Made by a program: the position numbers and the translations under genes. From the NCBI RefSeq assembly GCF_028290435.1, contig NZ_JAQGJV010000074.1:1-64000 (forward strand): a DNA stretch of 64,000 bases, written 5' to 3'. Positions 1-64,000 of this stretch are shown in pieces (the stretch's first letter is position 1; every line of letters begins with the position of its first letter). The DNA is from Devosia sp. (GTDB lineage Bacteria; Pseudomonadota; Alphaproteobacteria; Rhizobiales; Devosiaceae). The notes under the pieces were generated by a model, which was not told the DNA's origin, did not search any database, and saw only the letters and a program-made list of their open reading frames with translations.

Positions 1-421
1 CGCGCTTCATCCCCTCGAGCAACTCCTCCGACGAGGCGCATTTGACGTCGAGCATGATCCGCGGATGGGTCTTCTGGAAGCTCGACAGGATCACCGGCAG
101 CAAACGCACTGCGTAGTCGTCCGGTAGCCCGAAGCGGATGGCGCCGGCCAAATCCTCGTCGGAAAATTCGTCCATGATCTCGGCATTGATCTTCAGCATC
201 TTGCGCGCCCGCGAATAGAGCGCCTCGCCGTGCTGGGTGAGCTTCACGCCGCGCCCGTCGCGGGTGAGGAGGGCATGGCCGAGCCGCTCTTCGAGCCGCT
301 TGATCTGCATCGACACCGCCGACTGGGTCTTGTTCACCCGCCGCGCCGCCTCGGTGAAACTGCCGCAATCGGCGATCGCGCAAAAGCTCTGCAACTGGTC
401 CAGATCGAGGGGGGCGGTCAT
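1..421 (-). CDS. LysR-family transcriptional regulator, 3' part missing (runs off window)
   Basis: The reverse complement from the ATG at 421-419 reads MTAPLDLDQLQSFCAIADCG and continues with a LysR-type winged helix-turn-helix (SFTEAARRVNKTQSAVSMQ, about residues 21-39), a linker helix, and the start of the effector-binding domain (IRFGLPDDYAVRLLPVI). Only about 140 codons lie inside the window, so the effector domain and stop are not seen. It diverges from the DUF1127 gene at 573 with about 150 bp between, the usual layout when a LysR protein controls its neighbour and itself. The inducer cannot be inferred. The family call is secure; the target is inference. Confidence 0.9.
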   Translation of the reverse strand, partial: MTAPLDLDQLQSFCAIADCGSFTEAARRVNKTQSAVSMQIKRLEERLGHALLTRDGRGVKLTQHGEALYSRARKMLKINAEIMDEFSDEDLAGAIRFGLPDDYAVRLLPVILSSFQKTHPRIMLDVKCASSEELLEGMKR

Positions 422-572
422 CGGCGTATCTCATCACTGAAATTGATCGAGTGAATGAAATCTATTTGTTAGACGAATGGATGTCCAGAGCGTTATCTGA
501 TCCTCATTGGCGCCAAGACGGCGCTGAACCCGCCGGCTCCCTTCGGCAAAACAACATTTCTGGAGAATTCCC

Positions 573-833
573 ATGGCTCTCTCGCTTCCCGGCGAGCGGC
601 CCTCCGTGGCCGCCATGCCCCTCAGTCCCTTCGCCGTGTTCGCTCGCTGGGTCGCCAAAGCCCAAGCCGCGCGCACCCGCCGGACTGCGCTGGCTGCCCT
701 TTTGAAACTGGACCACAATCGCCTCAACGATCTGGGCATCGATCGCCAGGATGTGGTCGATGCGATGCGCCTCAATGGGACCGCTGCCGGCCGCAAGCTG
801 ACCGCCGCCCGCGCCGTCAAAGCTCGCCTCTGA
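573..833 (+). CDS. DUF1127 (YjiS-like) small protein
   Basis: This 86-residue protein has a basic, helix-forming C-terminal half. RTALAALLKLDHNRLNDLGI followed by RQDVVDAM matches the DUF1127 pattern of an Arg-rich helix, a Leu/Asp core and a D(I/L)G(I/L)xRxD turn. DUF1127 proteins are short, abundant in Rhizobiales and, in the few cases studied, linked to RNA-related stress regulation; no enzymatic role is known. The N-terminal 30 residues look like an unstructured extension. It is divergent to the LysR regulator, which may control it. An intrinsic terminator lies 230 nt after the stop, leaving a long structured 3' region. Confidence 0.8.
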   Translation: MALSLPGERPSVAAMPLSPFAVFARWVAKAQAARTRRTALAALLKLDHNRLNDLGIDRQDVVDAMRLNGTAAGRKLTAARAVKARL

Positions 834-1062
834 GCGAATAACACCGGCCTATCGCTGCGATCTGGTGTCGCAGCGTGATGGCCGCCTTGTTTCTGACGAA
901 ACCGGCGCTCACCACATCCGCTCTGGAGTGCCCCCCGCTTCAGTCGCGCTTGAAATTGCGCATGGCCTTGGCCATGTGCCACCTCGTTGGCATGAATTGT
1001 CCGTCCGGATTGCTCGTGCCATCTCCCGGGCCGGTTTTGCCACCGGCCTATCCTGATGACTT
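834..1062 (+). other. Non-coding, hairpin-rich 3' region of the DUF1127 gene
   Basis: No convincing gene lies in this gap (834-1176). It holds two strong inverted repeats before the terminator. The first is an 8-bp perfect stem, CGCTGCGA at 853-860 against TCGCAGCG at 868-875. The second is a 7-bp stem, GGCCGGT at 1029-1035 against ACCGGCC at 1042-1048. Together with the terminator at 1063-1097 this looks like a long structured 3' UTR or a small RNA. The structure is seen in the sequence; the function is a guess. Confidence 0.45.
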
Positions 1063-1097
1063 GCCGGATGAGCGCCTCGCGCTTGTCCGGCTTTTTT
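1063..1097 (+). terminator. Intrinsic terminator upstream of the PIG-L gene
   Basis: A 13-bp stem (1063-1075 against 1079-1091, with two G-T wobbles) and a 3-nt loop is followed by six T at 1092-1097. It probably ends the DUF1127 transcript, or an sRNA from the same gap. Confidence 0.85.
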
Positions 1098-1176
1098 GTT
1101 TGGGACGCCCCCCGCAAGGATATTCGGCGAGCCACACCCTCTGTATGGTCGCCCCGGCGCACAAGACGGCACCGAA

Positions 1177-1986
1177 ATGCAGATTGATCTGAACAGCTAC
1201 AAAACGATTCTCGTGGTCTCGCCACATCTGGATGACGGGGTGCTGAGCGTCGGTGGCCTCATCGAAAAGGCTGCCGCCAACGGTGCCGACGTGATCGTGG
1301 CGACCGCCTTCACCGCCGATACGCCGCCCGGCATGGCCATCTCTCCCCTCGCTATCGAACTGCACGCGTTATGGAACCTCGGCTCGAACCCGTTCGAACA
1401 CCGACGCAACGAAGACATCGCTGCCGTCGGTGCCCTCGGTGCGCGCACCCTGCACGGCCCGTTGCTCGACGCCCTCTACCGGACCGATCGCGATGGCAAC
1501 TTCCTCTATCCCACCCGGCAGTCGATCTTCTCGCAACCCCCCGAACACGACGATGTCGGTGAGGCCCTATCCCACCTGCTCGATCAATGGATTGCCGACC
1601 TGTCCCCTGATCTGGTCTTGACCCCGCTTGGCGTCGGCCGCCACGCCGATCATATCCAGACCACCAATGCCCTGCGCCGCCTGGCCGAGGTCCGACCGAT
1701 GAGCGTCGCCCTCTATGAAGACATGCCATATGCGACGGGCGTGTTTCCCGTCACAGCGCCCGACACGGTAGACGCCGCACTCAAAAGAACCGCGTGGCAG
1801 GCGGCTGGCTCGCAAATTGTCCCCGTCGACCTGCCGGGCAAATTGAATGCGATAGCCGCCTACGCGTCCCAGATCGCGGACATCTTCCCGAACGGCATCG
1901 AGGTTAGCTCGGTCCTCGACAACTACATGCGCCTCGGCGGCCCGACCGGCGCCTATGGCGAACGCCTCTGGAAAGCCGTCCCCTAG
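1177..1986 (+). CDS. PIG-L family (LmbE-like) deacetylase
   Basis: This 269-residue protein belongs to the zinc-dependent N-acetyl-sugar deacetylase (PIG-L/LmbE) superfamily. The N-terminal SPHLDDGVLSVGG (about residues 13-25) is the HPDDE-type motif with metal-binding His and Asp plus a catalytic Asp. The later His pair in GVGRHADHIQT is the third metal-ligand motif. Length is normal. The ATG at 1177 is chosen because the protein then begins just before the first beta strand; earlier in-frame starts overlap the terminator. The substrate is unknown, since this family also includes glycolipid, mycothiol-type and antibiotic deacetylases. It is transcribed alone. Confidence 0.85.
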   Translation: MQIDLNSYKTILVVSPHLDDGVLSVGGLIEKAAANGADVIVATAFTADTPPGMAISPLAIELHALWNLGSNPFEHRRNEDIAAVGALGARTLHGPLLDALYRTDRDGNFLYPTRQSIFSQPPEHDDVGEALSHLLDQWIADLSPDLVLTPLGVGRHADHIQTTNALRRLAEVRPMSVALYEDMPYATGVFPVTAPDTVDAALKRTAWQAAGSQIVPVDLPGKLNAIAAYASQIADIFPNGIEVSSVLDNYMRLGGPTGAYGERLWKAVP

Positions 1987-2081
1987 CCACGACACGGCAT
2001 CTTGGCAAAAATCCACGCCGCATGTCGGACGGCGTCTGCGTCGCTCGTCGTATGGGAAAGCACGGCAATCAGGAGCCTCCG

Positions 2082-2735
2082 ATGACCCCAACCATTACCG
2101 CCTTTGAAAGCTCGCCCGATCGGGGCCAAGGACTCGCGCGTGACATGCGCGTTCGCTGGGCGCTCGAAGAGGTGGGCCAGCCCTACACTGTCCGCCTGGT
2201 GTCGTTTGCGGCGATGAAGCAGCCCGCCCATTTGGCGCTCCAGCCGTTCGGGCAGATTCCCACCTATGAGGAGGGCGATCTGGCCCTGTTCGAAACGGGC
2301 TCGATCCTGCTCCACATCGCCGAGCACCATCCGGGCCTGCTGCCGGCCGATGCCAATGCTCGGGCGCGCGCCATCACCTGGATGTTTGCCGCCGTCGGTA
2401 CGGTGGAGCCACCGATCCTGGAACTGCAGACCCTCAAGTTTGGGGAGGGCAACAAGCCTTGGTTCGAGCAGCGCCTGCCGCTCGTCATGGATCGCATCCG
2501 CGATCGGTTCACTCAGCTTGCCGCTCGCCTAAGCGATGCCGACTGGCTCGATGGCGCCTTCACCGTGGGGGATTTGATGATGGTGCACGTGCTGCTCAGG
2601 GTGCGTCCATCGGGCCTGCTGGCAGAATTTCCGACCCTGGCCGCCTACACCGCCCGCGCCGAAGCGCGTCCCGCCTACCGGCGCGCCTTCGCCGCGCAAC
2701 TCGCGGTCGCTACCGGCAAATCATCGGTCAGCTAA
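2082..2735 (+). CDS. Glutathione S-transferase family protein
   Basis: This 217-residue protein has the GST layout. An N-terminal thioredoxin-like domain (about residues 1-80) carries the cis-Pro segment FGQIPTYEEGDLALFETGSI, in which the E-T/S pair binds the gamma-glutamyl group of glutathione. An all-helical C-terminal domain follows and includes the conserved N-capping segment FTVGDLMMVHVL. It conjugates glutathione to, or isomerises, an unknown small molecule in the cytoplasm. The ATG at 2082 is preceded by AGGAG; the upstream in-frame ATG at 2022 lacks such a site. It converges on the PilZ gene and the two coding ends overlap by 8 bp. Confidence 0.88.
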   Translation: MTPTITAFESSPDRGQGLARDMRVRWALEEVGQPYTVRLVSFAAMKQPAHLALQPFGQIPTYEEGDLALFETGSILLHIAEHHPGLLPADANARARAITWMFAAVGTVEPPILELQTLKFGEGNKPWFEQRLPLVMDRIRDRFTQLAARLSDADWLDGAFTVGDLMMVHVLLRVRPSGLLAEFPTLAAYTARAEARPAYRRAFAAQLAVATGKSSVS

Positions 2736-2973
2736 AGCTGACGCCGAGTTCCGTCTCGCGCCGCCAGATGACGGTGCAGGCGAAGCTTTGTTTGTCGTCG
2801 AGCAGCAGATCGAAGCTGTCGGGAATGCCGATGATGCTGGTGACGCGAAGCTGCGCCCCGGCCGGGGACAGATTGCGCACCGTGCATTGATAGGTGGAGA
2901 AGCCATCATTGACCACGATGCGTCCACCCTTGAGCGTACGGTGGCGGATGACGGCGCGTCGTTCTTCTTCCAT
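2728..2973 (-). CDS. Single-domain PilZ protein (c-di-GMP binding)
   Basis: This 81-residue protein consists of one PilZ domain. Both c-di-GMP-binding signatures are intact: RxxxR at residues 6-10 (RAVIR) and the N-x-S-x-x-G box at 34-39 (NLSPAG). PilZ proteins sense cyclic di-GMP and pass the signal to a partner. It starts 14 bp after the stop of the IalB-family gene on the same strand, so the two are probably co-transcribed. Two other c-di-GMP proteins occur in this window (13966-16872 and 48962-50455). The target is unknown. Confidence 0.88.
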   Translation of the reverse strand: MEEERRAVIRHRTLKGGRIVVNDGFSTYQCTVRNLSPAGAQLRVTSIIGIPDSFDLLLDDKQSFACTVIWRRETELGVSFS

Positions 2974-2987
2974 CGGCTGCCTCGCGA

Positions 2988-3497
2988 TCAAGGGAGTTGG
3001 GCGAAACCGTCCTTGAAGCCGTTGAGCGACACCGGGATGCCGATGCCCTCCTCGGGGGTCTTGAACACTACGAAAATGGCGTCCTTGCCGGTCGACAGCG
3101 TCTCGATCATCTTGTCGTCGAGCACCACTTCGGCCACGCAACCATTGGGCAGGCAGCGCACGAAGGCGACGCGGCCCATATCCTTGCCATCGACATTGAG
3201 GCCAAGCCCGTTCGGTAGCAGCACGCCGAGCGGCGCCAGCACCCGCAGCAGGCGCGCCTGCTGGTCGGCTGTCTTCAGCACGATCACTGACAGGCCAACA
3301 TTGGGCTGGTCCTCGGCCATCACATTCTGAATGATGGCGCATTGCTCAAAGCTCGCGCCCGGGGGCGTATCGCAGCTCATCTGCCAGTCGCCGAACTGGG
3401 CGCGTACCACGCCCTGGCCGAGAGCGGCGCCTCCGGCAAGCGCCAAAACCGTTGCGGTCAGCCCTGCGAGGACCAGCTTGCGCTTCAAAATCGCCAT
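2988..3497 (-). CDS. Invasion-associated locus B (IalB) family secreted protein
   Basis: From the ATG at 3497 the 169-residue product begins with a signal peptide (MAILKRKLVLAGLTATVLAL, then AGGAALGQG with a probable cut after ALG). It continues with the IalB-type fold: FGDWQMSCD, then two further cysteines in FEQCAIIQN and FVRCLPNGCVAEV, and IPVSLNGFKDGF near the C-terminus. IalB proteins are periplasmic or outer-membrane associated and common in Rhizobiales; in Bartonella a member aids erythrocyte invasion, but in free-living relatives the role is unknown. An in-frame start 78 bp upstream is possible but would bury the signal peptide. First gene of a likely two-gene unit with the PilZ gene. 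Confidence 0.85.
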   Translation of the reverse strand: MAILKRKLVLAGLTATVLALAGGAALGQGVVRAQFGDWQMSCDTPPGASFEQCAIIQNVMAEDQPNVGLSVIVLKTADQQARLLRVLAPLGVLLPNGLGLNVDGKDMGRVAFVRCLPNGCVAEVVLDDKMIETLSTGKDAIFVVFKTPEEGIGIPVSLNGFKDGFAQLP

Positions 3498-3820
3498 CAC
3501 TCGATCAATTCTCCCGTCGAATCGCGCAAGCGCGAGGACTATTGCCTGTTTCCGACAGGTGCCATGCCCTGTCAACTAAGCCCGATTTTCGGGCGATATG
3601 GGCCGCAAAGTGCGGCGAGGGTGAGGCCATTTTCAAGGGGAGGGCACATTATGACGCATGGGAATGGCGTATCGGCAGAATGGACTTGGCTCCTTCGATG
3701 TGATTTAGCTCGGAGTTGAGTTTAGCGCTCCGAGGTTGAGTCGGGGCGGCGTTTGCTATGCCGCACTTTACCCCTCAATCCTGGCGCCGCGCACCAATGG
3801 CAGTCTATAGGGGGTTTTCG
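3498..3820. other. Divergent intergenic region between ialB-like gene and ctaC
   Basis: This 323-bp gap separates the minus-strand IalB gene from ctaC and must hold both promoters. I see two short hairpins (CCTGT/ACAGG near 3546-3560 and GCCCGA/TCGGGC at 3580-3594) but no FNR-type palindrome and no promoter hexamers I would defend. No gene is recognised. Confidence 0.5.
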
Positions 3821-4759
3821 GTGACCGGACAGTTCAAGAAGCGTTTGGGAGCCGTGGCAGCCGCCGCGCTGTCGTTCGTGCCAGTCGTGGCATGGGCGCA
3901 GGAAACCGCCCCCGTAGAGAGCGGCAGTCAGCCATTGCCCGGCGAGTACGCGCTCCAGCGTTCAGTGACGCCGATCATGGACTCCATCGTTGCCTTCCAT
4001 AACGGCATTCTGCTGTGGATGTGCGGCCTGATCGTGGCCCTGGTCCTGGGCCTGATCATCGTCGTGGCCGTGCGCTTCAATGCCAAGGCCAACCCGGTTC
4101 CGTCCAAGACCACCCACAATACGCTGGTGGAAATCCTCTGGACCGTCCTGCCCATCATCGTCCTGATCGTCATTGCCATCCCCTCGTTCGGCGTGCTGTC
4201 GGATCAGCTGACGACGCCCGACGGGCAGCGCAAATATCTGGGCCATGACATCTTCTCCTTTGGCGATGTCGATGTTCCCGCACCCGGCTTGACCGTCAAG
4301 GCGACGGGCAATCAGTGGTACTGGAATTACGAATATGTCGACCAGGGTAAGGCCTTTGACAGCAATATCCTTGGTGAACCCAAGGACGGCTATGTTCAGG
4401 CGGTCAAGCCCGGTCAGCCTCGCCTCCTGGCAGTGGATAATGAGCTGGTGGTACCCGTCGACACCACCGTGCGCGTGCAGGTGACTGCCGATCCGAGCGG
4501 CGTGATCCATGCCTTTGCCGTGCCGTCCTTCGGCATCAAAATCGACGCCGTTCCGGGCCGTCTCAATGAAACGTGGTTCAATTCGCGCGAAACCGGCATA
4601 TTCTACGGCCAGTGTTCCGAGCTGTGCGGCAAGGACCATGCCTTCATGCCGATCGCGGTGCGTGTCGTCACCAAGGACGAGTTTACCGCATTCATGGCGG
4701 CGTTTGAGAGCAGCGGCGATTATGCAGTCGCCAATGCCACCCTCGCAGCAGTCAAATAA
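3821..4759 (+). CDS. ctaC: Cytochrome c oxidase subunit II (CuA subunit)
   Basis: Subunit II of the aa3-type oxidase takes electrons from cytochrome c through the binuclear CuA centre on the periplasmic side. With the GTG start at 3821 the 312-residue protein has a signal peptide ending at AWAQ, two transmembrane helices (ILLWMCGLIVALVLGLIIVV and ILWTVLPIIVLIVIAIPSFG) and a cupredoxin domain. CuA ligands are H230, C265, C269, H273 and M276, in the classic CSELCGKDHAFM block. The aromatic electron-entry patch WYWNYEY is present. GTG 3821 has an AGGGGG ribosome site just upstream; in-frame ATGs at 3797 and 3758 do not, but cannot be excluded. First gene of the oxidase cluster, 25 bp before ctaD. 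Confidence 0.95.
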   Translation: MTGQFKKRLGAVAAAALSFVPVVAWAQETAPVESGSQPLPGEYALQRSVTPIMDSIVAFHNGILLWMCGLIVALVLGLIIVVAVRFNAKANPVPSKTTHNTLVEILWTVLPIIVLIVIAIPSFGVLSDQLTTPDGQRKYLGHDIFSFGDVDVPAPGLTVKATGNQWYWNYEYVDQGKAFDSNILGEPKDGYVQAVKPGQPRLLAVDNELVVPVDTTVRVQVTADPSGVIHAFAVPSFGIKIDAVPGRLNETWFNSRETGIFYGQCSELCGKDHAFMPIAVRVVTKDEFTAFMAAFESSGDYAVANATLAAVK

Positions 4760-4784
4760 GAATAAGGGTTAGGGGACTTCAGCC

Positions 4785-6488
4785 ATGGCCGACACCACTC
4801 ATCTCGAAGCACATGCAACCGGCCACGATGGCGCGGCTTCGCATGACCACCACACCCCAACCGGCTGGCGGCGCTACGTTTATTCGACCAACCACAAGGA
4901 CATCGGTGTGATGTACCTGGTGTTCGCGATCATCGCGGGCATCGTCGGTGGTCTGCTCTCTGGCTTCATGCGCATGGAGCTGCAGGAACCCGGCATCCAG
5001 ATTTTCAATGGCCTCGCATCCATGGTGTACGGCATCAATGGTGATCCCTCCATCGACGCCGGCAAGCACATGTACAATGTGTTCACCACCGCTCACGCGC
5101 TCATCATGATCTTCTTCATGGTCATGCCCGCGACGGTCGGCGGCTTCGGTAACTACTTTGCCCCGCTGATGATCGGTGCGCCCGATACCGCGTTCCCGCG
5201 TATAAACAACATCGCCTTCTGGCTGTTGCCGCCCGCTTTCATCCTGCTGCTGATGTCCTTCTTCTTTGCTGGCCCCGATGGCGCCAACATGAACGGCACC
5301 GGCGGCGGCTGGACCATTTATCCGCCCCTGTCAACGACCGGCCAGCCTGGTCCGGCGATGGATTTCGCGATCCTGGCGCTGCACGTCGCGGGTATTTCCT
5401 CGATCCTTGGCGCGATCAATCTGATCACCACCATCTTCAATATGCGTGCCCCGGGCATGACCATCCACAAGATGCCGCTCTTCGTGTGGTCGATCCTGGT
5501 CACCGCCTTCCTGCTGTTGCTGGCCCTGCCAGTGCTCGCCGGCGGCATCACCATGCTGCTGACCGACCGCAATTGCGGCACCGCCTTCTTCAAGTCCGAT
5601 CAGGGCGGCGATCCGGTGCTGTTCCAGCATCTGTTCTGGTTCTTCGGGCATCCTGAAGTGTACATCATGATCTTGCCGGGCTTCGGCATCGTCAGCCACA
5701 TCATCTCGACCTTCAGCCGCAAGCCGGTGTTCGGCTACCTCGCCATGGCCTATGCCATGGTGGCCATCGGCTTCGTCGGCTTCGTGGTGTGGGCTCACCA
5801 CATGTACACGACCGGCCTCAGCCTCGACGTGCAGCGCTACTTCGTGGCCGCCACCATGGTCATCGCAGTGCCGACGGGCGTGAAGATCTTCTCGTGGATC
5901 GCCACCATGTGGGGCGGCTCCATCACCTTCAAGACGCCCATGCTCTGGGCCATCGGCTTCATCTTCCTGTTCACCGTTGGTGGTGTGACCGGCGTGGTGC
6001 TCGCCAATGCCGGCGCCGACCGCGTGCTGCACGACACCTACTATGTGGTGGCGCACTTCCACTACGTGCTGTCGCTGGGTGCCGTGTTCTCGATCTTCGC
6101 GGGCTGGTACTACTGGTTCCCGAAAATGTTCGGCTACATGTACAAGGAAACCCTGGGCAAGATTCACTTCTGGTCGATGTTCATCGGCGTGAACCTGGTG
6201 TTCTTCCCGCAGCATTTCCTCGGCCTTGCCGGCATGCCGCGCCGCTACATCGATTACCCCGATGCCTTCGGCATGTGGAACCGCGTCTCCTCGATCGGCT
6301 ACTACATCACGTTCGTCTCCATGCTGATCTTCTTCTACGCCACCTGGGAAGCGTTCCGGGCCAAGCGTCCGGCTGGCGACAGCCCGTGGGGCGATGGCGC
6401 GACGACACTGGAATGGACGCTGAGCTCGCCTCCGCCGTTCCACCAGTTCTCGACCCTTCCCAAGATCGACTCGACCAACGTTCACTGA
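4785..6488 (+). CDS. ctaD: Cytochrome c oxidase subunit I
   Basis: Catalytic subunit of the haem-copper oxidase, reducing O2 to water and pumping protons. The 567-residue protein shows every expected ligand: H104 (low-spin haem a, in [10 protein letters not shown]); H289 and Y293 of the cross-linked His-Tyr pair (HPEVY); the CuB histidines H338-H339 (AHHMYTTG); and H424/H426 (HFHYV) for the two haems. D-channel residues are visible near the N-terminus (GFGNYFAPL segment), and the K-channel region follows CuB. About twelve hydrophobic helices are present. The His-rich N-terminal extension ([14 protein letters not shown]) before the first helix is common in rhizobial members. It lies in the cta cluster with its stop followed by a strong hairpin. 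Confidence 0.98.
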
Positions 6489-6495
6489 CGACAAT

Positions 6496-6518
6496 ATGGG
6501 CCGCCACTGGCGGCCCAT
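6496..6518 (+). promoter_or_regulatory. Strong hairpin between ctaD and ctaB
   Basis: A perfect 10-bp stem, ATGGGCCGCC at 6496-6505 against GGCGGCCCAT at 6509-6518, has a 3-nt loop and lies 8 bp after the ctaD stop. There is no T tract, so it is not a simple terminator. It may protect ctaD mRNA or set the ctaD:ctaB ratio. The structure is seen; the role is inferred. Confidence 0.6.
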
Positions 6519-6536
6519 CCAACAAAGGCAAGGCGC

Positions 6537-7472
6537 GTGGCATTTATCGACAACTCCAACAGCATTCCCGTCCCGGCGGGTGAAGCACGGGTAGAAGACT
6601 ACCTCGCGCTGCTGAAGCCGAGTGTCATGTCGCTGGTGGTGTTCACCGCCATTGTCGGCCTGCTGGTGGCGCCCGGCGCCATCAACCCGGTCATCGCCGT
6701 CATCGCCATAGTCTGCATCGCCATCGGGGCAGGGGCCTCGGGCGCACTCAACATGTGGTACGATAGCGATATCGACGCCATCATGAGCCGCACCGCCAAT
6801 CGTCCCATCCCAGCCGGCCGTATCACCCGTGAAGAAGCGCTGGTGTTTGGCCTTGTGCTTTCGGTGTTCTCCGTCGCCCTGCTGAGCCTCGCCACCAATT
6901 GGGTCGCGGGCGGGCTCCTCGCCTTCACCATCGTCTTTTACGCAGTCATCTATACGATGTGGCTCAAGCGCTCGACGCCGCAGAACATCGTCATCGGTGG
7001 CGCGGCCGGCGCCTTCCCGCCCATGGTTGGCTGGGCTGCCGTCACCGGCACCATCTCCATCGAGAGCGTGGCGCTGTTCATGATCATCTTCCTGTGGACC
7101 CCGCCCCATTTCTGGGCGCTGGCGCTCTACAAGCAGTCGGACTACGGGGCTGCCGGCATCCCGATGATGCCCAACGTCAAGGGCGAAGCCTCCACCAAGC
7201 TGCAGATCCTGGTTTACTCAGTACTGCTGGCCGTCTCGGCTTTGGTGCCCACGATCATGGGCTTCTCGGGCATGGTCTATACCGTGGTCGCAGTGCTGAC
7301 TGGCGTCATGTTCCTGTGGCTGGCCTGGAAGCTGTTCCGGGCCGAAGATGGCGTGCCAATGCGCAAGGCCGCGCGCACGCTGTTCACCTACTCGCTGAGC
7401 TATCTCTTCATCGTCTTCTTCGCGCTGCTGACCGACAATCTGCTAACGCGTTTTGGGAGTGTCATCGGATGA
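6537..7472 (+). CDS. ctaB: Protohaem IX farnesyltransferase (haem O synthase)
   Basis: This UbiA-superfamily membrane prenyltransferase adds farnesyl to protohaem IX to make haem O, the precursor of the haem a used by CtaD. The 311-residue protein has about nine hydrophobic segments. Its two Asp-rich metal/diphosphate sites are [20 protein letters not shown] (first) and the [15 protein letters not shown] loop (second). It starts with GTG at 6537 after an AAGGCAAGG ribosome site. The stop overlaps the ATG of the next small gene (ATGA), so the two are translationally coupled. Its place in the oxidase cluster fits its role. Confidence 0.96.
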
Positions 7473-7651
7473 GCGCGCCAAACGAAATCCGCGAAGTCAT
7501 CATTTATCCGCCCGAGATCGAGGCCGCCCGCGCCAAGGTGCGCCGCCGCCGCTCGCTCGCGCTGGGCGCGGCCTTGGCCCTGTTCGCCATTACCTTTTAC
7601 GTGCTGACCATCATCAAGATGGGCCCGGCCGTGTTCGACCGGGCGATCTGA
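7469..7651 (+). CDS. Small single-helix membrane protein of the ctaB-ctaG gap
   Basis: This 60-residue protein has a basic cytoplasmic stretch ([10 protein letters not shown]) then one transmembrane helix ([20 protein letters not shown]). Its ATG overlaps the ctaB stop (ATGA), and its own stop overlaps the ctaG start (TGATG), so it is firmly inside the operon. A short ORF at this place is conserved in alphaproteobacterial cta clusters and is sometimes labelled CoxF or an assembly protein. Its molecular role is unclear; a chaperone-like role in oxidase biogenesis is inferred from position. Too short and overlapped to be obvious as a separate ORF. Confidence 0.85.
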
Positions 7652-8214
7652 TGGCCGGAACGACGACCCTTCCGCCGGTGACCCCGCAGATGCGCCGCAA
7701 CCAGCGCGTCGGCTTCATCTGCCTGGCCGTCGTGGCCAGCATGGTGGGCGTCGCCTATGCGGCTGTTCCCCTCTACCAGATGTTCTGCGAAGCCACCGGC
7801 TATGGTGGCACCACCCAGAATGCGACCGACAATCCCAAGGGCGTCATCGCCCGGCCGATGACCGTGCGCTTCGACAGCAATGTCGATGGCGGGCTGAACT
7901 GGACGGTCACCCCCTCCAAGCCGATCACCGACGATATCGGCAAGGTCGATACCGTCAATTTCGTGGCCACCAACAATTCGGACCACGCGGTTACCGGACA
8001 GGCGATTTTCAACGTCTCGCCCGAACGCGCCGGCTACTACTTCAACAAGATCGAATGCTTCTGCTTCACCGAGCAGACGCTGCAGCCGGGCGAAACCGTT
8101 CAGATGCCGATCGTCTTTTTCGTCGATCCCGATCTGGCCCAGAACGCGGAACTCGACACACTCAAAGAGCTGACGCTCTCCTACACATTCTACCCAGTCA
8201 AAAAGGGAAGCTGA
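7651..8214 (+). CDS. ctaG: Cytochrome c oxidase assembly protein CtaG/Cox11 (CuB insertion)
   Basis: CtaG delivers copper to the CuB site of subunit I. The 187-residue protein has an N-terminal anchor (about residues 20-40), the conserved PLYQMFCEATGYGG segment with C46, and a periplasmic immunoglobulin-like domain with the copper-binding pair C136 and C138 in ECFCFTEQ. The C-terminal LSYTFYPVK strand is typical. The start is the ATG overlapping the previous stop (TGATG). Only 3 bp separate it from ctaE. Confidence 0.96.
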   Translation: MAGTTTLPPVTPQMRRNQRVGFICLAVVASMVGVAYAAVPLYQMFCEATGYGGTTQNATDNPKGVIARPMTVRFDSNVDGGLNWTVTPSKPITDDIGKVDTVNFVATNNSDHAVTGQAIFNVSPERAGYYFNKIECFCFTEQTLQPGETVQMPIVFFVDPDLAQNAELDTLKELTLSYTFYPVKKGS

Positions 8215-8217
8215 ACA

Positions 8218-9060
8218 ATGGCCGCGATTGAGGTAAATCACGACTATCACATGGTAGAGCCGAGCCCGTGGCCGTTTGTCGGCTCGGTGGGCACGCTGAT
8301 CATGGCGATGGGCGGCGTGTTCTGGATGCACCACTGGACGCCATGGGTGTTCCTCGCTGGGCTGGCCATTGTGCTCTACACGTTCTTTGCTTGGTGGAGC
8401 GACGTCATCAAGGAATCCACCCAGACCAAGGCGCACACGCCCGTGGTGCAGATGCACCATCGCTACGGCATGATGCTGTTCATCGCGTCCGAAGTGATGT
8501 TCTTCGTCGGCTGGTTCTGGGCCTATTTCGACGGTTTCTTCCGCCACAGCGACGTTGAGCAGTATGCCCGCGTCGCCGCGACCGGCTCCCAGTGGCCGCC
8601 GACCGGCATCGAGCTGTTCGACCCGTTCCACCTGCCGCTGTTCAACACGCTGATCCTGCTGACCTCGGGCACCACCGTAACCTGGGCGCACCATGCCCTG
8701 CTGGCCGGCGACCGCAAGGGCCTGCGCTGGGGCCTGGTGCTGACCATCGCGCTGGGCCTGCTGTTCTCCTTCGTGCAGTTCACCGAATATCGTGAAGCCG
8801 CGTTCTCGTTTGCCGGCAACATGTATGGCGCTACCTTCTTCATGGCGACCGGTTTCCATGGCTTCCATGTGATCATCGGCACCATCTTCCTGATCGTCTG
8901 CCTGATCCGCGCCGAGCGCGGCCAGTTCACCCCGGAAAAGCACCTCGGCTTCGAGTTCGCCGCCTGGTATTGGCACTTCGTGGACGTGGTCTGGCTGTTC
9001 CTGTTTGCCTCGATCTATGTCTGGGGCAGCTGGGGCGTTGCGGTTGGCCACGGCGGCTGA
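8218..9060 (+). CDS. ctaE: Cytochrome c oxidase subunit III
   Basis: Subunit III stabilises the oxidase and surrounds its oxygen-entry path; it carries no cofactor. The 280-residue protein has seven hydrophobic helices and family landmarks: the N-terminal HDYHMVEPSPWPF, ASEVMFFVGWFWAYF in helix III, TGFHGFHVIIGTIFL, and the final AAWYWHFVDVVWLFLF helix. It is the last structural gene of the oxidase before a strong terminator at 9080-9114. Confidence 0.97.
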   Translation: MAAIEVNHDYHMVEPSPWPFVGSVGTLIMAMGGVFWMHHWTPWVFLAGLAIVLYTFFAWWSDVIKESTQTKAHTPVVQMHHRYGMMLFIASEVMFFVGWFWAYFDGFFRHSDVEQYARVAATGSQWPPTGIELFDPFHLPLFNTLILLTSGTTVTWAHHALLAGDRKGLRWGLVLTIALGLLFSFVQFTEYREAAFSFAGNMYGATFFMATGFHGFHVIIGTIFLIVCLIRAERGQFTPEKHLGFEFAAWYWHFVDVVWLFLFASIYVWGSWGVAVGHGG

Positions 9061-9079
9061 TCGAACGGCATCGATTTTC

Positions 9080-9114
9080 TCGGGGCGCAGCACTAGCTGC
9101 GCCCCGAATTTTTT
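9080..9114 (+). terminator. Intrinsic terminator after ctaE
   Basis: A perfect 12-bp stem, TCGGGGCGCAGC at 9080-9091 against GCTGCGCCCCGA at 9096-9107, has a 4-nt loop and is followed by A and six T (9109-9114). It ends the main oxidase transcript. Genes after it need read-through or their own promoter. Confidence 0.93.
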
Positions 9115-9126
9115 GAAGGCAGCCAC

Positions 9127-9486
9127 GTGACATCGTCCCGGATCAATCCTTTCGTGGTGGGCCTGCTGTGCCGCTGCCCGCGTTGCGGTGAGGGCAAGCT
9201 GTTCTCCGGCTATCTCAAGATCGCCCCGACCTGCTCGGTTTGCGGCCTCGATCTCAAATTCGCCGATAGCGGCGATGGCCCCGCGGTGTTCGTGATCTTC
9301 CTCGTCAGCCCGATCATTATCCTCCTGGCCGTGATCACCGGCGCCCTGGTCAGCCTGCCGCCCTATGTTCACCTGATGCTGTGGATTCCGGCCACCATCC
9401 TGCTGTCGCTGGCGCTACTCCCGCCGTTCAAGGCAACTCTGGTGGCGCTGCAATATCGTCACGACGCACATGAAGGGCATCAATGA
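9127..9486 (+). CDS. DUF983 small membrane protein with zinc ribbon
   Basis: This 119-residue protein starts with a zinc ribbon (CRCPRCGEGKLFSGYL then CSVCGLDL) and has two transmembrane helices (VFVIFLVSPIIILLAVITGA and LMLWIPATILLSLALLPPF). DUF983 proteins are almost always beside surf1 or ctaE in alphaproteobacteria, so a part in oxidase assembly is assumed but unproven. It starts with GTG at 9127, 12 bp after the terminator T tract. Its stop overlaps the surf1 start (ATGATG at 9483), showing tight coupling. Confidence 0.9.
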   Translation: MTSSRINPFVVGLLCRCPRCGEGKLFSGYLKIAPTCSVCGLDLKFADSGDGPAVFVIFLVSPIIILLAVITGALVSLPPYVHLMLWIPATILLSLALLPPFKATLVALQYRHDAHEGHQ

Positions 9487-10247
9487 TGGCCGAGGCAGTT
9501 TCCCCCAAGCGGCTCAGCCCGGTGCTGCGCTGGAGCTTCGTGGCGCTCATGGTGGCATTGACCGTGGTCTTCGCCTGGCTCGGCGTCTGGCAGATCGAGC
9601 GGCTGGCCGAAAAGGAAGCCCTGATCGCCGTCGTCGCCGAACGCCTGAACCTGCCGCCCGCGCCGCTGCCGCCCCAGGCGCAATGGGCCACGCTCGATCT
9701 GGAGAAGCTGAACTTCTCCCCGATGTCGCTGACCGGCACCTTCAAGAACGACCAGGCCGTCACCGTCTTCACCAGCCTCGTTGACGGAAAGGGCCCGGCC
9801 TCTGGTCCCGGCTACTGGGTCGTCACCCCCTTCGTGCTGCAAGACGGCGGCACCGTCTTCGTCAACCGCGGCTTCGTGCCCGAAAACCTGCAGGAAGCCG
9901 CGCTCAACGATCCTGGCGCGCCGCAGGGCCTCGTCACCATCACCGGCCTGCTCCGCCCGGCCGAAGCGGCCGGCTGGTTCATCCCCGAGGCCAACACCTC
10001 CTCCCGCATCGAATGGGTCCGCGATCCGGTTCGCCTCGCCGCCATGGTCGATCCCGCTCTCGCGCCCTTCGCCCCGTTCTACATCGATCAATCCGCCGGC
10101 GCCCCCGGCGTGCTGCCGCAAGGCGGAGAGACTGTGGTCGAATTCCCCAACAACCACCTGGGCTATGCCTACACCTGGTTCGGCTTCGCCATCATCACCC
10201 CGATCATGCTCGGCTTCTGGCTGTGGCGGCAGCGGCGGGTGACGTAA
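9483..10247 (+). CDS. SURF1 family cytochrome oxidase biogenesis protein
   Basis: SURF1 (Shy1) proteins help haem a insertion into oxidase subunit I. The 254-residue protein has the standard two-helix topology: an N-terminal helix (SFVALMVALTVVFAWLGVWQ), including the LGxWQ motif that contacts haem, and a C-terminal helix (YAYTWFGFAIITPIMLGFWL) preceded by NNHLGYAYTWF, with a periplasmic domain between. WVVTPFVLQDGGTVFVNRGF is the conserved central strand pair. Either ATG of the doublet at 9483/9486 may start it. It overlaps the DUF983 stop. A palindromic repeat follows. Confidence 0.93.
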   Translation: MMAEAVSPKRLSPVLRWSFVALMVALTVVFAWLGVWQIERLAEKEALIAVVAERLNLPPAPLPPQAQWATLDLEKLNFSPMSLTGTFKNDQAVTVFTSLVDGKGPASGPGYWVVTPFVLQDGGTVFVNRGFVPENLQEAALNDPGAPQGLVTITGLLRPAEAAGWFIPEANTSSRIEWVRDPVRLAAMVDPALAPFAPFYIDQSAGAPGVLPQGGETVVEFPNNHLGYAYTWFGFAIITPIMLGFWLWRQRRVT

Positions 10248-10260
10248 GGCCGACCGCCTC

Positions 10261-10391
10261 TTCACCTCTCCCTTCGGGGGAGAGGTCGGCGCGCAGCGCC
10301 GGGTGAGGGGGCCTTCCGCGCACACTTCACCCGGTAAAGGCCCCCTCACCCGACCCAGAGGGTCGACCTCTCCCCCAGAGGGAGAGGTGAA
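10261..10391. repeat. Long palindromic intergenic repeat, type 1
   Basis: A 131-bp imperfect palindrome fills the surf1-thrC gap. Its ends are perfect 12-bp inverted copies (TTCACCTCTCCC at 10261 and GGGAGAGGTGAA ending at 10391). Inner arms also pair (GGGTGAGGGGGCCTT with AAGGCCCCCTCACCC). It has no coding capacity and is the only copy of this subtype I see in the window. Confidence 0.9.
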
Positions 10392-10473
10392 GCAAGCGCC
10401 GCTCACGCCAGAGGTTGCGCCTCGCCCCTCGTTTGACTAGGTTGCACCAATTCTAAAAGGGCTCTTCCCCTCG

Positions 10474-11868
10474 ATGCAGTTTGTTTCTACGCGCGGCCAA
10501 GCGCCGTCGCTCGGCTTCTCCGATGCAGTGCTGGCCGGCCTTGCCACCGATGGCGGACTCTATGTTCCGCAATCCTGGCCCCAGATCGGTCCTGACGAAA
10601 TCGCCGGTTTCGCAGGCAAGCCCTATAGCGACGTGGCCTATGCCATCATCTCGCGCTTCGTCGGCGACGAGATTGCCCCGGCCACGCTCAAATCCATCAT
10701 CGATGGAGCCTATGCCGGCTTCCGCCACCCTTCAGTCGCCCCGCTGGTTGAACTGGAGCCCGGCCATTTCGCGCTCGAACTGTTCCATGGCCCCACCTTG
10801 GCGTTCAAGGACGTGGCGATGCAGTTCCTCAGCCGGGTGATGGATCACATCCTGACCACCCGCAAACTGCGCGCCACCATTGTCGGCGCCACCTCCGGCG
10901 ATACCGGCTCCGCCGCTATCGAGGCTTTTCGCGGTCGCGACACCACCGACATTTTCATCCTGCATCCGCTTGGCCGCACCTCCACAGTGCAGCGCCTGCA
11001 AATGACCACCGTGCTTGACGCGAACGTGCATAACATCGCGCTCGAAGGCACGTTCGACGATTGCCAGAACGTCGTCAAAGCGCTGTTCAACAACCACCGC
11101 TTCCGCGACTCGGTGCGCCTCTCGGGCGTGAACTCCATCAATTGGGGCCGTATCGTCGCGCAGATCGTCTATTATTTCACCGCGGCGGCCTCCCTGGGCA
11201 GCCCGCAGCGCAAAATCAGCTTCACCGTGCCGACCGGCAATTTTGGCGATATCTTCGCCGGCTATGCCGCCAAGCGCATGGGCCTGCCGATCGATCGCCT
11301 GATCATCGCCACCAATGCCAATGATATTCTGGCCCGCACCATGGCTACCGGCCGCTATCAGATGGACGGCGTAGAGCCCACCATCAGCCCGTCCATGGAT
11401 ATTCAGATTTCCTCGAACTTCGAGCGCCTGCTGTTCGACGCCGCCGGCCGCGATGCCAGCGCCGTCAACCGTATGATGGATAGTCTCAAGCAATCCGGCG
11501 GCTTCGCACTGCCAGATGCAGCTTTGGCCAATATCCGCGCCGAATTCTCCGCCGGCACCACCGGCGAGGCCGAGACCCGCGCGGCGATTACTTCAACCTA
11601 CAAGAATTCGGGCTACCTGCTCGATCCCCACACCGCCGTTGGCGTGCACGTAGCTCGCCATGAGCGCCAGGCCAGCACCCCCATGGTCACGCTCGCCACC
11701 GCCCATCCGGCCAAGTTCGCCGATGCGGTGACAGCGGCTAGCGGCATCGCGCCGGCCCTGCCGGCATGGCTCGCCGATTTGCATCAGCGCGAGGAACGCC
11801 TCAGCGTCCTTGCCAACGACCAATCTGCGGTCGAAGACTTCATCAGGGCGCGAACGCGTGCAGCATAA
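10474..11868 (+). CDS. thrC: Threonine synthase
   Basis: This PLP enzyme converts O-phospho-L-homoserine to threonine, the last step of the pathway. The 464-residue length and the start MQFVSTRGQAPSLGFSDAVL are typical of the class found in proteobacteria and yeast. The PLP lysine is K112 in FHGPTLAFKDVAMQFL. The phosphate-binding loop is TSGDTGSAA, and NSINWGRIVAQIVYYF and PTGNFGDIFAGY are conserved core segments. It stands between the palindromic repeat and the M16 peptidase gene on the same strand. Confidence 0.97.
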   Translation: MQFVSTRGQAPSLGFSDAVLAGLATDGGLYVPQSWPQIGPDEIAGFAGKPYSDVAYAIISRFVGDEIAPATLKSIIDGAYAGFRHPSVAPLVELEPGHFALELFHGPTLAFKDVAMQFLSRVMDHILTTRKLRATIVGATSGDTGSAAIEAFRGRDTTDIFILHPLGRTSTVQRLQMTTVLDANVHNIALEGTFDDCQNVVKALFNNHRFRDSVRLSGVNSINWGRIVAQIVYYFTAAASLGSPQRKISFTVPTGNFGDIFAGYAAKRMGLPIDRLIIATNANDILARTMATGRYQMDGVEPTISPSMDIQISSNFERLLFDAAGRDASAVNRMMDSLKQSGGFALPDAALANIRAEFSAGTTGEAETRAAITSTYKNSGYLLDPHTAVGVHVARHERQASTPMVTLATAHPAKFADAVTAASGIAPALPAWLADLHQREERLSVLANDQSAVEDFIRARTRAA

Positions 11869-11880
11869 CACAAGCATTGA

Positions 11881-11895
11881 GCGGTCATTGACCGC
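11881..11895 (+). promoter_or_regulatory. Short perfect palindrome upstream of the M16 peptidase gene
   Basis: GCGGTCA (11881-11887), one central base, then TGACCGC (11889-11895), sits in the 45-bp gap between thrC and the M16 gene, 19 bp before its GTG start. It could be an operator or an mRNA hairpin near the ribosome site. No regulator is suggested by the sequence. Confidence 0.4.
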
Positions 11896-11913
11896 CGGTG
11901 CCGGGAGGATTGC

Positions 11914-13176
11914 GTGAGTCTACAATCGACAACCCTGGACAACGGCATGGTCGTCCTTACGGACGATATGCCCCATCTCGAAAGCGCCTCGCTGGGCGTC
12001 TGGGTCCGGGCCGGCGCCCGCAGTGAGCGCAAGGCCGAACACGGCATTTCCCACCTGCTCGAACACATGGCGTTCAAGGGCACCACGTCGCGCACCGCCC
12101 TGCAAATCGCCGAGGCGATCGAAGACGTCGGCGGCGATCTCAACGCTGCGACCTCGATCGAACACACCGGCTATTTCGCCCGCGTGCTGAAAGAGGACGT
12201 GGTGCTGGCCGCCGATATCCTCAGCGATATCCTGCAGAATTCCCTGTTCGACGAAAAAGAACTGGAACGCGAGCAACAGGTCATCGTCCAGGAAATCGGC
12301 GCCGCGCGCGACAATCCCGACGACCACGTGTTCGACTTGTTCCAGGCCGCCGCTTTCCCCGAGCAGCCGATCGGCCGCACCATTCTGGGCACTGTCGAAT
12401 CGGTGCGTGAATTCAAGCCGGAAGTGATCCGCAAATACCTCAACCGGAACTATGTGGGCGACCATATGGTCATGGCCGCCGCCGGTAATGTCGATCATGA
12501 CGAGCTGGTCAAGGTCGCCGAACAGCGCTTTGCCACCCTCAAGGCCAATGGCGCCCCAGCGCCCCAGCGCGCCGAATACAAGGGCGGCGAAGAGCGCCTC
12601 GTCTCCGAGCACGAGCAGGCCCATATCGTCATCGGCTTCGAAGGCCGCGCCTATAATTCCGACGGCTTCTACGCTGCCCAGGTGCTGGCCTCCATCCTTG
12701 GTGGCGGCATGAGCTCCCGCCTGTTCCAGGAAGTGCGCGAAAAGCGCGGCCTCTGCTACTCGGTCTATGCGTTCCACTGGGCCTTTGCCGATAGCGGCGT
12801 GTTCGGCGTCGCCGCCGCGACCGGCGAGGACGAGGTGGGCGATCTGGTGCCCGTCGTCATCGACGAACTGCGCCGCGCCACCCAGACCATCACCGACGAG
12901 GAAGTCATCCGCGTCCGCAACCAGATCCGCGCTGGCCTTTTGATGTCGCTGGAAAGCCCATCGGCTCGCGCCGGTCAGCTCGCGCGCCAGCAGATTCTCT
13001 GGGGCCGCCCCATCCCGATGGCCGAAACCGTCGAGCGCATCAATCGCATCACTGCCCAGCGGGTCAAGGATGTGGCCGAGCAGATTTTCCTGTCCGGAAC
13101 GCCAACGCTGGCTGGCATCGGCCCGATCGATGCTTTGCCCGATCTCGAGGCCGTCGGCGGCCTGCTCAAGCGCTGA
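11914..13176 (+). CDS. M16 family zinc peptidase (processing-peptidase-like)
   Basis: This 420-residue protein is of the pitrilysin/MPP-beta type. The inverted zinc motif HLLEH is at residues 47-51 with the third ligand E127 (QQVIVQEI), the usual spacing. The C-terminal half holds the second, inactive M16 lobe with the RVRNQIRAGLLMSLESPSAR segment. Active single-gene members like this are found next to thrC in many Rhizobiales. The substrate is unknown, possibly presequence-like or misfolded peptides. GTG start at 11914 after a GGGAGGA ribosome site. Confidence 0.92.
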   Translation: MSLQSTTLDNGMVVLTDDMPHLESASLGVWVRAGARSERKAEHGISHLLEHMAFKGTTSRTALQIAEAIEDVGGDLNAATSIEHTGYFARVLKEDVVLAADILSDILQNSLFDEKELEREQQVIVQEIGAARDNPDDHVFDLFQAAAFPEQPIGRTILGTVESVREFKPEVIRKYLNRNYVGDHMVMAAAGNVDHDELVKVAEQRFATLKANGAPAPQRAEYKGGEERLVSEHEQAHIVIGFEGRAYNSDGFYAAQVLASILGGGMSSRLFQEVREKRGLCYSVYAFHWAFADSGVFGVAAATGEDEVGDLVPVVIDELRRATQTITDEEVIRVRNQIRAGLLMSLESPSARAGQLARQQILWGRPIPMAETVERINRITAQRVKDVAEQIFLSGTPTLAGIGPIDALPDLEAVGGLLKR

Positions 13177-13189
13177 GCGGGCCAAGGCG

Positions 13190-13798
13190 ATGATTTGGCC
13201 CTGGTCATCGCCGGCGTCGCTGATAACCCTCAAGGGCCCGCGCCTGGTGCTGCGTCTGCCTCAGCATGGCGATTATCAGGCCTGGTATAGCCTGCGCAAA
13301 ACCAGCCGCGATTTCCTGAAACCCTTCGAGCCGCGCTGGACCGAAGCCGACCTGGCCCGCTCGGTCTTCACCGCCCGCGTCAAGCGCGCGCGGCAGGAGG
13401 CTGAGGACGGCAGCGACTATTCCTTCCTGGTCTTTGCCACCGCCGGCGGCAAGGAGACCTTGGTGGGCGGCATTACCCTCTCCAATATCCGCCGCCGCGC
13501 CGCCCAGTTCGCCAATCTGGGCTATTGGATGGGCCGCGACTTCGCCGGGCAGGGGATGATGACCGAGGCCGTCGGCATCACATTGCCGTTTGTGTTCGAC
13601 AGCCTCGACCTGCACCGCCTCCACGCCGCGTTCCTGCCCGGCAACACCGCCTCGCGCCGCGTGCTCGAAAAAAACGGCTTTATCGAAGAAGGCTTTGCCG
13701 CCGGCTATCTGCAAATAGACGGTCGCTGGGAGGACCATGTCCTCTTCGGCCTCACTCGCGAACGCTACGAAATGCGCCGCCGCCCGCGGCATGCCTGA
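13190..13798 (+). CDS. GNAT acetyltransferase, RimJ/RimL type
   Basis: This 202-residue protein has the GNAT fold: KGPRLVLRLPQHGDY as first strand, VGGITLSNIRRRAAQFANLG as strands 3-4, the acetyl-CoA loop GYWMGRDFAGQGMMTEAV (a Q/RxxGxG/A variant), and LHAAFLPGNTASRRVLEKNG, the RimJ/RimL hallmark with NxxSxRVLEKxGF. Members acetylate the N-terminal amine of ribosomal proteins or small amines; the target here is unknown. The ATG at 13190 follows an AAGGCG site 13 bp after the M16 stop, so co-transcription with the peptidase is likely. Confidence 0.87.
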   Translation: MIWPWSSPASLITLKGPRLVLRLPQHGDYQAWYSLRKTSRDFLKPFEPRWTEADLARSVFTARVKRARQEAEDGSDYSFLVFATAGGKETLVGGITLSNIRRRAAQFANLGYWMGRDFAGQGMMTEAVGITLPFVFDSLDLHRLHAAFLPGNTASRRVLEKNGFIEEGFAAGYLQIDGRWEDHVLFGLTRERYEMRRRPRHA

Positions 13799-13965
13799 GA
13801 CTCTGTGGCCATTCGGCAACAGCCCACAACGCTTGTCGCATGGGTCAATCCCCGCTACCAAAGAGCGCTCCCCTCAAGAGGACACCGTGATGGCCGCGAC
13901 GCCGAAACAGTCGAGCGCCGTTTCGCTGCCATAATGAAGCCTAGCGCAGGATATAATCGCCTCTG

Positions 13966-16872
13966 ATGCGTCACCTTTTAGCACTCGCGATGTGTCTTGC
14001 GTTCGCGCTTGGAATCCTCGCTCCAGCCGCCGCCTTCGAAGTGATTTCCGTCCCCGAAGACGTCAACGCCGTCAATCTGTCCGATGTCGTCGAGGTCCAG
14101 CCGGGCACCGAGGGCAAGGTGCAATTGTCGACCGCTCCCGGCGAGGACGGCATCATCCGCCGCATCGAAGTTTTGGCCACCCAGCAGGGCTCCAATCCCG
14201 ATTGGGCGCTGTTCGCGCTCAAAAACGAGAGCGACCAGCAGATCGAGCGCCTGCTCGTGGCGCCATTTTTCCGGTTGCCCGGCTCCGGCGTCTTCAGCCC
14301 CGATCTGGGCGATGACCGCATCAACGCTCTGACCCCCAGCGCCGGCATTCGCCCGGTCCGTCTGGCCGATCCGGAAGCCGACGTGTTCGAAGTCACCCTC
14401 GATCCCGGCGCCACCGTCACCTTCGTCGCCGAACTCACCTCCGGCCAATTGCCCGAACTCTACCTCTGGCAACCCAATGCCTACCGCGACTATGTGAACT
14501 CCTTCACCCTGTTCCGCGGCGTGGTCCTCGGCGTCGCTTCGCTGGCAGCCGTGTTCCTCACCATTATGTTCGTCGTCAAGGGCCGCGGCGTCTTCCCCGC
14601 GACCGCCGCCTTCGCCTGGGCCGTGCTGATTTACCTGCTGATCGATTTCGGCGTCCTCGGCCGCCTGTTGGGCCTCTCTAGCGGCGGCATGCAACCCTTC
14701 CGCGCCGCCTCGGAGGCAGGCATCGCCACCACCTTGGCCGGATTCCTGTTCATCTACCTCAACCTCCACCGATGGCATCTGCGCTTCATCCACCTCGCGC
14801 TCGGCCTCGCGGCGTTGTTCCTAGCGCTCTTCGCCTTCGCCTTTTTCCAGCCGGCCATCGCCGCCACCATCGCCCGGCTGGTGCTGGCACTGCTCGGCGT
14901 CTCAGGCTTCTTCCTGATCCTGCTGCTCGCGCTACGCGGCTATGACCGCGCAGTGCTGCTTGTCCCCACCTGGATCATCCTGATCGCCTGGCTGTTCTAC
15001 GGCTGGCTGGTCATCACCGGCCAGGTCTCCAACGACATCGCCCAGCCCGCCGTCGCCGGTGGCCTCGTCCTGCTCGTCATGTTGCTCGGCTTCACCTCAG
15101 TGCAACACGCCTTCTCGGAAGGCCAAGTCTCCATCGGCACCCTCTCCGAAGTCGAACGCCGCGCCCTAGCCCTCACCGGCTCCGGCGATTTCGTCTTCGA
15201 CTGGAACATCGAGCGCGACCGCGTCTCCGTCTCCGACGAACTCGCCACCCGCCTCGGCGAAAAGCGCGGCGCCCTGCGCGGCGCCATCAAGCGCTGGCTC
15301 GATCGCGTGCATCCGGATGATCGCGACCGCTTCCGCACCGCCTTCGATACCTTGGTCGAACTGCGCCGCGGCAAGGTCTCGGCCGATATGCGCATTGCCG
15401 GCCACGACGGCAGCTATCGCTCCTTCCGCATGCGGGTGAAGCCGGTGCTGGGTGGCGACGGCCAGGTCAACCGTATCGTCGGCACCCTGCAGGATGTCAC
15501 CGAAGACCGCGCCTCCCGCGAGCGCCTGCTGCATGACGCCGTTCATGACAGCCTCACCGGCCTGCCCAACAAGCAGCTTCTGCTCGACCGGCTGGAGCGC
15601 GCCCTGGTGCGCGCCCGCACCCCGGGCGGCACCAAGCCCGCCGTGTTCCTCATCGATATCGATCGATTCATGGACCTCGAAGAGCGCATCGGCCACTCCG
15701 CCGCCGATTCGGTGCTGCTGGCCGTGTCGCGCCGCATCGCCCGGGTCATGCGCCCGCTCGATACCGTGGCCCGCGTCGCTGGCGACCAGTTCGCCGTCAT
15801 CCTCGCCTCTGAGCAGGCCGCCGGCAAGATCGCCGAAACCGCCGAACAGATCCGCAAGGCCCTCAAGGCCCCCTTCAATTTCGGCGACCGCGACCTGACC
15901 CTGTCCGCCTCGATCGGCGTCACCATCTATGACAGCAACCCCGCCAGCGCCGCCGATGTGCTGCGCGATGCCGAACTGGCCATGTATTACGCCAAACGCC
16001 TCGGCGGCGATCGCATCGAGGCCTATCGCGCCTCCGCCCGCTCGATTTCGGCCTATAATCGCGCCAGCGAGGAAGACCTCGAACGCGGCATGAAGCAGGG
16101 CGAGTTGCAGGTCCAGTTCCAGCCGATCATGGACATCGTCTCGGGCCGCATCGCCGGGGCCGAAGCCCTGATGCGCTGGCTCCACCCCACGCGTGGCATC
16201 GTCGCCCCCTCCGAATTTATCACTCTGGCCGAACGCTCCGGCCAGATCGAACGCCTGGGCCGCATCGCCTTCGAACAGGCCGCCTACCAGACGCGCGATT
16301 GGATGACCTCGATTCCGGGCCTGCCGGAAGAATTCTTCGTCTCGGTCAATCTATCCCCCGGCCAACTTGCCGCGCCGAGCCTGCTCAACGATATCCGCGC
16401 CGTGATTGCGCAAAATCCGGGTATCGCCAATCACCTCAAGCTCGAACTCACCGAGTCCCAGGTGATGACCAATCCCGAGCATTCCGCCTATATGCTCGAA
16501 GCCCTGCGCGGCATGGGCCTCGGCCTGGCGCTGGATGATTTCGGCACCGGCCATTCATCGCTGAGCTACCTGCACCGCTTCCCCTTCGACACCATCAAGA
16601 TTCCGGCTGATTTCGTGAAGATGGGCGACACCAATGGCATCGGGCACACCCAGGGCCCGATCATCCGGGCCATCGTTGCCCTCGCCAACGATCTCGATCT
16701 GGCCGTAATCGCCGAGGGCGTCGAGACTCCCGAGGAAGTCGAACGGCTGCGCCAGTTCAATTGCCGCTTTGGCCAGGGTTTTGCCTTCGGCGCCGCCATG
16801 ACCGCCCCCGAATTCGGCAAACAACTTGCCGCCCAGGTCGCCCGCCTGCCGGCTCGGGAAACGGCGGGTTAG
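13966..16872 (+). CDS. Membrane GGDEF-EAL protein with PAS domain (degenerate GGDEF)
   Basis: This 968-residue sensor has, in order: a signal peptide; a periplasmic beta-rich domain (about 25-165) resembling 7TMR-DISM extracellular modules; about seven transmembrane helices (170-380); a PAS domain (about 400-510, RVHPDDRDRFR); GGDEF (about 525-680); and EAL (about 700-960). The GGDEF signature reads AGDQF (605-609), so diguanylate cyclase activity is unlikely. The EAL domain keeps E733 (GAEALMRW), NLSP, LTES, DDFGTG and AEGVET. The residue after KI in the usual KID motif is Pro880. It is probably a c-di-GMP phosphodiesterase allosterically tuned by its GGDEF domain. Its end overlaps the convergent next gene by 3 bp. 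Confidence 0.9.
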   Translation: MRHLLALAMCLAFALGILAPAAAFEVISVPEDVNAVNLSDVVEVQPGTEGKVQLSTAPGEDGIIRRIEVLATQQGSNPDWALFALKNESDQQIERLLVAPFFRLPGSGVFSPDLGDDRINALTPSAGIRPVRLADPEADVFEVTLDPGATVTFVAELTSGQLPELYLWQPNAYRDYVNSFTLFRGVVLGVASLAAVFLTIMFVVKGRGVFPATAAFAWAVLIYLLIDFGVLGRLLGLSSGGMQPFRAASEAGIATTLAGFLFIYLNLHRWHLRFIHLALGLAALFLALFAFAFFQPAIAATIARLVLALLGVSGFFLILLLALRGYDRAVLLVPTWIILIAWLFYGWLVITGQVSNDIAQPAVAGGLVLLVMLLGFTSVQHAFSEGQVSIGTLSEVERRALALTGSGDFVFDWNIERDRVSVSDELATRLGEKRGALRGAIKRWLDRVHPDDRDRFRTAFDTLVELRRGKVSADMRIAGHDGSYRSFRMRVKPVLGGDGQVNRIVGTLQDVTEDRASRERLLHDAVHDSLTGLPNKQLLLDRLERALVRARTPGGTKPAVFLIDIDRFMDLEERIGHSAADSVLLAVSRRIARVMRPLDTVARVAGDQFAVILASEQAAGKIAETAEQIRKALKAPFNFGDRDLTLSASIGVTIYDSNPASAADVLRDAELAMYYAKRLGGDRIEAYRASARSISAYNRASEEDLERGMKQGELQVQFQPIMDIVSGRIAGAEALMRWLHPTRGIVAPSEFITLAERSGQIERLGRIAFEQAAYQTRDWMTSIPGLPEEFFVSVNLSPGQLAAPSLLNDIRAVIAQNPGIANHLKLELTESQVMTNPEHSAYMLEALRGMGLGLALDDFGTGHSSLSYLHRFPFDTIKIPADFVKMGDTNGIGHTQGPIIRAIVALANDLDLAVIAEGVETPEEVERLRQFNCRFGQGFAFGAAMTAPEFGKQLAAQVARLPARETAG

Positions 16873-17798
16873 CGCGAAGCTCGATACACCGGCACTGGCC
16901 AGCTGTGCCGCATGGCGCCGGTTTTGGCGGCAGTCGCGATGCGCAAGGTCCAGACAATGTCGGTGGCGCCAGCCTCGCTACCCGTTTGTGGCAGCTCCGC
17001 GGGCAGCCCGAAGGCCACCGGTACGACAACCCCTGCCGGTGCACGTCGCAGCTTGGCGGGCTCAACCATTTCCACTGCGGACCAAACTTGCTCCTCGGTA
17101 TTGCCTGGGCGTCCGTCGCGACGATAGCCGCGGCGGGTGCACGTCAACTCGATGCGAATGGGCACGGTTGGAGGTTTGCGCAACCGGGTCTCCAGTCGGG
17201 CTTTAAACTGCCCGCCCAATCGGCCTGGCAGCGGATCGATCACCAGGACGCCGCCGCCCATACGCAGCCAGAGGCGTGTCCGCTTCACCGCCAGGTTCAG
17301 CGCCATGAGTGTCATCAGAATGAAGAAGGCGCCAAGTGCCCAGTTGCCCCATCTATCCCAGGAACTGAGGGCGGCGATCACAGCATCCTTGCGTTGAACC
17401 AGGATAATGACGATGCCGCCGCACCAACCCGCGCAAAACAGCCAGAGGAAGACGATCCGGCCGATCTGGCTGTCCACCAAGCGTCCCTTGGCCCAGGTTG
17501 GGTTGAGCATCCAGGGTTGGTCGGGATAACGCGCTGCGATGGCTGCTTCGCGAGCCGCCGTCACCTGGTCCGACAGGTGGAGGAGATAGAGCCGGTAAGC
17601 ACCAAACCCGCCCGAGAACATGGCCGCCGCCGCTACCGCGGCTATTGCCAGCGGTGGCTCTCCGGCCTTGAGCATGTTGACCGCGCCAATCAACAGAATG
17701 ACACCGAACACCATGGCCGCAGTGAGCAGGCCATTGGCCGCGATCGCAGGCCAGCCTGCCTGTGGCGCCGACTTCCGTGAGTTGGGACTGATCGACAT
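16869..17798 (-). CDS. Membrane protein of unknown function
   Basis: This 309-residue product is not assigned with confidence. Two N-terminal transmembrane helices (about residues 17-40 and 48-72) are followed by a segment reading ARYPDQPWMLNPTWAKGRL, of a type I recall from uncharacterised proteobacterial membrane proteins. Two more helices (about 115-135 and 148-168) and a soluble, beta-rich C-terminal domain (170-309) follow. The start MSISPNSRK fits a short cytoplasmic tail. It is convergent with the GGDEF-EAL gene (stop codons overlap) and on the same strand as yqgE. No enzymatic motif is visible. Confidence 0.7.
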   Translation of the reverse strand: MSISPNSRKSAPQAGWPAIAANGLLTAAMVFGVILLIGAVNMLKAGEPPLAIAAVAAAAMFSGGFGAYRLYLLHLSDQVTAAREAAIAARYPDQPWMLNPTWAKGRLVDSQIGRIVFLWLFCAGWCGGIVIILVQRKDAVIAALSSWDRWGNWALGAFFILMTLMALNLAVKRTRLWLRMGGGVLVIDPLPGRLGGQFKARLETRLRKPPTVPIRIELTCTRRGYRRDGRPGNTEEQVWSAVEMVEPAKLRRAPAGVVVPVAFGLPAELPQTGSEAGATDIVWTLRIATAAKTGAMRHSWPVPVYRASR

Positions 17799-17845
17799 GC
17801 AACATAACTTCTGCTTGAGGGATTGGATCAGGCTGGTGCCGGGCC

Positions 17846-18418
17846 CTAAGCGTGCCCCGCATCTGGGCTCAGCGTCGCGCGCGTAATATTCAACATCCCC
17901 AGCGCCGCGTCATAGCGCCGGTCCACCGGCGTCTCGAATAGCAATTCGCGCGAGAACGGCACGGTCAGCCAGCCATTTTGCGCAATCTCGCCCTCAAGCT
18001 GCCCCGGTGCCCAGCCGCAACAGCCCAGTGCGAACAGGGCCGCCTTGGGCGCGGGCCCGAACGCCATTGCCTTGAGCACTTCCAGCGTCGCCGTCAGGCA
18101 GATATTGTTGGCCACCTCATAGGTGTTGCCGCTGGAAAAATCGGGCGAATGCAGCACGAAGCCTCGCCCTTTTTCCACCGGTCCGCCGCGCATCACCGCG
18201 CGCTCGCGGATCGCGTCGGGCAGGCGGATGATCATGTCCGGATCGCCGAGGTCCAGCTCGTCCAGGATATCGGCGAAGCGCATGTCCAGTTCGTGGTTGA
18301 CCACGAGGCCCATGGCGCCATCATCGCTGTGGCCCACGAGAAAGATCACGCTCTCGGCGAAGCGCTCATCGGCCATGTCGGGCATGGCCACCAGGAATTG
18401 TCCTTCAAGTGAGTTCAT
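17846..18418 (-). CDS. YqgE/AlgH family protein
   Basis: This 190-residue protein matches the UPF0301 YqgE/AlgH family. Landmarks are the start LEGQFLVAMPDMADERFAES, GAMGLVVNHELD, the RGGPVEKGRGFVLHS core and the GCCGWAPGQLEGEIAQNGW block near the C-terminus. The family was named for an effect on alginate regulation in Pseudomonas, but its biochemical function is not known. Length is normal. It diverges from the DsbD-like gene at 18546. Confidence 0.93.
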   Translation of the reverse strand: MNSLEGQFLVAMPDMADERFAESVIFLVGHSDDGAMGLVVNHELDMRFADILDELDLGDPDMIIRLPDAIRERAVMRGGPVEKGRGFVLHSPDFSSGNTYEVANNICLTATLEVLKAMAFGPAPKAALFALGCCGWAPGQLEGEIAQNGWLTVPFSRELLFETPVDRRYDAALGMLNITRATLSPDAGHA

Positions 18419-18545
18419 GGTTCCATTCTAAAGGCTGCGGCCCCCGCTGCCAAGGTAACGCTCGCCCATGCTTCAGTGCGAGCCTCACGAAGCCATGAAC
18501 ATGGGACGCTAGGCGGCGCGGATATCCTGGGTTACACGAGTGTCC

Positions 18546-19352
18546 ATGCGAATTTACCCTAAAGTCCTTTTGCTGCTCAGCCTGCTCGCTACACCTGTCG
18601 CAGCGGCCGAAACGCCGTGGCAAACCGTGGCACCGGGGGTCACCATGCGGCTGGTCAGCGCCGGCACGATCAAGCCCGATGGAACCACTTGGCTCGGCGT
18701 CGAATTGGACATGCCCCAAAACACCAAGACCTATTGGCGCATCCCCGGCGAGACAGGCCTGCCCACCGAACTCGATTTCGCCGGCTCGCAGGGCATTACC
18801 GGCGACGCGATTTCGTGGCCCTATCCCGAACGCGACCAGTCGGGTCGCTACCTCGATTACGTCTATCACGGCCCTACCTTGCTGCCCGTCCAACTGACCC
18901 TCGACGCCGCCACCGCGCAGATCGAGGTCGCCGTGGTGATGGGCGTCTGCTCCGATATCTGCGTGCCCGCCCAGGCCAAGTTCAGCCTGCCGGTGGATGG
19001 AACCAAGGACATGCCCAATGGCCTGCGCATCCGCCAGGCCGTGGCCATGGCGCCGATTGCCTGGCCCGACGCTGTCCAGCCCATCGGCGATGTCCAGTAT
19101 CGCGCCGCGGACCAGATGCTCCTGGTGCACGTCACCGATCCCGCCGTCGATCCGGATTCCCTGATCGTCTCCACCGCCGATGGCGAGCCCTTCTTTGGCG
19201 CGCCGCAAAAAAGTCCCGAACCCGATCTAGTGCTGGTCCCGGTCTTGGGCAAAACCCACGAAATTAACTTGGAAAACCGCCCCGTTCAGCTCACATTCAC
19301 TACTGATATGGGAGCATATGAAATCACCCGGCCGGTTCAAACGGCCGAATAA
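18546..19352 (+). CDS. Orphan DsbD/ScsB alpha-domain-like periplasmic protein
   Basis: This 268-residue secreted protein (signal peptide ending near ATPVAAA) resembles only the N-terminal periplasmic part of DsbD/ScsB-type disulfide reductases. Family features are the WxGVELDMPQNTKTYWRIPG strand and the redox pair C135-x3-C139 in GVCSDICVPAQAKFSLPV, which matches the ScsB (suppressor of copper sensitivity) version better than classical DsbD. The membrane domain and C-terminal thioredoxin domain of a full reductase are absent, so electrons must come from elsewhere. The peroxiredoxin gene 130 bp downstream on the same strand suggests an oxidative-stress context. ATG 18546 is preferred over GTG 18540 because it leads directly into the signal peptide. 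Confidence 0.8.
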   Translation: MRIYPKVLLLLSLLATPVAAAETPWQTVAPGVTMRLVSAGTIKPDGTTWLGVELDMPQNTKTYWRIPGETGLPTELDFAGSQGITGDAISWPYPERDQSGRYLDYVYHGPTLLPVQLTLDAATAQIEVAVVMGVCSDICVPAQAKFSLPVDGTKDMPNGLRIRQAVAMAPIAWPDAVQPIGDVQYRAADQMLLVHVTDPAVDPDSLIVSTADGEPFFGAPQKSPEPDLVLVPVLGKTHEINLENRPVQLTFTTDMGAYEITRPVQTAE

Positions 19353-19484
19353 GGTCACGAGGGCGATCGGGAGCAGGGCGCAATGCCTTGCATGCGGGGG
19401 CAAAGCCGCATATCCGGGTTCCCAGCAATTCAAGCGTCGCTGGCAGCGGGCAAGGCCGCCAGCAATGAAGGGGCATAATCCTAT

Positions 19485-19979
19485 ATGATCGAGCGCGGTA
19501 ATCCGGTCCCGTCGGTGCGGGTCAAGCTTGTCGATGCCAATGGCATTGCCGATAGCACCAGCGACGCCATCCTCGGCACCGGGCTTGTGGTTCTGTTCTC
19601 GGTCCCCGGCGCGTTCACGCCCACGTGCCACGTCAATCACCTGCCGGGCTTCATCGCCAATCAGGCCAAGCTGCGCGCTGCCGGGATTACCCGCATCGTC
19701 TGCGCATCGGTCAATGACCAGCATGTCATGAAAGCATGGGCCGAAGCCTCTGGCGCCCTCGGCAAGGTGGATTTCATCGCCGACGGCAATGCCGAACTCG
19801 CCAAGGCGCTGGGCCTGGCCAAGGATTTCAGCGGCAGCGGCATGGGCACACGCTATGCCCGCGCGGCCATGATCATTCGCGACGGCATTGTCGACAACGT
19901 ATTCGTCGAAGACGCGCCCGGCGTGTCGGCCAGTGGCGCTCCCGCCATCCTGATGGCGCTCGAAACCGCCAACAGCTAG
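19485..19979 (+). CDS. Peroxiredoxin, Prx5/AhpE-like thiol peroxidase
   Basis: This 164-residue protein reduces H2O2 and organic peroxides using the peroxidatic cysteine C48 in VPGAFTPTCHVNHLPG, the signature of the Prx5 subfamily. IVCASVNDQHVMKAWAEASG and DGNAELAKALGL are typical of bacterial and plant type II peroxiredoxins. No second cysteine is placed as a resolving residue, so it is probably a 1-Cys enzyme recycled by glutathione/glutaredoxin or a similar donor; that is inference. Cytoplasmic, no signal peptide. Confidence 0.93.
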   Translation: MIERGNPVPSVRVKLVDANGIADSTSDAILGTGLVVLFSVPGAFTPTCHVNHLPGFIANQAKLRAAGITRIVCASVNDQHVMKAWAEASGALGKVDFIADGNAELAKALGLAKDFSGSGMGTRYARAAMIIRDGIVDNVFVEDAPGVSASGAPAILMALETANS

Positions 19980-20002
19980 TATCTGCGTTAGGAGACGATT
20001 TC

Positions 20003-20605
20003 ATGCTCAAGTCCACCCTGACCCTGGCTGCGCGACGCGGTCTTGCCATTGGCGCCACCGGGCTCGTCGCAGCGGCGCTGGCCGGTTGCAGCATGGGCGG
20101 CATGTTTGGCGGCGGCTCGCCCGCGGCCGATGCCAACCTCGCCAATTCCAACGCCACCCCGACGGCCATGGCCCAGGCGCAGACCAGCGCTCTCCCCGCA
20201 ATCGCCACTGCCTGCCCACCCATCAAGGTGCGAACCGGCACCGAGGCCATGTTCTATTATGGCAATGGCAAGGTCGGCGATCCGCGCACGCTGCAATATC
20301 AGGGCGTCATCGATAAGAGCACCCGCAATTGCGTGGTGTCCAATGGCCTGATCACCGTGCAGATGGGTGTCGAAGGCCGCGTCCTGCTCGGCCCCACCGG
20401 CACCCAGACCTCGGTCACCGTGCCGATCCGCTTCGCTGTCGAGCGCGACAAGCAGGCCATATTCTCGGAAAAATACCAGATACCTGTCGCCATCACTCCG
20501 CCGGCGCAGGCTGGCAATTTCATCAAGGTCGTCCAGAACGTCGCCATTCCCTATTTGGGCGGCGAAGACATCACCATCTGGGTCGGCTTCGATACTGGCA
20601 AGTAA
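20003..20605 (+). CDS. Putative lipoprotein of unknown function
   Basis: This 200-residue product has a lipoprotein signal peptide with lipobox LAGC (cysteine near residue 29), a low-complexity Ala/Ser/Asn linker, and a beta-rich domain with two cysteines (ATACPPIKVRTG and STRNCVVSNG) that may form a disulfide. Strands such as VGLTVPIRFAVERD-type repeats and YLGGEDITIWVGFDTGK at the C-terminus suggest an immunoglobulin-like or beta-sandwich fold. I do not recognise a named family. It starts with ATG at 20003 after AGGAGA, 23 bp behind the peroxiredoxin stop, so the two genes are probably one operon. Confidence 0.75.
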   Translation: MLKSTLTLAARRGLAIGATGLVAAALAGCSMGGMFGGGSPAADANLANSNATPTAMAQAQTSALPAIATACPPIKVRTGTEAMFYYGNGKVGDPRTLQYQGVIDKSTRNCVVSNGLITVQMGVEGRVLLGPTGTQTSVTVPIRFAVERDKQAIFSEKYQIPVAITPPAQAGNFIKVVQNVAIPYLGGEDITIWVGFDTGK

Positions 20606-20827
20606 GGCGATACGCGTTTCGTGATGGTCCAGTAGGCACATCACGCCCGCCAGTGTTTGTGCGGCTATCGCATCCTACCCACGTAGTGGGCACTACCGCA
20701 TCCCACCCACGGGCTTGCACCGTGGCCCACTCCCCACACGCACCCACCTTCGGTTCGCGAGGATAGCGACCCGCGGATCAAGTCCGCGGGCAGCATCGTG
20801 GTTGGAAGATCGGTAAAACCGGCGAAA
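20606..20827. other. Intergenic region with inverted repeats, convergent ends of lipoprotein gene and gcvPB
   Basis: No gene is seen. An 8-bp perfect stem (CCCGCGGA at 20770-20777, TCCGCGGG at 20783-20790) and a smaller CCCAC/GTGGG pair at 20678-20690 lie here. The stronger one could end either convergent transcript, although it has no T tract, or could be a fragment of an interspersed repeat. Confidence 0.45.
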
Positions 20828-22375
20828 TTACTCCGCCGCTTGCGGCAATTCCTTCGGCCGCTCCCACCGCAGGATCGGCGAGCGGGCGGCCCGCGTCTCG
20901 TCCAGCCGGCGCCGCGGTGCCTTCATCGGCGCCGCGGTGAAGCGTTCCGTATTCCCCGCCTTGGCGTCGGCGGCCAGTTCCTCCATCACCTCGCAGAACC
21001 GGTCCAGCGTCTGCTTGCTCTCGCTTTCAGTCGGCTCGATCAGCATCGCCCCATGCACCACCAGCGGGAAATACATCGTCATCGGATGGAAACCCTCATC
21101 GATCAACGCCTTGGAAAAGTCCAGCGTGGTGACACCGGTCCCGGCCAGGAACGTATCGTCGAATAGTGCCTCATGCATGGTCGGGTAATCTCCGAACGGC
21201 ACCGAGAAGGCATGAGCGAGCCGCGCCTTGATGTAGTTGGCATTGAGCACCGCATCCTGCGCCGCCTGTGCCAATCCATCGCCGCCGTGCGACAGCATGT
21301 AAGTCAGCGCACGGACATACATGCCCATCTGACCCTGGAACGCGGTGATGCGACCCAGGGCGTCACCTTCTGCATGTTCGACCAGTTCCAGCCCGCCCGC
21401 GCTCTTGCGCACGAACGGCACCGGAGCGAACGGCGCCAGCGCCGCCGACAGCACCACCGGACCCGCACCCGGACCCCCGCCACCATGCGGCGTCGAGAAG
21501 GTCTTGTGCAGGTTGATATGCATGGCGTCGATGCCGAGATCACCCGGCCGCACCACGCCCATGATGGCGTTGAAGTTCGCCCCATCGCAATAGAAGAACG
21601 CCCCGGCATCATGAACTGCCTGAGCAATTTCAATGACTTGCGGTTCGAACAGCCCGCACGTATTGGGATTGGTCAACATGATCGCCGCCACGTCCGGCGA
21701 CAGCGCATCCTTGACCGCCTGCACATCCACGGTGCCATCGTCCCGCGCCGGGATCGGCTTGACGGTGTAGCCCAGGAATGCGGCCGTGGCCGGATTGGTA
21801 CCATGGGCGCTTTCGGGCACCAAAACCACCGTGCGGTGGCTTTGACCGGCCGCATCCTGCGCCGCCTTGATCGTCATCATGCCGAGCAATTCGCCATGCG
21901 CGCCGGCCTTGGGCGTCAGCGCCACGGCTGCCGTATTGGTCAGCGTCATCAGCCAGTGGCTGAGTTCGTTCATGAGTTCCAGCGCGCCCTGCACGGTCGA
22001 AACCGGCTGCAGCGGATGGATATCGGCGAAGCCGGGCAGGCGCGCCATCTTCTCGTTCAGCCGCGGATTATGCTTCATCGTGCACGACCCCAGCGGATAC
22101 ATGCCGCTATCGATCGAGTGGTTCAGCCGGCTCAGCCGCACATAGTGGCGCATCGCCTCAGGCTCGGTTAGGCCGGCGAGATCAAGCGCCGATTTGCGCT
22201 CAAAGCCGCCGAGGCGGCTGGTCGAAATTTCCGCGTCCGGCAGATCGACGCCCGAATGCTCGGTATCGCCGATCTCGAACAGCAGCGGTTCATTCGGCAG
22301 CATCGAGGAGCCGGAGGTGGAGGCGAAGCCCGAAGTGCCGGTGCCAGTGGGGCGGCCTTGCGTGTTCATGCTCAT
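20828..22375 (-). CDS. gcvPB: Glycine dehydrogenase (decarboxylating) subunit 2, P-protein beta part
   Basis: C-terminal half of the split P-protein, which decarboxylates glycine with PLP and passes the aminomethyl group to lipoyl-GcvH. The 515-residue protein carries SGMYPLGSCTMKHNPRLNE, PKAGAHGELLG and ESAHGTNPATA. The PLP lysine lies in NLHKTFSTPHGGGGPG. An N-terminal extension of about 25 residues (Ser/Gly/Thr-rich) precedes the conserved part. Its ATG overlaps the gcvPA stop (ATGA), matching a 1:1 heteromer. Last gene of the gcv operon. Confidence 0.97.
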   Translation of the reverse strand: MSMNTQGRPTGTGTSGFASTSGSSMLPNEPLLFEIGDTEHSGVDLPDAEISTSRLGGFERKSALDLAGLTEPEAMRHYVRLSRLNHSIDSGMYPLGSCTMKHNPRLNEKMARLPGFADIHPLQPVSTVQGALELMNELSHWLMTLTNTAAVALTPKAGAHGELLGMMTIKAAQDAAGQSHRTVVLVPESAHGTNPATAAFLGYTVKPIPARDDGTVDVQAVKDALSPDVAAIMLTNPNTCGLFEPQVIEIAQAVHDAGAFFYCDGANFNAIMGVVRPGDLGIDAMHINLHKTFSTPHGGGGPGAGPVVLSAALAPFAPVPFVRKSAGGLELVEHAEGDALGRITAFQGQMGMYVRALTYMLSHGGDGLAQAAQDAVLNANYIKARLAHAFSVPFGDYPTMHEALFDDTFLAGTGVTTLDFSKALIDEGFHPMTMYFPLVVHGAMLIEPTESESKQTLDRFCEVMEELAADAKAGNTERFTAAPMKAPRRRLDETRAARSPILRWERPKELPQAAE

Positions 22376-23715
22376 GCCAATTCCTCCGTCAACGCCGCCA
22401 CCAGGGCCGCGATATCTTCGTCGGTCGTCAATTCCGTCGCTGCTAGGACCAACAGGTTGGCAACATTGGGGTTTTCGGGCTCCAGCCGGCTGACCGGCAC
22501 TCCGCCCAGGATGCCCCGTGCGGCCAAGGCCTCGACCAATGGCGCTGCCGGAACAGCAACCCGAATGGTCATCTCGTTGAAGAAGGTCTTGTTGAGCAGT
22601 TCCACGCCCGGGATGCCGGTCAAAGCATCAGCCAGCGCACAGGCCCGCGCATGGTTGAGCCGTGCCAGCTTGGTGAAGCCAGCCTCGCCGAGCAGCCCCA
22701 TATGGATCGAGAACGCCAGCGCACACAGCCCCGAATTGGTGCAGATATTGCTGGTCGCCTTCTCGCGGCGGATATGCTGCTCGCGGGTCGACAGCGTCAG
22801 CACAAACCCGCGCTGCCCATCGGCATCGACAGTCTCGCCGCACAGCCGGCCCGGCATCTGGCGGATGAATTCCTTACGCGTCGCCATCAAGCCGAGATAC
22901 GGCCCGCCAAAATTCAGAGCATTGCCGATCGACTGGCCCTCGGCCACCACGATATCGGCCCCATAGGCACCGGGCGATTCCAGTAGGCCCAGCGAGACGA
23001 TCTCGGTCACCACCACGATCAGCAGCGCGCCCTTGGCATGGGCGGCGTCGGCGGCGGTCTTGAGATTGCGCAAGTGGCCGTAAAAGTCCGGCGTCTGGAT
23101 GACGATGGCCGCGGTCGTCTCGTCGATATGATCGAGAATATCGCCCTGGCCCTCGGGAGAAGCCGATAGGCATTCAAGATCGGCATCGTCTTTGAGATAG
23201 GAGCGCACCACGTCGCGGTAGTGCGGGTGCAGCCCGCCCGATAGCACGATCTTGTTGCGCCGAGTCAACCGCCGCGCCATCAGCACAGCTTCGGCCGTGC
23301 CGGTCGAGCCGTCATAGAGGCTGGCGTTCGCCACATCCATGCCGGTGATCTTGGCCACCTGGGTCTGGAATTCGAACAGCATCTGCAGCGTGCCCTGCGA
23401 GATTTCTGGCTGGTACGGCGTATAGGCCGTCAGCCACTCCGAGCGCTGGATCAGATGATCGACCGTCGCCGGCACATGGTGGCGATAAGCGCCAGCGCCG
23501 ACGAAGAACGGACCGTCGCTGCCGGCGCGGTTCTTGCCGGCCAGCGCCTTCATATGGGCCTCGACCAGGTATTCGGGGCTGTGCTTGGGCAGGTTCAGGT
23601 CGAACGTTTTCAACGCCTTGGCTGGCACGGCGCTGAACAGCGCCTCGATCGACGTCGCGCCGATCACGCCAAGCATCTCTGCGCGTTCGGCGTCGGAATG
23701 GGGGAGGTAACGCAT
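22372..23715 (-). CDS. gcvPA: Glycine dehydrogenase (decarboxylating) subunit 1, P-protein alpha part
   Basis: N-terminal half of the split P-protein (447 residues). It begins RYLPHSDAERAEMLGVIGAT, then LPKHSPEYLVEAHMKALAGK, FFVGAGAYRHHVP, the TPYQPEISQGTLQMLFEFQT block and ANASLYDGSTGTAEA. NFGGPYLGLMATRKEFIRQM is near the subunit interface. It forms an alpha2beta2 enzyme with GcvPB. It follows gcvH by 9 bp and overlaps gcvPB by 4 bp. The two-gene P-protein is usual in many alphaproteobacteria, while enterobacteria have one fused gene. Confidence 0.97.
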   Translation of the reverse strand: MRYLPHSDAERAEMLGVIGATSIEALFSAVPAKALKTFDLNLPKHSPEYLVEAHMKALAGKNRAGSDGPFFVGAGAYRHHVPATVDHLIQRSEWLTAYTPYQPEISQGTLQMLFEFQTQVAKITGMDVANASLYDGSTGTAEAVLMARRLTRRNKIVLSGGLHPHYRDVVRSYLKDDADLECLSASPEGQGDILDHIDETTAAIVIQTPDFYGHLRNLKTAADAAHAKGALLIVVVTEIVSLGLLESPGAYGADIVVAEGQSIGNALNFGGPYLGLMATRKEFIRQMPGRLCGETVDADGQRGFVLTLSTREQHIRREKATSNICTNSGLCALAFSIHMGLLGEAGFTKLARLNHARACALADALTGIPGVELLNKTFFNEMTIRVAVPAAPLVEALAARGILGGVPVSRLEPENPNVANLLVLAATELTTDEDIAALVAALTEELA

Positions 23716-23724
23716 TGAGCTCTC

Positions 23725-24090
23725 TTACTTGGTCAAATCGGCATAGGCCACGGCATCGAGCAGGCCATCCAGCTCGCCCGCATTGGCGATGGAAATTTTG
23801 TAAATCCAGCCGGCCGCCTCAGGATCGGTGTTGATTAGCCCCGGCTCGCCCGACAGCGCCGAATTGACCTCGGTCACCGTGCCCGACACCGGCGCATAAA
23901 TCTCGGAGGCGGCCTTGACCGACTCAACCACGGCGGCCTCGTCGCCCTTCTTCAGCACCTTGCCGACGCTGGGTAGCTCGACAAAGACGATGTCGCCCAG
24001 CGCGTTCTGGGCATAGGGCGTGATGCCCACAATGCCGGTCGCGCCCTCGACGCGAATATATTCGTGGTCCGGGGTGAATTTGGTGGTCAT
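23725..24090 (-). CDS. gcvH: Glycine cleavage system H protein
   Basis: This 121-residue lipoyl carrier shuttles the aminomethyl intermediate between P-, T- and L-proteins. K59 in AAVVESVKAASEIYAPVSG is the lipoylation site. The biotinyl/lipoyl fold is complete with PGLINTDPEAAGWIYKI near the C-terminus. It lies 14 bp after gcvT in the riboswitch-controlled operon. The L-protein (lipoamide dehydrogenase) is not here and is presumably shared with other complexes. Confidence 0.97.
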   Translation of the reverse strand: MTTKFTPDHEYIRVEGATGIVGITPYAQNALGDIVFVELPSVGKVLKKGDEAAVVESVKAASEIYAPVSGTVTEVNSALSGEPGLINTDPEAAGWIYKISIANAGELDGLLDAVAYADLTK

Positions 24091-24104
24091 GATCGATCCC
24101 TCAA

Positions 24105-25265
24105 CTAGGATTTGGCTTTGCGGAAATAGCGGTGTGGCACGAAGGGGGTGGCAGTCACCTGCGCCGGCTGCATGCGTCCGCGGACGCTGACTTGCAATTG
24201 CGTGCCGGGAGTTGCGTGGGCCGGCGGCACGAAGCCCAAAGCGATGGCACGCGCGAGGCTAGGGGCAAAGCCGCCGCTGGTCACCTTGCCGACGACCATG
24301 CCAGAGGCATCGAGGATTTCGGTGCCCTCGCGCGCTGGTGCGCCTTCGACGAACAGGCCGACGCGAATGCGAGACAGTTCCCCGCCGAACTCCTTCAGAA
24401 TGCGCGCAGCGCCGGGAAAGTCGGCGCTCTCGCGGCGACGCTTGGAGACGGCGAAATTAAGCCCTGCCTCAGTGGGAGAAACAGTTTCGTCGAGGTCATG
24501 CCCGTACAGCGGTAGCCCGGCTTCAAGACGCAGGCTGTCTCGCGCGCCGAGCCCGATCGGCTTGACGCGTTCGTCGGCCAGCAGGGCGTCCCACATCGCT
24601 TCGGCCACGCTGGCATCACAGAGGATTTCGCATCCGTCCTCGCCCGTATAGCCGGAGCGGGCGATGATCAGCTTGGTGCCGTTCCACTCGAACGGCGCGT
24701 AGGTCATGAAGCCCAGCTCGGCAACACCGGGAACGATGGTATCCAGAACGGCAACTGCCTCGGGCCCTTGCAGCGCCAGCAAGGCGCCATCGTCGGCGCG
24801 GGTCAGCTTGGCTTTGTCGCCGGCAGCCTTGGCGATGATGTCGAAGTCATTGTCCTTGGTGCCCGCATTGACCACGATATAGAGCGAGCCGGGAAACAGC
24901 GGCGAGCGGGCGACCATCAGGTCGTCGATAGCGCCGCCGGTCTCGTTCAGCAACAGGGTGTAGCGCACCTGGCCGGGCTTAAGCCCGTTGATGTCGCCGC
25001 AGACCAGCGGCTCCACCAGGGCCGCGACGGCCGCATGATCGGCATCGGCGTCGCCGCTTGGATTGTTGAGCGTCAGGAAGCTCGGGCCCATATGGCTGAC
25101 GTCGAAAAGGCCCGCATGCTCACGGGTCCATTTGTGCTCGCCCATGATGCCCGTGTTGTACTGCACCGGCAGGTTATAGCCGCCAAAGGGCACCATGCGG
25201 CCACCGGCGGCGACGTGTTTGGCATAAAGCGGAGTGGTTTTGAGGTCTTCGACTGGTTCGGACAA
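24105..25265 (-). CDS. gcvT: Aminomethyltransferase, glycine cleavage T protein
   Basis: GcvT transfers the methylene group from lipoyl-GcvH to tetrahydrofolate and releases ammonia. The product starts near LKTTPLYAKHVAAGGRMVPF and shows NTGIMGEHKWTREHAGLFDVSHMG, the folate-binding GYTGEDGCEI motif and RDSLRLEAGLPLYGHDLDE; the catalytic Asp lies in the VSHMG-proximal region. The start is uncertain. A TTG at 25265 has GGGAG 6 nt upstream; an in-frame GTG at 25289 would add eight residues (MSICRERR) and falls close to the riboswitch. The gene is directly under the tandem glycine riboswitch. Confidence 0.95.
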   Translation of the reverse strand: MSEPVEDLKTTPLYAKHVAAGGRMVPFGGYNLPVQYNTGIMGEHKWTREHAGLFDVSHMGPSFLTLNNPSGDADADHAAVAALVEPLVCGDINGLKPGQVRYTLLLNETGGAIDDLMVARSPLFPGSLYIVVNAGTKDNDFDIIAKAAGDKAKLTRADDGALLALQGPEAVAVLDTIVPGVAELGFMTYAPFEWNGTKLIIARSGYTGEDGCEILCDASVAEAMWDALLADERVKPIGLGARDSLRLEAGLPLYGHDLDETVSPTEAGLNFAVSKRRRESADFPGAARILKEFGGELSRIRVGLFVEGAPAREGTEILDASGMVVGKVTSGGFAPSLARAIALGFVPPAHATPGTQLQVSVRGRMQPAQVTATPFVPHRYFRKAKS

Positions 25266-25320
25266 GCGGCGCTCCCGGCAAATGGACACTGCGGACGTTC
25301 GTTGCCGAACGCCGTGGTGC

Positions 25321-25490
25321 CCCCTCTGTCCGCTGAACCTGAGAGATTTCCCGGCCGCCTATGGGCCGGTTGCTCCTTCGGTGAGGCGTGTGCGCCTGCT
25401 TTCCAGAGTTTTCGTCGAACTGCGGTCCATTTGCCTGAGAGTTTCCGGGGCGGTTGCTCCTTCGGCGCTGGACTGAACCAGCTCTCCCGC
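25321..25490 (-). promoter_or_regulatory. Tandem glycine riboswitch controlling gcvTHP
   Basis: On the minus strand two glycine aptamers lie in series. Each shows the core CCGAAGGAGCAA followed by a CTCTCAGG-type segment (plus-strand copies near 25368-25381 and 25452-25464). The first begins with GGGAGAGCTGG (25490 leftwards); the second ends with GGACAGAGGGG at 25321. Glycine binding to such tandem aptamers normally turns on gcv expression so that excess glycine is degraded. A 6-bp stem with a GCAA loop lies between the second aptamer and the gcvT start and may be part of the switch. The motif match is direct; on-switch behaviour is family knowledge. Confidence 0.95.
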
Positions 25491-25588
25491 AGTCACCGGC
25501 ACCATGGGGGAGATTCCGCGGGGCGTCAATCGGGCCGCAGGGCAGGGCACAGGGAATTGTGGGATTAGGGTAGAGCCGTGCGCAGAAC

Positions 25589-25735
25589 TCGATCTGATCC
25601 CCTCCCCCGTGAGAGGAGGGCTAGGGTGGGGGGAAGTTGCAACAGGAGTGGCGCCTGCTGGAATGAACCTCACTCTCGCGGAGAGTTCCCCCCACCCCTA
25701 ACCCCTCCCCTCAAGGGGGAGGGGAACCAGATCGA
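25589..25735. repeat. Long palindromic intergenic repeat, type 2 (copy a)
   Basis: A 147-bp imperfect palindrome between the gcv riboswitch and the atp operon terminator. The ends TCGATCTGATCCCCTCCCCC and GGGGGAGGGG...CCAGATCGA pair, and inner arms AGGGCTAGGGTGGGGGGAA and TTCCCCCCACCCCTAACCCCT-like sequence also pair. It shares the CCCCTCCCCTCAAGGGGGAG core with the copies at 32179 and 56021. The rest of the gap 25491-25798 holds only the atp terminator and presumably the gcv promoter. Confidence 0.9.
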
Positions 25736-25743
25736 TGCCCACA

Positions 25744-25772
25744 AACAAAAAGGCGGACCTTGCGGCCCGCCT
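25744..25772 (-). terminator. Intrinsic terminator of the atp F0 operon
   Basis: On the minus strand a 9-bp stem (one G-T pair) with a GCAA tetraloop (25751-25772) is followed by a T-rich run (complement of 25744-25750). It lies 27 bp after the atpF stop. Confidence 0.92.
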
Positions 25773-25798
25773 CAATTCTCTACGCCATCCGCCGAACC

Positions 25799-26302
25799 TT
25801 AGTTCAGCTGCGTACCAACATCCTTGATCGCCTTGCTGACCAGATCGTCGCCCTTGCTGGCCATCTGCTGGCTGAGCACGATGCGGGCGGCTTCCACGGT
25901 CAGGTCGGCGGCGCGGGCGCGCACTTCGCCGAGTGCCTGGGCTTCGGCCTGGGCAATCTTGTCCTGCACCGACTTGGTGCGGCGGGCGATCAGGTCGGTC
26001 AGCGCGACGTTTGCCTCTTCGGCGAGGCGCTTGGCCTCTTCCTGGGCGGCGGTCACGATGCCGGCGGCTTCGCCTTCGGCAGCGACGCGCTTGTTTTCAT
26101 AATCGACCAGCAGGGCCTCGGCTTCTTCGCGCAGGCGCTTGGCTTCGGCCAGGTCGGTTTCGATCTGGGCGATGCGGGCGTCGAGCATCTTGGTGATCAT
26201 CTTCGGCAGGCCGAAATAGATCATGATGCCGATGAAGATCACCAGCGAAATGGTGGCCCAGATGGTCGCCCAGGTGGTTGCGTCGATCGTCGAAAAGTCC
26301 AT
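25799..26302 (-). CDS. atpF: ATP synthase F0 subunit b
   Basis: This 167-residue peripheral-stalk subunit has one N-terminal transmembrane helix (TIWATISLVIFIGIMIYFGL) and a long charged coiled coil (about residues 35-130) that binds F1-delta. Alphaproteobacteria carry two b-type genes in tandem; this one, ending the operon, is the classical b, and the preceding gene is b'. It follows b' with a 5-bp gap. Last gene before the terminator. Confidence 0.95.
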   Translation of the reverse strand: MDFSTIDATTWATIWATISLVIFIGIMIYFGLPKMITKMLDARIAQIETDLAEAKRLREEAEALLVDYENKRVAAEGEAAGIVTAAQEEAKRLAEEANVALTDLIARRTKSVQDKIAQAEAQALGEVRARAADLTVEAARIVLSQQMASKGDDLVSKAIKDVGTQLN

Positions 26303-26307
26303 CCGAG

Positions 26308-26904
26308 CTACTCCTTGGCCGCGGTGGCGACAGCGTTGCGCGCCTCATCGGCCGAAGCCGAACCGGTCAACTGGGTGACCAGGGCTTGCACTGTATCGGC
26401 GGCGATTTCGGACACATGGCCCAGGGCCTCGGTCTTGGTCGCCTGGATGCTGGCTTCGGCATCGGCGACCTTCTTGGAGAGGTCGGCCTCGACCGCTTTG
26501 CGCTTGCCGTCGATATCGGCCTTGATGGCGTTGCGGGTTTCCTCGGCAATGGCTTGCGACTTGGCGCGTGCCGCAGCGTGGGCGGCCTCATAGGCTGCGA
26601 TCGCTGCGTCGGTCTTCTGACGGGCCGCGTCGGCAGCGCTCAGGTCGCCATCGATCCGGCTCTTGCGGTCTTCGAGGATGGAGCCAATGCGTGGCAGCGC
26701 CAGCTTGCTCATCGTGAAATACAAAAATGCGAAGGTAATCGCCAGCCAGATCAGCTGGGTGCCAAAGCTCGAAGGATCGAACGGCGGAAATACTTCGGAA
26801 TGTTCACCGCCATGCGCCTCTGTGGTCGCGTGGACAGCACCACCCTCGGCAGATGCATCGACAGCCGCCTGGGCGACGAGCATCACTGGAGTTTCGGTTG
26901 CCAT
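26308..26904 (-). CDS. atpF': ATP synthase F0 subunit b'
   Basis: Second peripheral-stalk b-type subunit (198 residues), pairing with AtpF as a b-b' heterodimer. The N-terminus is extended (about 45 residues, with HATTEAHGGEHSEVFPPFD) before the transmembrane helix QLIWLAITFAFLYFTMSKLA, followed by the conserved LPRIGSILEDRKSRIDGDL and a long Ala/Lys/Glu-rich coiled coil. The acidic, His-containing extension before the helix is characteristic of b' in Rhizobiales. Sometimes named atpG or atpX. Confidence 0.93.
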   Translation of the reverse strand: MATETPVMLVAQAAVDASAEGGAVHATTEAHGGEHSEVFPPFDPSSFGTQLIWLAITFAFLYFTMSKLALPRIGSILEDRKSRIDGDLSAADAARQKTDAAIAAYEAAHAAARAKSQAIAEETRNAIKADIDGKRKAVEADLSKKVADAEASIQATKTEALGHVSEIAADTVQALVTQLTGSASADEARNAVATAAKE

Positions 26905-27005
26905 ATTGGTCTACCCGTTGGTGAGCCGGCTCGAAAGCCTTCGAAAAAAGCGGCAGCCCGGAGAAATTTCCCCCGGCCGCCGCTCCTCATGAACGAACGC
27001 TGATA

Positions 27006-27233
27006 TCACACTGCGAACAGCAGGAGCAGGGCGATCAGGAACGAGAAAATGCCCAGAGCTTCGGTCACGGCGAAACCGAAAATCAGGTTACCGAACTGGC
27101 TGCCGGCGGCAGAAGGATTACGCAGGGCGCCCGACAGGAAGCTGCCGAAGATGTTGCCCACGCCGATAGCCGCACCGGCCATGCCGATAGCTGCAATACC
27201 GGCACCGATGTACTTGGCGGCAATTGGATCCAT
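27006..27233 (-). CDS. atpE: ATP synthase F0 subunit c
   Basis: This 75-residue hairpin of two hydrophobic helices builds the proton-driven rotor ring. The proton-carrying carboxylate is E58 ([19 protein letters not shown]) and the polar loop is RNPSAAGSQ, which touches F1-gamma/epsilon. Gly-rich helix 1 ([17 protein letters not shown]) permits tight ring packing. No sodium-binding signature (Gln in helix 1 plus Ser after Glu) is seen, so proton coupling is expected. Confidence 0.97.
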
Positions 27234-27313
27234 TTGAATACTCCTTGGAGACCGAAGATTTGTGTTTTCTGCCGTCCGGCCACCGTGGCCGCACGAATAG
27301 CTAGGCAGTCAGT

Positions 27314-28078
27314 TTAATGCGACGGATGGATCGCATCATTGATGTACATCGAGGTCAGCACCGCAAACACATAGGCCTGCAAGGCTGCCACGAGGAATTC
27401 GAGCGCCGTGATGGCGACCGTCATGATCAACGGCAGCGACGCGCCGAGGAACCCGAGAACGCCCAGCGAGCCGAGCGAATAGATGAAGCCCGCGAACACC
27501 TTGAGCGTGATGTGGCCCGCCAGGATATTGGCGAACAGACGCACGGAGAGCGAAATCGGGCGCGACAGGAACGAGACGACCTCGATCGGCACCACGATGG
27601 GCAGGACGTAGCCGGGAACGCCGGCCGGCACGAACAGCTTGAAGAACTTGAAGCCGTTGCGATAGAGGCCGTAGCCGATCACCACGACGAACACCAGGAT
27701 GGACAAGGCGGCCGGCACGATGATGTGAGAAGTGGTGGTGAAGAAGAATGGGATCATGCCGAACATGTTGGCCATCAGCACGAACATGAAGAGCGAGAAC
27801 ACGAAGGGGAAGAACTTCATCCCCTCGGAGCCGGCAGCCCCTTTGACCATATTGGCCACGAAATCATAGAGCAGTTCGGACACTACCTGCGCGCGGCCGG
27901 GCACCAGGCGACGGCCGGCGGTCGAGCCGAGCAGGAAGATGACGATCAGGCCGACCGTCAGCACCATGAACAGGGCCGAATTGGTGAAAGCGAAGCCGCC
28001 TTCGCCGCCGAGCGAGAAGATATTGGTCAGTCCAAACTGATGGATCGGATCGACTTTATTCGGATCGGCCACGCCCAA
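27314..28078 (-). CDS. atpB: ATP synthase F0 subunit a
   Basis: This 254-residue stator subunit forms the two proton half-channels. The essential arginine is R180 in [15 protein letters not shown]. The N-terminal [12 protein letters not shown], the [20 protein letters not shown] segment and the C-terminal helix [24 protein letters not shown] are standard. Five to six hydrophobic helices are present. It follows atpI by 8 bp. Confidence 0.97.
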
Positions 28079-28086
28079 ACCCCGGT

Positions 28087-28476
28087 CTAGTTATCGTCTT
28101 CATCGTCCGCGCTCGAACCTAGGTCCGAACCCGGTGGCGGCGGCGCCGCCTTGTTCATTTGTGTCACCACGCGGATGACATTGAGAATGCCTGCGGCAAA
28201 GCCCACCAGTAGGAGGATGAGCAAGCCCCATGGCCGAGTTCCCAGGCCGAGATCGACCAGATAACCCAGGCCCGCTCCCACCAGAATAGCGGCGATGAAC
28301 TCGGTGCCGATGCGCATACCGCGCGCCATACCGCTCATGTCGCTGGGAGACATGTTCGAAGCTCTATTGGCCTCGACATTGCGTTCCCTCTGGGCTGAGG
28401 CAATACGCGATGCGAGATCGCGCGTCACCCCTTTGGCACTATCGGGCTGACCCTCGGTATCTTGCGGTTTTGGCAT
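28087..28476 (-). CDS. atpI: AtpI/AtpZ family ATP synthase accessory protein
   Basis: This 129-residue protein heads the F0 operon. A charged cytoplasmic N-terminus of about 55 residues is followed by two transmembrane helices ([20 protein letters not shown] and [20 protein letters not shown]) and an acidic C-terminal tail (SSADDEDDN). AtpI proteins help assemble the c ring or move Mg2+; they are not part of the final enzyme. It is preceded by a clear sigma-70-type promoter at 28539-28567. Confidence 0.9.
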
Positions 28477-28538
28477 CCGCTCGCTCCCCTTGGCCGGCCA
28501 CTCCCGTGTGTTCCGGGGCGCCTTTATTAGTCGCGCGC

Positions 28539-28567
28539 AACATAGGGAAGGGTGCTGGGAGTGTCAA
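28539..28567 (-). promoter_or_regulatory. Sigma-70-type promoter of the atp F0 operon
   Basis: Read on the minus strand: TTGACA (complement of 28562-28567), exactly 17 bp, then TATGTT (complement of 28539-28544). The predicted start site is about 55 bp before the atpI ATG. The -35 hexamer is perfect and the -10 has four of six consensus bases. Confidence 0.75.
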
Positions 28568-28688
28568 GACGAGGCCGGTCGGCTTAACATACTGATGTGT
28601 ATGGCATTTTTGGCTTGATAGCGGGGTGCGGCATGCTGTCCACAGCTAATCGTGGCGAAGTCTGGGCAGGCGACGGGGGATTCTCTGC

Positions 28689-31600
28689 CTAAACCGCCTC
28701 GCGGAAGCTCTCGGCCGTGGTCAAATCCACCGAAACCAGTTGGCTGACGCCGCGTTCGGCCATCGTCACCCCGAACAGGCGATCCACCCGGCTCATCGTG
28801 ATCGGATTGTGGGTGATCACCATGAACCGTGTCTGCGTGCGCTGGCGCATCGAATCCAGCAGGTTACAGAATCGCTCCACATTGGCGTCGTCCAGCGGCG
28901 CATCGACTTCGTCGAGCACGCAAATCGGCGCCGGATTGGTCAGGAACACCGCAAAGATCAGGCTCATCGCCGTCAGCGCCTGCTCGCCACCCGACAGCAG
29001 CGTCATGGTCTGGGGCTTCTTGCCGGGTGGGCGGGCGATGATTTCGAGGCCCGCTTCCAGCGGATCGTCGCTTTCCACGAACTGCAATTCCGCCGTGCCG
29101 CCGCCGAACAGGGTGGTGAACAGCTCCTGGAAATGCGCATTAACCTTGGCAAAGGCCTCATTGAGCCGGATGCGGCCTTCGCGATTGAGCGAGGCGATGC
29201 CCTGCCGCAGCTTGGCGATAGCCTCGATCAGGTCGTCGCGATCCTTGACCATCAGGTCGAGCTTTTCCTGAACCTCGATGGCTTCCTTCTCGGCCGACAG
29301 GTTCACCCCGCCCAGCCGCTCGCGCTCGGCTTTGAGCCGGTCGACCTTCTGCTCGATGGCATGTTCATTGGGCAACGCCTCTTCCGGCTTGATGCCCGAG
29401 GCCTCAAGTGTCCGGCTGGCCTCGATATTCAGCGTCTCCTCGATCTGCCGCTCGATCTGCTGGCGCTGGACGATGAAGCCCTTGAGCCTCTCCTCGATCC
29501 GCGTCAGCTCGATTCGCGCCGCCGCCAAGGCCTCGCTCGCCAGCCGCAGGGCTTTGTCCGCCTCACGATACGTGGTCTGCGCCACGCTCAAGCTGTCGCT
29601 CGAGGCCTTGTGCTCCACCTTGGCGCGCTCGATCTGCTCGTCCAAAGCCGAGCGCCTGGCGGCGAAGCCATCCGGCGTTTCGTTGACATTGGCGAGTTGG
29701 CTGGTGACTTCGGCGGTGCGGCTGTCCAGCGTCGCCAATTGCGCCATCGCGCCCTCGCGCCGGCGCTGCCAACTTTGACTGTCCTTGGCCAATTGCGCCA
29801 AACGACTGTCCCGCATCCGGGCTGCGGTTTCGAACGAGCCCAGTTTCAGCCGCGCCTGATCGGCCCGCTCGCGCAGCTGCGCCAGGCTCGCCTGCTTCGC
29901 GTCAGCCAGCTCGCCGGCATAGTCCTCGTCGCCAGCCTCTTCAAGCGCCTGCTCGGCATCGTCGCGGATCGCTTCGGCCTCGCTCAGGCTGGACGCCAGC
30001 CGCACCCGCGCCTCTTCCAGCGCACTCTGCCGCGTAGTCAAATCGCCGATGGCACGCTGCGCCTTGTCGACCTCAATCTGAGCCGCGCCGATTGCATGTT
30101 GCGCCGCGCGCCAGCCGTCGCGCTGCTGCTTTTCGGCCTGCCGTGCTTCCGCGAGCGCCGTGGTCAGCGCATCGATATCGCGCTTCCAGCCATTGCGCTC
30201 GGCCCGTGCCCGCGCCACTTCCTCGTCCAGTTCCGCCAACCGATTGCGCTGTGCCAGGCGTTGCGCAGCAGCACTCGGTGCGTCGGCCGCCGCCACAAAA
30301 CCGTCCCAGCGCCATAGCGCGCCGTCAAGCGTCACCAGCCGCTGACCGGGTTTTAGCGCGTGCATCAGGGCGGGTCCGTCAGTGTCGCTCACCAAGCCGA
30401 TCTGGTCCAGCCGCCGCTTCAAAAGCGGATTGCCCGAGACATAGCGCGACAGCGGCTCGGCCGCCTGGGGCAGGGCGGCATCGTCATATCCGTCAATCGC
30501 CGCCGCCCAATGCATCGGCGCCCCCGCATCCGAGGAGGCCTCAAGGTCATCCCCCAGCGCCGCGCCCAGAGCCGTCTCGTATCCCGGCGTCACCTTGAGC
30601 TGGTCAACGATCGCGGGCCACAGCGAGGCCCCGACATTGAGCATTTTGCCGAGTGTGGAGGCTTCGGCCTCCAGCCGGTTCAGCGCGGCCTCGATCTCCT
30701 GCAATTTAGGCCGCGCCGCATCGAGTTTGGCCTGCGCCGCGACCGAAACTTCCTCCGCCGCCACCGCGCCTTCTTCCGCCTCGGACGTGTCCGCCTGCGC
30801 TTTGGCCAGAGCCGCGCGCTTCAGCGTTAGCGTCTCGTCGGCATCCAGACTCGCGGCAATCGTTGCGGCCTCGCGCTCGACTTCGGCCACTTGCTGGCTC
30901 AGTCGGGTCATTCGTGTCGCCGCGTCCTCCGCACTGCGCTGCGCCTGCACCCGCCGGGCGCGAACCTGGGACAGTGCATCGGCCGCCGCGCGTGCTTCGG
31001 CCTCAGCCGTCACGACAGAAGCCCGCGCCGCGTCGGCGGCAATTCGAGCGTCGTCAAATTCCGCCTGCGCCGCCTCGCCTTCGTCCTGTAAGTGCGCCTG
31101 TTCCTCGCCATAGACCGCCAGCGTCGTTTCGCTTTCGGCCACGAGATCACGCTCACGCTCGCCATCGGCGGCCAGTTGCTTGATGCGATCTTCCAGTTCC
31201 ACCCGCCGCCGGCTATTGCGACGGGCCTCTTCCGCCAATTGCTCGGACAGGATCGTGTAGCGCTGCAACACGGCCCCAGTCACCGCCTCGCGATCGCGCA
31301 GTGGCTGCAGCGCTGCGTCCGCCGTTTCCAGCGCGCGCTGCGCCTGCAACTGCTCATGATTGGCATCGGCCAAACTGCGGATCAGCACCGCCTGCTGCGC
31401 CTCGCCTTCTTTTTCAGCAAAGCGCGCCGCCACCCAGCGGATGTGGAACAGCGTTGCCTCAGCACGGCGGATGTCGCCAGAAACGGCGCGATAGCGCATT
31501 GCCAACCGTGCCTGCCGCTTGAGTGTTTCAAGCTGGGTGTCGACCTGGCCGATAATATCGTCGACCCTTTCGAGATTGCCCTCGGCCGCCCGCAGCCGCA

Positions 31601-32144
31601 ATTCGGCCTCGTGGCGGCGCGAATGCAGCCCGGAAATTCCGGCGGCTTCTTCGAGCAGCGCCCGGCGCTGCGTCGGTTTGGCGGCAATCAACTCGCCAAT
31701 CTGCCCCTGCCGCACCATGGCGGGCGAGTGTGCGCCGGTCGAGGCATCGGCGAACAGCAGTTGCACGTCGCGGGCGCGCACTTCCTTGCCGTTGACGCGA
31801 TAGACCGAGCCATTTTCGCGCTCGATGCGGCGAGTGATTTCCAAAATGTCGGCATTGTTGAGCGCGGCCGGCGCGGTGCGGTCCGAATTGTCCAGGACCA
31901 GCGTAACTTCGGCCGAATTGCGCGCCGGGCGCCCGCCGGAGCCCGAGAAAATGACGTCGTCCATGCCCGAGGCGCGCATTGCCTTGTACGAGCTTTCGCC
32001 CATCACCCAGCGCATCGCTTCGACCAGGTTGGACTTGCCGCAGCCGTTCGGCCCGACAATGCCGGTCAGCCCCGGCTCCATATGGAGCACGGTTTCATCG
32101 GAAAAGGATTTGAAGCCGTGCAGCTTGAGACGGGAGAATTTCAT
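28689..32144 (-). CDS. smc: Chromosome segregation SMC ATPase
   Basis: This 1151-residue SMC protein extrudes DNA loops and helps resolve replicated chromosomes together with ScpA/ScpB. From the ATG at 32144 (MKFSRLKLHGFKSF) it has Walker A GPNGCGKS at 31-38, a first coiled coil, a hinge at roughly 480-640, a second coiled coil, then the ABC signature LLSGGEQALTA, Walker B (ICVLDEVDAPLDD) and the D-loop region near the C-terminus. Length is normal. An in-frame upstream start at 32195 adds 17 unrelated residues and is rejected. It lies downstream of the DsbA-like gene with a palindromic repeat between; both are on the minus strand. Confidence 0.97.
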   Translation of the reverse strand: MKFSRLKLHGFKSFSDETVLHMEPGLTGIVGPNGCGKSNLVEAMRWVMGESSYKAMRASGMDDVIFSGSGGRPARNSAEVTLVLDNSDRTAPAALNNADILEITRRIERENGSVYRVNGKEVRARDVQLLFADASTGAHSPAMVRQGQIGELIAAKPTQRRALLEEAAGISGLHSRRHEAELRLRAAEGNLERVDDIIGQVDTQLETLKRQARLAMRYRAVSGDIRRAEATLFHIRWVAARFAEKEGEAQQAVLIRSLADANHEQLQAQRALETADAALQPLRDREAVTGAVLQRYTILSEQLAEEARRNSRRRVELEDRIKQLAADGERERDLVAESETTLAVYGEEQAHLQDEGEAAQAEFDDARIAADAARASVVTAEAEARAAADALSQVRARRVQAQRSAEDAATRMTRLSQQVAEVEREAATIAASLDADETLTLKRAALAKAQADTSEAEEGAVAAEEVSVAAQAKLDAARPKLQEIEAALNRLEAEASTLGKMLNVGASLWPAIVDQLKVTPGYETALGAALGDDLEASSDAGAPMHWAAAIDGYDDAALPQAAEPLSRYVSGNPLLKRRLDQIGLVSDTDGPALMHALKPGQRLVTLDGALWRWDGFVAAADAPSAAAQRLAQRNRLAELDEEVARARAERNGWKRDIDALTTALAEARQAEKQQRDGWRAAQHAIGAAQIEVDKAQRAIGDLTTRQSALEEARVRLASSLSEAEAIRDDAEQALEEAGDEDYAGELADAKQASLAQLRERADQARLKLGSFETAARMRDSRLAQLAKDSQSWQRRREGAMAQLATLDSRTAEVTSQLANVNETPDGFAARRSALDEQIERAKVEHKASSDSLSVAQTTYREADKALRLASEALAAARIELTRIEERLKGFIVQRQQIERQIEETLNIEASRTLEASGIKPEEALPNEHAIEQKVDRLKAERERLGGVNLSAEKEAIEVQEKLDLMVKDRDDLIEAIAKLRQGIASLNREGRIRLNEAFAKVNAHFQELFTTLFGGGTAELQFVESDDPLEAGLEIIARPPGKKPQTMTLLSGGEQALTAMSLIFAVFLTNPAPICVLDEVDAPLDDANVERFCNLLDSMRQRTQTRFMVITHNPITMSRVDRLFGVTMAERGVSQLVSVDLTTAESFREAV

Positions 32145-32178
32145 GGGATGCCTGCCGGCATCGAGCGCGCTGCATGCA

Positions 32179-32290
32179 ATCCCCACCCCGGCCATCCCCT
32201 CAAGGGGGAAGGGGCGACGGAGCCGATGGCTTCAATCGAGTGGAGGGCATTCCCCTCCCCCTTGAGGGGAGGGGTTAGGGGTGGGGGGAA
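32179..32290. repeat. Long palindromic intergenic repeat, type 2 (copy b)
   Basis: A 112-bp palindrome between the DsbA-like gene and smc. Arms CCCCACCCCGGCCATCCCCT and AGGGGAGGGGTTAGGGGTGGGG pair, with CCCCTCAAGGGGGA and CCCCCTTGAGGGG cores. Same family as 25589-25735 and 56021-56145. Confidence 0.9.
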
Positions 32291-32309
32291 CCCACCGCAA
32301 AATGCAATA

Positions 32310-33125
32310 TTAAGGCGCAGCAGGTGCCGGAGCAGCCGGGGCGACGGGTGTTGTCGTCTCGGCTGGTGCAGCGGGAGCAACCGGTGTTGCAGTTTCAGCC
32401 GGCGCAACTGGAGTTGCGGTCTCGCCCGTTGGGGCAGGGGCAGCAGGAGTCGTTCCCGCGGCAGGAACTGGTGCGGTTCCGGCGGGCAGCAGCGGGTCGA
32501 TTTCGGCCGCAAGCTGTTCAAGCGTCTTTTCCCCGGAGAGGGTCTTGCCATTGATGTAGAATGTCGGCGTGCCGGCAAGGCCAAACTCGTTCAGCGCCTG
32601 ATCGCGCAGCGATTCCATCCCGGTGAACAGCGCCTGATTCGTCAAGGCGGCGTCGAAGGTTTCCTGGGTAAAGCCGAGCTGCTTGGCGATTTCGAGGATC
32701 GCGTCGCGCGGCTTGTCCGAAGTGCCCCAAGTCTGCTGGGTCTTGAAATAGGTCGAGATGACATTGTGATAGTTGGTTTCGCCGGCGGCTTCCGCCAGCA
32801 TGAACACCGCAGCGTCCAGCACATTGCGCACGAAGGGGCGCAGGATGAACTTGACGTCGCCCGGCTTCACATAAGCCTCTTCGAACGGCGCGAGGACCGT
32901 GTTGGAGAAGGTCGCGCAATGCGGGCAAGTCGGCGACGCGTATTCAATCACCGTGACCGGCGCATCGGGCGAGCCCTGCACCTTGTCGGTGAAGCCGGTG
33001 GGGGCCATCAACTTGGCCATGTCCACGGTGTCGCCATCGGCGGCCAAAGCCGGAGCCATCCCGCTAAGGCTGAGCGCCGAGGCGGCAGCGGCTAAAACGA
33101 GGGTGTCACGACGGGTAAACTTCAC
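32310..33125 (-). CDS. DsbA-family thioredoxin-fold protein with Ala/Pro/Thr tail
   Basis: This 271-residue exported protein begins KFTRRDTLVLAAAASALSLS (Tat-like twin Arg in TRRDTL, signal cut near ALAAD). The DsbA/DsbG-like thioredoxin fold carries C67-P-H-C70 (YASPTCPHCATF), an all-helical insertion, and the cis-Pro loop FGLAGTPTFYING. CPHC is the oxidase-type active site, so it may form disulfides in the periplasm. The last 58 residues (about 214-271) are a low-complexity tail with repeats of the form TATPVAPA/TTTPVAPAAPA. GTG start at 33125 has AGGAG upstream; the upstream ATG at 33191 does not. Neighbours are a DciA-like gene and smc, as in other Rhizobiales. Confidence 0.9.
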   Translation of the reverse strand: MKFTRRDTLVLAAAASALSLSGMAPALAADGDTVDMAKLMAPTGFTDKVQGSPDAPVTVIEYASPTCPHCATFSNTVLAPFEEAYVKPGDVKFILRPFVRNVLDAAVFMLAEAAGETNYHNVISTYFKTQQTWGTSDKPRDAILEIAKQLGFTQETFDAALTNQALFTGMESLRDQALNEFGLAGTPTFYINGKTLSGEKTLEQLAAEIDPLLPAGTAPVPAAGTTPAAPAPTGETATPVAPAETATPVAPAAPAETTTPVAPAAPAPAAP

Positions 33126-33213
33126 TGGGAACGCTCCTGATGGCTTTGTGGCGACACTACACATCGCCAAAGTGTCGGCAAGTGGGCACATGCATCAACA
33201 GGGAGTGAACAAT

Positions 33214-33735
33214 CTATTTGTTCTTGCCTTCCGGCCTGCTGGACAGCGCGTGGCCCAATGCCCGCAACGCTTCCCTCAGGCCTTCATCCTCAACCCCGGC
33301 GACCGAGGCTCCGACCTTTGCGATGACGCTCTGGCTCGGTTGAGAACGTTTTTGATCCCCCTTGGCTGAATGTCCGCTGAATGGCTCTGCCGACAAACGG
33401 ACAGCCCCCACCAGCACATAGCCGAAATAGCGATTGACCGCCGCGGCGATCACCGGCCCCTCATGGGAAATCGCCAGCGCATGACCGGCAATGCAGCGCA
33501 GGTAGAGCGTCGCCCCCTCGGCGCTGCGCTCGCCGCGCGGCCAGGTCAGCTTGTCCGGAATGGCGACCGCGTCATAGGGTTTTGGCGCCATCGCCCCCCA
33601 ATGGGTGATGATATCGCGGCTGGCAAAGCCGCGCTTCTTCAGCACCGGATCGAGCGCCCCCGCCAGCGCATCAGCCAGCGACAGCGAGCGATTGCGGCGC
33701 TTGGGTTCGGGCGGGGATTTGGGGGCGGTGGTCAT
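33214..33735 (-). CDS. DUF721 (DciA-like) protein
   Basis: This 173-residue protein has the DUF721 domain (about residues 20-120: LADALAGALDPVLKKRGFAS, IITHWGAMAPKPYDAVAIPDKLTW, ATLYLRCIAGHALAISHEGPVI). DciA proteins of this domain load or assist the replicative helicase DnaB in bacteria lacking DnaC; the domain is KH-like. Whether this shorter C-terminal variant does so is inference. It diverges from mutY, with a palindromic repeat between. The ATG at 33735 starts a conserved-looking N-terminus; an in-frame start at 33771 is possible. Confidence 0.85.
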   Translation of the reverse strand: MTTAPKSPPEPKRRNRSLSLADALAGALDPVLKKRGFASRDIITHWGAMAPKPYDAVAIPDKLTWPRGERSAEGATLYLRCIAGHALAISHEGPVIAAAVNRYFGYVLVGAVRLSAEPFSGHSAKGDQKRSQPSQSVIAKVGASVAGVEDEGLREALRALGHALSSRPEGKNK

Positions 33736-33765
33736 GATGAGGGGTGTAGCATTTGTAGCATTCCG

Positions 33766-33886
33766 CGACACCCCTCCCAGCCTCCCCCATCAAGGGGGAG
33801 GTGCCGCTCCACTCGTTAGACTCGATCGGGCCCCGCCCACCGGCAGACACCTCCCCCTTGATGGGGGAGGCTGGGAGGGGGTGTCG
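33766..33886. repeat. Long palindromic intergenic repeat, type 3 (copy a)
   Basis: A 121-bp palindrome in the dciA-mutY divergent gap. Ends CGACACCCCTCCCAGCCTCC and GGAGGCTGGGAGGGGGTGTCG pair, and CCCCATCAAGGGGGAGGTG pairs with CACCTCCCCCTTGATGGGG. The interior CACCGGCAGACACCTCC and the flanking GTTTAGCC-GATCC are shared with the copy at 63838-63974. Confidence 0.92.
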
Positions 33887-33958
33887 TTTAGCCGCGATCC
33901 TGTTGATGTGACCCCAACTCCGCTTGCGCCAATCCCCGCCTTCCCCCAATTCTCCCCC

Positions 33959-35014
33959 ATGCACCTGCCGTCCCCCGCTCCCATCGACGCCATATCCGTC
34001 CTCGCCTGGTATGATCGCCACGCCCGCGATCTTCCCTGGCGCATCCCTCCCGCCGACCGCGCCCACGGCATCGCGCCCGATCCTTACCGCGTCTGGCTCT
34101 CTGAGGTGATGCTGCAGCAAACCACTGTCGCGGCCGTACGCAAGTTCTACCAGCGCTTCACCTTCCTTTGGCCCACCGTGCAAGACCTCGCCGATTCGCC
34201 CATCGAGGCCGTGCTCGTCGAATGGGCCGGCCTCGGCTACTACGCCCGCGCCCGCAATCTGCATGCCTGCGCCATCGCCGTCGTCCGCGACCACGGCGGC
34301 GTTTTCCCGAACACCTCCGCCGGCCTGCAAACTCTCCCGGGCGTCGGCGCCTACACCTCCGCCGCCATCGCCGCGATCTGTTTCGACGAACCCATCGCCG
34401 TCCTCGACGGCAATCTCGACCGCGTGCTCGCTCGCTATTACGCGCTCGATGTCCCCGTCCGCGACGCCAAGGATGAACTGCGCGCGGCTCTCCAAGGCTC
34501 GGTCCCGACGCGCGCGGGCGATTTCGCCCAGGCCATGATGGACCTCGGCGCCACCATCTGCGCCCCGCGCAAGGCCCTCTGCATGCTCTGCCCCATCCAG
34601 CCCGGCTGCATCGCCACCCGCACCGCGGACCCCACGCTTTACCCTATCAAGCCCCAAAAAGCCGACCGCCCCACCCGCAAGGGCCATGCCTACGTGATGA
34701 CCGACGCCGATGGCGACGTGTACCTGCAAACCCGCCCTGGCAAGGGCCTCCTCGCCCAAATGACCGAAGTCCCCGGCTCCGACTGGGCTGGGGAACTCCC
34801 GCCTCCCACCTATCCAGCTACCGCCGACTGGCGCCATCGCGGTCAGATCAGCCACGTCTTCACCCATTTCCGGCTGGAGCTGGAAGTCTGGTCGGCCATG
34901 GTTGATCCGAAGGGCATGGACAAGGGCTGGTGGTCCGACCCCAAGACCCTCAAAGCCGAGGCACTGCCAACGCTATTCCGCAAAGTCTTGGCGACGGCGG
35001 GGATGGCAAGTTAG
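33959..35014 (+). CDS. mutY: A/G-specific adenine DNA glycosylase
   Basis: MutY removes adenine mispaired with 8-oxoguanine. The 351-residue protein shows the catalytic Glu49 in SEVMLQQTTVAAV, the helix-hairpin-helix LPGVGAYTSAAI (126-137), the catalytic Asp150 (AVLDGNLDRVLAR), and 4Fe-4S ligands C201-x6-C208-x2-C211-x5-C217. The C-terminal NUDIX-like domain that recognises 8-oxoG (about 235-351, HVFTHFRLELEVW) is present. The ATG at 33959 is chosen because upstream codons run through the palindromic repeat. Its stop overlaps the convergent gene at 35011 by 4 bp. Confidence 0.96.
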   Translation: MHLPSPAPIDAISVLAWYDRHARDLPWRIPPADRAHGIAPDPYRVWLSEVMLQQTTVAAVRKFYQRFTFLWPTVQDLADSPIEAVLVEWAGLGYYARARNLHACAIAVVRDHGGVFPNTSAGLQTLPGVGAYTSAAIAAICFDEPIAVLDGNLDRVLARYYALDVPVRDAKDELRAALQGSVPTRAGDFAQAMMDLGATICAPRKALCMLCPIQPGCIATRTADPTLYPIKPQKADRPTRKGHAYVMTDADGDVYLQTRPGKGLLAQMTEVPGSDWAGELPPPTYPATADWRHRGQISHVFTHFRLELEVWSAMVDPKGMDKGWWSDPKTLKAEALPTLFRKVLATAGMAS

Positions 35015-35349
35015 GGAGCGTCGTCTATCGCGTCGTTGCCAACTAGCAGATCGCGCATGATTGGCGGCACTGGGAATCCATAGCCGCTGCCCGGACGATC
35101 GAGCATGAGGTTGCCTGCCCGGTGATAGCTGCTCGAATATAGCTCGATGCCGATCTTCTGCATTGCGATGAGTAGCGCTTGAACGCCGTCCTGACCATGT
35201 GCCATTGCGACTCTTGGCGCCCCGGGCCAGTCTATCTTGTAAGTGCAACTCCAAGACCGATCATTTTGTTCGGGAGGATATATCTCAATCACGACGGGCC
35301 GTTTTAGATCACCTGTATGAATGTAGATAGTTCGAGTTGCGAAGATCAT
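35011..35349 (-). CDS. Small hypothetical protein, possible DUF6968-type partner/immunity protein
   Basis: This 112-residue protein starts MIFATRTIYIHTGDLKRPVV, continues with a PPEQNDRSWSCTYKIDWPG segment, then GQDGVQALLIAMQKIGIELY and ends GYGFPVPPIMRDLLV. The layout, including a w-x-C-x-y-x-i strand and a D-x-x-QAL-x-A helix, resembles small DUF6968-like proteins as I recall them; I could not check this. It follows the 111-residue gene at 35356 by 6 bp, so the pair is one transcript. Base composition is clearly lower in GC than mutY or ccrM. A role as antidote to the upstream product is inferred from the pairing only. Confidence 0.7.
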   Translation of the reverse strand: MIFATRTIYIHTGDLKRPVVIEIYPPEQNDRSWSCTYKIDWPGAPRVAMAHGQDGVQALLIAMQKIGIELYSSSYHRAGNLMLDRPGSGYGFPVPPIMRDLLVGNDAIDDAP

Positions 35350-35355
35350 GGGACC

Positions 35356-35691
35356 TCAGAAATTTAGTGGGACAATTTTCTTGCCGGCTAAGCAAGCTCC
35401 ATATCGTTCAGCTGCTCTTGCGTGACACGACCTTGAGCCAGTAGCCACACATATGAAGGTATCGTAGTCGTATTGGGCATCGCATTCCGCCTCAGTAAGA
35501 CCAACGACAAAGACGGCGTTGGAGTTGGCCGCTCCATCTGTCCACTGCCCTCCCTCCGAGCTACCAGCAGGCACTCGAGGTTGGGTGGATCGGTACTTTC
35601 GTAGCAACATCTCGCCGCGCAGAGCAGCTAGTGCTGCCTGAAATTCCACGATTGTTCTCCTCACCGTCTTTAGATCAGCGGGGTTCCTCAT
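35356..35691 (-). CDS. Small protein with PAGxxxGGQWT linker and four-cysteine C-terminal domain, toxin-like
   Basis: This 111-residue product has a basic helical N-terminus (1-35), the linker PRVPAGSSEGGQWT (38-51), and a C-terminal region with four cysteines, C70-x10-C81-x7-C89-x10-C100, in ECDAQYDYDTFIC and SCHARAAERYGACLAGK. The PRVPAG-GGQWT linker is one I know from rhizobial polymorphic-toxin-like and phage-associated proteins, just ahead of variable C-terminal domains. The Cys domain resembles tails of some RHS-like proteins. The ribosome site AGGAG precedes the ATG. 60-base rows inside it contain 30-31 G+C, against 47 in a row of mutY (34021-34080). Function unproven. Confidence 0.7.
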   Translation of the reverse strand: MRNPADLKTVRRTIVEFQAALAALRGEMLLRKYRSTQPRVPAGSSEGGQWTDGAANSNAVFVVGLTEAECDAQYDYDTFICVATGSRSCHARAAERYGACLAGKKIVPLNF

Positions 35692-35832
35692 CTCAATCTC
35701 CTGTCAAGATGATGGGATAGTAACAATGGCTTCGCGTGTAGGGATAAGCGGCATTGGTTTTGGCGGGGGTGTCGCCGACAACTGTCCCAGTGCCCAGGGG
35801 ATAACCCAAGCCTGGTTCGGATCTATGGTCCG

Positions 35833-35871
35833 CAAAAAAAACAAAAAGGCCGCCGGGGCAAACCGGCGGCC
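35833..35871 (-). terminator. Intrinsic terminator of ccrM
   Basis: On the minus strand a perfect 9-bp stem (complement of 35863-35871 against 35848-35856, 6-nt loop) runs into a long T-rich tract (complement of 35833-35847). It lies 33 bp after the ccrM stop and separates ccrM from the two-gene cassette. The rest of the gap 35692-35832 must contain the cassette promoter; I see no clear hexamers. Confidence 0.92.
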
Positions 35872-35903
35872 GAAGTAAGAGCCTGATTGATTGGAGGTCA
35901 GGA

Positions 35904-37058
<1,155 letters not shown>

Positions 37059-37110
37059 CTAACTATCCTGTTGTAACGCGGTAGGGTTAAAGTGGAATGA
37101 ATAGAATGGG

Positions 37111-37125
37111 TTAGCGAGAGGTTAA
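37111..37125 (-). promoter_or_regulatory. Candidate CtrA-binding box upstream of ccrM
   Basis: On the minus strand TTAA, 7 bp, CTAA (complement of 37111-37125) matches the CtrA consensus TTAA-N7-TTAA at 7 of 8 bases. It overlaps the rnhB stop and lies about 75 bp before the ccrM ATG. ccrM is a CtrA target in Caulobacter, so placement is sensible. A weaker TTAG-N7-TTAG match occurs nearer the start. Confidence 0.6.
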
Positions 37126-37796
37126 GAGGCTAGGTCGATGATCGTCGCGCTCACCGTCAGGCGCAGTCGGGCCTCGACGACCGGGGCAAAATCCGCCCTA
37201 TGATGCCGGCACGGACCATGATCGGTCAGCGCCCGCAAATGCTGGGGCGTGCCATAGCCCTTATGCGCCGAAAAGCCGAAATGGGGCGCGTCGCAATCCA
37301 TGATGCGGCACATCCGGTCGCGTGTCACCTTGGCGACGATCGAGGCCGCTGCGATCGACACGCTGCGCCCGTCGCCGCCGATCAGCGCAATACCTTCGCA
37401 GGGCAGGCCGGGCGGAATATCGCGCCCATCGATCAGCGCCCGGTCGGCCGCGACCGATAGCCCGCGCACCGCCTGGCTCATCGCCCACAGCGTGGCGCCC
37501 CGAATATTGCGGCTGGCGATGATCGTGGGCGGCGCCACCACGACCGAGACGATCGCGCCGCTGACCACGATCAGTTCGAACAGCGCCTCGCGCTGCTCCT
37601 CGGTCAGTTTTTTGGAATCGTTGAGCCCCGCCGGAATATTGTTCGGGTCGAGCACCACTGCCGACACCACCACCGGCCCGGCCAGCGGCCCGCGTCCGGC
37701 CTCATCGACGCCGGCGACGATCCGGGCTCCGCGCGCCTGGGCCGCGAGCTCGTGCGTATAGTCGGGTTCGGTCTGCTCAATTGATTCGAATAACAT
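37122..37796 (-). CDS. rnhB: Ribonuclease HII
   Basis: RNase HII cuts RNA in RNA/DNA hybrids and starts removal of single ribonucleotides. The 224-residue protein has the DEAGRGPLAGPVV block with catalytic D31 and E32, LNDSKKLTEEQRE, the third acidic residue in DRALIDGRD, and SIAAASIVAKVTRDRMC with the fourth Asp and KGYGTPQHL. Length is normal. It is upstream of ccrM on the same strand, with about 85 bp between that carry the candidate CtrA site. Confidence 0.96.
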   Translation of the reverse strand: MLFESIEQTEPDYTHELAAQARGARIVAGVDEAGRGPLAGPVVVSAVVLDPNNIPAGLNDSKKLTEEQREALFELIVVSGAIVSVVVAPPTIIASRNIRGATLWAMSQAVRGLSVAADRALIDGRDIPPGLPCEGIALIGGDGRSVSIAAASIVAKVTRDRMCRIMDCDAPHFGFSAHKGYGTPQHLRALTDHGPCRHHRADFAPVVEARLRLTVSATIIDLAS

Positions 37797-37826
37797 GTCC
37801 GCAGCATCCGCGCCCGCGCCGCGAAG

Positions 37827-38159
37827 TCAACTCAAAGCCGCGAGCATGGCCTCGCGGTCGGCAGCGAACAGGTGATGACCGGCGTTGTTGGTCTCATAGA
37901 CGAAGTCCCGTAGCGCCGTGCTGGCCGCAACCGCAGCGCTGACATCGCCCAGGATCACCAAGCGGCAATGATAGTTCTGCAATTTCTGGATAAACGGGCC
38001 GGCCAACCCGCTACGCAGCCGCAGGAAGTCCGGATCGAGCCGCTCGACGGGCAGCACAATCACTGTCGCGTCGGTGGAAAACGCTTCGCTCAGAATATCG
38101 GTGGCGTCACGCCCGCTTCCCAGCAGGGGCCCCGTTGGCTCCAGCTCCAGCACGCTCAA
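37827..38159 (-). CDS. DUF4180 family protein
   Basis: This 110-residue protein matches the DUF4180 pattern closely: GRDATDILSEAF, VIVLPVERLDPDFLRLRSGL, AGPFIQKLQNYHCRLVILGD, and ALRDFVYETNNAGHHLFAAD. The DUF4180 fold is small alpha/beta; no function is known, although it is often near transcription regulators. It is upstream of rnhB by 30 bp and may be co-transcribed with it. Start MSVLELEPTG. Confidence 0.85.
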   Translation of the reverse strand: MSVLELEPTGPLLGSGRDATDILSEAFSTDATVIVLPVERLDPDFLRLRSGLAGPFIQKLQNYHCRLVILGDVSAAVAASTALRDFVYETNNAGHHLFAADREAMLAALS

Positions 38160-38279
38160 ACCGTTGATCTACGTCACCTCCACCATAATCTCCCCAAAAC
38201 TCGCGACTGCCGGCCTGTATTCTTCGCCCCCGCTGCTGTAAACAGAACTGCGCCGGGGGGCGGCACATAGAGTTTATCG

Positions 38280-38870
38280 ATGATCGCGAAAATCAGCCTC
38301 GCCATCTTTCTGGTTGCCCTTTCGGGCCTGCCGATTGCAGCCGCACCGTTCCATCATCCTTATGGCGAATGGCGCGAGTACAATCAGGATTGGCTGGCGG
38401 CCTGTCCCGATATCATTAATGAGGACGCCACCGATTATTACGGCAACTCCTGTTTCGCCAGCACCGGCAGCGAAGAGCTCAACAGCACCAGCCTGCCGGC
38501 CTGGAAGCTGACGCTGATCCTGAATCGACTGACCGGGGTGATCGATATCGCCTTCACCGGCGCAGCCGACGCCGTCGAAATCGATACCACGCGGCCGCTG
38601 CGGATCGCCTTTGGGGGCGATGCCCCGCTGCTGTTCGATTTCACTGCCGATCTGCAAACCCGCTACAACACCACCAATCAGTGGTTCGTTGCGGACCCGG
38701 CCCGCCGCGACAGCCTGATCGCCACCATGAAGACCCGCAATGCGGCGACGCTGACCGTGCCCCTGACCGAACTCGACGAGCAGACCCGCAGCGTCTGGCT
38801 GTCCCTGCGCGGCGTGACCGCGTCGCTCGATTTCATGGCCAGCTATGCCCGCAAGGTCGCCCAATACTGA
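38280..38870 (+). CDS. Secreted hypothetical protein
   Basis: This 196-residue protein has a signal peptide (MIAKISLAIFLVALSGLPIA, then AAAPFHHP), a short His-containing start of the mature chain, two cysteines (LAACPDI and GNSCFAS) likely to form a disulfide, and a beta-rich body (WKLTLILNRLTGVIDIAFTG, RPLRIAFGGDAPLLFDF, WLSLRGVTASLDFMASYARK). The last block is weakly reminiscent of IalB-type proteins, but I would not assign it. It ends 1 bp from the convergent phosphotransferase gene. Confidence 0.75.
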   Translation: MIAKISLAIFLVALSGLPIAAAPFHHPYGEWREYNQDWLAACPDIINEDATDYYGNSCFASTGSEELNSTSLPAWKLTLILNRLTGVIDIAFTGAADAVEIDTTRPLRIAFGGDAPLLFDFTADLQTRYNTTNQWFVADPARRDSLIATMKTRNAATLTVPLTELDEQTRSVWLSLRGVTASLDFMASYARKVAQY

Positions 38871-38871
38871 G

Positions 38872-39756
38872 CTATTGCCGGCCCGCCCAATTGGCGTAGA
38901 AGCCCAGCAATGTCGGCAGCATCTGCTCCGTGCCGTCTGCCTCCCAGGCGATCTCGACCAGATGCAGGATGCCCGTCAGCAGATTGATCCGCTCCCTGTC
39001 GAGCACGCGGCCGGTGATCGCCTCATAATCCGTCATGATCCTAGCCGTGAGGTCCGCCGAAACCAGGCTGGGATAGACAAACTCCTGATGCAGCGGGCCG
39101 AAGCCGGAATCGGCGAAATCATAGATACCGTTGAGCCGCCGGCGCTGATGATCGAACGCCATGTTCCAGCCATGGCCATCGAAAAAACCATAGATGGTCC
39201 CATGAGGATCGGGCGGCAGCGCCTGCCAAGCCGCGATAGTGCGTTCCGCCCGCGCCTGCCGCTCGGCCGGCAAGAGCGGCACGGCGCGCTCCAGAATATA
39301 GTCCGGTGCCGGCCAGCTATCGAGCAATGTAGCGCCGGCCGCCGCCATCGCTTCGCGGTCAAGCGCATGCAATTGCGCAAAGAAAGCGGCCATTTCCTCC
39401 GCTAGGCGTTGCCGTTCCTTGTCCGCCAAGTGCTCATAGTCCGCCGTCAACAGATGTTCGCCCTTGAGCTTGCGGTGGCGCGAAAACAGCCTTGGATTCT
39501 GGAGCAGTTGGAGCTCCGGCACCGGCATGGTGATGGCGGGACCAATAGCGGCCAATAGCCCTGCCTCTCGGGCGAGCGCTACTTCGGCATCCGGCTCGCG
39601 CGGGAACTTGAAGATCAGCGCGTCGTCGACATCCACAGCCACGCTGTCCCAGCCCTCTGTCAAGAGGCTGAACTGCGCACCCTCCAGTTCGGGGAATGCC
39701 GCCACGATGATCGAGCGGAACTGATCGAGCGATAATGTCGGGGCAATTATCGGCAC
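38872..39756 (-). CDS. Aminoglycoside-phosphotransferase-fold kinase
   Basis: This 294-residue member of the APH/choline-kinase fold has FKFPRE with the ATP-binding Lys in the N lobe, the catalytic loop GFFDGHGWN (D193, N198) and the metal-binding Asp in IYDFADSGFG (D213). The His two residues before the catalytic Asp in the usual HxDxxxxN motif is Phe191 here. The substrate is unknown; such proteins phosphorylate sugars, choline-like compounds or antibiotics. Length and domain order are normal. It is transcribed alone and divergent to the HAD gene. Confidence 0.85.
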   Translation of the reverse strand: MPIIAPTLSLDQFRSIIVAAFPELEGAQFSLLTEGWDSVAVDVDDALIFKFPREPDAEVALAREAGLLAAIGPAITMPVPELQLLQNPRLFSRHRKLKGEHLLTADYEHLADKERQRLAEEMAAFFAQLHALDREAMAAAGATLLDSWPAPDYILERAVPLLPAERQARAERTIAAWQALPPDPHGTIYGFFDGHGWNMAFDHQRRRLNGIYDFADSGFGPLHQEFVYPSLVSADLTARIMTDYEAITGRVLDRERINLLTGILHLVEIAWEADGTEQMLPTLLGFYANWAGRQ

Positions 39757-39836
39757 GGACTAAACTCCCCGAAGCGATTGACTTTTAGGCCTGGCGAGGC
39801 TCAATCCGCCGACCATTTCCTCAAGGCGGCACAATA

Positions 39837-40508
39837 ATGCATCCACGGTCCGGCGCAGCATTGCTTTTCGACATTGATGGCACGCTGGCCGATACCGATC
39901 CGCTGCATCTCGAGGCGTTCAATCGCACGTTCGAGCCCTATGGCCATCACTTCGACAAGGCCCAGTTCGCGCTGGAACTTCAAGGCAAGGCCAACGAAGC
40001 CATCGCCAAGCGCTTCGTGCCGGATTTGCCTCCAGAGGAGCAAATGGCGGTCATGGCCGGTAAGGAGCAACTGTTCCGCGACCTTGCGCGAACGCAAATC
40101 CATGCAGTTCCGGGCTTGTTCGAACTGCTCGACCTCGCCGATGCCAGCGGCCTGCCCATGGCCGCCGTCACCAATGCGCCGCGCGCCAATGCGGACCTGA
40201 TCCTTAATGGGCTTGGCATCCGCCGCCGGTTCCGCGCTCTGGTGATTGGCGAAGAACTCGCCCACGGCAAGCCGCACCCGCTGCCCTATCTGGAGGGCCT
40301 GCGGCAGTTGGGTGCTTCGGCTGAAGCGTCCGTCGCCTTCGAGGACTCCCGTACCGGCATTGCGTCGGCAACGGCGGCGGGCCTCAAGACCATCGGCATG
40401 CGGACCAGCCTAGTACATCTCGATATGATCGCCGCCGGCGCCTCGATGTCAGCCGATCGCTACGACGATCCCGCCCTGCTGGACTTCATCACCGCGACGA
40501 TCAGCTAA
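39837..40508 (+). CDS. HAD hydrolase, beta-phosphoglucomutase/phosphatase-like
   Basis: This 223-residue protein has HAD motif I FDIDGTLADTDP (D12 nucleophile, D14 acid/base), a helical cap domain (about 20-85), motif II in AAVTNAPRANAD, the motif III lysine in AHGKPHPLPYLEG and motif IV in FEDSRTGIASATAAG. Subfamily I with a small cap, typical of phosphatases and phosphomutases for small sugars. The exact substrate is not deducible. Convergent with the radical SAM gene. Confidence 0.9.
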   Translation: MHPRSGAALLFDIDGTLADTDPLHLEAFNRTFEPYGHHFDKAQFALELQGKANEAIAKRFVPDLPPEEQMAVMAGKEQLFRDLARTQIHAVPGLFELLDLADASGLPMAAVTNAPRANADLILNGLGIRRRFRALVIGEELAHGKPHPLPYLEGLRQLGASAEASVAFEDSRTGIASATAAGLKTIGMRTSLVHLDMIAAGASMSADRYDDPALLDFITATIS

Positions 40509-40515
40509 TCTACTC

Positions 40516-41664
40516 CTAGAACAAGCTCATCTGCTTGTCCTCGGGCCGGGGCGGCTCGAACAGGTCGGTGCGGATGGCTGGCAGTTTCTCGTCCAGCCCA
40601 TAGCGCTCGCGCGCCTTTTCGAAGCGCTGCTGCAACAGCGTCGCATAGGGCCCTTCGCCGGTCATGCGGGTGCCAAAGCGCGGATCGTTGTCGTGGCCGC
40701 CGCGCGTGTCGCGCACCAGCGACAGCACATGGCGCACCCGGTCGGGGAAATGGCGCAACAGCCATTCGCGGAAAATGTCGCGCACTTCGCCGGGCAGGCG
40801 CAGCAACACCATGCCTGCGCCCTTGGCACCCTGCGCTGCTGCCGCGTCGAGAATGCGCTCTAGCTCCATATCGTTGATCGCTGGGATCATCGGGGCCGCC
40901 AGCACCGAAACCGGCACGCCCGCTTCGCTGAGCAGCCGGATCGCTTCCAGCCGCCGGGCGGGAGAGGACGCCCTCGGTTCCATCTTGCGGCTGAGCTTGT
41001 GATCCATCGAGGTCATCGAAATGCCCACCTTGACTAGCCGCAACTTGGCCAGTTCGGTCAAGAGGTCGAGATCGCGCACGATCAGTGCCGATTTGGTGAC
41101 GATGCTCACCGGATGCTTGGTTTCCAGCATCACTTCCAGAATGCCGCGCGTCAGCTTGTGCTTGCGTTCGGCCGGCTGGTACGGGTCGGTATTGGTGCCC
41201 ATGGCGATGCGCTTGACCTTGTAGGACTTGGCCCCGAGCTCCGCCCGCAGCGCTTCCACCGCATTGGTCTTCACATAGATATCGCGCTCGAATTCGATCC
41301 CCGCGGAATGGCCAAGATAGGCATGCGTCGGCCGTGCAAAGCAGTATGAACAGCCATGCTCGCAGCCGCGATAGGCATTGATCGAGCGATCGAAGCCGAG
41401 ATCGGGGCTATCATTGGACGTGATAATGGTCTTGGCGCGCTCCATATGTTCGATAGTCTCGAAAATGGGCAGCGGCTCGACGCTGTTCCAGCCGTCATCG
41501 AACCCCTCGCGGCTTTGCTTCTCGAAACGGCCGCTGCGATTGGACTGGGCGCCCCGGCCGCGATTGCGGCTCGGATCCACCAGTTCGCGCCGCGCCAGAT
41601 CGGCGTCGCGGCTGCGGCTGAGCTTTTCCAATGCTTCGAAAGACGGGGCCTGATAAAGGGCCAT
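40516..41664 (-). CDS. PA0069-family radical SAM protein
   Basis: This 382-residue protein has the radical SAM 4Fe-4S motif C101-x3-C105-x2-C108 (RGCEHGCSYCFARPTHAYLG), preceded by LGFDRSINAYRG. VKRIAMGTNTDPYQPAERKH and VSIVTKSALIVRDLDLL are PA0069/SplB-like blocks. Reported relatives are of unknown function, some related to spore photoproduct lyase or tRNA enzymes. The ATG at 41664 follows AGGAG; the longer in-frame start at 41781 is unlikely. It ends 7 bp from the HAD gene stop (convergent). Confidence 0.9.
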   Translation of the reverse strand: MALYQAPSFEALEKLSRSRDADLARRELVDPSRNRGRGAQSNRSGRFEKQSREGFDDGWNSVEPLPIFETIEHMERAKTIITSNDSPDLGFDRSINAYRGCEHGCSYCFARPTHAYLGHSAGIEFERDIYVKTNAVEALRAELGAKSYKVKRIAMGTNTDPYQPAERKHKLTRGILEVMLETKHPVSIVTKSALIVRDLDLLTELAKLRLVKVGISMTSMDHKLSRKMEPRASSPARRLEAIRLLSEAGVPVSVLAAPMIPAINDMELERILDAAAAQGAKGAGMVLLRLPGEVRDIFREWLLRHFPDRVRHVLSLVRDTRGGHDNDPRFGTRMTGEGPYATLLQQRFEKARERYGLDEKLPAIRTDLFEPPRPEDKQMSLF

Positions 41665-42104
41665 GCTGTTCTCCTGCCGGGCAAACCACAGTCGAATCGT
41701 GAATTCAACGTCCCCCGAACATAGGGGTTGCATAAGAACATAACAAGAACAGATTTTACGGGACATACTCCCGTTGCCCATGAGGTGGTGATCGCGGCGC
41801 CGCCCTTCAATGCCGTTTTCAGTTCCACCATCGCAAGGCAGGACTGCGCTGCCGTGGGTGGACAGGATGAGGCCATCGGCCTAAACCAGCCGACCCTTCC
41901 GAACCCTGCTGCCGGAAGGCATCTATTCTTAAGCAGTCGATTTAGTATTGACCCTCGGGGGAGGGCGGTTTACTAAACAATACGCTTAACTATTAAACTC
42001 GGCCTGCTGACACACGCTGTCGTGGATTAGTTGCACCACCGTGTCGAAGTGAACCGAAGTCATTCGTCTTTATGGCGATACCGATCGTATGAAGGGAAAG
42101 CCCC
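41665..42104. other. Intergenic region between radical SAM gene and DHA2 exporter
   Basis: A 440-bp gap with divergent genes on either side. I see no gene. It is AT-richer toward the exporter (41945-42000), with TTGACC at about 41948 and a weak -10 (TACTAA) 17 bp on. A partial inverted repeat ATAC-CGATC-GTAT at 42078-42090 shares the CGATCGT core of the TetR operator at 44149. No confident promoter. Confidence 0.4.
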
Positions 42105-43583
42105 ATGACCACCGATGCTCCAACCTTGGCCGATTTCGAGGCTACTTCCCCAGCCGAGGACCATAGCGCCCGCAACAAGCTGGTGATCGGCCTGCTGCTG
42201 GTGTCGGCCTTCGTCGTCATCCTCAACGAGACCATCATGGGCGTGGCACTGCCGCACCTGATGGCCGATCTCGATATCACCGCCAGCGCCGCGCAGTGGC
42301 TGACCACCGCATTCATGCTGACCATGGCCGTGGTCATTCCGATCACCGGCTTTCTGCTGCAGCGCCTTAATACGCGGCCGGTCTTCATCCTCGCCATGTC
42401 GCTGTTTTCCGTCGGCACGCTGATTTCGGCGCTGGCGCCCGGCTTTGGCGTGCTGGTCATCGGCCGCATCGTGCAGGCTTCCGGCACCGCCATCATGATG
42501 CCGCTGCTGATGACCACCGTCATGAACCTCGTGCCGCCCGAATCGCGCGGCAAGACCATGGGCAATATCTCCATCGTCATCTCGGTCGCCCCCGCTATCG
42601 GGCCGACCATTTCCGGGCTGATCCTGTCGGTGCTCGAATGGCGCTGGATGTTCATCCTGGTGCTGCCGATCGCTCTTGGCGCCCTGGCGCTGGGTGCCTC
42701 GCGCATCAAGAACGTCACCACGCCCACCAATGCGCCGATCGATATCGTGTCGGTCATCCTGTCCGCCATCGGCTTCGGCGGCCTGGTCTATGGCCTCAGC
42801 GGTCTGGGTGAAGCGGCGATCCATGCGCCGCTCGTGTCGCCCTACATTCCGCTCGTCGTGGGCGTCGTGGCCATCGTCATCTTCGTGCTGCGCCAGTTGC
42901 AGTTGCAGAAAGTGGATCGCGCACTGCTCGATCTGCGCACGCTGGCCATCCCGGCCTTCACCATCTCGGCGGCCATGATGTCCATCCTGATGATGGCGAT
43001 GTTCGGCGCCTTCATCCTGCTGCCGATCTATCTGCAGAACGTACTTGGCTTGACCACGCTCCAGACGGGTTTGCTGCTGCTGCCCGGCGGGCTGATCATG
43101 GGCCTCTGCGCGCCGACGGTGGGCAGTCTGTTCGACAAGTATGGCCCGGCGCCGCTGGTTATTCCCGGCGCCATCCTCACCAGCGCCGCCTTGTGGAGCC
43201 TGACCTTCATCCAGGTCGACACCCCGTTCTGGGCGCTGCTGATCGCTCACCTGGGGCTCAGTGTCGGGCTTGCTCTGATGTTCACGCCACTCTTCACCGT
43301 CAGCCTCGGCTCGCTGCCGCCGAACCTTTATTCGCATGGCAGCGCTGTGATCGGCACCAGCCAGCAGGTAGCTGGCGCGGCTGGCACGGCTTTGTTCGTC
43401 GCCATCCTGACGTTGCAGTCGGCGGGTCTGGCTGCCGGCGGAGCCGATGTGCTGACCGCCACGACCGGCGGCATCAAGGCGGCGTTCCTCTGCGGCGCCA
43501 TCATCTCGCTCCTCGCAGTGATTGCGGCCTTCTTCATCCGCAAGCCCGCCGGCAGCGCGCCCGGAATGGCCCACGGCCACTAA
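42105..43583 (+). CDS. MFS drug exporter, DHA2 (14-TM) family
   Basis: This 492-residue transporter has 14 hydrophobic segments and DHA2/EmrB motifs: LNETIMGVALPHLMADLDI in TM1 (motif D1), QWLTTAFMLTMAVVIPITGF, the motif A-like loop LQRLNTRPVFIL, and motif C around the GPTISGLIL segment. It probably exports lipophilic drugs or toxic metabolites by H+ antiport. The TetR gene lies convergent directly downstream (1 bp), and the TetR operators are in front of the tautomerase, so direct control of the exporter is possible but not shown. Confidence 0.92.
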   Translation: MTTDAPTLADFEATSPAEDHSARNKLVIGLLLVSAFVVILNETIMGVALPHLMADLDITASAAQWLTTAFMLTMAVVIPITGFLLQRLNTRPVFILAMSLFSVGTLISALAPGFGVLVIGRIVQASGTAIMMPLLMTTVMNLVPPESRGKTMGNISIVISVAPAIGPTISGLILSVLEWRWMFILVLPIALGALALGASRIKNVTTPTNAPIDIVSVILSAIGFGGLVYGLSGLGEAAIHAPLVSPYIPLVVGVVAIVIFVLRQLQLQKVDRALLDLRTLAIPAFTISAAMMSILMMAMFGAFILLPIYLQNVLGLTTLQTGLLLLPGGLIMGLCAPTVGSLFDKYGPAPLVIPGAILTSAALWSLTFIQVDTPFWALLIAHLGLSVGLALMFTPLFTVSLGSLPPNLYSHGSAVIGTSQQVAGAAGTALFVAILTLQSAGLAAGGADVLTATTGGIKAAFLCGAIISLLAVIAAFFIRKPAGSAPGMAHGH

Positions 43584-44135
43584 CTACAGCAGCCGCAACA
43601 GTTCGGCGGCAACACCATCGAGGGGGGCAACGCTCCCCTCGGCACGGCAGAGGATCAGGGCGCCTTCCATGCCGGCAACCGTCGTCAGCGCAATCGCGGC
43701 GGCGCGGGCAGGGGGGAGCCCCGCGGTTTCAAGTTGCTCGCTTAGCAGCGCCACCCAGGCCCTGAACGTCTCCCGCACCACGCCGATCAATTGATCCCCC
43801 GGCATCGTATCGATCGCCGTGCCCGCAACCGCGCAGCCGGATGCCCCGTTCGACGCGATCACCACGCGCCGCCACAGTTCCACGAACCCGTTGATCACCT
43901 CGACCGCGCTCGCCCCATCCAGCGCCCGCTGTCGCGCCAGCACGAATGCGCCCGTCGCCTGCACGGCGGCCTCGGCCAACTGCGCCTTGCCCTCGGGAAA
44001 ATGGTGATAGATCGAGCCACGCGGCGCGCCGCTATCGGCCAGCACGTCCGAAAACGACGTCGCATTCACCCCGCGCGCCGCGATCAGCGCCACGGCACTG
44101 CGCACCATCTTGGTCCGGCTATCGTTCTCCATCAC
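43584..44135 (-). CDS. TetR-family transcriptional repressor
   Basis: This 183-residue regulator has an N-terminal helix-turn-helix (about residues 8-52: RSAVALIAARGVNATSFSDV then SGAPRGSIYHHFPEGKAQL) and a helical ligand domain with a cysteine pair around GASGCAVAG, as in the LmrA/YxaF-like TetR group. The promoter region between it and the tautomerase gene (44136-44219) holds two matching palindromes, so it probably represses itself and the tautomerase. The inducer is unknown. ATG at 44135, with an alternative at 44132. Confidence 0.92.
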   Translation of the reverse strand: MMENDSRTKMVRSAVALIAARGVNATSFSDVLADSGAPRGSIYHHFPEGKAQLAEAAVQATGAFVLARQRALDGASAVEVINGFVELWRRVVIASNGASGCAVAGTAIDTMPGDQLIGVVRETFRAWVALLSEQLETAGLPPARAAAIALTTVAGMEGALILCRAEGSVAPLDGVAAELLRLL

Positions 44136-44148
44136 GCAAATCCTTGAC

Positions 44149-44164
44149 TATGACGATCGTCATA
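44149..44164. promoter_or_regulatory. TetR operator 1 (perfect palindrome)
   Basis: TATGACGATCGTCATA is a perfect 16-bp palindrome, 14 bp before the TetR ATG. Its arms TATGA-G and C-TCATA match operator 2; each is preceded by TTGAC. Confidence 0.75.
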
Positions 44165-44185
44165 TGGCAACTCTTGTCTATTGAC

Positions 44186-44201
44186 TATGATGGTCATCAT
44201 A
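44186..44201. promoter_or_regulatory. TetR operator 2 (7-bp arms, 2-bp centre)
   Basis: TATGATGGTCATCATA has 7-bp perfect arms around GT and lies 18 bp before the tautomerase ATG. Centre-to-centre distance to operator 1 is 37 bp. Confidence 0.75.
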
Positions 44202-44219
44202 ATTCCTGGAGAAGCTCTC

Positions 44220-44642
44220 ATGCCCATGATCGATGTCTACGCTGCCAAAGGAACGTTCGGCAATAAACCCGCGCTCACCAAGGCGCTCAATGCCTGCCTG
44301 ATGGCTTGGGAAAAGGTGCCGCCGATTTCATGGTTTACCGACAATACCGCCGCCTTCATCCACGAAATGGACGCGGATTCGCTGGCCAACGCCAATGGCG
44401 ACAGCACTTATGTGCGCATCCAGGTCCTGACCCCGGTGGGCATTCTGGATCGCGATAAAAAGCTGGGTGTCACCCGCGAGATGACCGACATCATCGTCGC
44501 CGCATCGGGCAATGCCACGCCCAAGGACCAGGTCTGGGTGCAGATCGTAGAGGCCCCCGATGGCGGCTGGGGCATTGGCGGCGACGCCTATCTCAATGAC
44601 GAAATCGCCACCGAAGCGCGCCGCCGTCTTGGCATCGCATAG
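44220..44642 (+). CDS. Tautomerase superfamily (4-oxalocrotonate tautomerase-like) protein
   Basis: This 140-residue protein begins MPMIDVYAAKGTF. After Met removal the N-terminal Pro is the catalytic base of 4-OT/MIF-type tautomerases. The core continues as a fused or extended tautomerase fold with SWFTDNTAAFIHEMD and TYVRIQVLTPVGILDR, and the second strand-turn region KDQVWVQIVEAPDGGWGIGG. The length fits one long subunit rather than a 60-residue 4-OT. The substrate is unknown. It lies divergent from the TetR gene and behind two operators, so expression is probably ligand-induced. The ATG at 44220 follows GGAGAAG. Confidence 0.85.
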   Translation: MPMIDVYAAKGTFGNKPALTKALNACLMAWEKVPPISWFTDNTAAFIHEMDADSLANANGDSTYVRIQVLTPVGILDRDKKLGVTREMTDIIVAASGNATPKDQVWVQIVEAPDGGWGIGGDAYLNDEIATEARRRLGIA

Positions 44643-44657
44643 GCCGCAATCGGCCCA

Positions 44658-44680
44658 GCGCCGGTCGAACAGACCGGCGC
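44658..44680. terminator. Hairpin between convergent tautomerase and infA genes
   Basis: A perfect 9-bp stem (GCGCCGGTC at 44658, GACCGGCGC at 44672) has a 5-nt loop. It lies between two convergent ends and could serve both, though no T tract is obvious. Confidence 0.5.
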
Positions 44681-44692
44681 GACTGCCTGATT

Positions 44693-44911
44693 CTAGCGGA
44701 AGCGGTAGGTCAAACGACCCTTGGTCAGGTCGTATGGCGTCATTTCACACAACACCTTGTCGCCGGCCAGCACGCGGATGCGGTTCTTGCGCAGCTTGCC
44801 GGCGGTGTGGGCGATAATCACGTGGTCATTTTCCAATTTGACCCGGAAGGTCGCATTGGGCAGCAATTCGGTAACAACGCCCGGAAATTCGAGCACGTCT
44901 TCTTTGGCCAT
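44693..44911 (-). CDS. infA: Translation initiation factor IF-1
   Basis: This 72-residue OB-fold protein binds the ribosomal A site during initiation. The sequence [40 protein letters not shown] and [18 protein letters not shown] is the standard alphaproteobacterial IF-1. It is read alone; the hairpin at 44658-44680 may terminate it. Confidence 0.97.
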
Positions 44912-45103
44912 GTAGGCTCCTGAGTAGCCCCGAAGCAGGGCCTCGGCAGACGCCGGGCGGGTTCGGGTATGTTGGGATCATCACGTCTGGCAACCGGGTT
45001 TCCCCAGAGGCGTCGACAGGCAGAATGGTCTGATGGACGTTATATAGTGTAGTTCGCCTGCTTTGTGAACCACTTGCCGGTTTTCAGATCGCAATACAGC
45101 CAT

Positions 45104-46756
45104 CTATTCGCTGCGCCGCGCGATGACTGCTTGTTCCAGGTCAATGTTCTCCAGCATTTCACGCACGATTTCATCGTCCAGCCGCTCGGCGTCGCGCTCG
45201 GCGAGCAAGGAGCCACGGCGCGCCGCCTGCATTTCGCCGACAATGACCATCATTTTCTCGCGGCCAACGCTGTCGTCAGCGCCCCGGCCCGCCGGATTGA
45301 TCGAAAAGTCGCGCTTCACGTTGGCCAGCATGCGCTCGCTGAAGGCTTTTCCCGCCTCGTCGTCCTGGGCGTCTCGGATTTCCTCGAGCTTTTCGACCGA
45401 AGCCTTTTGCGTCGCCACCCGCGCCAGCGCTACCTGCTCCTGCCGAAAAGCCAGGTCGCCATCGTTGGTCACTCCCAGCCACTTGATCAGCCAGGGCAGG
45501 CTCAGCCCCTGCAGGATCAACGTTCCCAGCGCCACCGCAAAGGCGATGGTGACGATCAGGTCGCGCTCCGGCAGGATGAGCGGCGTACCGGCGGCGGCCG
45601 CCAGCGTCACCACGCCCCGCATGCCCGACCACGATAATATGAGGTTCTCGCGCCAGCCCAGCGGCTCGGCCAACTTGGCATCCGGACTGCGGCCACGCCG
45701 GCCGCGCTTGGTGGGCCGCGCATTGATGCTGGCCAGACGCCGCTCAAACCCCTCCTTGCGGCGCGGATGGCTCCATTTTGATAGCACGGCGCTGAACATC
45801 ACCCAGACCACGCGGACCAGAATCACCGCCGCCAGCGTCAACGCGGACAAGCCCGCCAGCGTGCCCAGGCTATATCCATGCTCGATCGCGTCCTCGACCA
45901 CGAAGCGGAACTGCAGGCCCATATAGGCGAAAACGAAAGCCTCGAGCAACGCATCCACGACGCTGAGGAACTCGCGCTGCTGGATGCGGCCATCGAATTT
46001 CAGGTCCGACGAATTGTGCCCCAGCGACAGGCCGGCAAACACCACCGCCATGACGCCCGATGCCGTCAATTCCTCCGCCAGCATATAGGCCGCGAACGGC
46101 ACGATGATGGTCAGCGCCGTGACCATGGTTGGATTATGCAGGCGGCGACGCACCTCGTGCACTAACCCACCCATAATGACGCCCAAAATGGCGCCCACGC
46201 CCGCCGCGAACAGGAAATACAATGCCGGATTGTCGATCGGCATTTTGGCGCCGGTCGCCCCGGCCACGGCCGCGCTAAACAGCGCCAGCGCCGCCGCGTC
46301 GTTGATCAGGCTTTCGCCCTTGAGCACCGTCATCAGCCGGTTGGGCAGCTTGAGCTTTGCCCCTATCGCGACCGCACTGACCGCATCGATCGGCGCGATC
46401 ACCGCGCCCAGGATCAGTGCCGCCGGCAGTGACATCACCGGATAAAGCCATCCCAGCAGCGCCCCCACCGCCACTGTGCTGACAAGGATCAGCGCCACGC
46501 CCATGTTGAGGATCGAGCCAATCCGCTTCATGAAGCTGAAAAACGAGAAATTCACCGCCGCCGAAAACAGCAATGGTGGCAGCACCAATCCGAGAATGAT
46601 TTCCGGCTCTAGCTCGGTGCGCGGCAATCCCGGCACGAAGGATACCGCAATGCCCACAATCGCGAGGAACAGCGCGGCCTGATATCCTTTGCGCTCGGCA
46701 AAGATCGTCAATGCGATGGCCGCCATCATCACGATCAGGATTTGGGATGCGCCCAT
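45104..46756 (-). CDS. Na+/H+ antiporter, CPA1 family
   Basis: This 550-residue monovalent cation/proton antiporter has about 12 helices. The ion-binding ND pair of CPA1 is in SLINDAAALALF, and APIDAVSAVAIGAKLKLPNRL is the preceding TM segment. SWSGMRGVVTLAAAAGTPL is the conserved Arg-containing helix near the end of the membrane part. A cytoplasmic C-terminal tail (about 430-550) is rich in charged coiled-coil residues and probably regulatory. It exports Na+, K+ or Li+ for H+ and maintains pH and salt balance. It stands alone on the minus strand. Confidence 0.92.
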   Translation of the reverse strand: MGASQILIVMMAAIALTIFAERKGYQAALFLAIVGIAVSFVPGLPRTELEPEIILGLVLPPLLFSAAVNFSFFSFMKRIGSILNMGVALILVSTVAVGALLGWLYPVMSLPAALILGAVIAPIDAVSAVAIGAKLKLPNRLMTVLKGESLINDAAALALFSAAVAGATGAKMPIDNPALYFLFAAGVGAILGVIMGGLVHEVRRRLHNPTMVTALTIIVPFAAYMLAEELTASGVMAVVFAGLSLGHNSSDLKFDGRIQQREFLSVVDALLEAFVFAYMGLQFRFVVEDAIEHGYSLGTLAGLSALTLAAVILVRVVWVMFSAVLSKWSHPRRKEGFERRLASINARPTKRGRRGRSPDAKLAEPLGWRENLILSWSGMRGVVTLAAAAGTPLILPERDLIVTIAFAVALGTLILQGLSLPWLIKWLGVTNDGDLAFRQEQVALARVATQKASVEKLEEIRDAQDDEAGKAFSERMLANVKRDFSINPAGRGADDSVGREKMMVIVGEMQAARRGSLLAERDAERLDDEIVREMLENIDLEQAVIARRSE

Positions 46757-46871
46757 GTGCCGTTTCCACCGCTGAATGTGTCATCCACCGGCTAACCCAG
46801 AACGCGCCCCATACAAAGGGATTTTCCTTCCTCCTCCCGTTTGTGGCAATCCTGTCTTGCTTGAACATTGT

Positions 46872-47024
46872 GCCACGCCCTCATGGTTCGAGGCTCGCAA
46901 AGGGCTCGCACCTCACCATGAGGGCCGCTGTTGATTTCGCGATGTTCCAACAGCCCTGATCATTTCAGTAGGCCTCATGGTGAGGCGGGAGGCGCAGCGG
47001 ACCCTCGAACCACGAGGACGTGGC
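46872..47024. repeat. Long palindromic intergenic repeat, type 4
   Basis: A 153-bp imperfect palindrome. The outer arm GCCACGCCCTCATGGTTCGAG-type sequence at 46872 pairs with CTCGAACCACGAGGACGTGGC ending at 47024. The inner arms CCTCACCATGAGG and CCTCATGGTGAGG pair, and GCTGTTG/CAACAGC pairs in the centre. A different family from the GA/CT-rich repeats. The gap 46757-47107 holds nothing else except the MarR operator. Confidence 0.88.
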
Positions 47025-47088
47025 GCTGTGGGCGGTCTCCGCTTGCTTGAACAGTTCCAAGAGCACCTCCCTTGCCAAACCTCACACG

Positions 47089-47102
47089 CGGGCATATACC
47101 CG
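47089..47102. promoter_or_regulatory. MarR operator 1 (near-perfect palindrome)
   Basis: CGGGCATATACCCG, one mismatch from the perfect form at 47523, lies 5 bp before the MarR ATG. Binding here would block translation-proximal transcription of the regulator gene. Confidence 0.7.
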
Positions 47103-47107
47103 TATCT

Positions 47108-47506
47108 ATGGATCAAACCTGCCTCTGCATCGCCGTCCGCAAAGCCTCGCGCCGCATGACCACGGTCTACGACGATGCATTGGCGCCTGTCGGCATCAAT
47201 CTGGCGCAATACAGTCTGCTCAAAAAAATCCGCCGTATGGCGCCGGTTTCCCTGACGGATCTTGGCGCCGCCATGGACCTCGACCGCTCCACCATCGGCC
47301 GCAACGTCAAGGTGCTGGACCGAATGGGCCTGACCCAGGCCATCACCGGCAAGGACCATCGCGAAGCCACGGTCGAGCTCAGCGAAACGGGGCAGGGTGT
47401 CCTGACCACCGCCATCCCGCTGTGGGAGCGGGCGCAAGAGCAGATCAATACCAGGCTCGGTGCCGATAAGGTTGCCCAGCTCGAACAACTGCTCGCCGAA
47501 CTTTGA
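47108..47506 (+). CDS. MarR-family transcriptional regulator
   Basis: This 132-residue protein has the MarR winged helix. SLTDLGAAMDLDRSTIGRNVKVLDRMGLTQ is the HTH plus wing (about residues 50-80), with flanking dimer helices at both ends. Two cysteines near the N-terminus (QTCLCIAVRK) could sense thiol-reactive or oxidant compounds, as in OhrR-type members; this is inference. It is followed by an MFS gene (70 bp), and matching palindromes lie before each gene, so the regulator probably represses both. ATG at 47108. Confidence 0.9.
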   Translation: MDQTCLCIAVRKASRRMTTVYDDALAPVGINLAQYSLLKKIRRMAPVSLTDLGAAMDLDRSTIGRNVKVLDRMGLTQAITGKDHREATVELSETGQGVLTTAIPLWERAQEQINTRLGADKVAQLEQLLAEL

Positions 47507-47522
47507 TTTTTTCACGCACAAG

Positions 47523-47536
47523 CGGGTATATACCCG
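47523..47536. promoter_or_regulatory. MarR operator 2 (perfect palindrome)
   Basis: CGGGTATATACCCG is a perfect 14-bp palindrome in the 70-bp gap between the MarR gene and the MFS gene, 40 bp before the MFS start. It differs by one base from the copy at 47089. Confidence 0.75.
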
Positions 47537-47576
47537 AAAATGGACGCCAAATGACCTCATGTCCAGGATGCCAGCC

Positions 47577-48869
47577 ATGATTTCCAATCGTCTCGCCAGT
47601 TTCCTCGCGGCGCGGGGCATCCACTACGGTTGGGTTGCCGCGGGCACCACCTTCCTCGTCATGCTCGCTACCGCTGCAGCCATGGGCTCGGCCGGCGTGC
47701 TCATCGAGCCGCTGCAAAAGGAGTTCGGGTGGAGCACCACCGAAATCTCCACCGCCTTCGCCATTCGCCTAGTGCTGTTCGGACTGCTCGGGCCTTTCGC
47801 CGCCGCCTTCATGAACCGCTTCGGCATTCGCGCCGTGGTCACCACCGCGCTGCTGTTCATCTCTGGCGGCATTCTGGCCTCCTTCGTCATGACCCAGGTC
47901 TGGCAGCTCGTCCTGCTCTGGGGCGTGGTCGTCGGTGTCGGCACCGGCATGACCGCGCTGGTGCTGGGCGCCACCGTCGCCACCCGCTGGTTCGACAAGC
48001 GCCGCGGCCTCGTCGTCGGCATGATGACTGCCAGCAATGCCACCGGCCAACTGGTGTTCCTACCTTTGATCGCTGCCCTCACCGAACAGATCGGCTGGCG
48101 AACCGCGCTGACGCTCGTGGTCGGCATCCTGCTGGTGGCCATGCTCGCCGTCCTCGTTCTGATGCGGGACCGTCCCGCCGATCTGGGTCTTGCCCCCTAT
48201 GGTGGCGCCGCCATCGTCCCGGCCCCGCCGCGTGGCAGCATGCTGTCATTGCTCACCTCGCCCATCGCCGCCTTGCGTGACGCCGCCAAGACCTCGGTGT
48301 TCTGGGTGTTGTTCCTTACCTTCTTCGTCTGCGGCTTTTCCACCAATGGCCTGATCCAGACCCACTGGATTTCCATCTGCGGCGATTTCGGCATTGCCGC
48401 CGTTGGCGCCGCCGGCATCCTCGCCGTTATCGGCATCTTCGATTTCGCCGGTACCATCAGCGCCGGCTGGCTCTCCGACCGCTTCGACAATCGCTGGCTG
48501 CTGTTCTGGTTCTACTTCCTGCGCGGCCTGTCGCTGCTTTACCTGCCGTTCAGCGGCTTCTCGCTCGAAGCCCTGGCGTTGTTCGGCGTGTTCTACGGTC
48601 TCGATTGGGTCGCCACCGTCCCACCGACGGTCAAGCTTGCCGCCGAGCGCTTCGGTCCCGAAAAGGCCGGCCTGGTGTTTGGCTGGGTCTTTGCCGGCCA
48701 CCAGCTCGGCGCCGCCAGCTCCGCCTTTTTCGCCGGCGCCTCGCGCACCCAGTTCGATAGCTACATGCCCGCCGTCTTCATTGCCGGGGCTCTCTGCGTC
48801 CTCGCGGCTTTGCTCATTTTGACCGTGGAGCGCCCGGCATCCTTCAAGGCTCGGCTTCAGGCCGCTTAG
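47577..48869 (+). CDS. MFS transporter (oxalate/formate-antiporter-like)
   Basis: This 430-residue carrier has twelve hydrophobic segments in two six-helix halves. It starts RGIHYGWVAAGTTFLVMLAT, then GVLIEPLQKEFGWSTTEIS with the motif A-like loop MNRFGIRAVV. A second motif A (GWLSDRFDNRWLLFW) follows the central loop. The GWVAAG opening and WSTTEIS are typical of OFA/monocarboxylate-like MFS proteins. The substrate is not deducible. The ATG at 47577 has AGGA 8 nt upstream; in-frame ATGs at 47559 and 47568 are alternatives. Under the MarR-type palindrome. Confidence 0.9.
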   Translation: MISNRLASFLAARGIHYGWVAAGTTFLVMLATAAAMGSAGVLIEPLQKEFGWSTTEISTAFAIRLVLFGLLGPFAAAFMNRFGIRAVVTTALLFISGGILASFVMTQVWQLVLLWGVVVGVGTGMTALVLGATVATRWFDKRRGLVVGMMTASNATGQLVFLPLIAALTEQIGWRTALTLVVGILLVAMLAVLVLMRDRPADLGLAPYGGAAIVPAPPRGSMLSLLTSPIAALRDAAKTSVFWVLFLTFFVCGFSTNGLIQTHWISICGDFGIAAVGAAGILAVIGIFDFAGTISAGWLSDRFDNRWLLFWFYFLRGLSLLYLPFSGFSLEALALFGVFYGLDWVATVPPTVKLAAERFGPEKAGLVFGWVFAGHQLGAASSAFFAGASRTQFDSYMPAVFIAGALCVLAALLILTVERPASFKARLQAA

Positions 48870-48961
48870 CACTCGTTAACCCCTGTGGCAGCTTGGCGGG
48901 AGGAGTTCACCTTCCGCTAAGCTCCGTAAGGGAAATTGCCTCCCACAGGCGGGGGCATGGC

Positions 48962-50455
48962 ATGAGCACGACTAAAGCGTCGAAATGGCAGTTTTCTCAC
49001 AAGGTCATGCTGCCGGTTGTGCTGGCCATCACCATCACCGTGGTGGCGGTCGGCGGTTTCGTGGTCTGGTCCACGGCTCGCACCGACGATCATGCCTTGG
49101 CGCGCGAAACGGCGCTGGTTGCCAACGCCTTGAACGATCAGTTGAAGGCCATGCCGCCCATTCAGGTGGGCTACGCGGTATGGGACGAAGCGCTCACCGC
49201 CGTGGCCGAGGGCGATACAGATTGGCTGGATGAAAATATTGGCGCCGCCGCCTATACGGCCTATGGCCAGCAGCGCAGCTACGTCCTCAATTCCAAATTA
49301 CGCCCGGTCTATGCCATGCGCGACGGCGGCAAGGTGCCCGCTAAGGCCTTCGAGTCGGTGCGCGCCGTCATCGTGCCGCTGATTGACAAGCTGCGTTCAC
49401 TCGATGGCATCGCCGCGACCTCCGCCTACAATAACAGCGTCAACGGCACCGCGCCGTCCGCCACGGACGTCGCCCTGCTCGATGGTCATCCGGCCATGAT
49501 CAGCGTCATGCCCATGCTGTCCTATTCCGGCGACATGACCGAAGACGCCGGCAATGAGCCGATCCTGGTTTCGGGCATGTTGCTGGAAGATGCCTTGGCC
49601 ACCACGTTGAAGGACCAATACCTCTTCAACGGCGCGCACTTTGCGCTCACCGCCGATGTGCCGGCGGGCGAAGCCGCCTATCCGGTGCGCAACAATGCCG
49701 GCGACACCATTGCCTGGTTCAAGTGGCAGCCCGACCGGCCGGGCGCCCGCATCCTGCAGGATACGCTGCCCGCTCTGCTCGGCGCGTTCGTGGTGGCCGG
49801 CATCATCATCACACTGCTGCTGCGCAATCTGCAGCGCGCCTCGACCCAGTTGCAAACCGAGCGTGCCGAGGCCCAGCACCGCTCCCTGCATGATCCGCTG
49901 ACGGGCTTGGGTAATCGCGCCCTGTTCCGCGATCGCCTGCACCAGGCCGTCAGCGCCATGCAGCGCGGCGAACCGCAATTGGCGCTGCTGGCGCTCGATC
50001 TCGACCGCTTCAAGCAGGTCAACGATACCCTTGGCCACGAAGCCGGGGATGAATTGCTGCGCCAGGTCGCCGGCCGCATCGCCAGCATGCTGCGTCCCAC
50101 CGATACGCTGGTGCGCCTCGGCGGCGACGAGTTCGCCATCATCCAGACTGGCATCTCAACCCATGCCGATGCCGCCGACCTGGCCCAGCGCGTTATCGCC
50201 GCCCTACAGGCGCCGTTCCATCTCTCCGGCACCAGCGCCCAGATCGGCGTCAGCATCGGCATCGTGACGGCGCCGGATCTGGCCCAGACTGAGGCCGAAC
50301 TCGCCGCTCGCGCCGACGACGCGCTCTATCGCGCCAAGGCCAATGGACGGAACTGCTTCAGCCTCTATGCCGAACCCGCCAACGAACCGGCGCGACTGCA
50401 GCAAGAAATCCAGCATGCTTACAGTATTCGGGTCCGCGCGACCGACGCAGCCTAG
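48962..50455 (+). CDS. Membrane diguanylate cyclase with CHASE4-like sensor domain
   Basis: This 497-residue protein has a first transmembrane helix (about 14-38), a periplasmic domain of about 240 residues with the DWLDENIG and YDxxYV-like features of CHASE4 sensors, a second helix (about 270-292) and a GGDEF domain. The catalytic motif GGDEF is intact at 387-391, and the RxxD product-inhibition site is at 378-381 (RPTD), so active, feedback-inhibited c-di-GMP synthesis is expected. LDLDRFKQVNDTLGHEAGDELL is the usual metal-binding segment. Its stop overlaps the convergent moaB gene by 4 bp. Confidence 0.93.
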   Translation: MSTTKASKWQFSHKVMLPVVLAITITVVAVGGFVVWSTARTDDHALARETALVANALNDQLKAMPPIQVGYAVWDEALTAVAEGDTDWLDENIGAAAYTAYGQQRSYVLNSKLRPVYAMRDGGKVPAKAFESVRAVIVPLIDKLRSLDGIAATSAYNNSVNGTAPSATDVALLDGHPAMISVMPMLSYSGDMTEDAGNEPILVSGMLLEDALATTLKDQYLFNGAHFALTADVPAGEAAYPVRNNAGDTIAWFKWQPDRPGARILQDTLPALLGAFVVAGIIITLLLRNLQRASTQLQTERAEAQHRSLHDPLTGLGNRALFRDRLHQAVSAMQRGEPQLALLALDLDRFKQVNDTLGHEAGDELLRQVAGRIASMLRPTDTLVRLGGDEFAIIQTGISTHADAADLAQRVIAALQAPFHLSGTSAQIGVSIGIVTAPDLAQTEAELAARADDALYRAKANGRNCFSLYAEPANEPARLQQEIQHAYSIRVRATDAA

Positions 50456-50988
50456 CGCTCATCCAGCCGCGGCATCAGCTCGACGAAGTTGCATGGCTTG
50501 TGCCGGTAATCGAGCTGGTGGGTCAAAATCCCCTCCCAGGCATCGCGACAGGCGCCGCGCGAGCCGGGCAGGGTGAACACGAACGTCGTGCCGATCAGCC
50601 CCGCCGTCGCGCGCGACTGGATCGAGCTGGTACCCACCGTAGTGCCCGAATACTGGTGGAACAGCACCGAAAACCCCTCCATCCGCTTGTCGAACAACGG
50701 CTCGATTGCTTCCGGGGTGACGTCGCGGCCGGAAAAGCCAGTACCGCCAGTGGTCAGGATCACATCGACCTTCGGATCGGCGACGAAATTTTGCACCGCC
50801 GCGCGGATCAACTGGATATCGTCGCGCACCACGACCCGCTGGGCACACTTGTGTCCGTCGGCCTCGAGCAACGATTTGAGCAGGGCGCCGCCGGTGTCGG
50901 TTTCCAGCGTCCGCGTGTCGGAAACAGCGATGACGGCGATCGACAGCGGAACGAAATTGCGGTCTTCAAACCGGGCTGACTTGAACAT
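50452..50988 (-). CDS. moaB: Molybdopterin adenylyltransferase-type protein MoaB
   Basis: This 178-residue member of the MoaB/Mog family activates molybdopterin by adenylation in molybdenum cofactor synthesis. Hallmarks are SIAVIAVSDTRTLETDTGG, VILTTGGTGFSGRDVTPEAI (the nucleotide/MPT loop) and LPGSRGACRDAWEGIL. The ATG at 50988 lies inside the end of the upstream MFS gene, with GGAGAAG just before it, so translation is probably coupled. No other mo-cofactor gene is seen nearby. Confidence 0.94.
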   Translation of the reverse strand: MFKSARFEDRNFVPLSIAVIAVSDTRTLETDTGGALLKSLLEADGHKCAQRVVVRDDIQLIRAAVQNFVADPKVDVILTTGGTGFSGRDVTPEAIEPLFDKRMEGFSVLFHQYSGTTVGTSSIQSRATAGLIGTTFVFTLPGSRGACRDAWEGILTHQLDYRHKPCNFVELMPRLDER

Positions 50989-52267
50989 CGCTTCTCTCCG
51001 CTTCTTCGGTTTCCGCATCGTTTGGCGGGATGTCTTCACTATCAGCCCGGGGGTCGAGCGCAACCGATTCCGGGGTCACCTGCTTGTCATTGCCCATCGG
51101 CTGGAACGGCGCGCGATTGGCCGCCACCGGCGCGCTACGCACCCGCATGCGCAGGAATGCCGTAACCGCCAAAGCGCCGTGGAAGGCGGCCGTAACGATG
51201 AACAGCCCCACCGGCGCAAAAGCGCCCATGATGAACGATGCCACGGCAGGGCCGATCGCCAGCCCCACGCCCAGGATCAGCAGCATCCCGCCGGCGATCT
51301 TGGCGAATTCGCCGTCCTTGGCAAAGTCGTTGGCATGGGCAACGGCCACGGCGTAAATCGGATTTGCGCAGAAGCCATAGAGCGCGAACAGCACATACAT
51401 CATCCAGCCCGCGGAAGGATTGATGATGACGGTCAGCGCGCCAATCAACGCAGCGGCCCCCGAAAGCCCGATCAGAACAATGCGCCGGTCGATCCGGTCG
51501 CTCAGCCGCCCGAACGGGATTTGCGCCACGGCGCCCAAAATCGCCGCTAGCGCGAACAGAAAGGCAATGCCGCTGGCATCCAGCCCCTGCTCGTAGCCAT
51601 AGACCGGCGCCAGCGTGCCGAACGAACCATTGGCCATGCCTACCGAAAATGCCGCGATCGCCGCCACCGGCGAGGTCTTGTACAATAGCCGCACATCCAG
51701 CCGGGCCGAGGCCAGCGGACGCGGTTGTGGGCTCGACGTCAGCGCTGTGGGCAGGACCGCGCAGATGAAGCTGATGGCGCCGAGCACGAAGGGGATATAG
51801 CCGGCCGTGCCGGTCATCGACATGGCGATCTGGCCCATGGTGGAGGCGGCCATATTGATGGTGACATAGATCGAAAACACCGTGCCGCGGCTCTTGTTGT
51901 CGGCAACCTCGTTGAGCCAGCTTTCCACGATCATCGCCGCGCCGGCAAAGCAGAAGCCCGACAGCGCCCGCAGCACGATCCAGCTCCAGTCGTGAATCAT
52001 CATCAAGTTGAGCAGGATAGTGACCGTGCCGATCGCCGCCATCACCGAAAACGCCCGAATATGGCCGACCTTGCGCACGATCAGCGGCACGCAGATCGAG
52101 CCGGCGACGAAGCCCACCGACCAGCCGGTGCCGATCAGGCCCAGCGACAGCAGTGAAAACCCTTCCTCGGCCCCGCGTACCGAGAGCAGCAGTCCCTGCA
52201 GCCCACCGCCGAACATCAGCAGGGCCGAGCCCAGGAACAGGGCATAAATCTTGATTACGGAGGACAT
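50966..52267 (-). CDS. MFS transporter
   Basis: This 433-residue protein has 12 hydrophobic helices. SSVIKIYALFLGSALLMFGG begins TM1, with GSICVPLIVRKVGHIRAFSV (motif A region), SFICAVLPTALTSSP before the middle loop, and the second-half motif A PFGRLSDRIDRRIVLIGL. An acidic tail of about 45 residues follows TM12. It resembles YcaD-type carriers of unknown substrate. ATG at 52267 chosen; the longer start at 52342 adds a hydrophilic segment. Overlaps moaB by 23 bp. Confidence 0.88.
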   Translation of the reverse strand: MSSVIKIYALFLGSALLMFGGGLQGLLLSVRGAEEGFSLLSLGLIGTGWSVGFVAGSICVPLIVRKVGHIRAFSVMAAIGTVTILLNLMMIHDWSWIVLRALSGFCFAGAAMIVESWLNEVADNKSRGTVFSIYVTINMAASTMGQIAMSMTGTAGYIPFVLGAISFICAVLPTALTSSPQPRPLASARLDVRLLYKTSPVAAIAAFSVGMANGSFGTLAPVYGYEQGLDASGIAFLFALAAILGAVAQIPFGRLSDRIDRRIVLIGLSGAAALIGALTVIINPSAGWMMYVLFALYGFCANPIYAVAVAHANDFAKDGEFAKIAGGMLLILGVGLAIGPAVASFIMGAFAPVGLFIVTAAFHGALAVTAFLRMRVRSAPVAANRAPFQPMGNDKQVTPESVALDPRADSEDIPPNDAETEEAERSDVQVSPV

Positions 52268-52405
52268 GGACGCTTCCGGCTGGGGATTTAAAATCATCAC
52301 GCAATGGTGACCATATCCCGGTGTCATTGTTTCGCACGGCAAAAGTGCGGCGGGATGCGAATTTGTTTTGGCGCTTAGCGCGGAGGACGAAACCCGCCAG
52401 CCTGG

Positions 52406-53233
52406 CTACCCGATCCCCAGCGCATCCAGCTTCATCCGCAAACTCAGCATATCCCGCCACGCCTGCTGCTTCGCCGCCGGATTGCGCAACAAATACGCCG
52501 GATGCAGCGTCGGCATGGCCTCCACGCCATGAGCGCCCACCGTCAATTCGCTCCAGCGCCCCCGCATCTTGAGAATGCCGATCGTCGTATTGAACACGGT
52601 CTGCATGGCCGGGCCGCCCAGCGTCAGGATCACCTTAGGCGCGACCAATTCCACCTGCCGGTGCAGGAAGGGCAGGCAGGTCGCCAGCTCCTCGGGCGTG
52701 GGCGTGCGATTACCCGGCGGCCGCCATGGCACTGTATTGGCGATATAAACCTTGGTGCGATCCAGCCCGATGGCCGCTAGCATCCGGTCCAGCAATTGCC
52801 CTGATTTGCCGACGAAGGGTTTGCCCTGGCGGTCCTCTTCGGCGCCCGGCGCTTCGCCGATCAGCATGATTTGCGCTTGTGGATTGCCGTCGGCGAAACA
52901 CAATTGCGTGGCGCGCAGCTTTAGCCCGCATCCGTCATAGGCGCCCACGATGGCTTCGAGTTCAGCCAGGGTCTGCGCCGTCGCGGCCAGCCCGCGCGCT
53001 TCCCCGGGATCGGTGACGAAGGCCGGCTGTGCGGCGGGTGCAGCCTCGGCAAGCCCCTGCACCGGGGCCCGCGATTCGCTCGCTGCCGCAGGCACTTCGG
53101 CTGGTCGCACTGGCGGGCGTTGGGCGAACCGGTTGACCGGCTCCTCGCCCACCGCCACGTCCACTCCGGCAGCCCGATACCAGTCGAGCACCGACAGCAA
53201 TTCGCTGGGATTGAGCGGTCGATCTTGAGCCAT
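52406..53233 (-). CDS. Uracil-DNA glycosylase, family 4-like (UdgA) with altered cluster ligands
   Basis: This 275-residue protein shows the family-4 UDG core: motif 1 GEAPGAEEDRQGKPF (126-140), RPPGNRTPTPEEL and motif 2 HPAYLLR (244-250). It should excise uracil from DNA. By alignment to the thermophilic family-4 enzyme as I recall it, the four cluster cysteines fall at Y99, C102, W170 and C186, so only two of four ligands remain; an extra C112 is nearby. The first 90 residues are a Pro/Ala-rich extension. The ATG at 53233 is the start; the open frame continues upstream only because it is antisense to the TPR gene. Confidence 0.88.
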   Translation of the reverse strand: MAQDRPLNPSELLSVLDWYRAAGVDVAVGEEPVNRFAQRPPVRPAEVPAAASESRAPVQGLAEAAPAAQPAFVTDPGEARGLAATAQTLAELEAIVGAYDGCGLKLRATQLCFADGNPQAQIMLIGEAPGAEEDRQGKPFVGKSGQLLDRMLAAIGLDRTKVYIANTVPWRPPGNRTPTPEELATCLPFLHRQVELVAPKVILTLGGPAMQTVFNTTIGILKMRGRWSELTVGAHGVEAMPTLHPAYLLRNPAAKQQAWRDMLSLRMKLDALGIG

Positions 53234-53398
53234 GGGCCGACTTATGTCACAGCACTGGACGGCCTGCCAGATGCGGTGGACTGCCACAACAGCACAATGT
53301 GACTGCCCGCGTAATGCGCCGAGCTTGCGCGACAGCCGCAAAATCGACACTGTTTGCGCGAAAACCGGCCTGCACCGGCCAAGGGAGAACTGAGCCTC

Positions 53399-55120
53399 GT
53401 GACCAAGCTTTTCAACCGTCTCGCGCGCCCCGCTGTTCTGGCGCTGGCTCTGGGCAGTCTTGCGGCGCCGGTCCTCGCGCAGCAAAGCCCGCTGCCGCAG
53501 CAGGCGATGAACATGCTCAACATGCTCAGCCCCAGCGAAACCGGCAGTTATCTGGCGGGTCAGCAGGCGCTCAAGGAATTGCGCACCAAGGAAGCCGCCA
53601 GCTATTTGATGGCGGCGGCGCAGGCCGATTGGAACAATCCAATCCTGGTCGAGCGCGCCTTTATCGGCTTTGCCGCCGATGGCCAGATTGGCCAGGCGGC
53701 CGCGACCGCCAAGCATCTGCTCGAACTCGATCCCAAAAATGAACTCGCGGAACTGGTCGTCGCCACCGAGGCGCTCAAGGAACGCCGCTATCCGGCCGCC
53801 GAATCCGCCCTGTCCGACATCGGGCAGGACAGCTTCACCGCCATTACCGGCGGCATCCTGCGCGCCTGGGCCATGGTGGGCGATAACAAGGCCAAGGAAG
53901 CCGAGTCCGAACTCGATAAGCTGGGGCAGGGTGGTCTTGAAGACTTCCTGCTGTTCCACCGTGCGCTGATGGCGGAAGCCGCCGGCGATACCGACAAGGC
54001 CATCGATCTGGCGGGGCAGGCCTTCGACGCGGAACCCAATGTCGCGCGCGTCGTCGAAGTTTATGCCCGCATTCTTGCCAATGCCGGCCATTTCGACCAG
54101 GCCAAGGAAGCCATCGCCAAGTTCGAGGCCCAGGGCCTCAACCATCCCATCGTCACCATCGTCAAGAATATGATCGATGCCGGCAAGAAGCCGGGCGTCT
54201 TCGCGTCCAGCGTGCAGGTCGGCGCCGCCGAAATGTACCACGGCATCGGCGTGGCGCTGTCGCGCGATGGCAGCATGGATCTGTCGATCGTCTTCCTGCG
54301 CCTCGCGCTTTATCTCGATCCGCAGGCCGACGTGATTTCGCTGGCGCTCGGGCAACTGCTCGATCAGGCAGGCCAGAACGAAGCCGCCAATGCGATTTAT
54401 GATGGTGTCCCCGCCACCTCGCCGATGAAGCCGACAGCCGTCGTGCGCATCGCGCAGAATCTCGACACCATGGGCGACCGCCCCGAAGCGCTGCGCCGCC
54501 TCAGCAATATCGTGGCCACCCGCCCCAATGACCTCGATGCCGTTTCGGTGATGGGCGATCTGTTGCGCTATGACGAGCAATATCCCGAGGCCGCCGACGC
54601 CTATACCAAGGCCCTGGCGATCAGCGGTGGGCAAAGCCCGTCCGATTGGCGCTTCTACTACGTGCGTGGCATTGCCTATGAGCGCGCCGGCGTCTGGCCC
54701 AAGGCCGAAGCCGATTTCCTCGAGGCGCTCAAGCTCAATCCCGATCAGCCGCAGGTGCTGAACTATCTCGGCTATAGCTGGATCGACAAGGACATGCATT
54801 TCGACCAGGCGCTGGAGATGATCCAGAAGGCCGTCGCCGCTGTGCCGCAGGACGGCTACATCGTCGATTCGCTGGGCTGGGCCTTCTACAAGCTGGGCCG
54901 CACCGACGAAGCGGTGACCACGCTCGAACAGGCGGTGCAATTGCTGCCCAACGACCCAGAGATCAATGACCATCTGGGCGACGCCTATTGGAAGGCCGGT
55001 CGCGAACTCGAAGCCAAGTTCCAGTGGAAGATTGCGGCCTCGGTCGACACCATCGGCAATGTCAAGAAGCGGACGATTTCCAAGCTGGCCAACGGCCTGA
55101 CCGCCGACGCTGCGCCGTAA
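53399..55120 (+). CDS. Secreted tetratricopeptide-repeat protein
   Basis: This 573-residue protein (signal peptide ending at APVLAQ) is made almost wholly of TPR units, clearest in the C-terminal third: YVRGIAYERAGVWPKAEADF, LNYLGYSWIDKDMHFDQALE, DSLGWAFYKLGRTDEAVTTL and DHLGDAYWKAGRELEAKFQW. TPRs mediate protein contacts. Gene order (TPR then ispE) is common in Rhizobiales; the protein may be outer-membrane or periplasmic. GTG start at 53399 has GGAGAA upstream. Only 6 bp precede ispE, so they form one transcript. Confidence 0.88.
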   Translation: MTKLFNRLARPAVLALALGSLAAPVLAQQSPLPQQAMNMLNMLSPSETGSYLAGQQALKELRTKEAASYLMAAAQADWNNPILVERAFIGFAADGQIGQAAATAKHLLELDPKNELAELVVATEALKERRYPAAESALSDIGQDSFTAITGGILRAWAMVGDNKAKEAESELDKLGQGGLEDFLLFHRALMAEAAGDTDKAIDLAGQAFDAEPNVARVVEVYARILANAGHFDQAKEAIAKFEAQGLNHPIVTIVKNMIDAGKKPGVFASSVQVGAAEMYHGIGVALSRDGSMDLSIVFLRLALYLDPQADVISLALGQLLDQAGQNEAANAIYDGVPATSPMKPTAVVRIAQNLDTMGDRPEALRRLSNIVATRPNDLDAVSVMGDLLRYDEQYPEAADAYTKALAISGGQSPSDWRFYYVRGIAYERAGVWPKAEADFLEALKLNPDQPQVLNYLGYSWIDKDMHFDQALEMIQKAVAAVPQDGYIVDSLGWAFYKLGRTDEAVTTLEQAVQLLPNDPEINDHLGDAYWKAGRELEAKFQWKIAASVDTIGNVKKRTISKLANGLTADAAP

Positions 55121-55126
55121 CGCAAG

Positions 55127-55996
55127 GTGCCACTGAGCGTCCAGGCAGCTCCCGCCAAGGTCAATCTCGCGCTGCATGTGACAAGGCGGCGCGAGGACGG
55201 CTATCACGACCTCGAAAGCCTCGTGGTCTTCGCCGACGTGGCCGACGACATCGAAGCTATGCCGGCCAAGGCCGACACGCTGGTCATCACCGGCCCCTTC
55301 GCCAAGGCGCTGGGCAACGGCGATAACCTGATCACCCGCGCGGTTGCGGCGTTCCGCGCCCAGTGGCCGGGCGCCGTCGAAGAACCCCTCGCCTTGACCT
55401 TGCGCAAGAACCTGCCGGTCGCGGCTGGCATTGGCGGAGGTTCTGCAGACGCCGCCGCTGCCCTGCGGCTGATGGCGGGCCTGTCGACCATACCCATTCC
55501 CTTGCCTGAGCTATCGGCTCTCGCGCTGCGGCTTGGTGCCGATGTGCCGGCCTGCCTGCTCTCGGTGCCGTTAGTGGCGCGCGGCGTGGGCGAAATTCTG
55601 TCGCCCCTACCCGAATTCCCCACGCTGCATATCGTATTGGTCAATCCGCTGGTGCCGGTCGCCACCGCGGACATCTTCCGGCGCCTGCGCGCCCATGACA
55701 ATTATCCGCTGCCCGCTTTACCGTCGCCGCTGACGCGCCCGGCCCAGCTCGGCATCTGGCTGGCCGAGACCCGCAACGACCTGCAGCCGCCCGCGATCAA
55801 GCTTGTCCCGGTGATCGGTGATCTGATCGAGCTGCTCGGGCAAACCCAAGGCTGCATCTTGGCCCGGATGTCTGGTTCGGGCGCGACGGTGTTTGGGCTG
55901 TTTGGCTCGAGCGGGCAGGCCCATCAGGCCGCGCAGGTCATGCGTGCGGCGAACGCGGATCACTGGGTGGCGGCGGCGCCGTTGATTGTGCCGTAA
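55127..55996 (+). CDS. ispE: 4-diphosphocytidyl-2-C-methyl-D-erythritol kinase
   Basis: IspE phosphorylates CDP-methylerythritol in the MEP isoprenoid pathway. The 289-residue GHMP kinase has QAAPAKVNLALHVTRRREDG (with the catalytic Lys), the ATP loop PVAAGIGGGSADAAAALRLM, and a third motif MSGSGATVFGLF. It starts with GTG at 55127, six bases after the TPR gene. The neighbouring polyprenyl diphosphate synthase uses products of this pathway. Confidence 0.96.
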   Translation: MPLSVQAAPAKVNLALHVTRRREDGYHDLESLVVFADVADDIEAMPAKADTLVITGPFAKALGNGDNLITRAVAAFRAQWPGAVEEPLALTLRKNLPVAAGIGGGSADAAAALRLMAGLSTIPIPLPELSALALRLGADVPACLLSVPLVARGVGEILSPLPEFPTLHIVLVNPLVPVATADIFRRLRAHDNYPLPALPSPLTRPAQLGIWLAETRNDLQPPAIKLVPVIGDLIELLGQTQGCILARMSGSGATVFGLFGSSGQAHQAAQVMRAANADHWVAAAPLIVP

Positions 55997-56020
55997 CGTT
56001 AGGGAGCCACGATCTGGCTC

Positions 56021-56145
56021 TCCTCCCCCTTGAGGGGAGGAGGTGGAGGGGGGGAAGTTTCCGCAGGCTGGGATTTGAGGAAGCCAAGGCGTCCGAGTTC
56101 AACCTGAGCAACCCCCACCCTGGCCCTCCCCTCAAGGGGGAGGGG
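56021..56145. repeat. Long palindromic intergenic repeat, type 2 (copy c)
   Basis: A palindrome between ispE and the polyprenyl synthase gene. TCCTCCCCCTTGAGGGGAGG and CCCTCCCCTCAAGGGGGAGG pair, and GGTGGAGGGGGGGAA pairs loosely with CAACCCCCACCC. Same core as the copies at 25589 and 32179; the middle differs. Confidence 0.88.
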
Positions 56146-56172
56146 ACGATAGAGCGGCCATATCGTGCTTGT

Positions 56173-57213
56173 TTAATAAGCCCGCCGCACGCTGAATTCG
56201 ACGACTTCGGCCAGCAGTGTTTTCATCTCGGAAGCCGGCAATTTCGCCAGTGCGTCGACCGCCGCCCGTGCATGATCGTCGGCCCGGTCGAGTGTCCGCG
56301 TCAGCGTATTATAGCGGCCCATGATGGTCACCACGTCGCGTACCTGGGCGTCGCTGGCATCTGCATCGCCAAGCGCCGACGAAATCAGCGCCTGCTCAGT
56401 CGGAGTGCCCTCCGCCAGCGCCAGAATCACCGGCAGCGTCATCTTGCCTTCGCGCAGGTCGTCGCCGGTATTCTTGCCCATGGCGCCGCTTTCGCCGCGA
56501 TAATCCAGCACATCGTCGACCAGTTGGAACGCATTGCCCAGCTCCAGCCCATAGGCCTTGAGCGCCAGCCGGCCGGCATCGTCGGCACCACCCGCCATGG
56601 CGCCCACTTCGCAGGCCGCCTCGAACAGCGTCGCGGTCTTCGCGCGGATCACTTCGGCATAATCTTCGGGTGTCGTCGCCAGGTCCCCGGTCTTGGCCAA
56701 TTGGAACACTTCGCCCTCGGCCATCGCCGCGGCAGCCGCCGCCAGCACGCCGAGCGCATCGATATCCTTGGTCTCGACCATCATCATGAAGGCCTGGCCC
56801 AGCAAGAAGTCGCCCACCAGCACGCTGGCCTGGTTGCCCCAGATCATCCGCGCAGCCGGCTTGCCCCGGCGCATGTCGCTCTCGTCCACCACATCGTCGT
56901 GCAGCAGGGTGGCATTGTGCATGAATTCGACGGCTGCCGCGAACTTGATCGCGCTGCCCACGCCGCCGCCGAACAGCGCCGCAGCCGCCACGGTCAGCAT
57001 CGGGCGCAGGCGCTTGCCGCCACTCTCGATGAGATAGCGCGCCAGCTCGGGCACCATTTCGACGTGGGAATCGGCACGCTCCAGGATCAGCGCATTGACC
57101 TTGGCCATATCAGCGGAGGTCGCCGTCAGCAGGCGCTCGATCGCGTTGGCGCTGGGAGCCTGTTTTGTTTGCGTCGCCACTGACACCGGCACATCATCCT
57201 CGTTTGACCGCAT
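56173..57213 (-). CDS. Polyprenyl diphosphate synthase (octaprenyl/solanesyl-type)
   Basis: This trans-prenyltransferase of about 346 residues makes the long isoprenoid tail of ubiquinone. The two Asp-rich motifs are LLHDDVVDESDMRRG and FQLVDDVLDYRGESG. GGKRLRPMLTV carries the Lys-Arg pair for IPP binding, and the two residues before the first DDxxD are the small/aromatic positions that set chain length. Product length is unknown; alphaproteobacteria usually make C50. The ATG at 57213 is preferred; an in-frame start at 57249 is possible. Divergent from the methyltransferase at 57283. Confidence 0.93.
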   Translation of the reverse strand: MRSNEDDVPVSVATQTKQAPSANAIERLLTATSADMAKVNALILERADSHVEMVPELARYLIESGGKRLRPMLTVAAAALFGGGVGSAIKFAAAVEFMHNATLLHDDVVDESDMRRGKPAARMIWGNQASVLVGDFLLGQAFMMMVETKDIDALGVLAAAAAAMAEGEVFQLAKTGDLATTPEDYAEVIRAKTATLFEAACEVGAMAGGADDAGRLALKAYGLELGNAFQLVDDVLDYRGESGAMGKNTGDDLREGKMTLPVILALAEGTPTEQALISSALGDADASDAQVRDVVTIMGRYNTLTRTLDRADDHARAAVDALAKLPASEMKTLLAEVVEFSVRRAY

Positions 57214-57282
57214 TCGGCAATTCTGGTTGAGCACCGTGTGCCCAGGCATGTAAACTGGCGCCAAACCGGCCATTCGGATGCG

Positions 57283-58068
57283 ATGTCCCTAGACCAGCCA
57301 AACGTCTTTGTAAAACACCAAACGCTGACGCGCGACGCCTTTTTGGGCGGTAGGATCACTGTGTCGCAGCCGCGCCACGGCTTTCGGGCGGGGCTGGACA
57401 GCGTCCTGCTCGGCGCCGCTATTGCTCCGGACAGCGCTGCATTGCTGGACCTCGGCTGCGGTGTCGGCACCGCCGGCCTCGTGGCGCTGGCGCACAACCC
57501 GGCATTGGCCGCGACGCTGGTCGATCAAAACCTCGAGATGCTGGCTTTAGCGAGGCTCAATGTTGAGGAAAACCGCTTCGCGGCCCGCACGACGTTGATT
57601 GAGGTCGATGTGGCCGCCAAGGGCGCCGCCCGCCTCACTGCCGGCCTGCGCGAAAACGCCTATTCCAGCGTCATCGCCAATCCGCCGTTTTTCGACAGCG
57701 CCGGTGGCACCCTGGCGCAAAACGGCGCCCGCGCCGATGCGCGCCATATGGGGGCGCAAAGCCTCGACCTCTGGGTGAAGACCGCCGCCGGCGCCGCTGC
57801 CGCCGGGGCCGAAATCATCTTCATCTATCCCGTCGAATCGCTGTCGCCGCTGCTGTCGGCCTTCGACGCCCGCTTTGGCGCCATCACCATATTGCCGCTC
57901 AGCCCCCGTGCCGACGCGCCGGTCACTCGCGTACTGCTACGCGCCATCAAGGGCTCTCGCGCACCCCTGACCATGCTGGCCACCCGCGCGCTGCACGATG
58001 CGGAAGGCCGGGCCTTTGCCCCCCAATTCGACGCAATTCTGCGTGGGACCGCCCAGCTCGTCTGGTAA
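57283..58068 (+). CDS. SAM-dependent methyltransferase, TrmN6-like
   Basis: This 261-residue class I methyltransferase has motif I ALLDLGCGVGTAGL (about residues 52-66) and the N-P-P-F motif in SVIANPPFFDSAGG, which marks N6-adenine enzymes. It resembles bacterial tRNA1(Val) A37-N6 methyltransferases (TrmN6/YfiC). The N-terminal segment TLTRDAFLGGRITVSQPRHG is typical. Cytoplasmic. The ATG at 57283 is preferred over 57238 because the latter overlaps the divergent gene region. Confidence 0.88.
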   Translation: MSLDQPNVFVKHQTLTRDAFLGGRITVSQPRHGFRAGLDSVLLGAAIAPDSAALLDLGCGVGTAGLVALAHNPALAATLVDQNLEMLALARLNVEENRFAARTTLIEVDVAAKGAARLTAGLRENAYSSVIANPPFFDSAGGTLAQNGARADARHMGAQSLDLWVKTAAGAAAAGAEIIFIYPVESLSPLLSAFDARFGAITILPLSPRADAPVTRVLLRAIKGSRAPLTMLATRALHDAEGRAFAPQFDAILRGTAQLVW

Positions 58069-58116
58069 TTGGGTGCGATGCGCCCTAAATCTGGCGCGAG
58101 CAACATCGGAGCGGGC

Positions 58117-58962
58117 ATGGCGCAGACACCGGCAAAACGGGGCAACTGGTTCAAGCGCCTCTTGGGGCGCGACAAGACCGTCATCCCCGTCATTCGCCTG
58201 CAAGGCGTGATCGCCGCCGACCAGCGCCAGGGCCGGCTCAATATCGCCAACGTCGCTCCGCTGCTGGCCCGAGCCTTCGCCATCAAATCGGCGCCTGCCG
58301 TGGCCATCATCGTCAACTCCCCCGGCGGCTCGCCGGTCCAGTCGCGGCTGATTTCCAAGCGCATCCGCGACCTCGCCAACGAGCACGACAAGCCGGTGCT
58401 CGTGTTTGTCGAGGACGCTGCGGCCTCGGGTGGCTATTTCATCGCCGTGGCCGGCGACGAAATCTTCGCCGATCCATCCTCCATCGTCGGCTCGATCGGC
58501 GTCATCATGGCGGGCTTCGGCTTTGTCGACGCCATCGGCAAACTCGGCATCGAACGACGCGTCCACACTGCTGGCCGCAACAAATCCACGCTCGACCCGT
58601 TCCAGCCGGAAAAGGCCGAGGACGTCGAGCGCATCAAGGGTTTCGAACTCGATATTCACCAAGTCTTCATCGACCACGTCAAATCGCGCCGTGGCAGTAA
58701 GCTCAAGGGCGCCGACGATGCGCTGTTCACCGGCGAATGGTGGACCGGGTTGCGCGGCCTCGACCTCGGGCTGATCGACGCTATCGGGGACGTGCACGAA
58801 GTGCTGCGCAGCCGCTACGGCAAGGATGTCGAGCTCAAGATGATCGCGCCCAAGCGCGGCCTGATCAATTTGCCCCGGTTCGGCTTCTCCGCGGAGAGCC
58901 TCGTGGGTGACGTTTCCGCCAGCATCGAGGACCGCGCCGTCTGGGCGCGGCTGGGCCTGTAG
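58117..58962 (+). CDS. S49 family serine peptidase (SohB/SppA-like)
   Basis: This 281-residue protein has the S49 fold. The catalytic Ser104 is in EDAAASGGYFIAVAGDEIF and the catalytic Lys156 is in RRVHTAGRNKSTLDPF, the Ser/Lys dyad of signal peptide peptidases. IIVNSPGGSPVQSRLISKRI is the substrate-binding strand. There is no clear transmembrane helix, and the N-terminus is basic and short, so it may be soluble or peripherally bound. GGAG precedes the ATG at 58117. It is followed without a gap by a small membrane protein (58963). Confidence 0.9.
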   Translation: MAQTPAKRGNWFKRLLGRDKTVIPVIRLQGVIAADQRQGRLNIANVAPLLARAFAIKSAPAVAIIVNSPGGSPVQSRLISKRIRDLANEHDKPVLVFVEDAAASGGYFIAVAGDEIFADPSSIVGSIGVIMAGFGFVDAIGKLGIERRVHTAGRNKSTLDPFQPEKAEDVERIKGFELDIHQVFIDHVKSRRGSKLKGADDALFTGEWWTGLRGLDLGLIDAIGDVHEVLRSRYGKDVELKMIAPKRGLINLPRFGFSAESLVGDVSASIEDRAVWARLGL

Positions 58963-59187
58963 ATGACCTACATTTTCCTCCGCCTCGCCATCTATGTCGG
59001 CATCGCGCTGATCATCTATCTCGGCATCCGCAAGATCTGGCGCGACTGGACGGGCACGTTCAAGAAGGAAGACGAAGAGGCCCGCCGCGTCCGCCGCGAA
59101 CGCGACCTGCGCGAACGCGCCGAGCCCGGCGTTATTGACCTCAAGCGGGACAAGGACGGCACCTTCCGGCCGGGGGACAAGAAGTAG
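58963..59187 (+). CDS. Small membrane protein after the S49 peptidase
   Basis: This 74-residue protein starts exactly after the peptidase stop (TAG then ATG). It has one N-terminal helix ([20 protein letters not shown]) and a charged cytoplasmic tail, [21 protein letters not shown] short single-helix protein with a charged tail is often found next to SohB-like peptidases in Rhizobiales. Function unknown; it might anchor the peptidase to the membrane, an inference from position only. Confidence 0.78.
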
Positions 59188-59263
59188 GCAGCGACTACAA
59201 TGCCGATTGACCGGTTCCACCCGCCCCACTAGGTTCCGCCCGATATTCAGCCGGACCCGACCC

Positions 59264-60190
59264 ATGACCGATCGCCCCTCCTACATGGACCCACGGAACT
59301 CGTTCCAGGGCCTCATCTTGACGCTGCAGCAGTTCTGGGCGGAGCAGGGTTGCGTCATCCTGCAGCCCTATGACATGCAGATGGGCGCCGGCACGTTCCA
59401 CACCGCCACCACCCTGCGCGCGCTTGGCCCCAAGCCGTGGAAGGCCGCCTATGTGCAGCCCAGCCGCCGCCCCAACGATGGCCGCTATGGCGAAAATCCC
59501 AACCGGCTGCAGCACTATTACCAGTTCCAGGTGATCCTGAATCCATCCCCGGCCGACATGCAGGAGCTCTATCTGCGCTCGCTGACTGCCATTGGTCTCG
59601 ATGTTGCGCTGCATGACGTGCGCTTTGTCGAAGACGACTGGGAAAGCCCGACGCTGGGCGCCTGGGGCCTTGGCTGGGAATGTTGGTGCGACGGCATGGA
59701 AGTCAGCCAGTTCACCTACTTCCAGCAGGTTGCGGGCTTTGAATGCTCGCCCGTTCCGGGCGAAATCACCTACGGGCTGGAACGCCTCGCCATGTATGTG
59801 CAGGGCGTCGAGAACGTCTACGATCTCAATTTCAACGGCGGCACGGGCGAGGACAAGGTCACCTATGGCGACGTGTTCCTGCAGAACGAGCGGGAATTCT
59901 CGAAATACAATTTCGAAGCCGCTGATACCGATATGCTGTTCCGCCACTTCAAGGACGCCGAGGACGAATGCAAGGCCATCCTGCTCAGGGGCGCCGAGGG
60001 CAACCGGCAGACCATGGCCGTCCCCGCCTATGAGCAGGTGATCAAGGCCAGCCACAACTTCAACCTGCTTGATGCCCGCGGCGTCATCTCGGTCACCGAA
60101 CGCCAGAGCTACATCCTGCGCATCCGCGACCTCGCCAAAGCGTGTGGGGCGGCCTGGCTGGAAACGGCTGGCGGCGGGGCGGAGGACTAG
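59264..60190 (+). CDS. glyQ: Glycine-tRNA ligase alpha subunit
   Basis: The catalytic alpha subunit of the heterotetrameric bacterial GlyRS charges tRNA-Gly. The 308-residue protein matches: [60 protein letters not shown] and [20 protein letters not shown]. Length is normal (about 300). The ATG at 59264 precedes the conserved start; a later ATG at 59285 is possible. glyS, which must supply tRNA binding, is not inside the window. The downstream phosphotransferase is 22 bp away. Confidence 0.97.
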
Positions 60191-60212
60191 GCTGCAACAA
60201 AGGGGCCGAGCC

Positions 60213-61169
60213 ATGTCGACTGAGCAGGACATCATAGCCCCGACGGTCACCCAACTTGATCCCATCCTGCGCGATCTGGATGTCAGCGCACCTATCACCG
60301 TCACCGAACTGCAGGGCGGCACGTCGGCGACGTTTCGCATCAACCTGAGCGATGGTGGCGCACTGGTGCTCAAGACCTATGACGAGATCAGGGGCAAGGC
60401 ACCGACCAAGGAGGCCTTCGCGACGCGCTTCCTTGATGGCCTTGACCTGCCGGTGACGCGCTATCTCTTGCTCGACGAGAGCAGGTCGCGGCTGCCGTTT
60501 CGCTTCGCCATCACGAATTACCTGCACGGTGCCTCCATCCGGGCCTTCAAGGGCCAGCCCGACGAGGCTGAAATCTACCGCCAGATGGGCGCGCTGCTGC
60601 GCAAGCTCCATGCGGTTCCAATGCCCGCCTTCGGCTATATCGGCGAAAGCGGCATCATCGATCCGGTGGCGAGCAATCTCGACTATGTCCGCGCCGAAGC
60701 TGAGCGTGAGTTCCAGCACTTCCGCGAACGTGGCGGCGACCCGGCACTAGCGAACCGGCTGGAACGCAGTGCCCGCGCCCGCTACGATCTGGCCGCGCAC
60801 AGTCGCGGTCCCGTATTCGCACATAACGATTTCCATCCCGGCAATGTGCTTGTCAACCGCGACGCCGCGGGAAAACCGCAACTGACCGCGTTGATCGACT
60901 TCGGCAATGCCCGCGCTGCCGATGCCGTCTTCGATCTCGCCAAGTCCCTCTTCAACTGCGAGCATGAGTCCCCCGGCTGCACCCCGGCTATCCTCGATGG
61001 CTACGGGCCGATCGACCATCCCGATCCCGAGGCGGCACTCTGGCTCTATACGGTGCTGCACCGGATTTCGATGTGGTCCTGGCTGCGCTATGTCGGCGCC
61101 ATCCCCGAGGGCGAGAATCACGAACTGATCACGGCCCTGCGCAAAATGGCGGACCAAGTCTCCGCCTGA
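60213..61169 (+). CDS. Aminoglycoside-phosphotransferase-fold protein
   Basis: This 318-residue APH-fold kinase has LQGGTSATFRI and ALVLKTYDE in the N lobe, the canonical catalytic loop HNDFHPGNVLVN (H204, D206, H208) and the DFGNA metal motif. It is more canonical than the paralogue at 38872. The substrate is unknown. It follows glyQ by 22 bp and may be co-transcribed. Confidence 0.85.
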   Translation: MSTEQDIIAPTVTQLDPILRDLDVSAPITVTELQGGTSATFRINLSDGGALVLKTYDEIRGKAPTKEAFATRFLDGLDLPVTRYLLLDESRSRLPFRFAITNYLHGASIRAFKGQPDEAEIYRQMGALLRKLHAVPMPAFGYIGESGIIDPVASNLDYVRAEAEREFQHFRERGGDPALANRLERSARARYDLAAHSRGPVFAHNDFHPGNVLVNRDAAGKPQLTALIDFGNARAADAVFDLAKSLFNCEHESPGCTPAILDGYGPIDHPDPEAALWLYTVLHRISMWSWLRYVGAIPEGENHELITALRKMADQVSA

Positions 61170-61320
61170 GATGCCTTGCGGATTTCGCCGCCGTCTCGGG
61201 CGCGCGCCGGTTGTTTTAAGCGCGTGGTCTGCCCGCCAAATCCCGTTGCTTCCCCGCGTCCTCAATGCCAATGTCCCGCCGGGCATTGGGGCGGATTTCC
61301 GCCTCGCTTTGGAGGCGCTT

Positions 61321-61878
61321 ATGGCCATCTGGATTATTCTTGCTATCGTCGTCGTCGCGGTCGTCTACGCGATCTCCATCTACAACAGCCTGGTCAAAAA
61401 CCGGCAGCTGGTGCAGGAGGGCTGGTCGGGCATCGATGTGCAGCTCAAGCGCCGCACCGACCTGATCCCCAACTTGATGGAAGCCGTCAAAGGCTACATG
61501 ACGCACGAGCGCGATACCCTGCAGGCGGTGACCGATGCTCGCACCAATGCGCAGAGCGCCTCCAATGCCAGCCCCGAGGAACGCGCCAAGGCCGAAGGCG
61601 CCCTGTCGGGCGCGCTGGGCCGACTGATCGCGGTGGCCGAGGCCTATCCCGACCTCAAGGCCAGCACCAATTTCCTGGAATTCCAGCAGGCGCTGCAGAC
61701 CATCGAAGACGAAATCCAGCTCTCGCGCCGCTATTACAATGGCGCCGTGCGCAACCTGAATACGACGGTGGAGAGCTTCCCGTCCAACCTGATCGCCAAC
61801 AACTTCAAGTTCGAGAAGGCCGAATATTTCGAGCTGGAAAACCCCGCCGATCGCGCCGTCCCGACCGTCAAGTTCTGA
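61321..61878 (+). CDS. lemA: LemA family protein
   Basis: This 185-residue protein has one N-terminal membrane helix (AIWIILAIVVVAVVYAISIY) and an alpha-helical body with the LemA signature: YNSLVKNRQLVQEGWSGIDV, RRTDLIPNLMEAVKGYMTHE and RRYYNGAVRNLNTTVESFPS. Function is unclear; LemA proteins are often next to DUF2207 or TPM-domain genes and may respond to membrane stress. The ATG at 61321 has GGAGG. The next gene follows in 4 bp. Confidence 0.93.
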   Translation: MAIWIILAIVVVAVVYAISIYNSLVKNRQLVQEGWSGIDVQLKRRTDLIPNLMEAVKGYMTHERDTLQAVTDARTNAQSASNASPEERAKAEGALSGALGRLIAVAEAYPDLKASTNFLEFQQALQTIEDEIQLSRRYYNGAVRNLNTTVESFPSNLIANNFKFEKAEYFELENPADRAVPTVKF

Positions 61879-61882
61879 CGCC

Positions 61883-63799
61883 ATGCGCCCCATCGCCCGG
61901 CTTCTGCTTGCGCTGCTTGTCGGCGTGCTCCTGGCGCTGCCCGCGGCGGCGCGCGAAGAAATCCGAAATTTCACCGCCGATGTGATCCTGGCCACCGATG
62001 GCACGGTCAATGTCACCGAAACCATCGATGTGCAGGCCGAGGGCGACGAAATCCGGCGCGGCATCTATCGCGATATTCCCGTGACCCTGCTCGGACCCGA
62101 GGGCGGCAAGATCCGCCCCGGCTTCGATGTGCTTTCCGTAACCCGTGACGGCCAGGACGAGACGTTCCGCGTCGAGCGCATGGGCGATTTCCAGCGCGTC
62201 TGGATCGGCGATCCAGATGTCCTGCTCAATCCCGGCAAGCACCGCTACGTCATCAATTATACCATGACGCGCATGGCGCGCACTTTCCAGGATCACGACG
62301 AGCTCTATTGGAACGCCACGGGCAATTACTGGATTTTCCCCATCCTCAACGCTGTGGCCAATGTCACGCTGCCCGATGGCGCTGTGATCGCCAATACGGC
62401 CGGCTATACGGGCCCGGTGGGCTCGACCGAACAGGCGGTCACCATCACCCGCACCTCGGACAACACCGCCACTTTCCGCACCACGCGGGAACTGGGCGCG
62501 GGGGAGGGGATGAGCTTTGTCGTCGCCTTCCAGAAGGGCGTGCTGATCCTGCCGACGGGCCTCGACGCCTGGCTGCAATGGCTTTCCGACCTGCGCGAGG
62601 TCATTTTCCCCGTCATCGCGGCGCTGCTGGTGCTGGCGTACAATTTCCTCGCCTGGTCACGCGTTGGCCGTGACCCGGAAAAGGGCACCATCATTCCCCT
62701 GTTCCACCCGCCCAAGGACTTCTCCCCCGGCCTCGTCCACTACGTGCACAAATGGGGTTTCGATAAGTCCGGCTGGACCGCCTTCACCGCCACCATTTTC
62801 GAGCTTGGCGTGCTGGGCCTGGTGACGATCGACAATTCCGGCGACCACCTGCGCGTCACCGCCACTGGCAAGAAGCCCGATGCGCCCTTGCTGTCGGGCG
62901 AACAGATCGTTTTTAACTATTTCGCCGCCGAGGGCGACGTCACCGTCGACAAGACCACCGGGCCAGCGCTGCAGAAGAAGCGCGGCGAATTCGTTTCTGC
63001 CATCGAGAAGGAAAACCGCTCTACCTGGTTCAAGGGCAATCTCGGTTATGCGGTGCTTGGCTATGTGCTGGCGTTCGCGCTGCTTGGCGCCATGGTGCTG
63101 TTCGATGTCCTCGATCCGCTCTGGCTGATCGGCTCCATCATCATCGGCGTAGTGCTGGGCCTACTCGGAACCTCGTTCGGCTCCATCTCGCAGGGCGGCA
63201 TTTTCACCAAGCTGTTCGCCGCCTTTTGGGTCTGCATCGTGGCCTTCAACATCTTCGGCTTTGCGCTGGATTCCCTCACCCACCTGACGGTCAATACCGC
63301 CGCCATCGCGGCGATTTCCATCGTGCTGATCACCGTGGTCTTCGCCGTGCTGATGCGTGCGCCCACCATTCAGGGCCGCAAGGTTATGGACCAGATCGAC
63401 GGCTTCAAGATGTACCTGGACACCGCCGAAAAGGAGCGCCTCAACATCGCCGGTGAGCCGCCCATGACCGTGGATCGCTTCGAGCGCATCCTGCCCTATG
63501 CCATCGCGCTAGGCGTTGAAAAGCCCTGGAGCGACCATTTCGAGGCCGAACTCGCCCGCAACGCCGTCAGCGACGCCACCGGCGGCTATTCCCCGCTCTG
63601 GTATAGCGGCGGCAGCGGCTTCGGGGCCGGGAACATGGCCAGCAATATCTCCAACGCCGTCAGCGCTGCGGCCGCCGGCATGACCGCTGCCATGGTGGCG
63701 GCGCAGCCGGTGCAGGCGTCGTCCTCCGGGTTCAGCTCGGGTGGTGGTGGGGGATCCTCAGGCGGTGGCGGTGGCGGCGGCGGCGGTGGCGGGTGGTAA
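61883..63799 (+). CDS. DUF2207 membrane protein with Gly-rich tail
   Basis: This 638-residue protein has a signal peptide (LLLALLVGVLLALPAAA), the DUF2207 domain (about 25-330; EEIRNFTADVILATDGTVNV and GIYRDIPV), several transmembrane helices (about 240-260 and a group at 385-485) and a cytoplasmic segment. The last residues are a Gly/Ser tail (SSGFSSGGGGGSSGGGGG, then Gly and W). Gly-rich ends like this are common in DUF2207 proteins. It sits 4 bp after lemA, a combination seen in many bacteria. Function unproven; a role in envelope stress or metal handling has been suggested by association only. Confidence 0.88.
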   Translation: MRPIARLLLALLVGVLLALPAAAREEIRNFTADVILATDGTVNVTETIDVQAEGDEIRRGIYRDIPVTLLGPEGGKIRPGFDVLSVTRDGQDETFRVERMGDFQRVWIGDPDVLLNPGKHRYVINYTMTRMARTFQDHDELYWNATGNYWIFPILNAVANVTLPDGAVIANTAGYTGPVGSTEQAVTITRTSDNTATFRTTRELGAGEGMSFVVAFQKGVLILPTGLDAWLQWLSDLREVIFPVIAALLVLAYNFLAWSRVGRDPEKGTIIPLFHPPKDFSPGLVHYVHKWGFDKSGWTAFTATIFELGVLGLVTIDNSGDHLRVTATGKKPDAPLLSGEQIVFNYFAAEGDVTVDKTTGPALQKKRGEFVSAIEKENRSTWFKGNLGYAVLGYVLAFALLGAMVLFDVLDPLWLIGSIIIGVVLGLLGTSFGSISQGGIFTKLFAAFWVCIVAFNIFGFALDSLTHLTVNTAAIAAISIVLITVVFAVLMRAPTIQGRKVMDQIDGFKMYLDTAEKERLNIAGEPPMTVDRFERILPYAIALGVEKPWSDHFEAELARNAVSDATGGYSPLWYSGGSGFGAGNMASNISNAVSAAAAGMTAAMVAAQPVQASSSGFSSGGGGGSSGGGGGGGGGGGW

Positions 63800-63837
63800 T
63801 CGATGACGAGCGGTTGAGGGGGGCGAACCCTAATATT

Positions 63838-63974
63838 CGGGCTAACCGACACCCCTCCCAGCCTCCCCCATCACGGGGGAGGTGTCTCTCCACTCTTTGA
63901 ACGCGATCCAGTTCAACCCACCGGCAGACACCTCCTCCTTGATGGGGGAGGAGGGAGGGGGTGTTAGTTTAGCC
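63838..63974. repeat. Long palindromic intergenic repeat, type 3 (copy b)
   Basis: A palindrome at the right end: GGGCTAACCGACACC at 63838 pairs with GGTGTTAGTTTAGCCC, and CCTCCCAGCCTCCCCCATCA pairs with the GATGGGGGAGGAGGGAGGGG arm. Shares the interior CACCGGCAGACACCTCC with the copy at 33766. 63800-64000 contains no gene. Confidence 0.9.
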
Positions 63975-64000
63975 CCGATCCCCCAGACAGTCCCGCCATC

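Follow-up and report, generated by a model that had tools for sequence, protein, structure and literature searches.

The window analysed here, a stretch of 64,000 nucleotides of Devosia sp. DNA, contains a divergent pair of genes. On the reverse strand, tetR (43584-44135, starting at GTG 44135 or ATG 44132) encodes an LmrA/YxaF-like repressor of the TetR family, and on the forward strand the gene at 44220-44642 encodes a 140-residue enzyme of the tautomerase superfamily with a proline directly after the methionine. The gene of a DHA2 (MFS) exporter (42105-43583) lies tail to tail with tetR. Pfam profiles and a PDB match identify the repressor: it carries the TetR_N helix-turn-helix domain PF00440 (40.3 bits, cut-off 24) and the TetR_C_13_2 C-terminal domain PF21993 (72.7 bits, cut-off 27), and its top PDB sequence match is YxaF (1sgm, E 6.9e-17). 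Two operators at the target promoter, a further mark of LmrA/YxaF-like repressors, have candidate counterparts in two palindromes, O1 and O2, located by sequence between the divergent genes.

O1 (TATGACGATCGTCATA, 44149-44164) is a perfect 16-bp palindrome and O2 (TATGATGGTCATCATA, 44186-44201) has 7-bp arms around a GT centre; both were recognised by sequence reading and phylogenetic footprinting, and neither is assigned to a strand. The two sites share perfect 7-bp arms and a 2-bp centre, lie 37 bp apart from start to start, and are each immediately preceded on the 5′ side by TTGAC; the pairing, layout, spacing, preceding TTGAC and divergent gene setting described in the initial annotation were thus all present in the sequence. 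A single 7-2-7 palindrome is unremarkable by itself, since the window holds 12 perfect ones against a mean of 7.1 (s.d. 2.5) in 100 first-order Markov sequences. O1 and O2 are the sole pair in the window within 60 bp of each other, with 12 of 14 arm bases identical, and the simulation yielded three such pairs in total over 100 windows, pairs of any sequence being counted.

The enzyme was characterised by alignment, AlphaFold2 (AF2), Foldseek and Pfam. The proline after the methionine, predicted to be catalytic, was found in 45 of 45 aligned rows, a conservation that is partly selection because most rows were found by two peptide patterns, one of which contains that proline. A2 and A3 comprised 42 and 41 hand-picked rows from the 84 loci described below, plus three loci of a Thermoplasmata class search. 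The predicted structure (pLDDT 94, pTM 0.87) has the fused beta-alpha-beta fold, and its best Foldseek matches were Cg10062 and cis-CaaD, with Cg10062 on top (TMq 0.77, E 4.2e-9). The enzyme therefore resembles the cis-CaaD/Cg10062 group in predicted fold and in its proline after methionine, but differs from it in sequence (about 16% identity) and scores 19.4 bits with Pfam PF01361, below the cut-off of 22; a relative at locus L058 scores 26.0 bits, above the cut-off.

Of 75 genomes of the genus, 2 (one being the own genome) had a match to the enzyme at E 0.001 or better, as did 41 of 397 genomes of the order, three of them (again with the own genome) below 1e-30. Horizontal acquisition of the enzyme is likely. 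When one genome per species was scanned, 312 relatives were recovered and 80 of them retained for locus analysis; the titles of their records include Devosia, Mesorhizobium, Chloroflexi, Eremiobacterota, Dormibacterota, several actinobacterial groups, Thermoplasmata and others, and many are metagenome-assembled genomes. One further locus was on a Deinococcus plasmid, and 37 stretches of viral contigs matched the search pattern, none of which encoded a relative of the enzyme. Separately, a Pediococcus tautomerase relative (L095) sat on a long branch of the tree, with a nearby MFS gene 35% identical to that of the window.

The initial annotation had proposed looking for co-occurrence of TetR and tautomerase, and an LmrA/YxaF-like TetR was found divergently upstream in 47 of the 84 tautomerase loci analysed, leaving 37 without it, 35 of which had the 200 bases upstream needed for scoring. 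Taking 12 of 14 arm bases or better as a site, at least one site was present in 44 of the 47 loci with the TetR and two sites in 37, compared with none in the 35 scorable loci without it. Omission of the window and its sister locus L002 left 42 of 45 against 0 of 35. The sites therefore persist in relatives that retain the gene pair. The three loci with the TetR and no site at this threshold were L056 and L090, whose TetR matches are weak, and L105, with two sites at 11 of 14; the seven one-site loci were six from Thermoplasmata and L108. L033 was excluded as sharing its contig with L002, and L071 and L097 were removed from the count without TetR as lying too close to contig ends; L071 does have two sites. 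L082 was counted as lacking the TetR, its sole TetR match being 28% identical and 1.9 kb away, and the weak tautomerase matches L005-L031 stood outside the locus counts.

Mapped onto the tree of the enzyme, TetR presence requires 17 changes, 4 of them forced by well-supported branches. A paired test on four well-supported independent pairs gave a mean of 3.7 of 4 in agreement and none against (median p 0.125); all branches together offer 17 pairs, on a tree with few columns, many open forks and related rows. Since the pair of sites recurs in many unrelated bacteria in which the TetR adjoins the enzyme, O1 and O2 are very probably the operators of the adjacent LmrA/YxaF-like TetR, as first suggested. 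The same footprint, in which 37 of the 47 loci, from different phyla, again have both sites, refutes a chance origin of O1 and O2, to which we assign a negligible probability despite the 12 palindromes in the window where 7.1 were expected.

A different TetR occupies the same divergent position in 9 of the 35 loci without the first type (in L039 the match is weak). In L058 this second repressor fits TetR_C_13 better than TetR_C_13_2, and instead of the palindrome of the window, the palindrome ACAGACCGNTCTGT was found at 11 of 13 or better in eight of the nine loci (L049, L052, L053, L055, L058, L060, L066 and L070, but not L039), with two copies in seven. The second palindrome was absent from all 47 loci with the first TetR and the first palindrome from all nine loci with the second. 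L063, whose second-type TetR is about 900 bp away, has one site of the ACAGACCGNTCTGT type. A different TetR thus brings a different palindrome to the same enzyme family, indicating that operator type follows the repressor and not the enzyme; the two-site layout is found with either of the two repressors. These results also bear on the idea that O1 and O2 belong to some other regulator that merely accompanies the TetR-tautomerase pair. Such a regulator gains some room from the fact that TetR binding is deduced from sequence comparison, but at loci lacking this TetR the promoter of the same enzyme has no such sites (0 of 35), and a different TetR goes with a different palindrome; we consider it very improbable. 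Among other loci, a scan of ten upstream open reading frames found HxlR regulators upstream of the tautomerase in L036, L047 and L075.

Distant plasmid-borne relatives of the first TetR had paired imperfect palindromes in three of five cases. The Nocardiopsis relative is paired with a tautomerase and has sites scoring 12 and 12 of 14; the Variovorax relative (L136:2434-2487) has imperfect palindromes 38 bp apart, scoring 13 and 13 of 14, next to a gene that we read as crotonase-like; and Streptomyces NBC_01001 has sites scoring 11 and 11 of 14. In Streptomyces NBC_01717 the tautomerase gene runs in the same direction and its promoter has a single weak site, and no site scoring above 10 was found for the Tsukamurella relative. 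Because the Variovorax pair lies beside another enzyme, paired sites may be general to this clade of TetR proteins.

As anticipated in the initial annotation, we scanned the own genome (4.58 Mb) for the motif, and the 16-mer TATGAYRNNYRTCATA at no more than one mismatch was confined to O1, O2 and one match inside a reading frame (C22:43005). Perfect matches to the 14-mer core at C21:3641 and C72:303834 also lie inside open reading frames, and a wider regulon built on these three positions was rejected on that ground. When up to two mismatches were allowed, the 14-mer core matched at 308 forward positions and its reversed-pattern control at 13; among the matches listed, four contexts were read, three inside reading frames and one (C15:62429) possibly intergenic. 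Four other bacterial genomes were searched for comparison, with no more than one mismatch allowed. The Saccharibacteria genome has only its two sites and the Eremiobacterota genome one, its O1 being below the threshold. The Mesorhizobium genome (8.7 Mb) has its two sites and six elsewhere, all with one mismatch (reversed-pattern control 1), and the Devosia 66-14 genome its two sites and one elsewhere (control 1); in view of these extra matches, the regulon is not necessarily local everywhere.

A partial match to the operators had been noted before the DHA2 exporter at 42078-42090. The letters CGATCGT do exist ahead of the gene, at 42082-42088; the best 16-mer in 41977-42105, however, scores 9 of 14. 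Of 2000 equally long stretches drawn at random from the window, 959 did as well or better, and an operator before the exporter was rejected as being at chance level. The gene may still belong to the TetR-tautomerase system. In 10 of the 47 loci that have the TetR, an MFS gene lies no more than 1 kb from the pair; the corresponding figure for loci without it is 1 of 37 (Fisher p 0.019, a value that ignores relatedness and unequal flanks), and the exporter's best NCBIfam match by E-value is LmrB, below its cut-off. Neighbouring genes in L064 and other loci were confirmed as MFS_1. These observations favour the exporter as the enzyme's efflux partner under the same TetR, whether directly at 42078-42090 or otherwise. 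Against such a partnership, no 12-of-14 site was found at the exporter in the stretches of the ten MFS-associated loci; orientation and side differ among the ten, the exporter being tail to tail with tetR in four (the window, its sister L002, L046 and L064) and flanking the enzyme instead in the other six, with varied positions in loci such as L051, L076, L083, L111 and L112; the four tail-to-tail exporters have no promoter in common with tetR; and in Thermoplasmata, three loci near an MFS gene contain the single site of their genome, placed at the enzyme. We therefore regard control of the exporter by this TetR as improbable. An inverted repeat, TTTAGTA ... TACTAAA, was seen by eye at 41939-41990 upstream of the exporter and is possibly an operator of some other regulator.

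The conservation of TTGAC indicates how the palindromes are placed in the promoter. Exact TTGAC stands before O1 in 35 of the 37 two-site loci, and two of the 37, the window and its sister, have it before O2; its presence before both sites is therefore true of the window, but as a conserved element it goes with O1, and TTGAC as a component of O2 was ruled out. In the hexamer located 18 bases past TTGACT, 33 of 38 aligned two-site regions (the 37 loci plus L071) have A at the second position and 30 have T at the last. The simplest reading is that TTGAC (44144-44148, forward strand) would be the -35 box of the tautomerase promoter, with O1 in the promoter spacer and O2 over the start region. The opposite strand of TTGAC, GTCAAGGA, may serve as the ribosome-binding site of tetR. 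In the window itself the hexamer after O1 is CAACTC, a poor match to a -10 box, so that the promoter here may instead overlap O2: a consensus scan of 41900-44400 returned two promoter-like sites against 0.4 in shuffled sequences, and the putative alternative, TTGTCT-18-CATAAT (44174-44203, forward strand), scores 9 of 12. With either assignment, an operator is predicted to obstruct the tautomerase promoter. O1 lies 13-16 bases from the possible start codons of tetR, a closeness from which autoregulation of tetR would be expected, and the position of the two sites thus suits the action on both divergent genes that had been proposed for them.

Cooperative repression, proposed in the initial annotation, was not supported by the comparison of spacings. 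The distance between O1 and O2 in the 37 two-site loci was 24 bp (one locus), 32 (five), 33 (three), 34 (five), 35 (three), 36 (seven), 37 (eleven), 38 (one) and 42 bp (one), with no single helical phase. When the 35 spacings of 30-40 bp were tested for clustering at 10.5 bp, 0.23 of draws from a null of even spread over 32-38 bp were as strong. In its strict form, cooperativity would require contact between the two TetR dimers, or bending of the DNA that separates them, and neither site would work alone. It draws on the prevalence of two sites in bacterial loci (37 of 47 loci overall) and on 36-37 bp being the most frequent spacing (18 of 37 loci); the spacings nevertheless span over half a helical turn, their clustering is no stronger than an even spread, and seven loci have a single site. 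Variable spacing without one phase leaves no argument for cooperativity by fixed contacts, and we consider the strict form unlikely.

The single-site loci are mainly those of Thermoplasmata. L064, L068, L083, L084, L085 and L111 each have one site, 33-38 bp before the enzyme gene; the site lacks a preceding TTGAC and is preceded by TA in all six, versus none of the 37 bacterial O2 sites. Each of the six genomes (1.2-1.8 Mb, probably incomplete) contains exactly one match at no more than one mismatch. Among 250 genomes of the class, the search found 16 loci; three of them (L118, L119 and L120) have the TetR and one site each, and the 13 without the TetR have no site. L118 and L120 are the already counted L083 and L111, leaving L119 as the new locus, where TA again precedes the site. 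The contig carrying L083 appears to be genuinely archaeal: of 100 genomes of the class, 95 contain relatives of a gene lying about 2.7 kb from this locus. A similar neighbour occurs in L068. By eye, the lone operator in the seven Thermoplasmata loci overlaps a TATA-like sequence (CTATATGA or similar). We give even odds to a history in which the TetR-operator-tautomerase module passed between bacterial phyla and also reached Thermoplasmata. There the promoter would have been rebuilt around it, so that TTGAC and O1 were lost and the operator came to lie over the archaeal TATA box. An operator in that position would let the same kind of repressor block TBP/TFB and not a sigma factor.

The analysis directly showed the sites and their conservation, the agreement between operator and repressor type, and how few other sites the own genome holds. 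From these observations we infer a switch in which O1 and O2 would be the operators of the adjacent TetR, which would repress the divergent tautomerase gene and probably itself; we put the probability of this reading at roughly 0.9. Binding, repression, promoter assignment, autoregulation, additivity and inducer are the modelled parts of this switch. In most bacterial relatives, O1 would occupy the spacer between the TTGAC -35 box and the -10-like hexamer of the tautomerase promoter and also adjoin the start of tetR, and O2 would lie just downstream, near the transcription start and shortly before the tautomerase ribosome-binding site. A TetR dimer on either operator would block RNA polymerase, two operators would make repression tight and largely additive, and the TetR would presumably be released by a small molecule related to the enzyme's reaction.

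The nearest known system is that of B. subtilis LmrA/YxaF (QdoR), with which the TetR of the window shares the C-terminal family PF21993; YxaF is also its best PDB sequence match. QdoR is reported to have two operators at qdoI, the nearest parallel in print found for the pair in the window (PMC8481877). The target in B. subtilis is a quercetin dioxygenase, whereas in the window it would be a tautomerase encoded divergently from tetR. For an allicin-resistance island, tetR and 4-ot are reported in two different gene sets (PMC7119367). Among the open-licence PMC papers that the searches returned, no title or abstract opening described the TetR-tautomerase pair, and the letters of O1 did not occur in the open-licence PMC literature searched. 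The predicted switch, a TetR with two operators, is of an ordinary kind, placed in a new enzyme setting and with unusually clear comparative support. An uncharacterised tautomerase family thereby gains a clean, testable candidate switch with known operator letters, which are usable in a search for the inducer or substrate. The single-site archaeal version is less ordinary than the bacterial two-site switch and, together with the joint swapping of TetR and operator on one enzyme, constitutes a natural experiment in how repressor and operator travel together.
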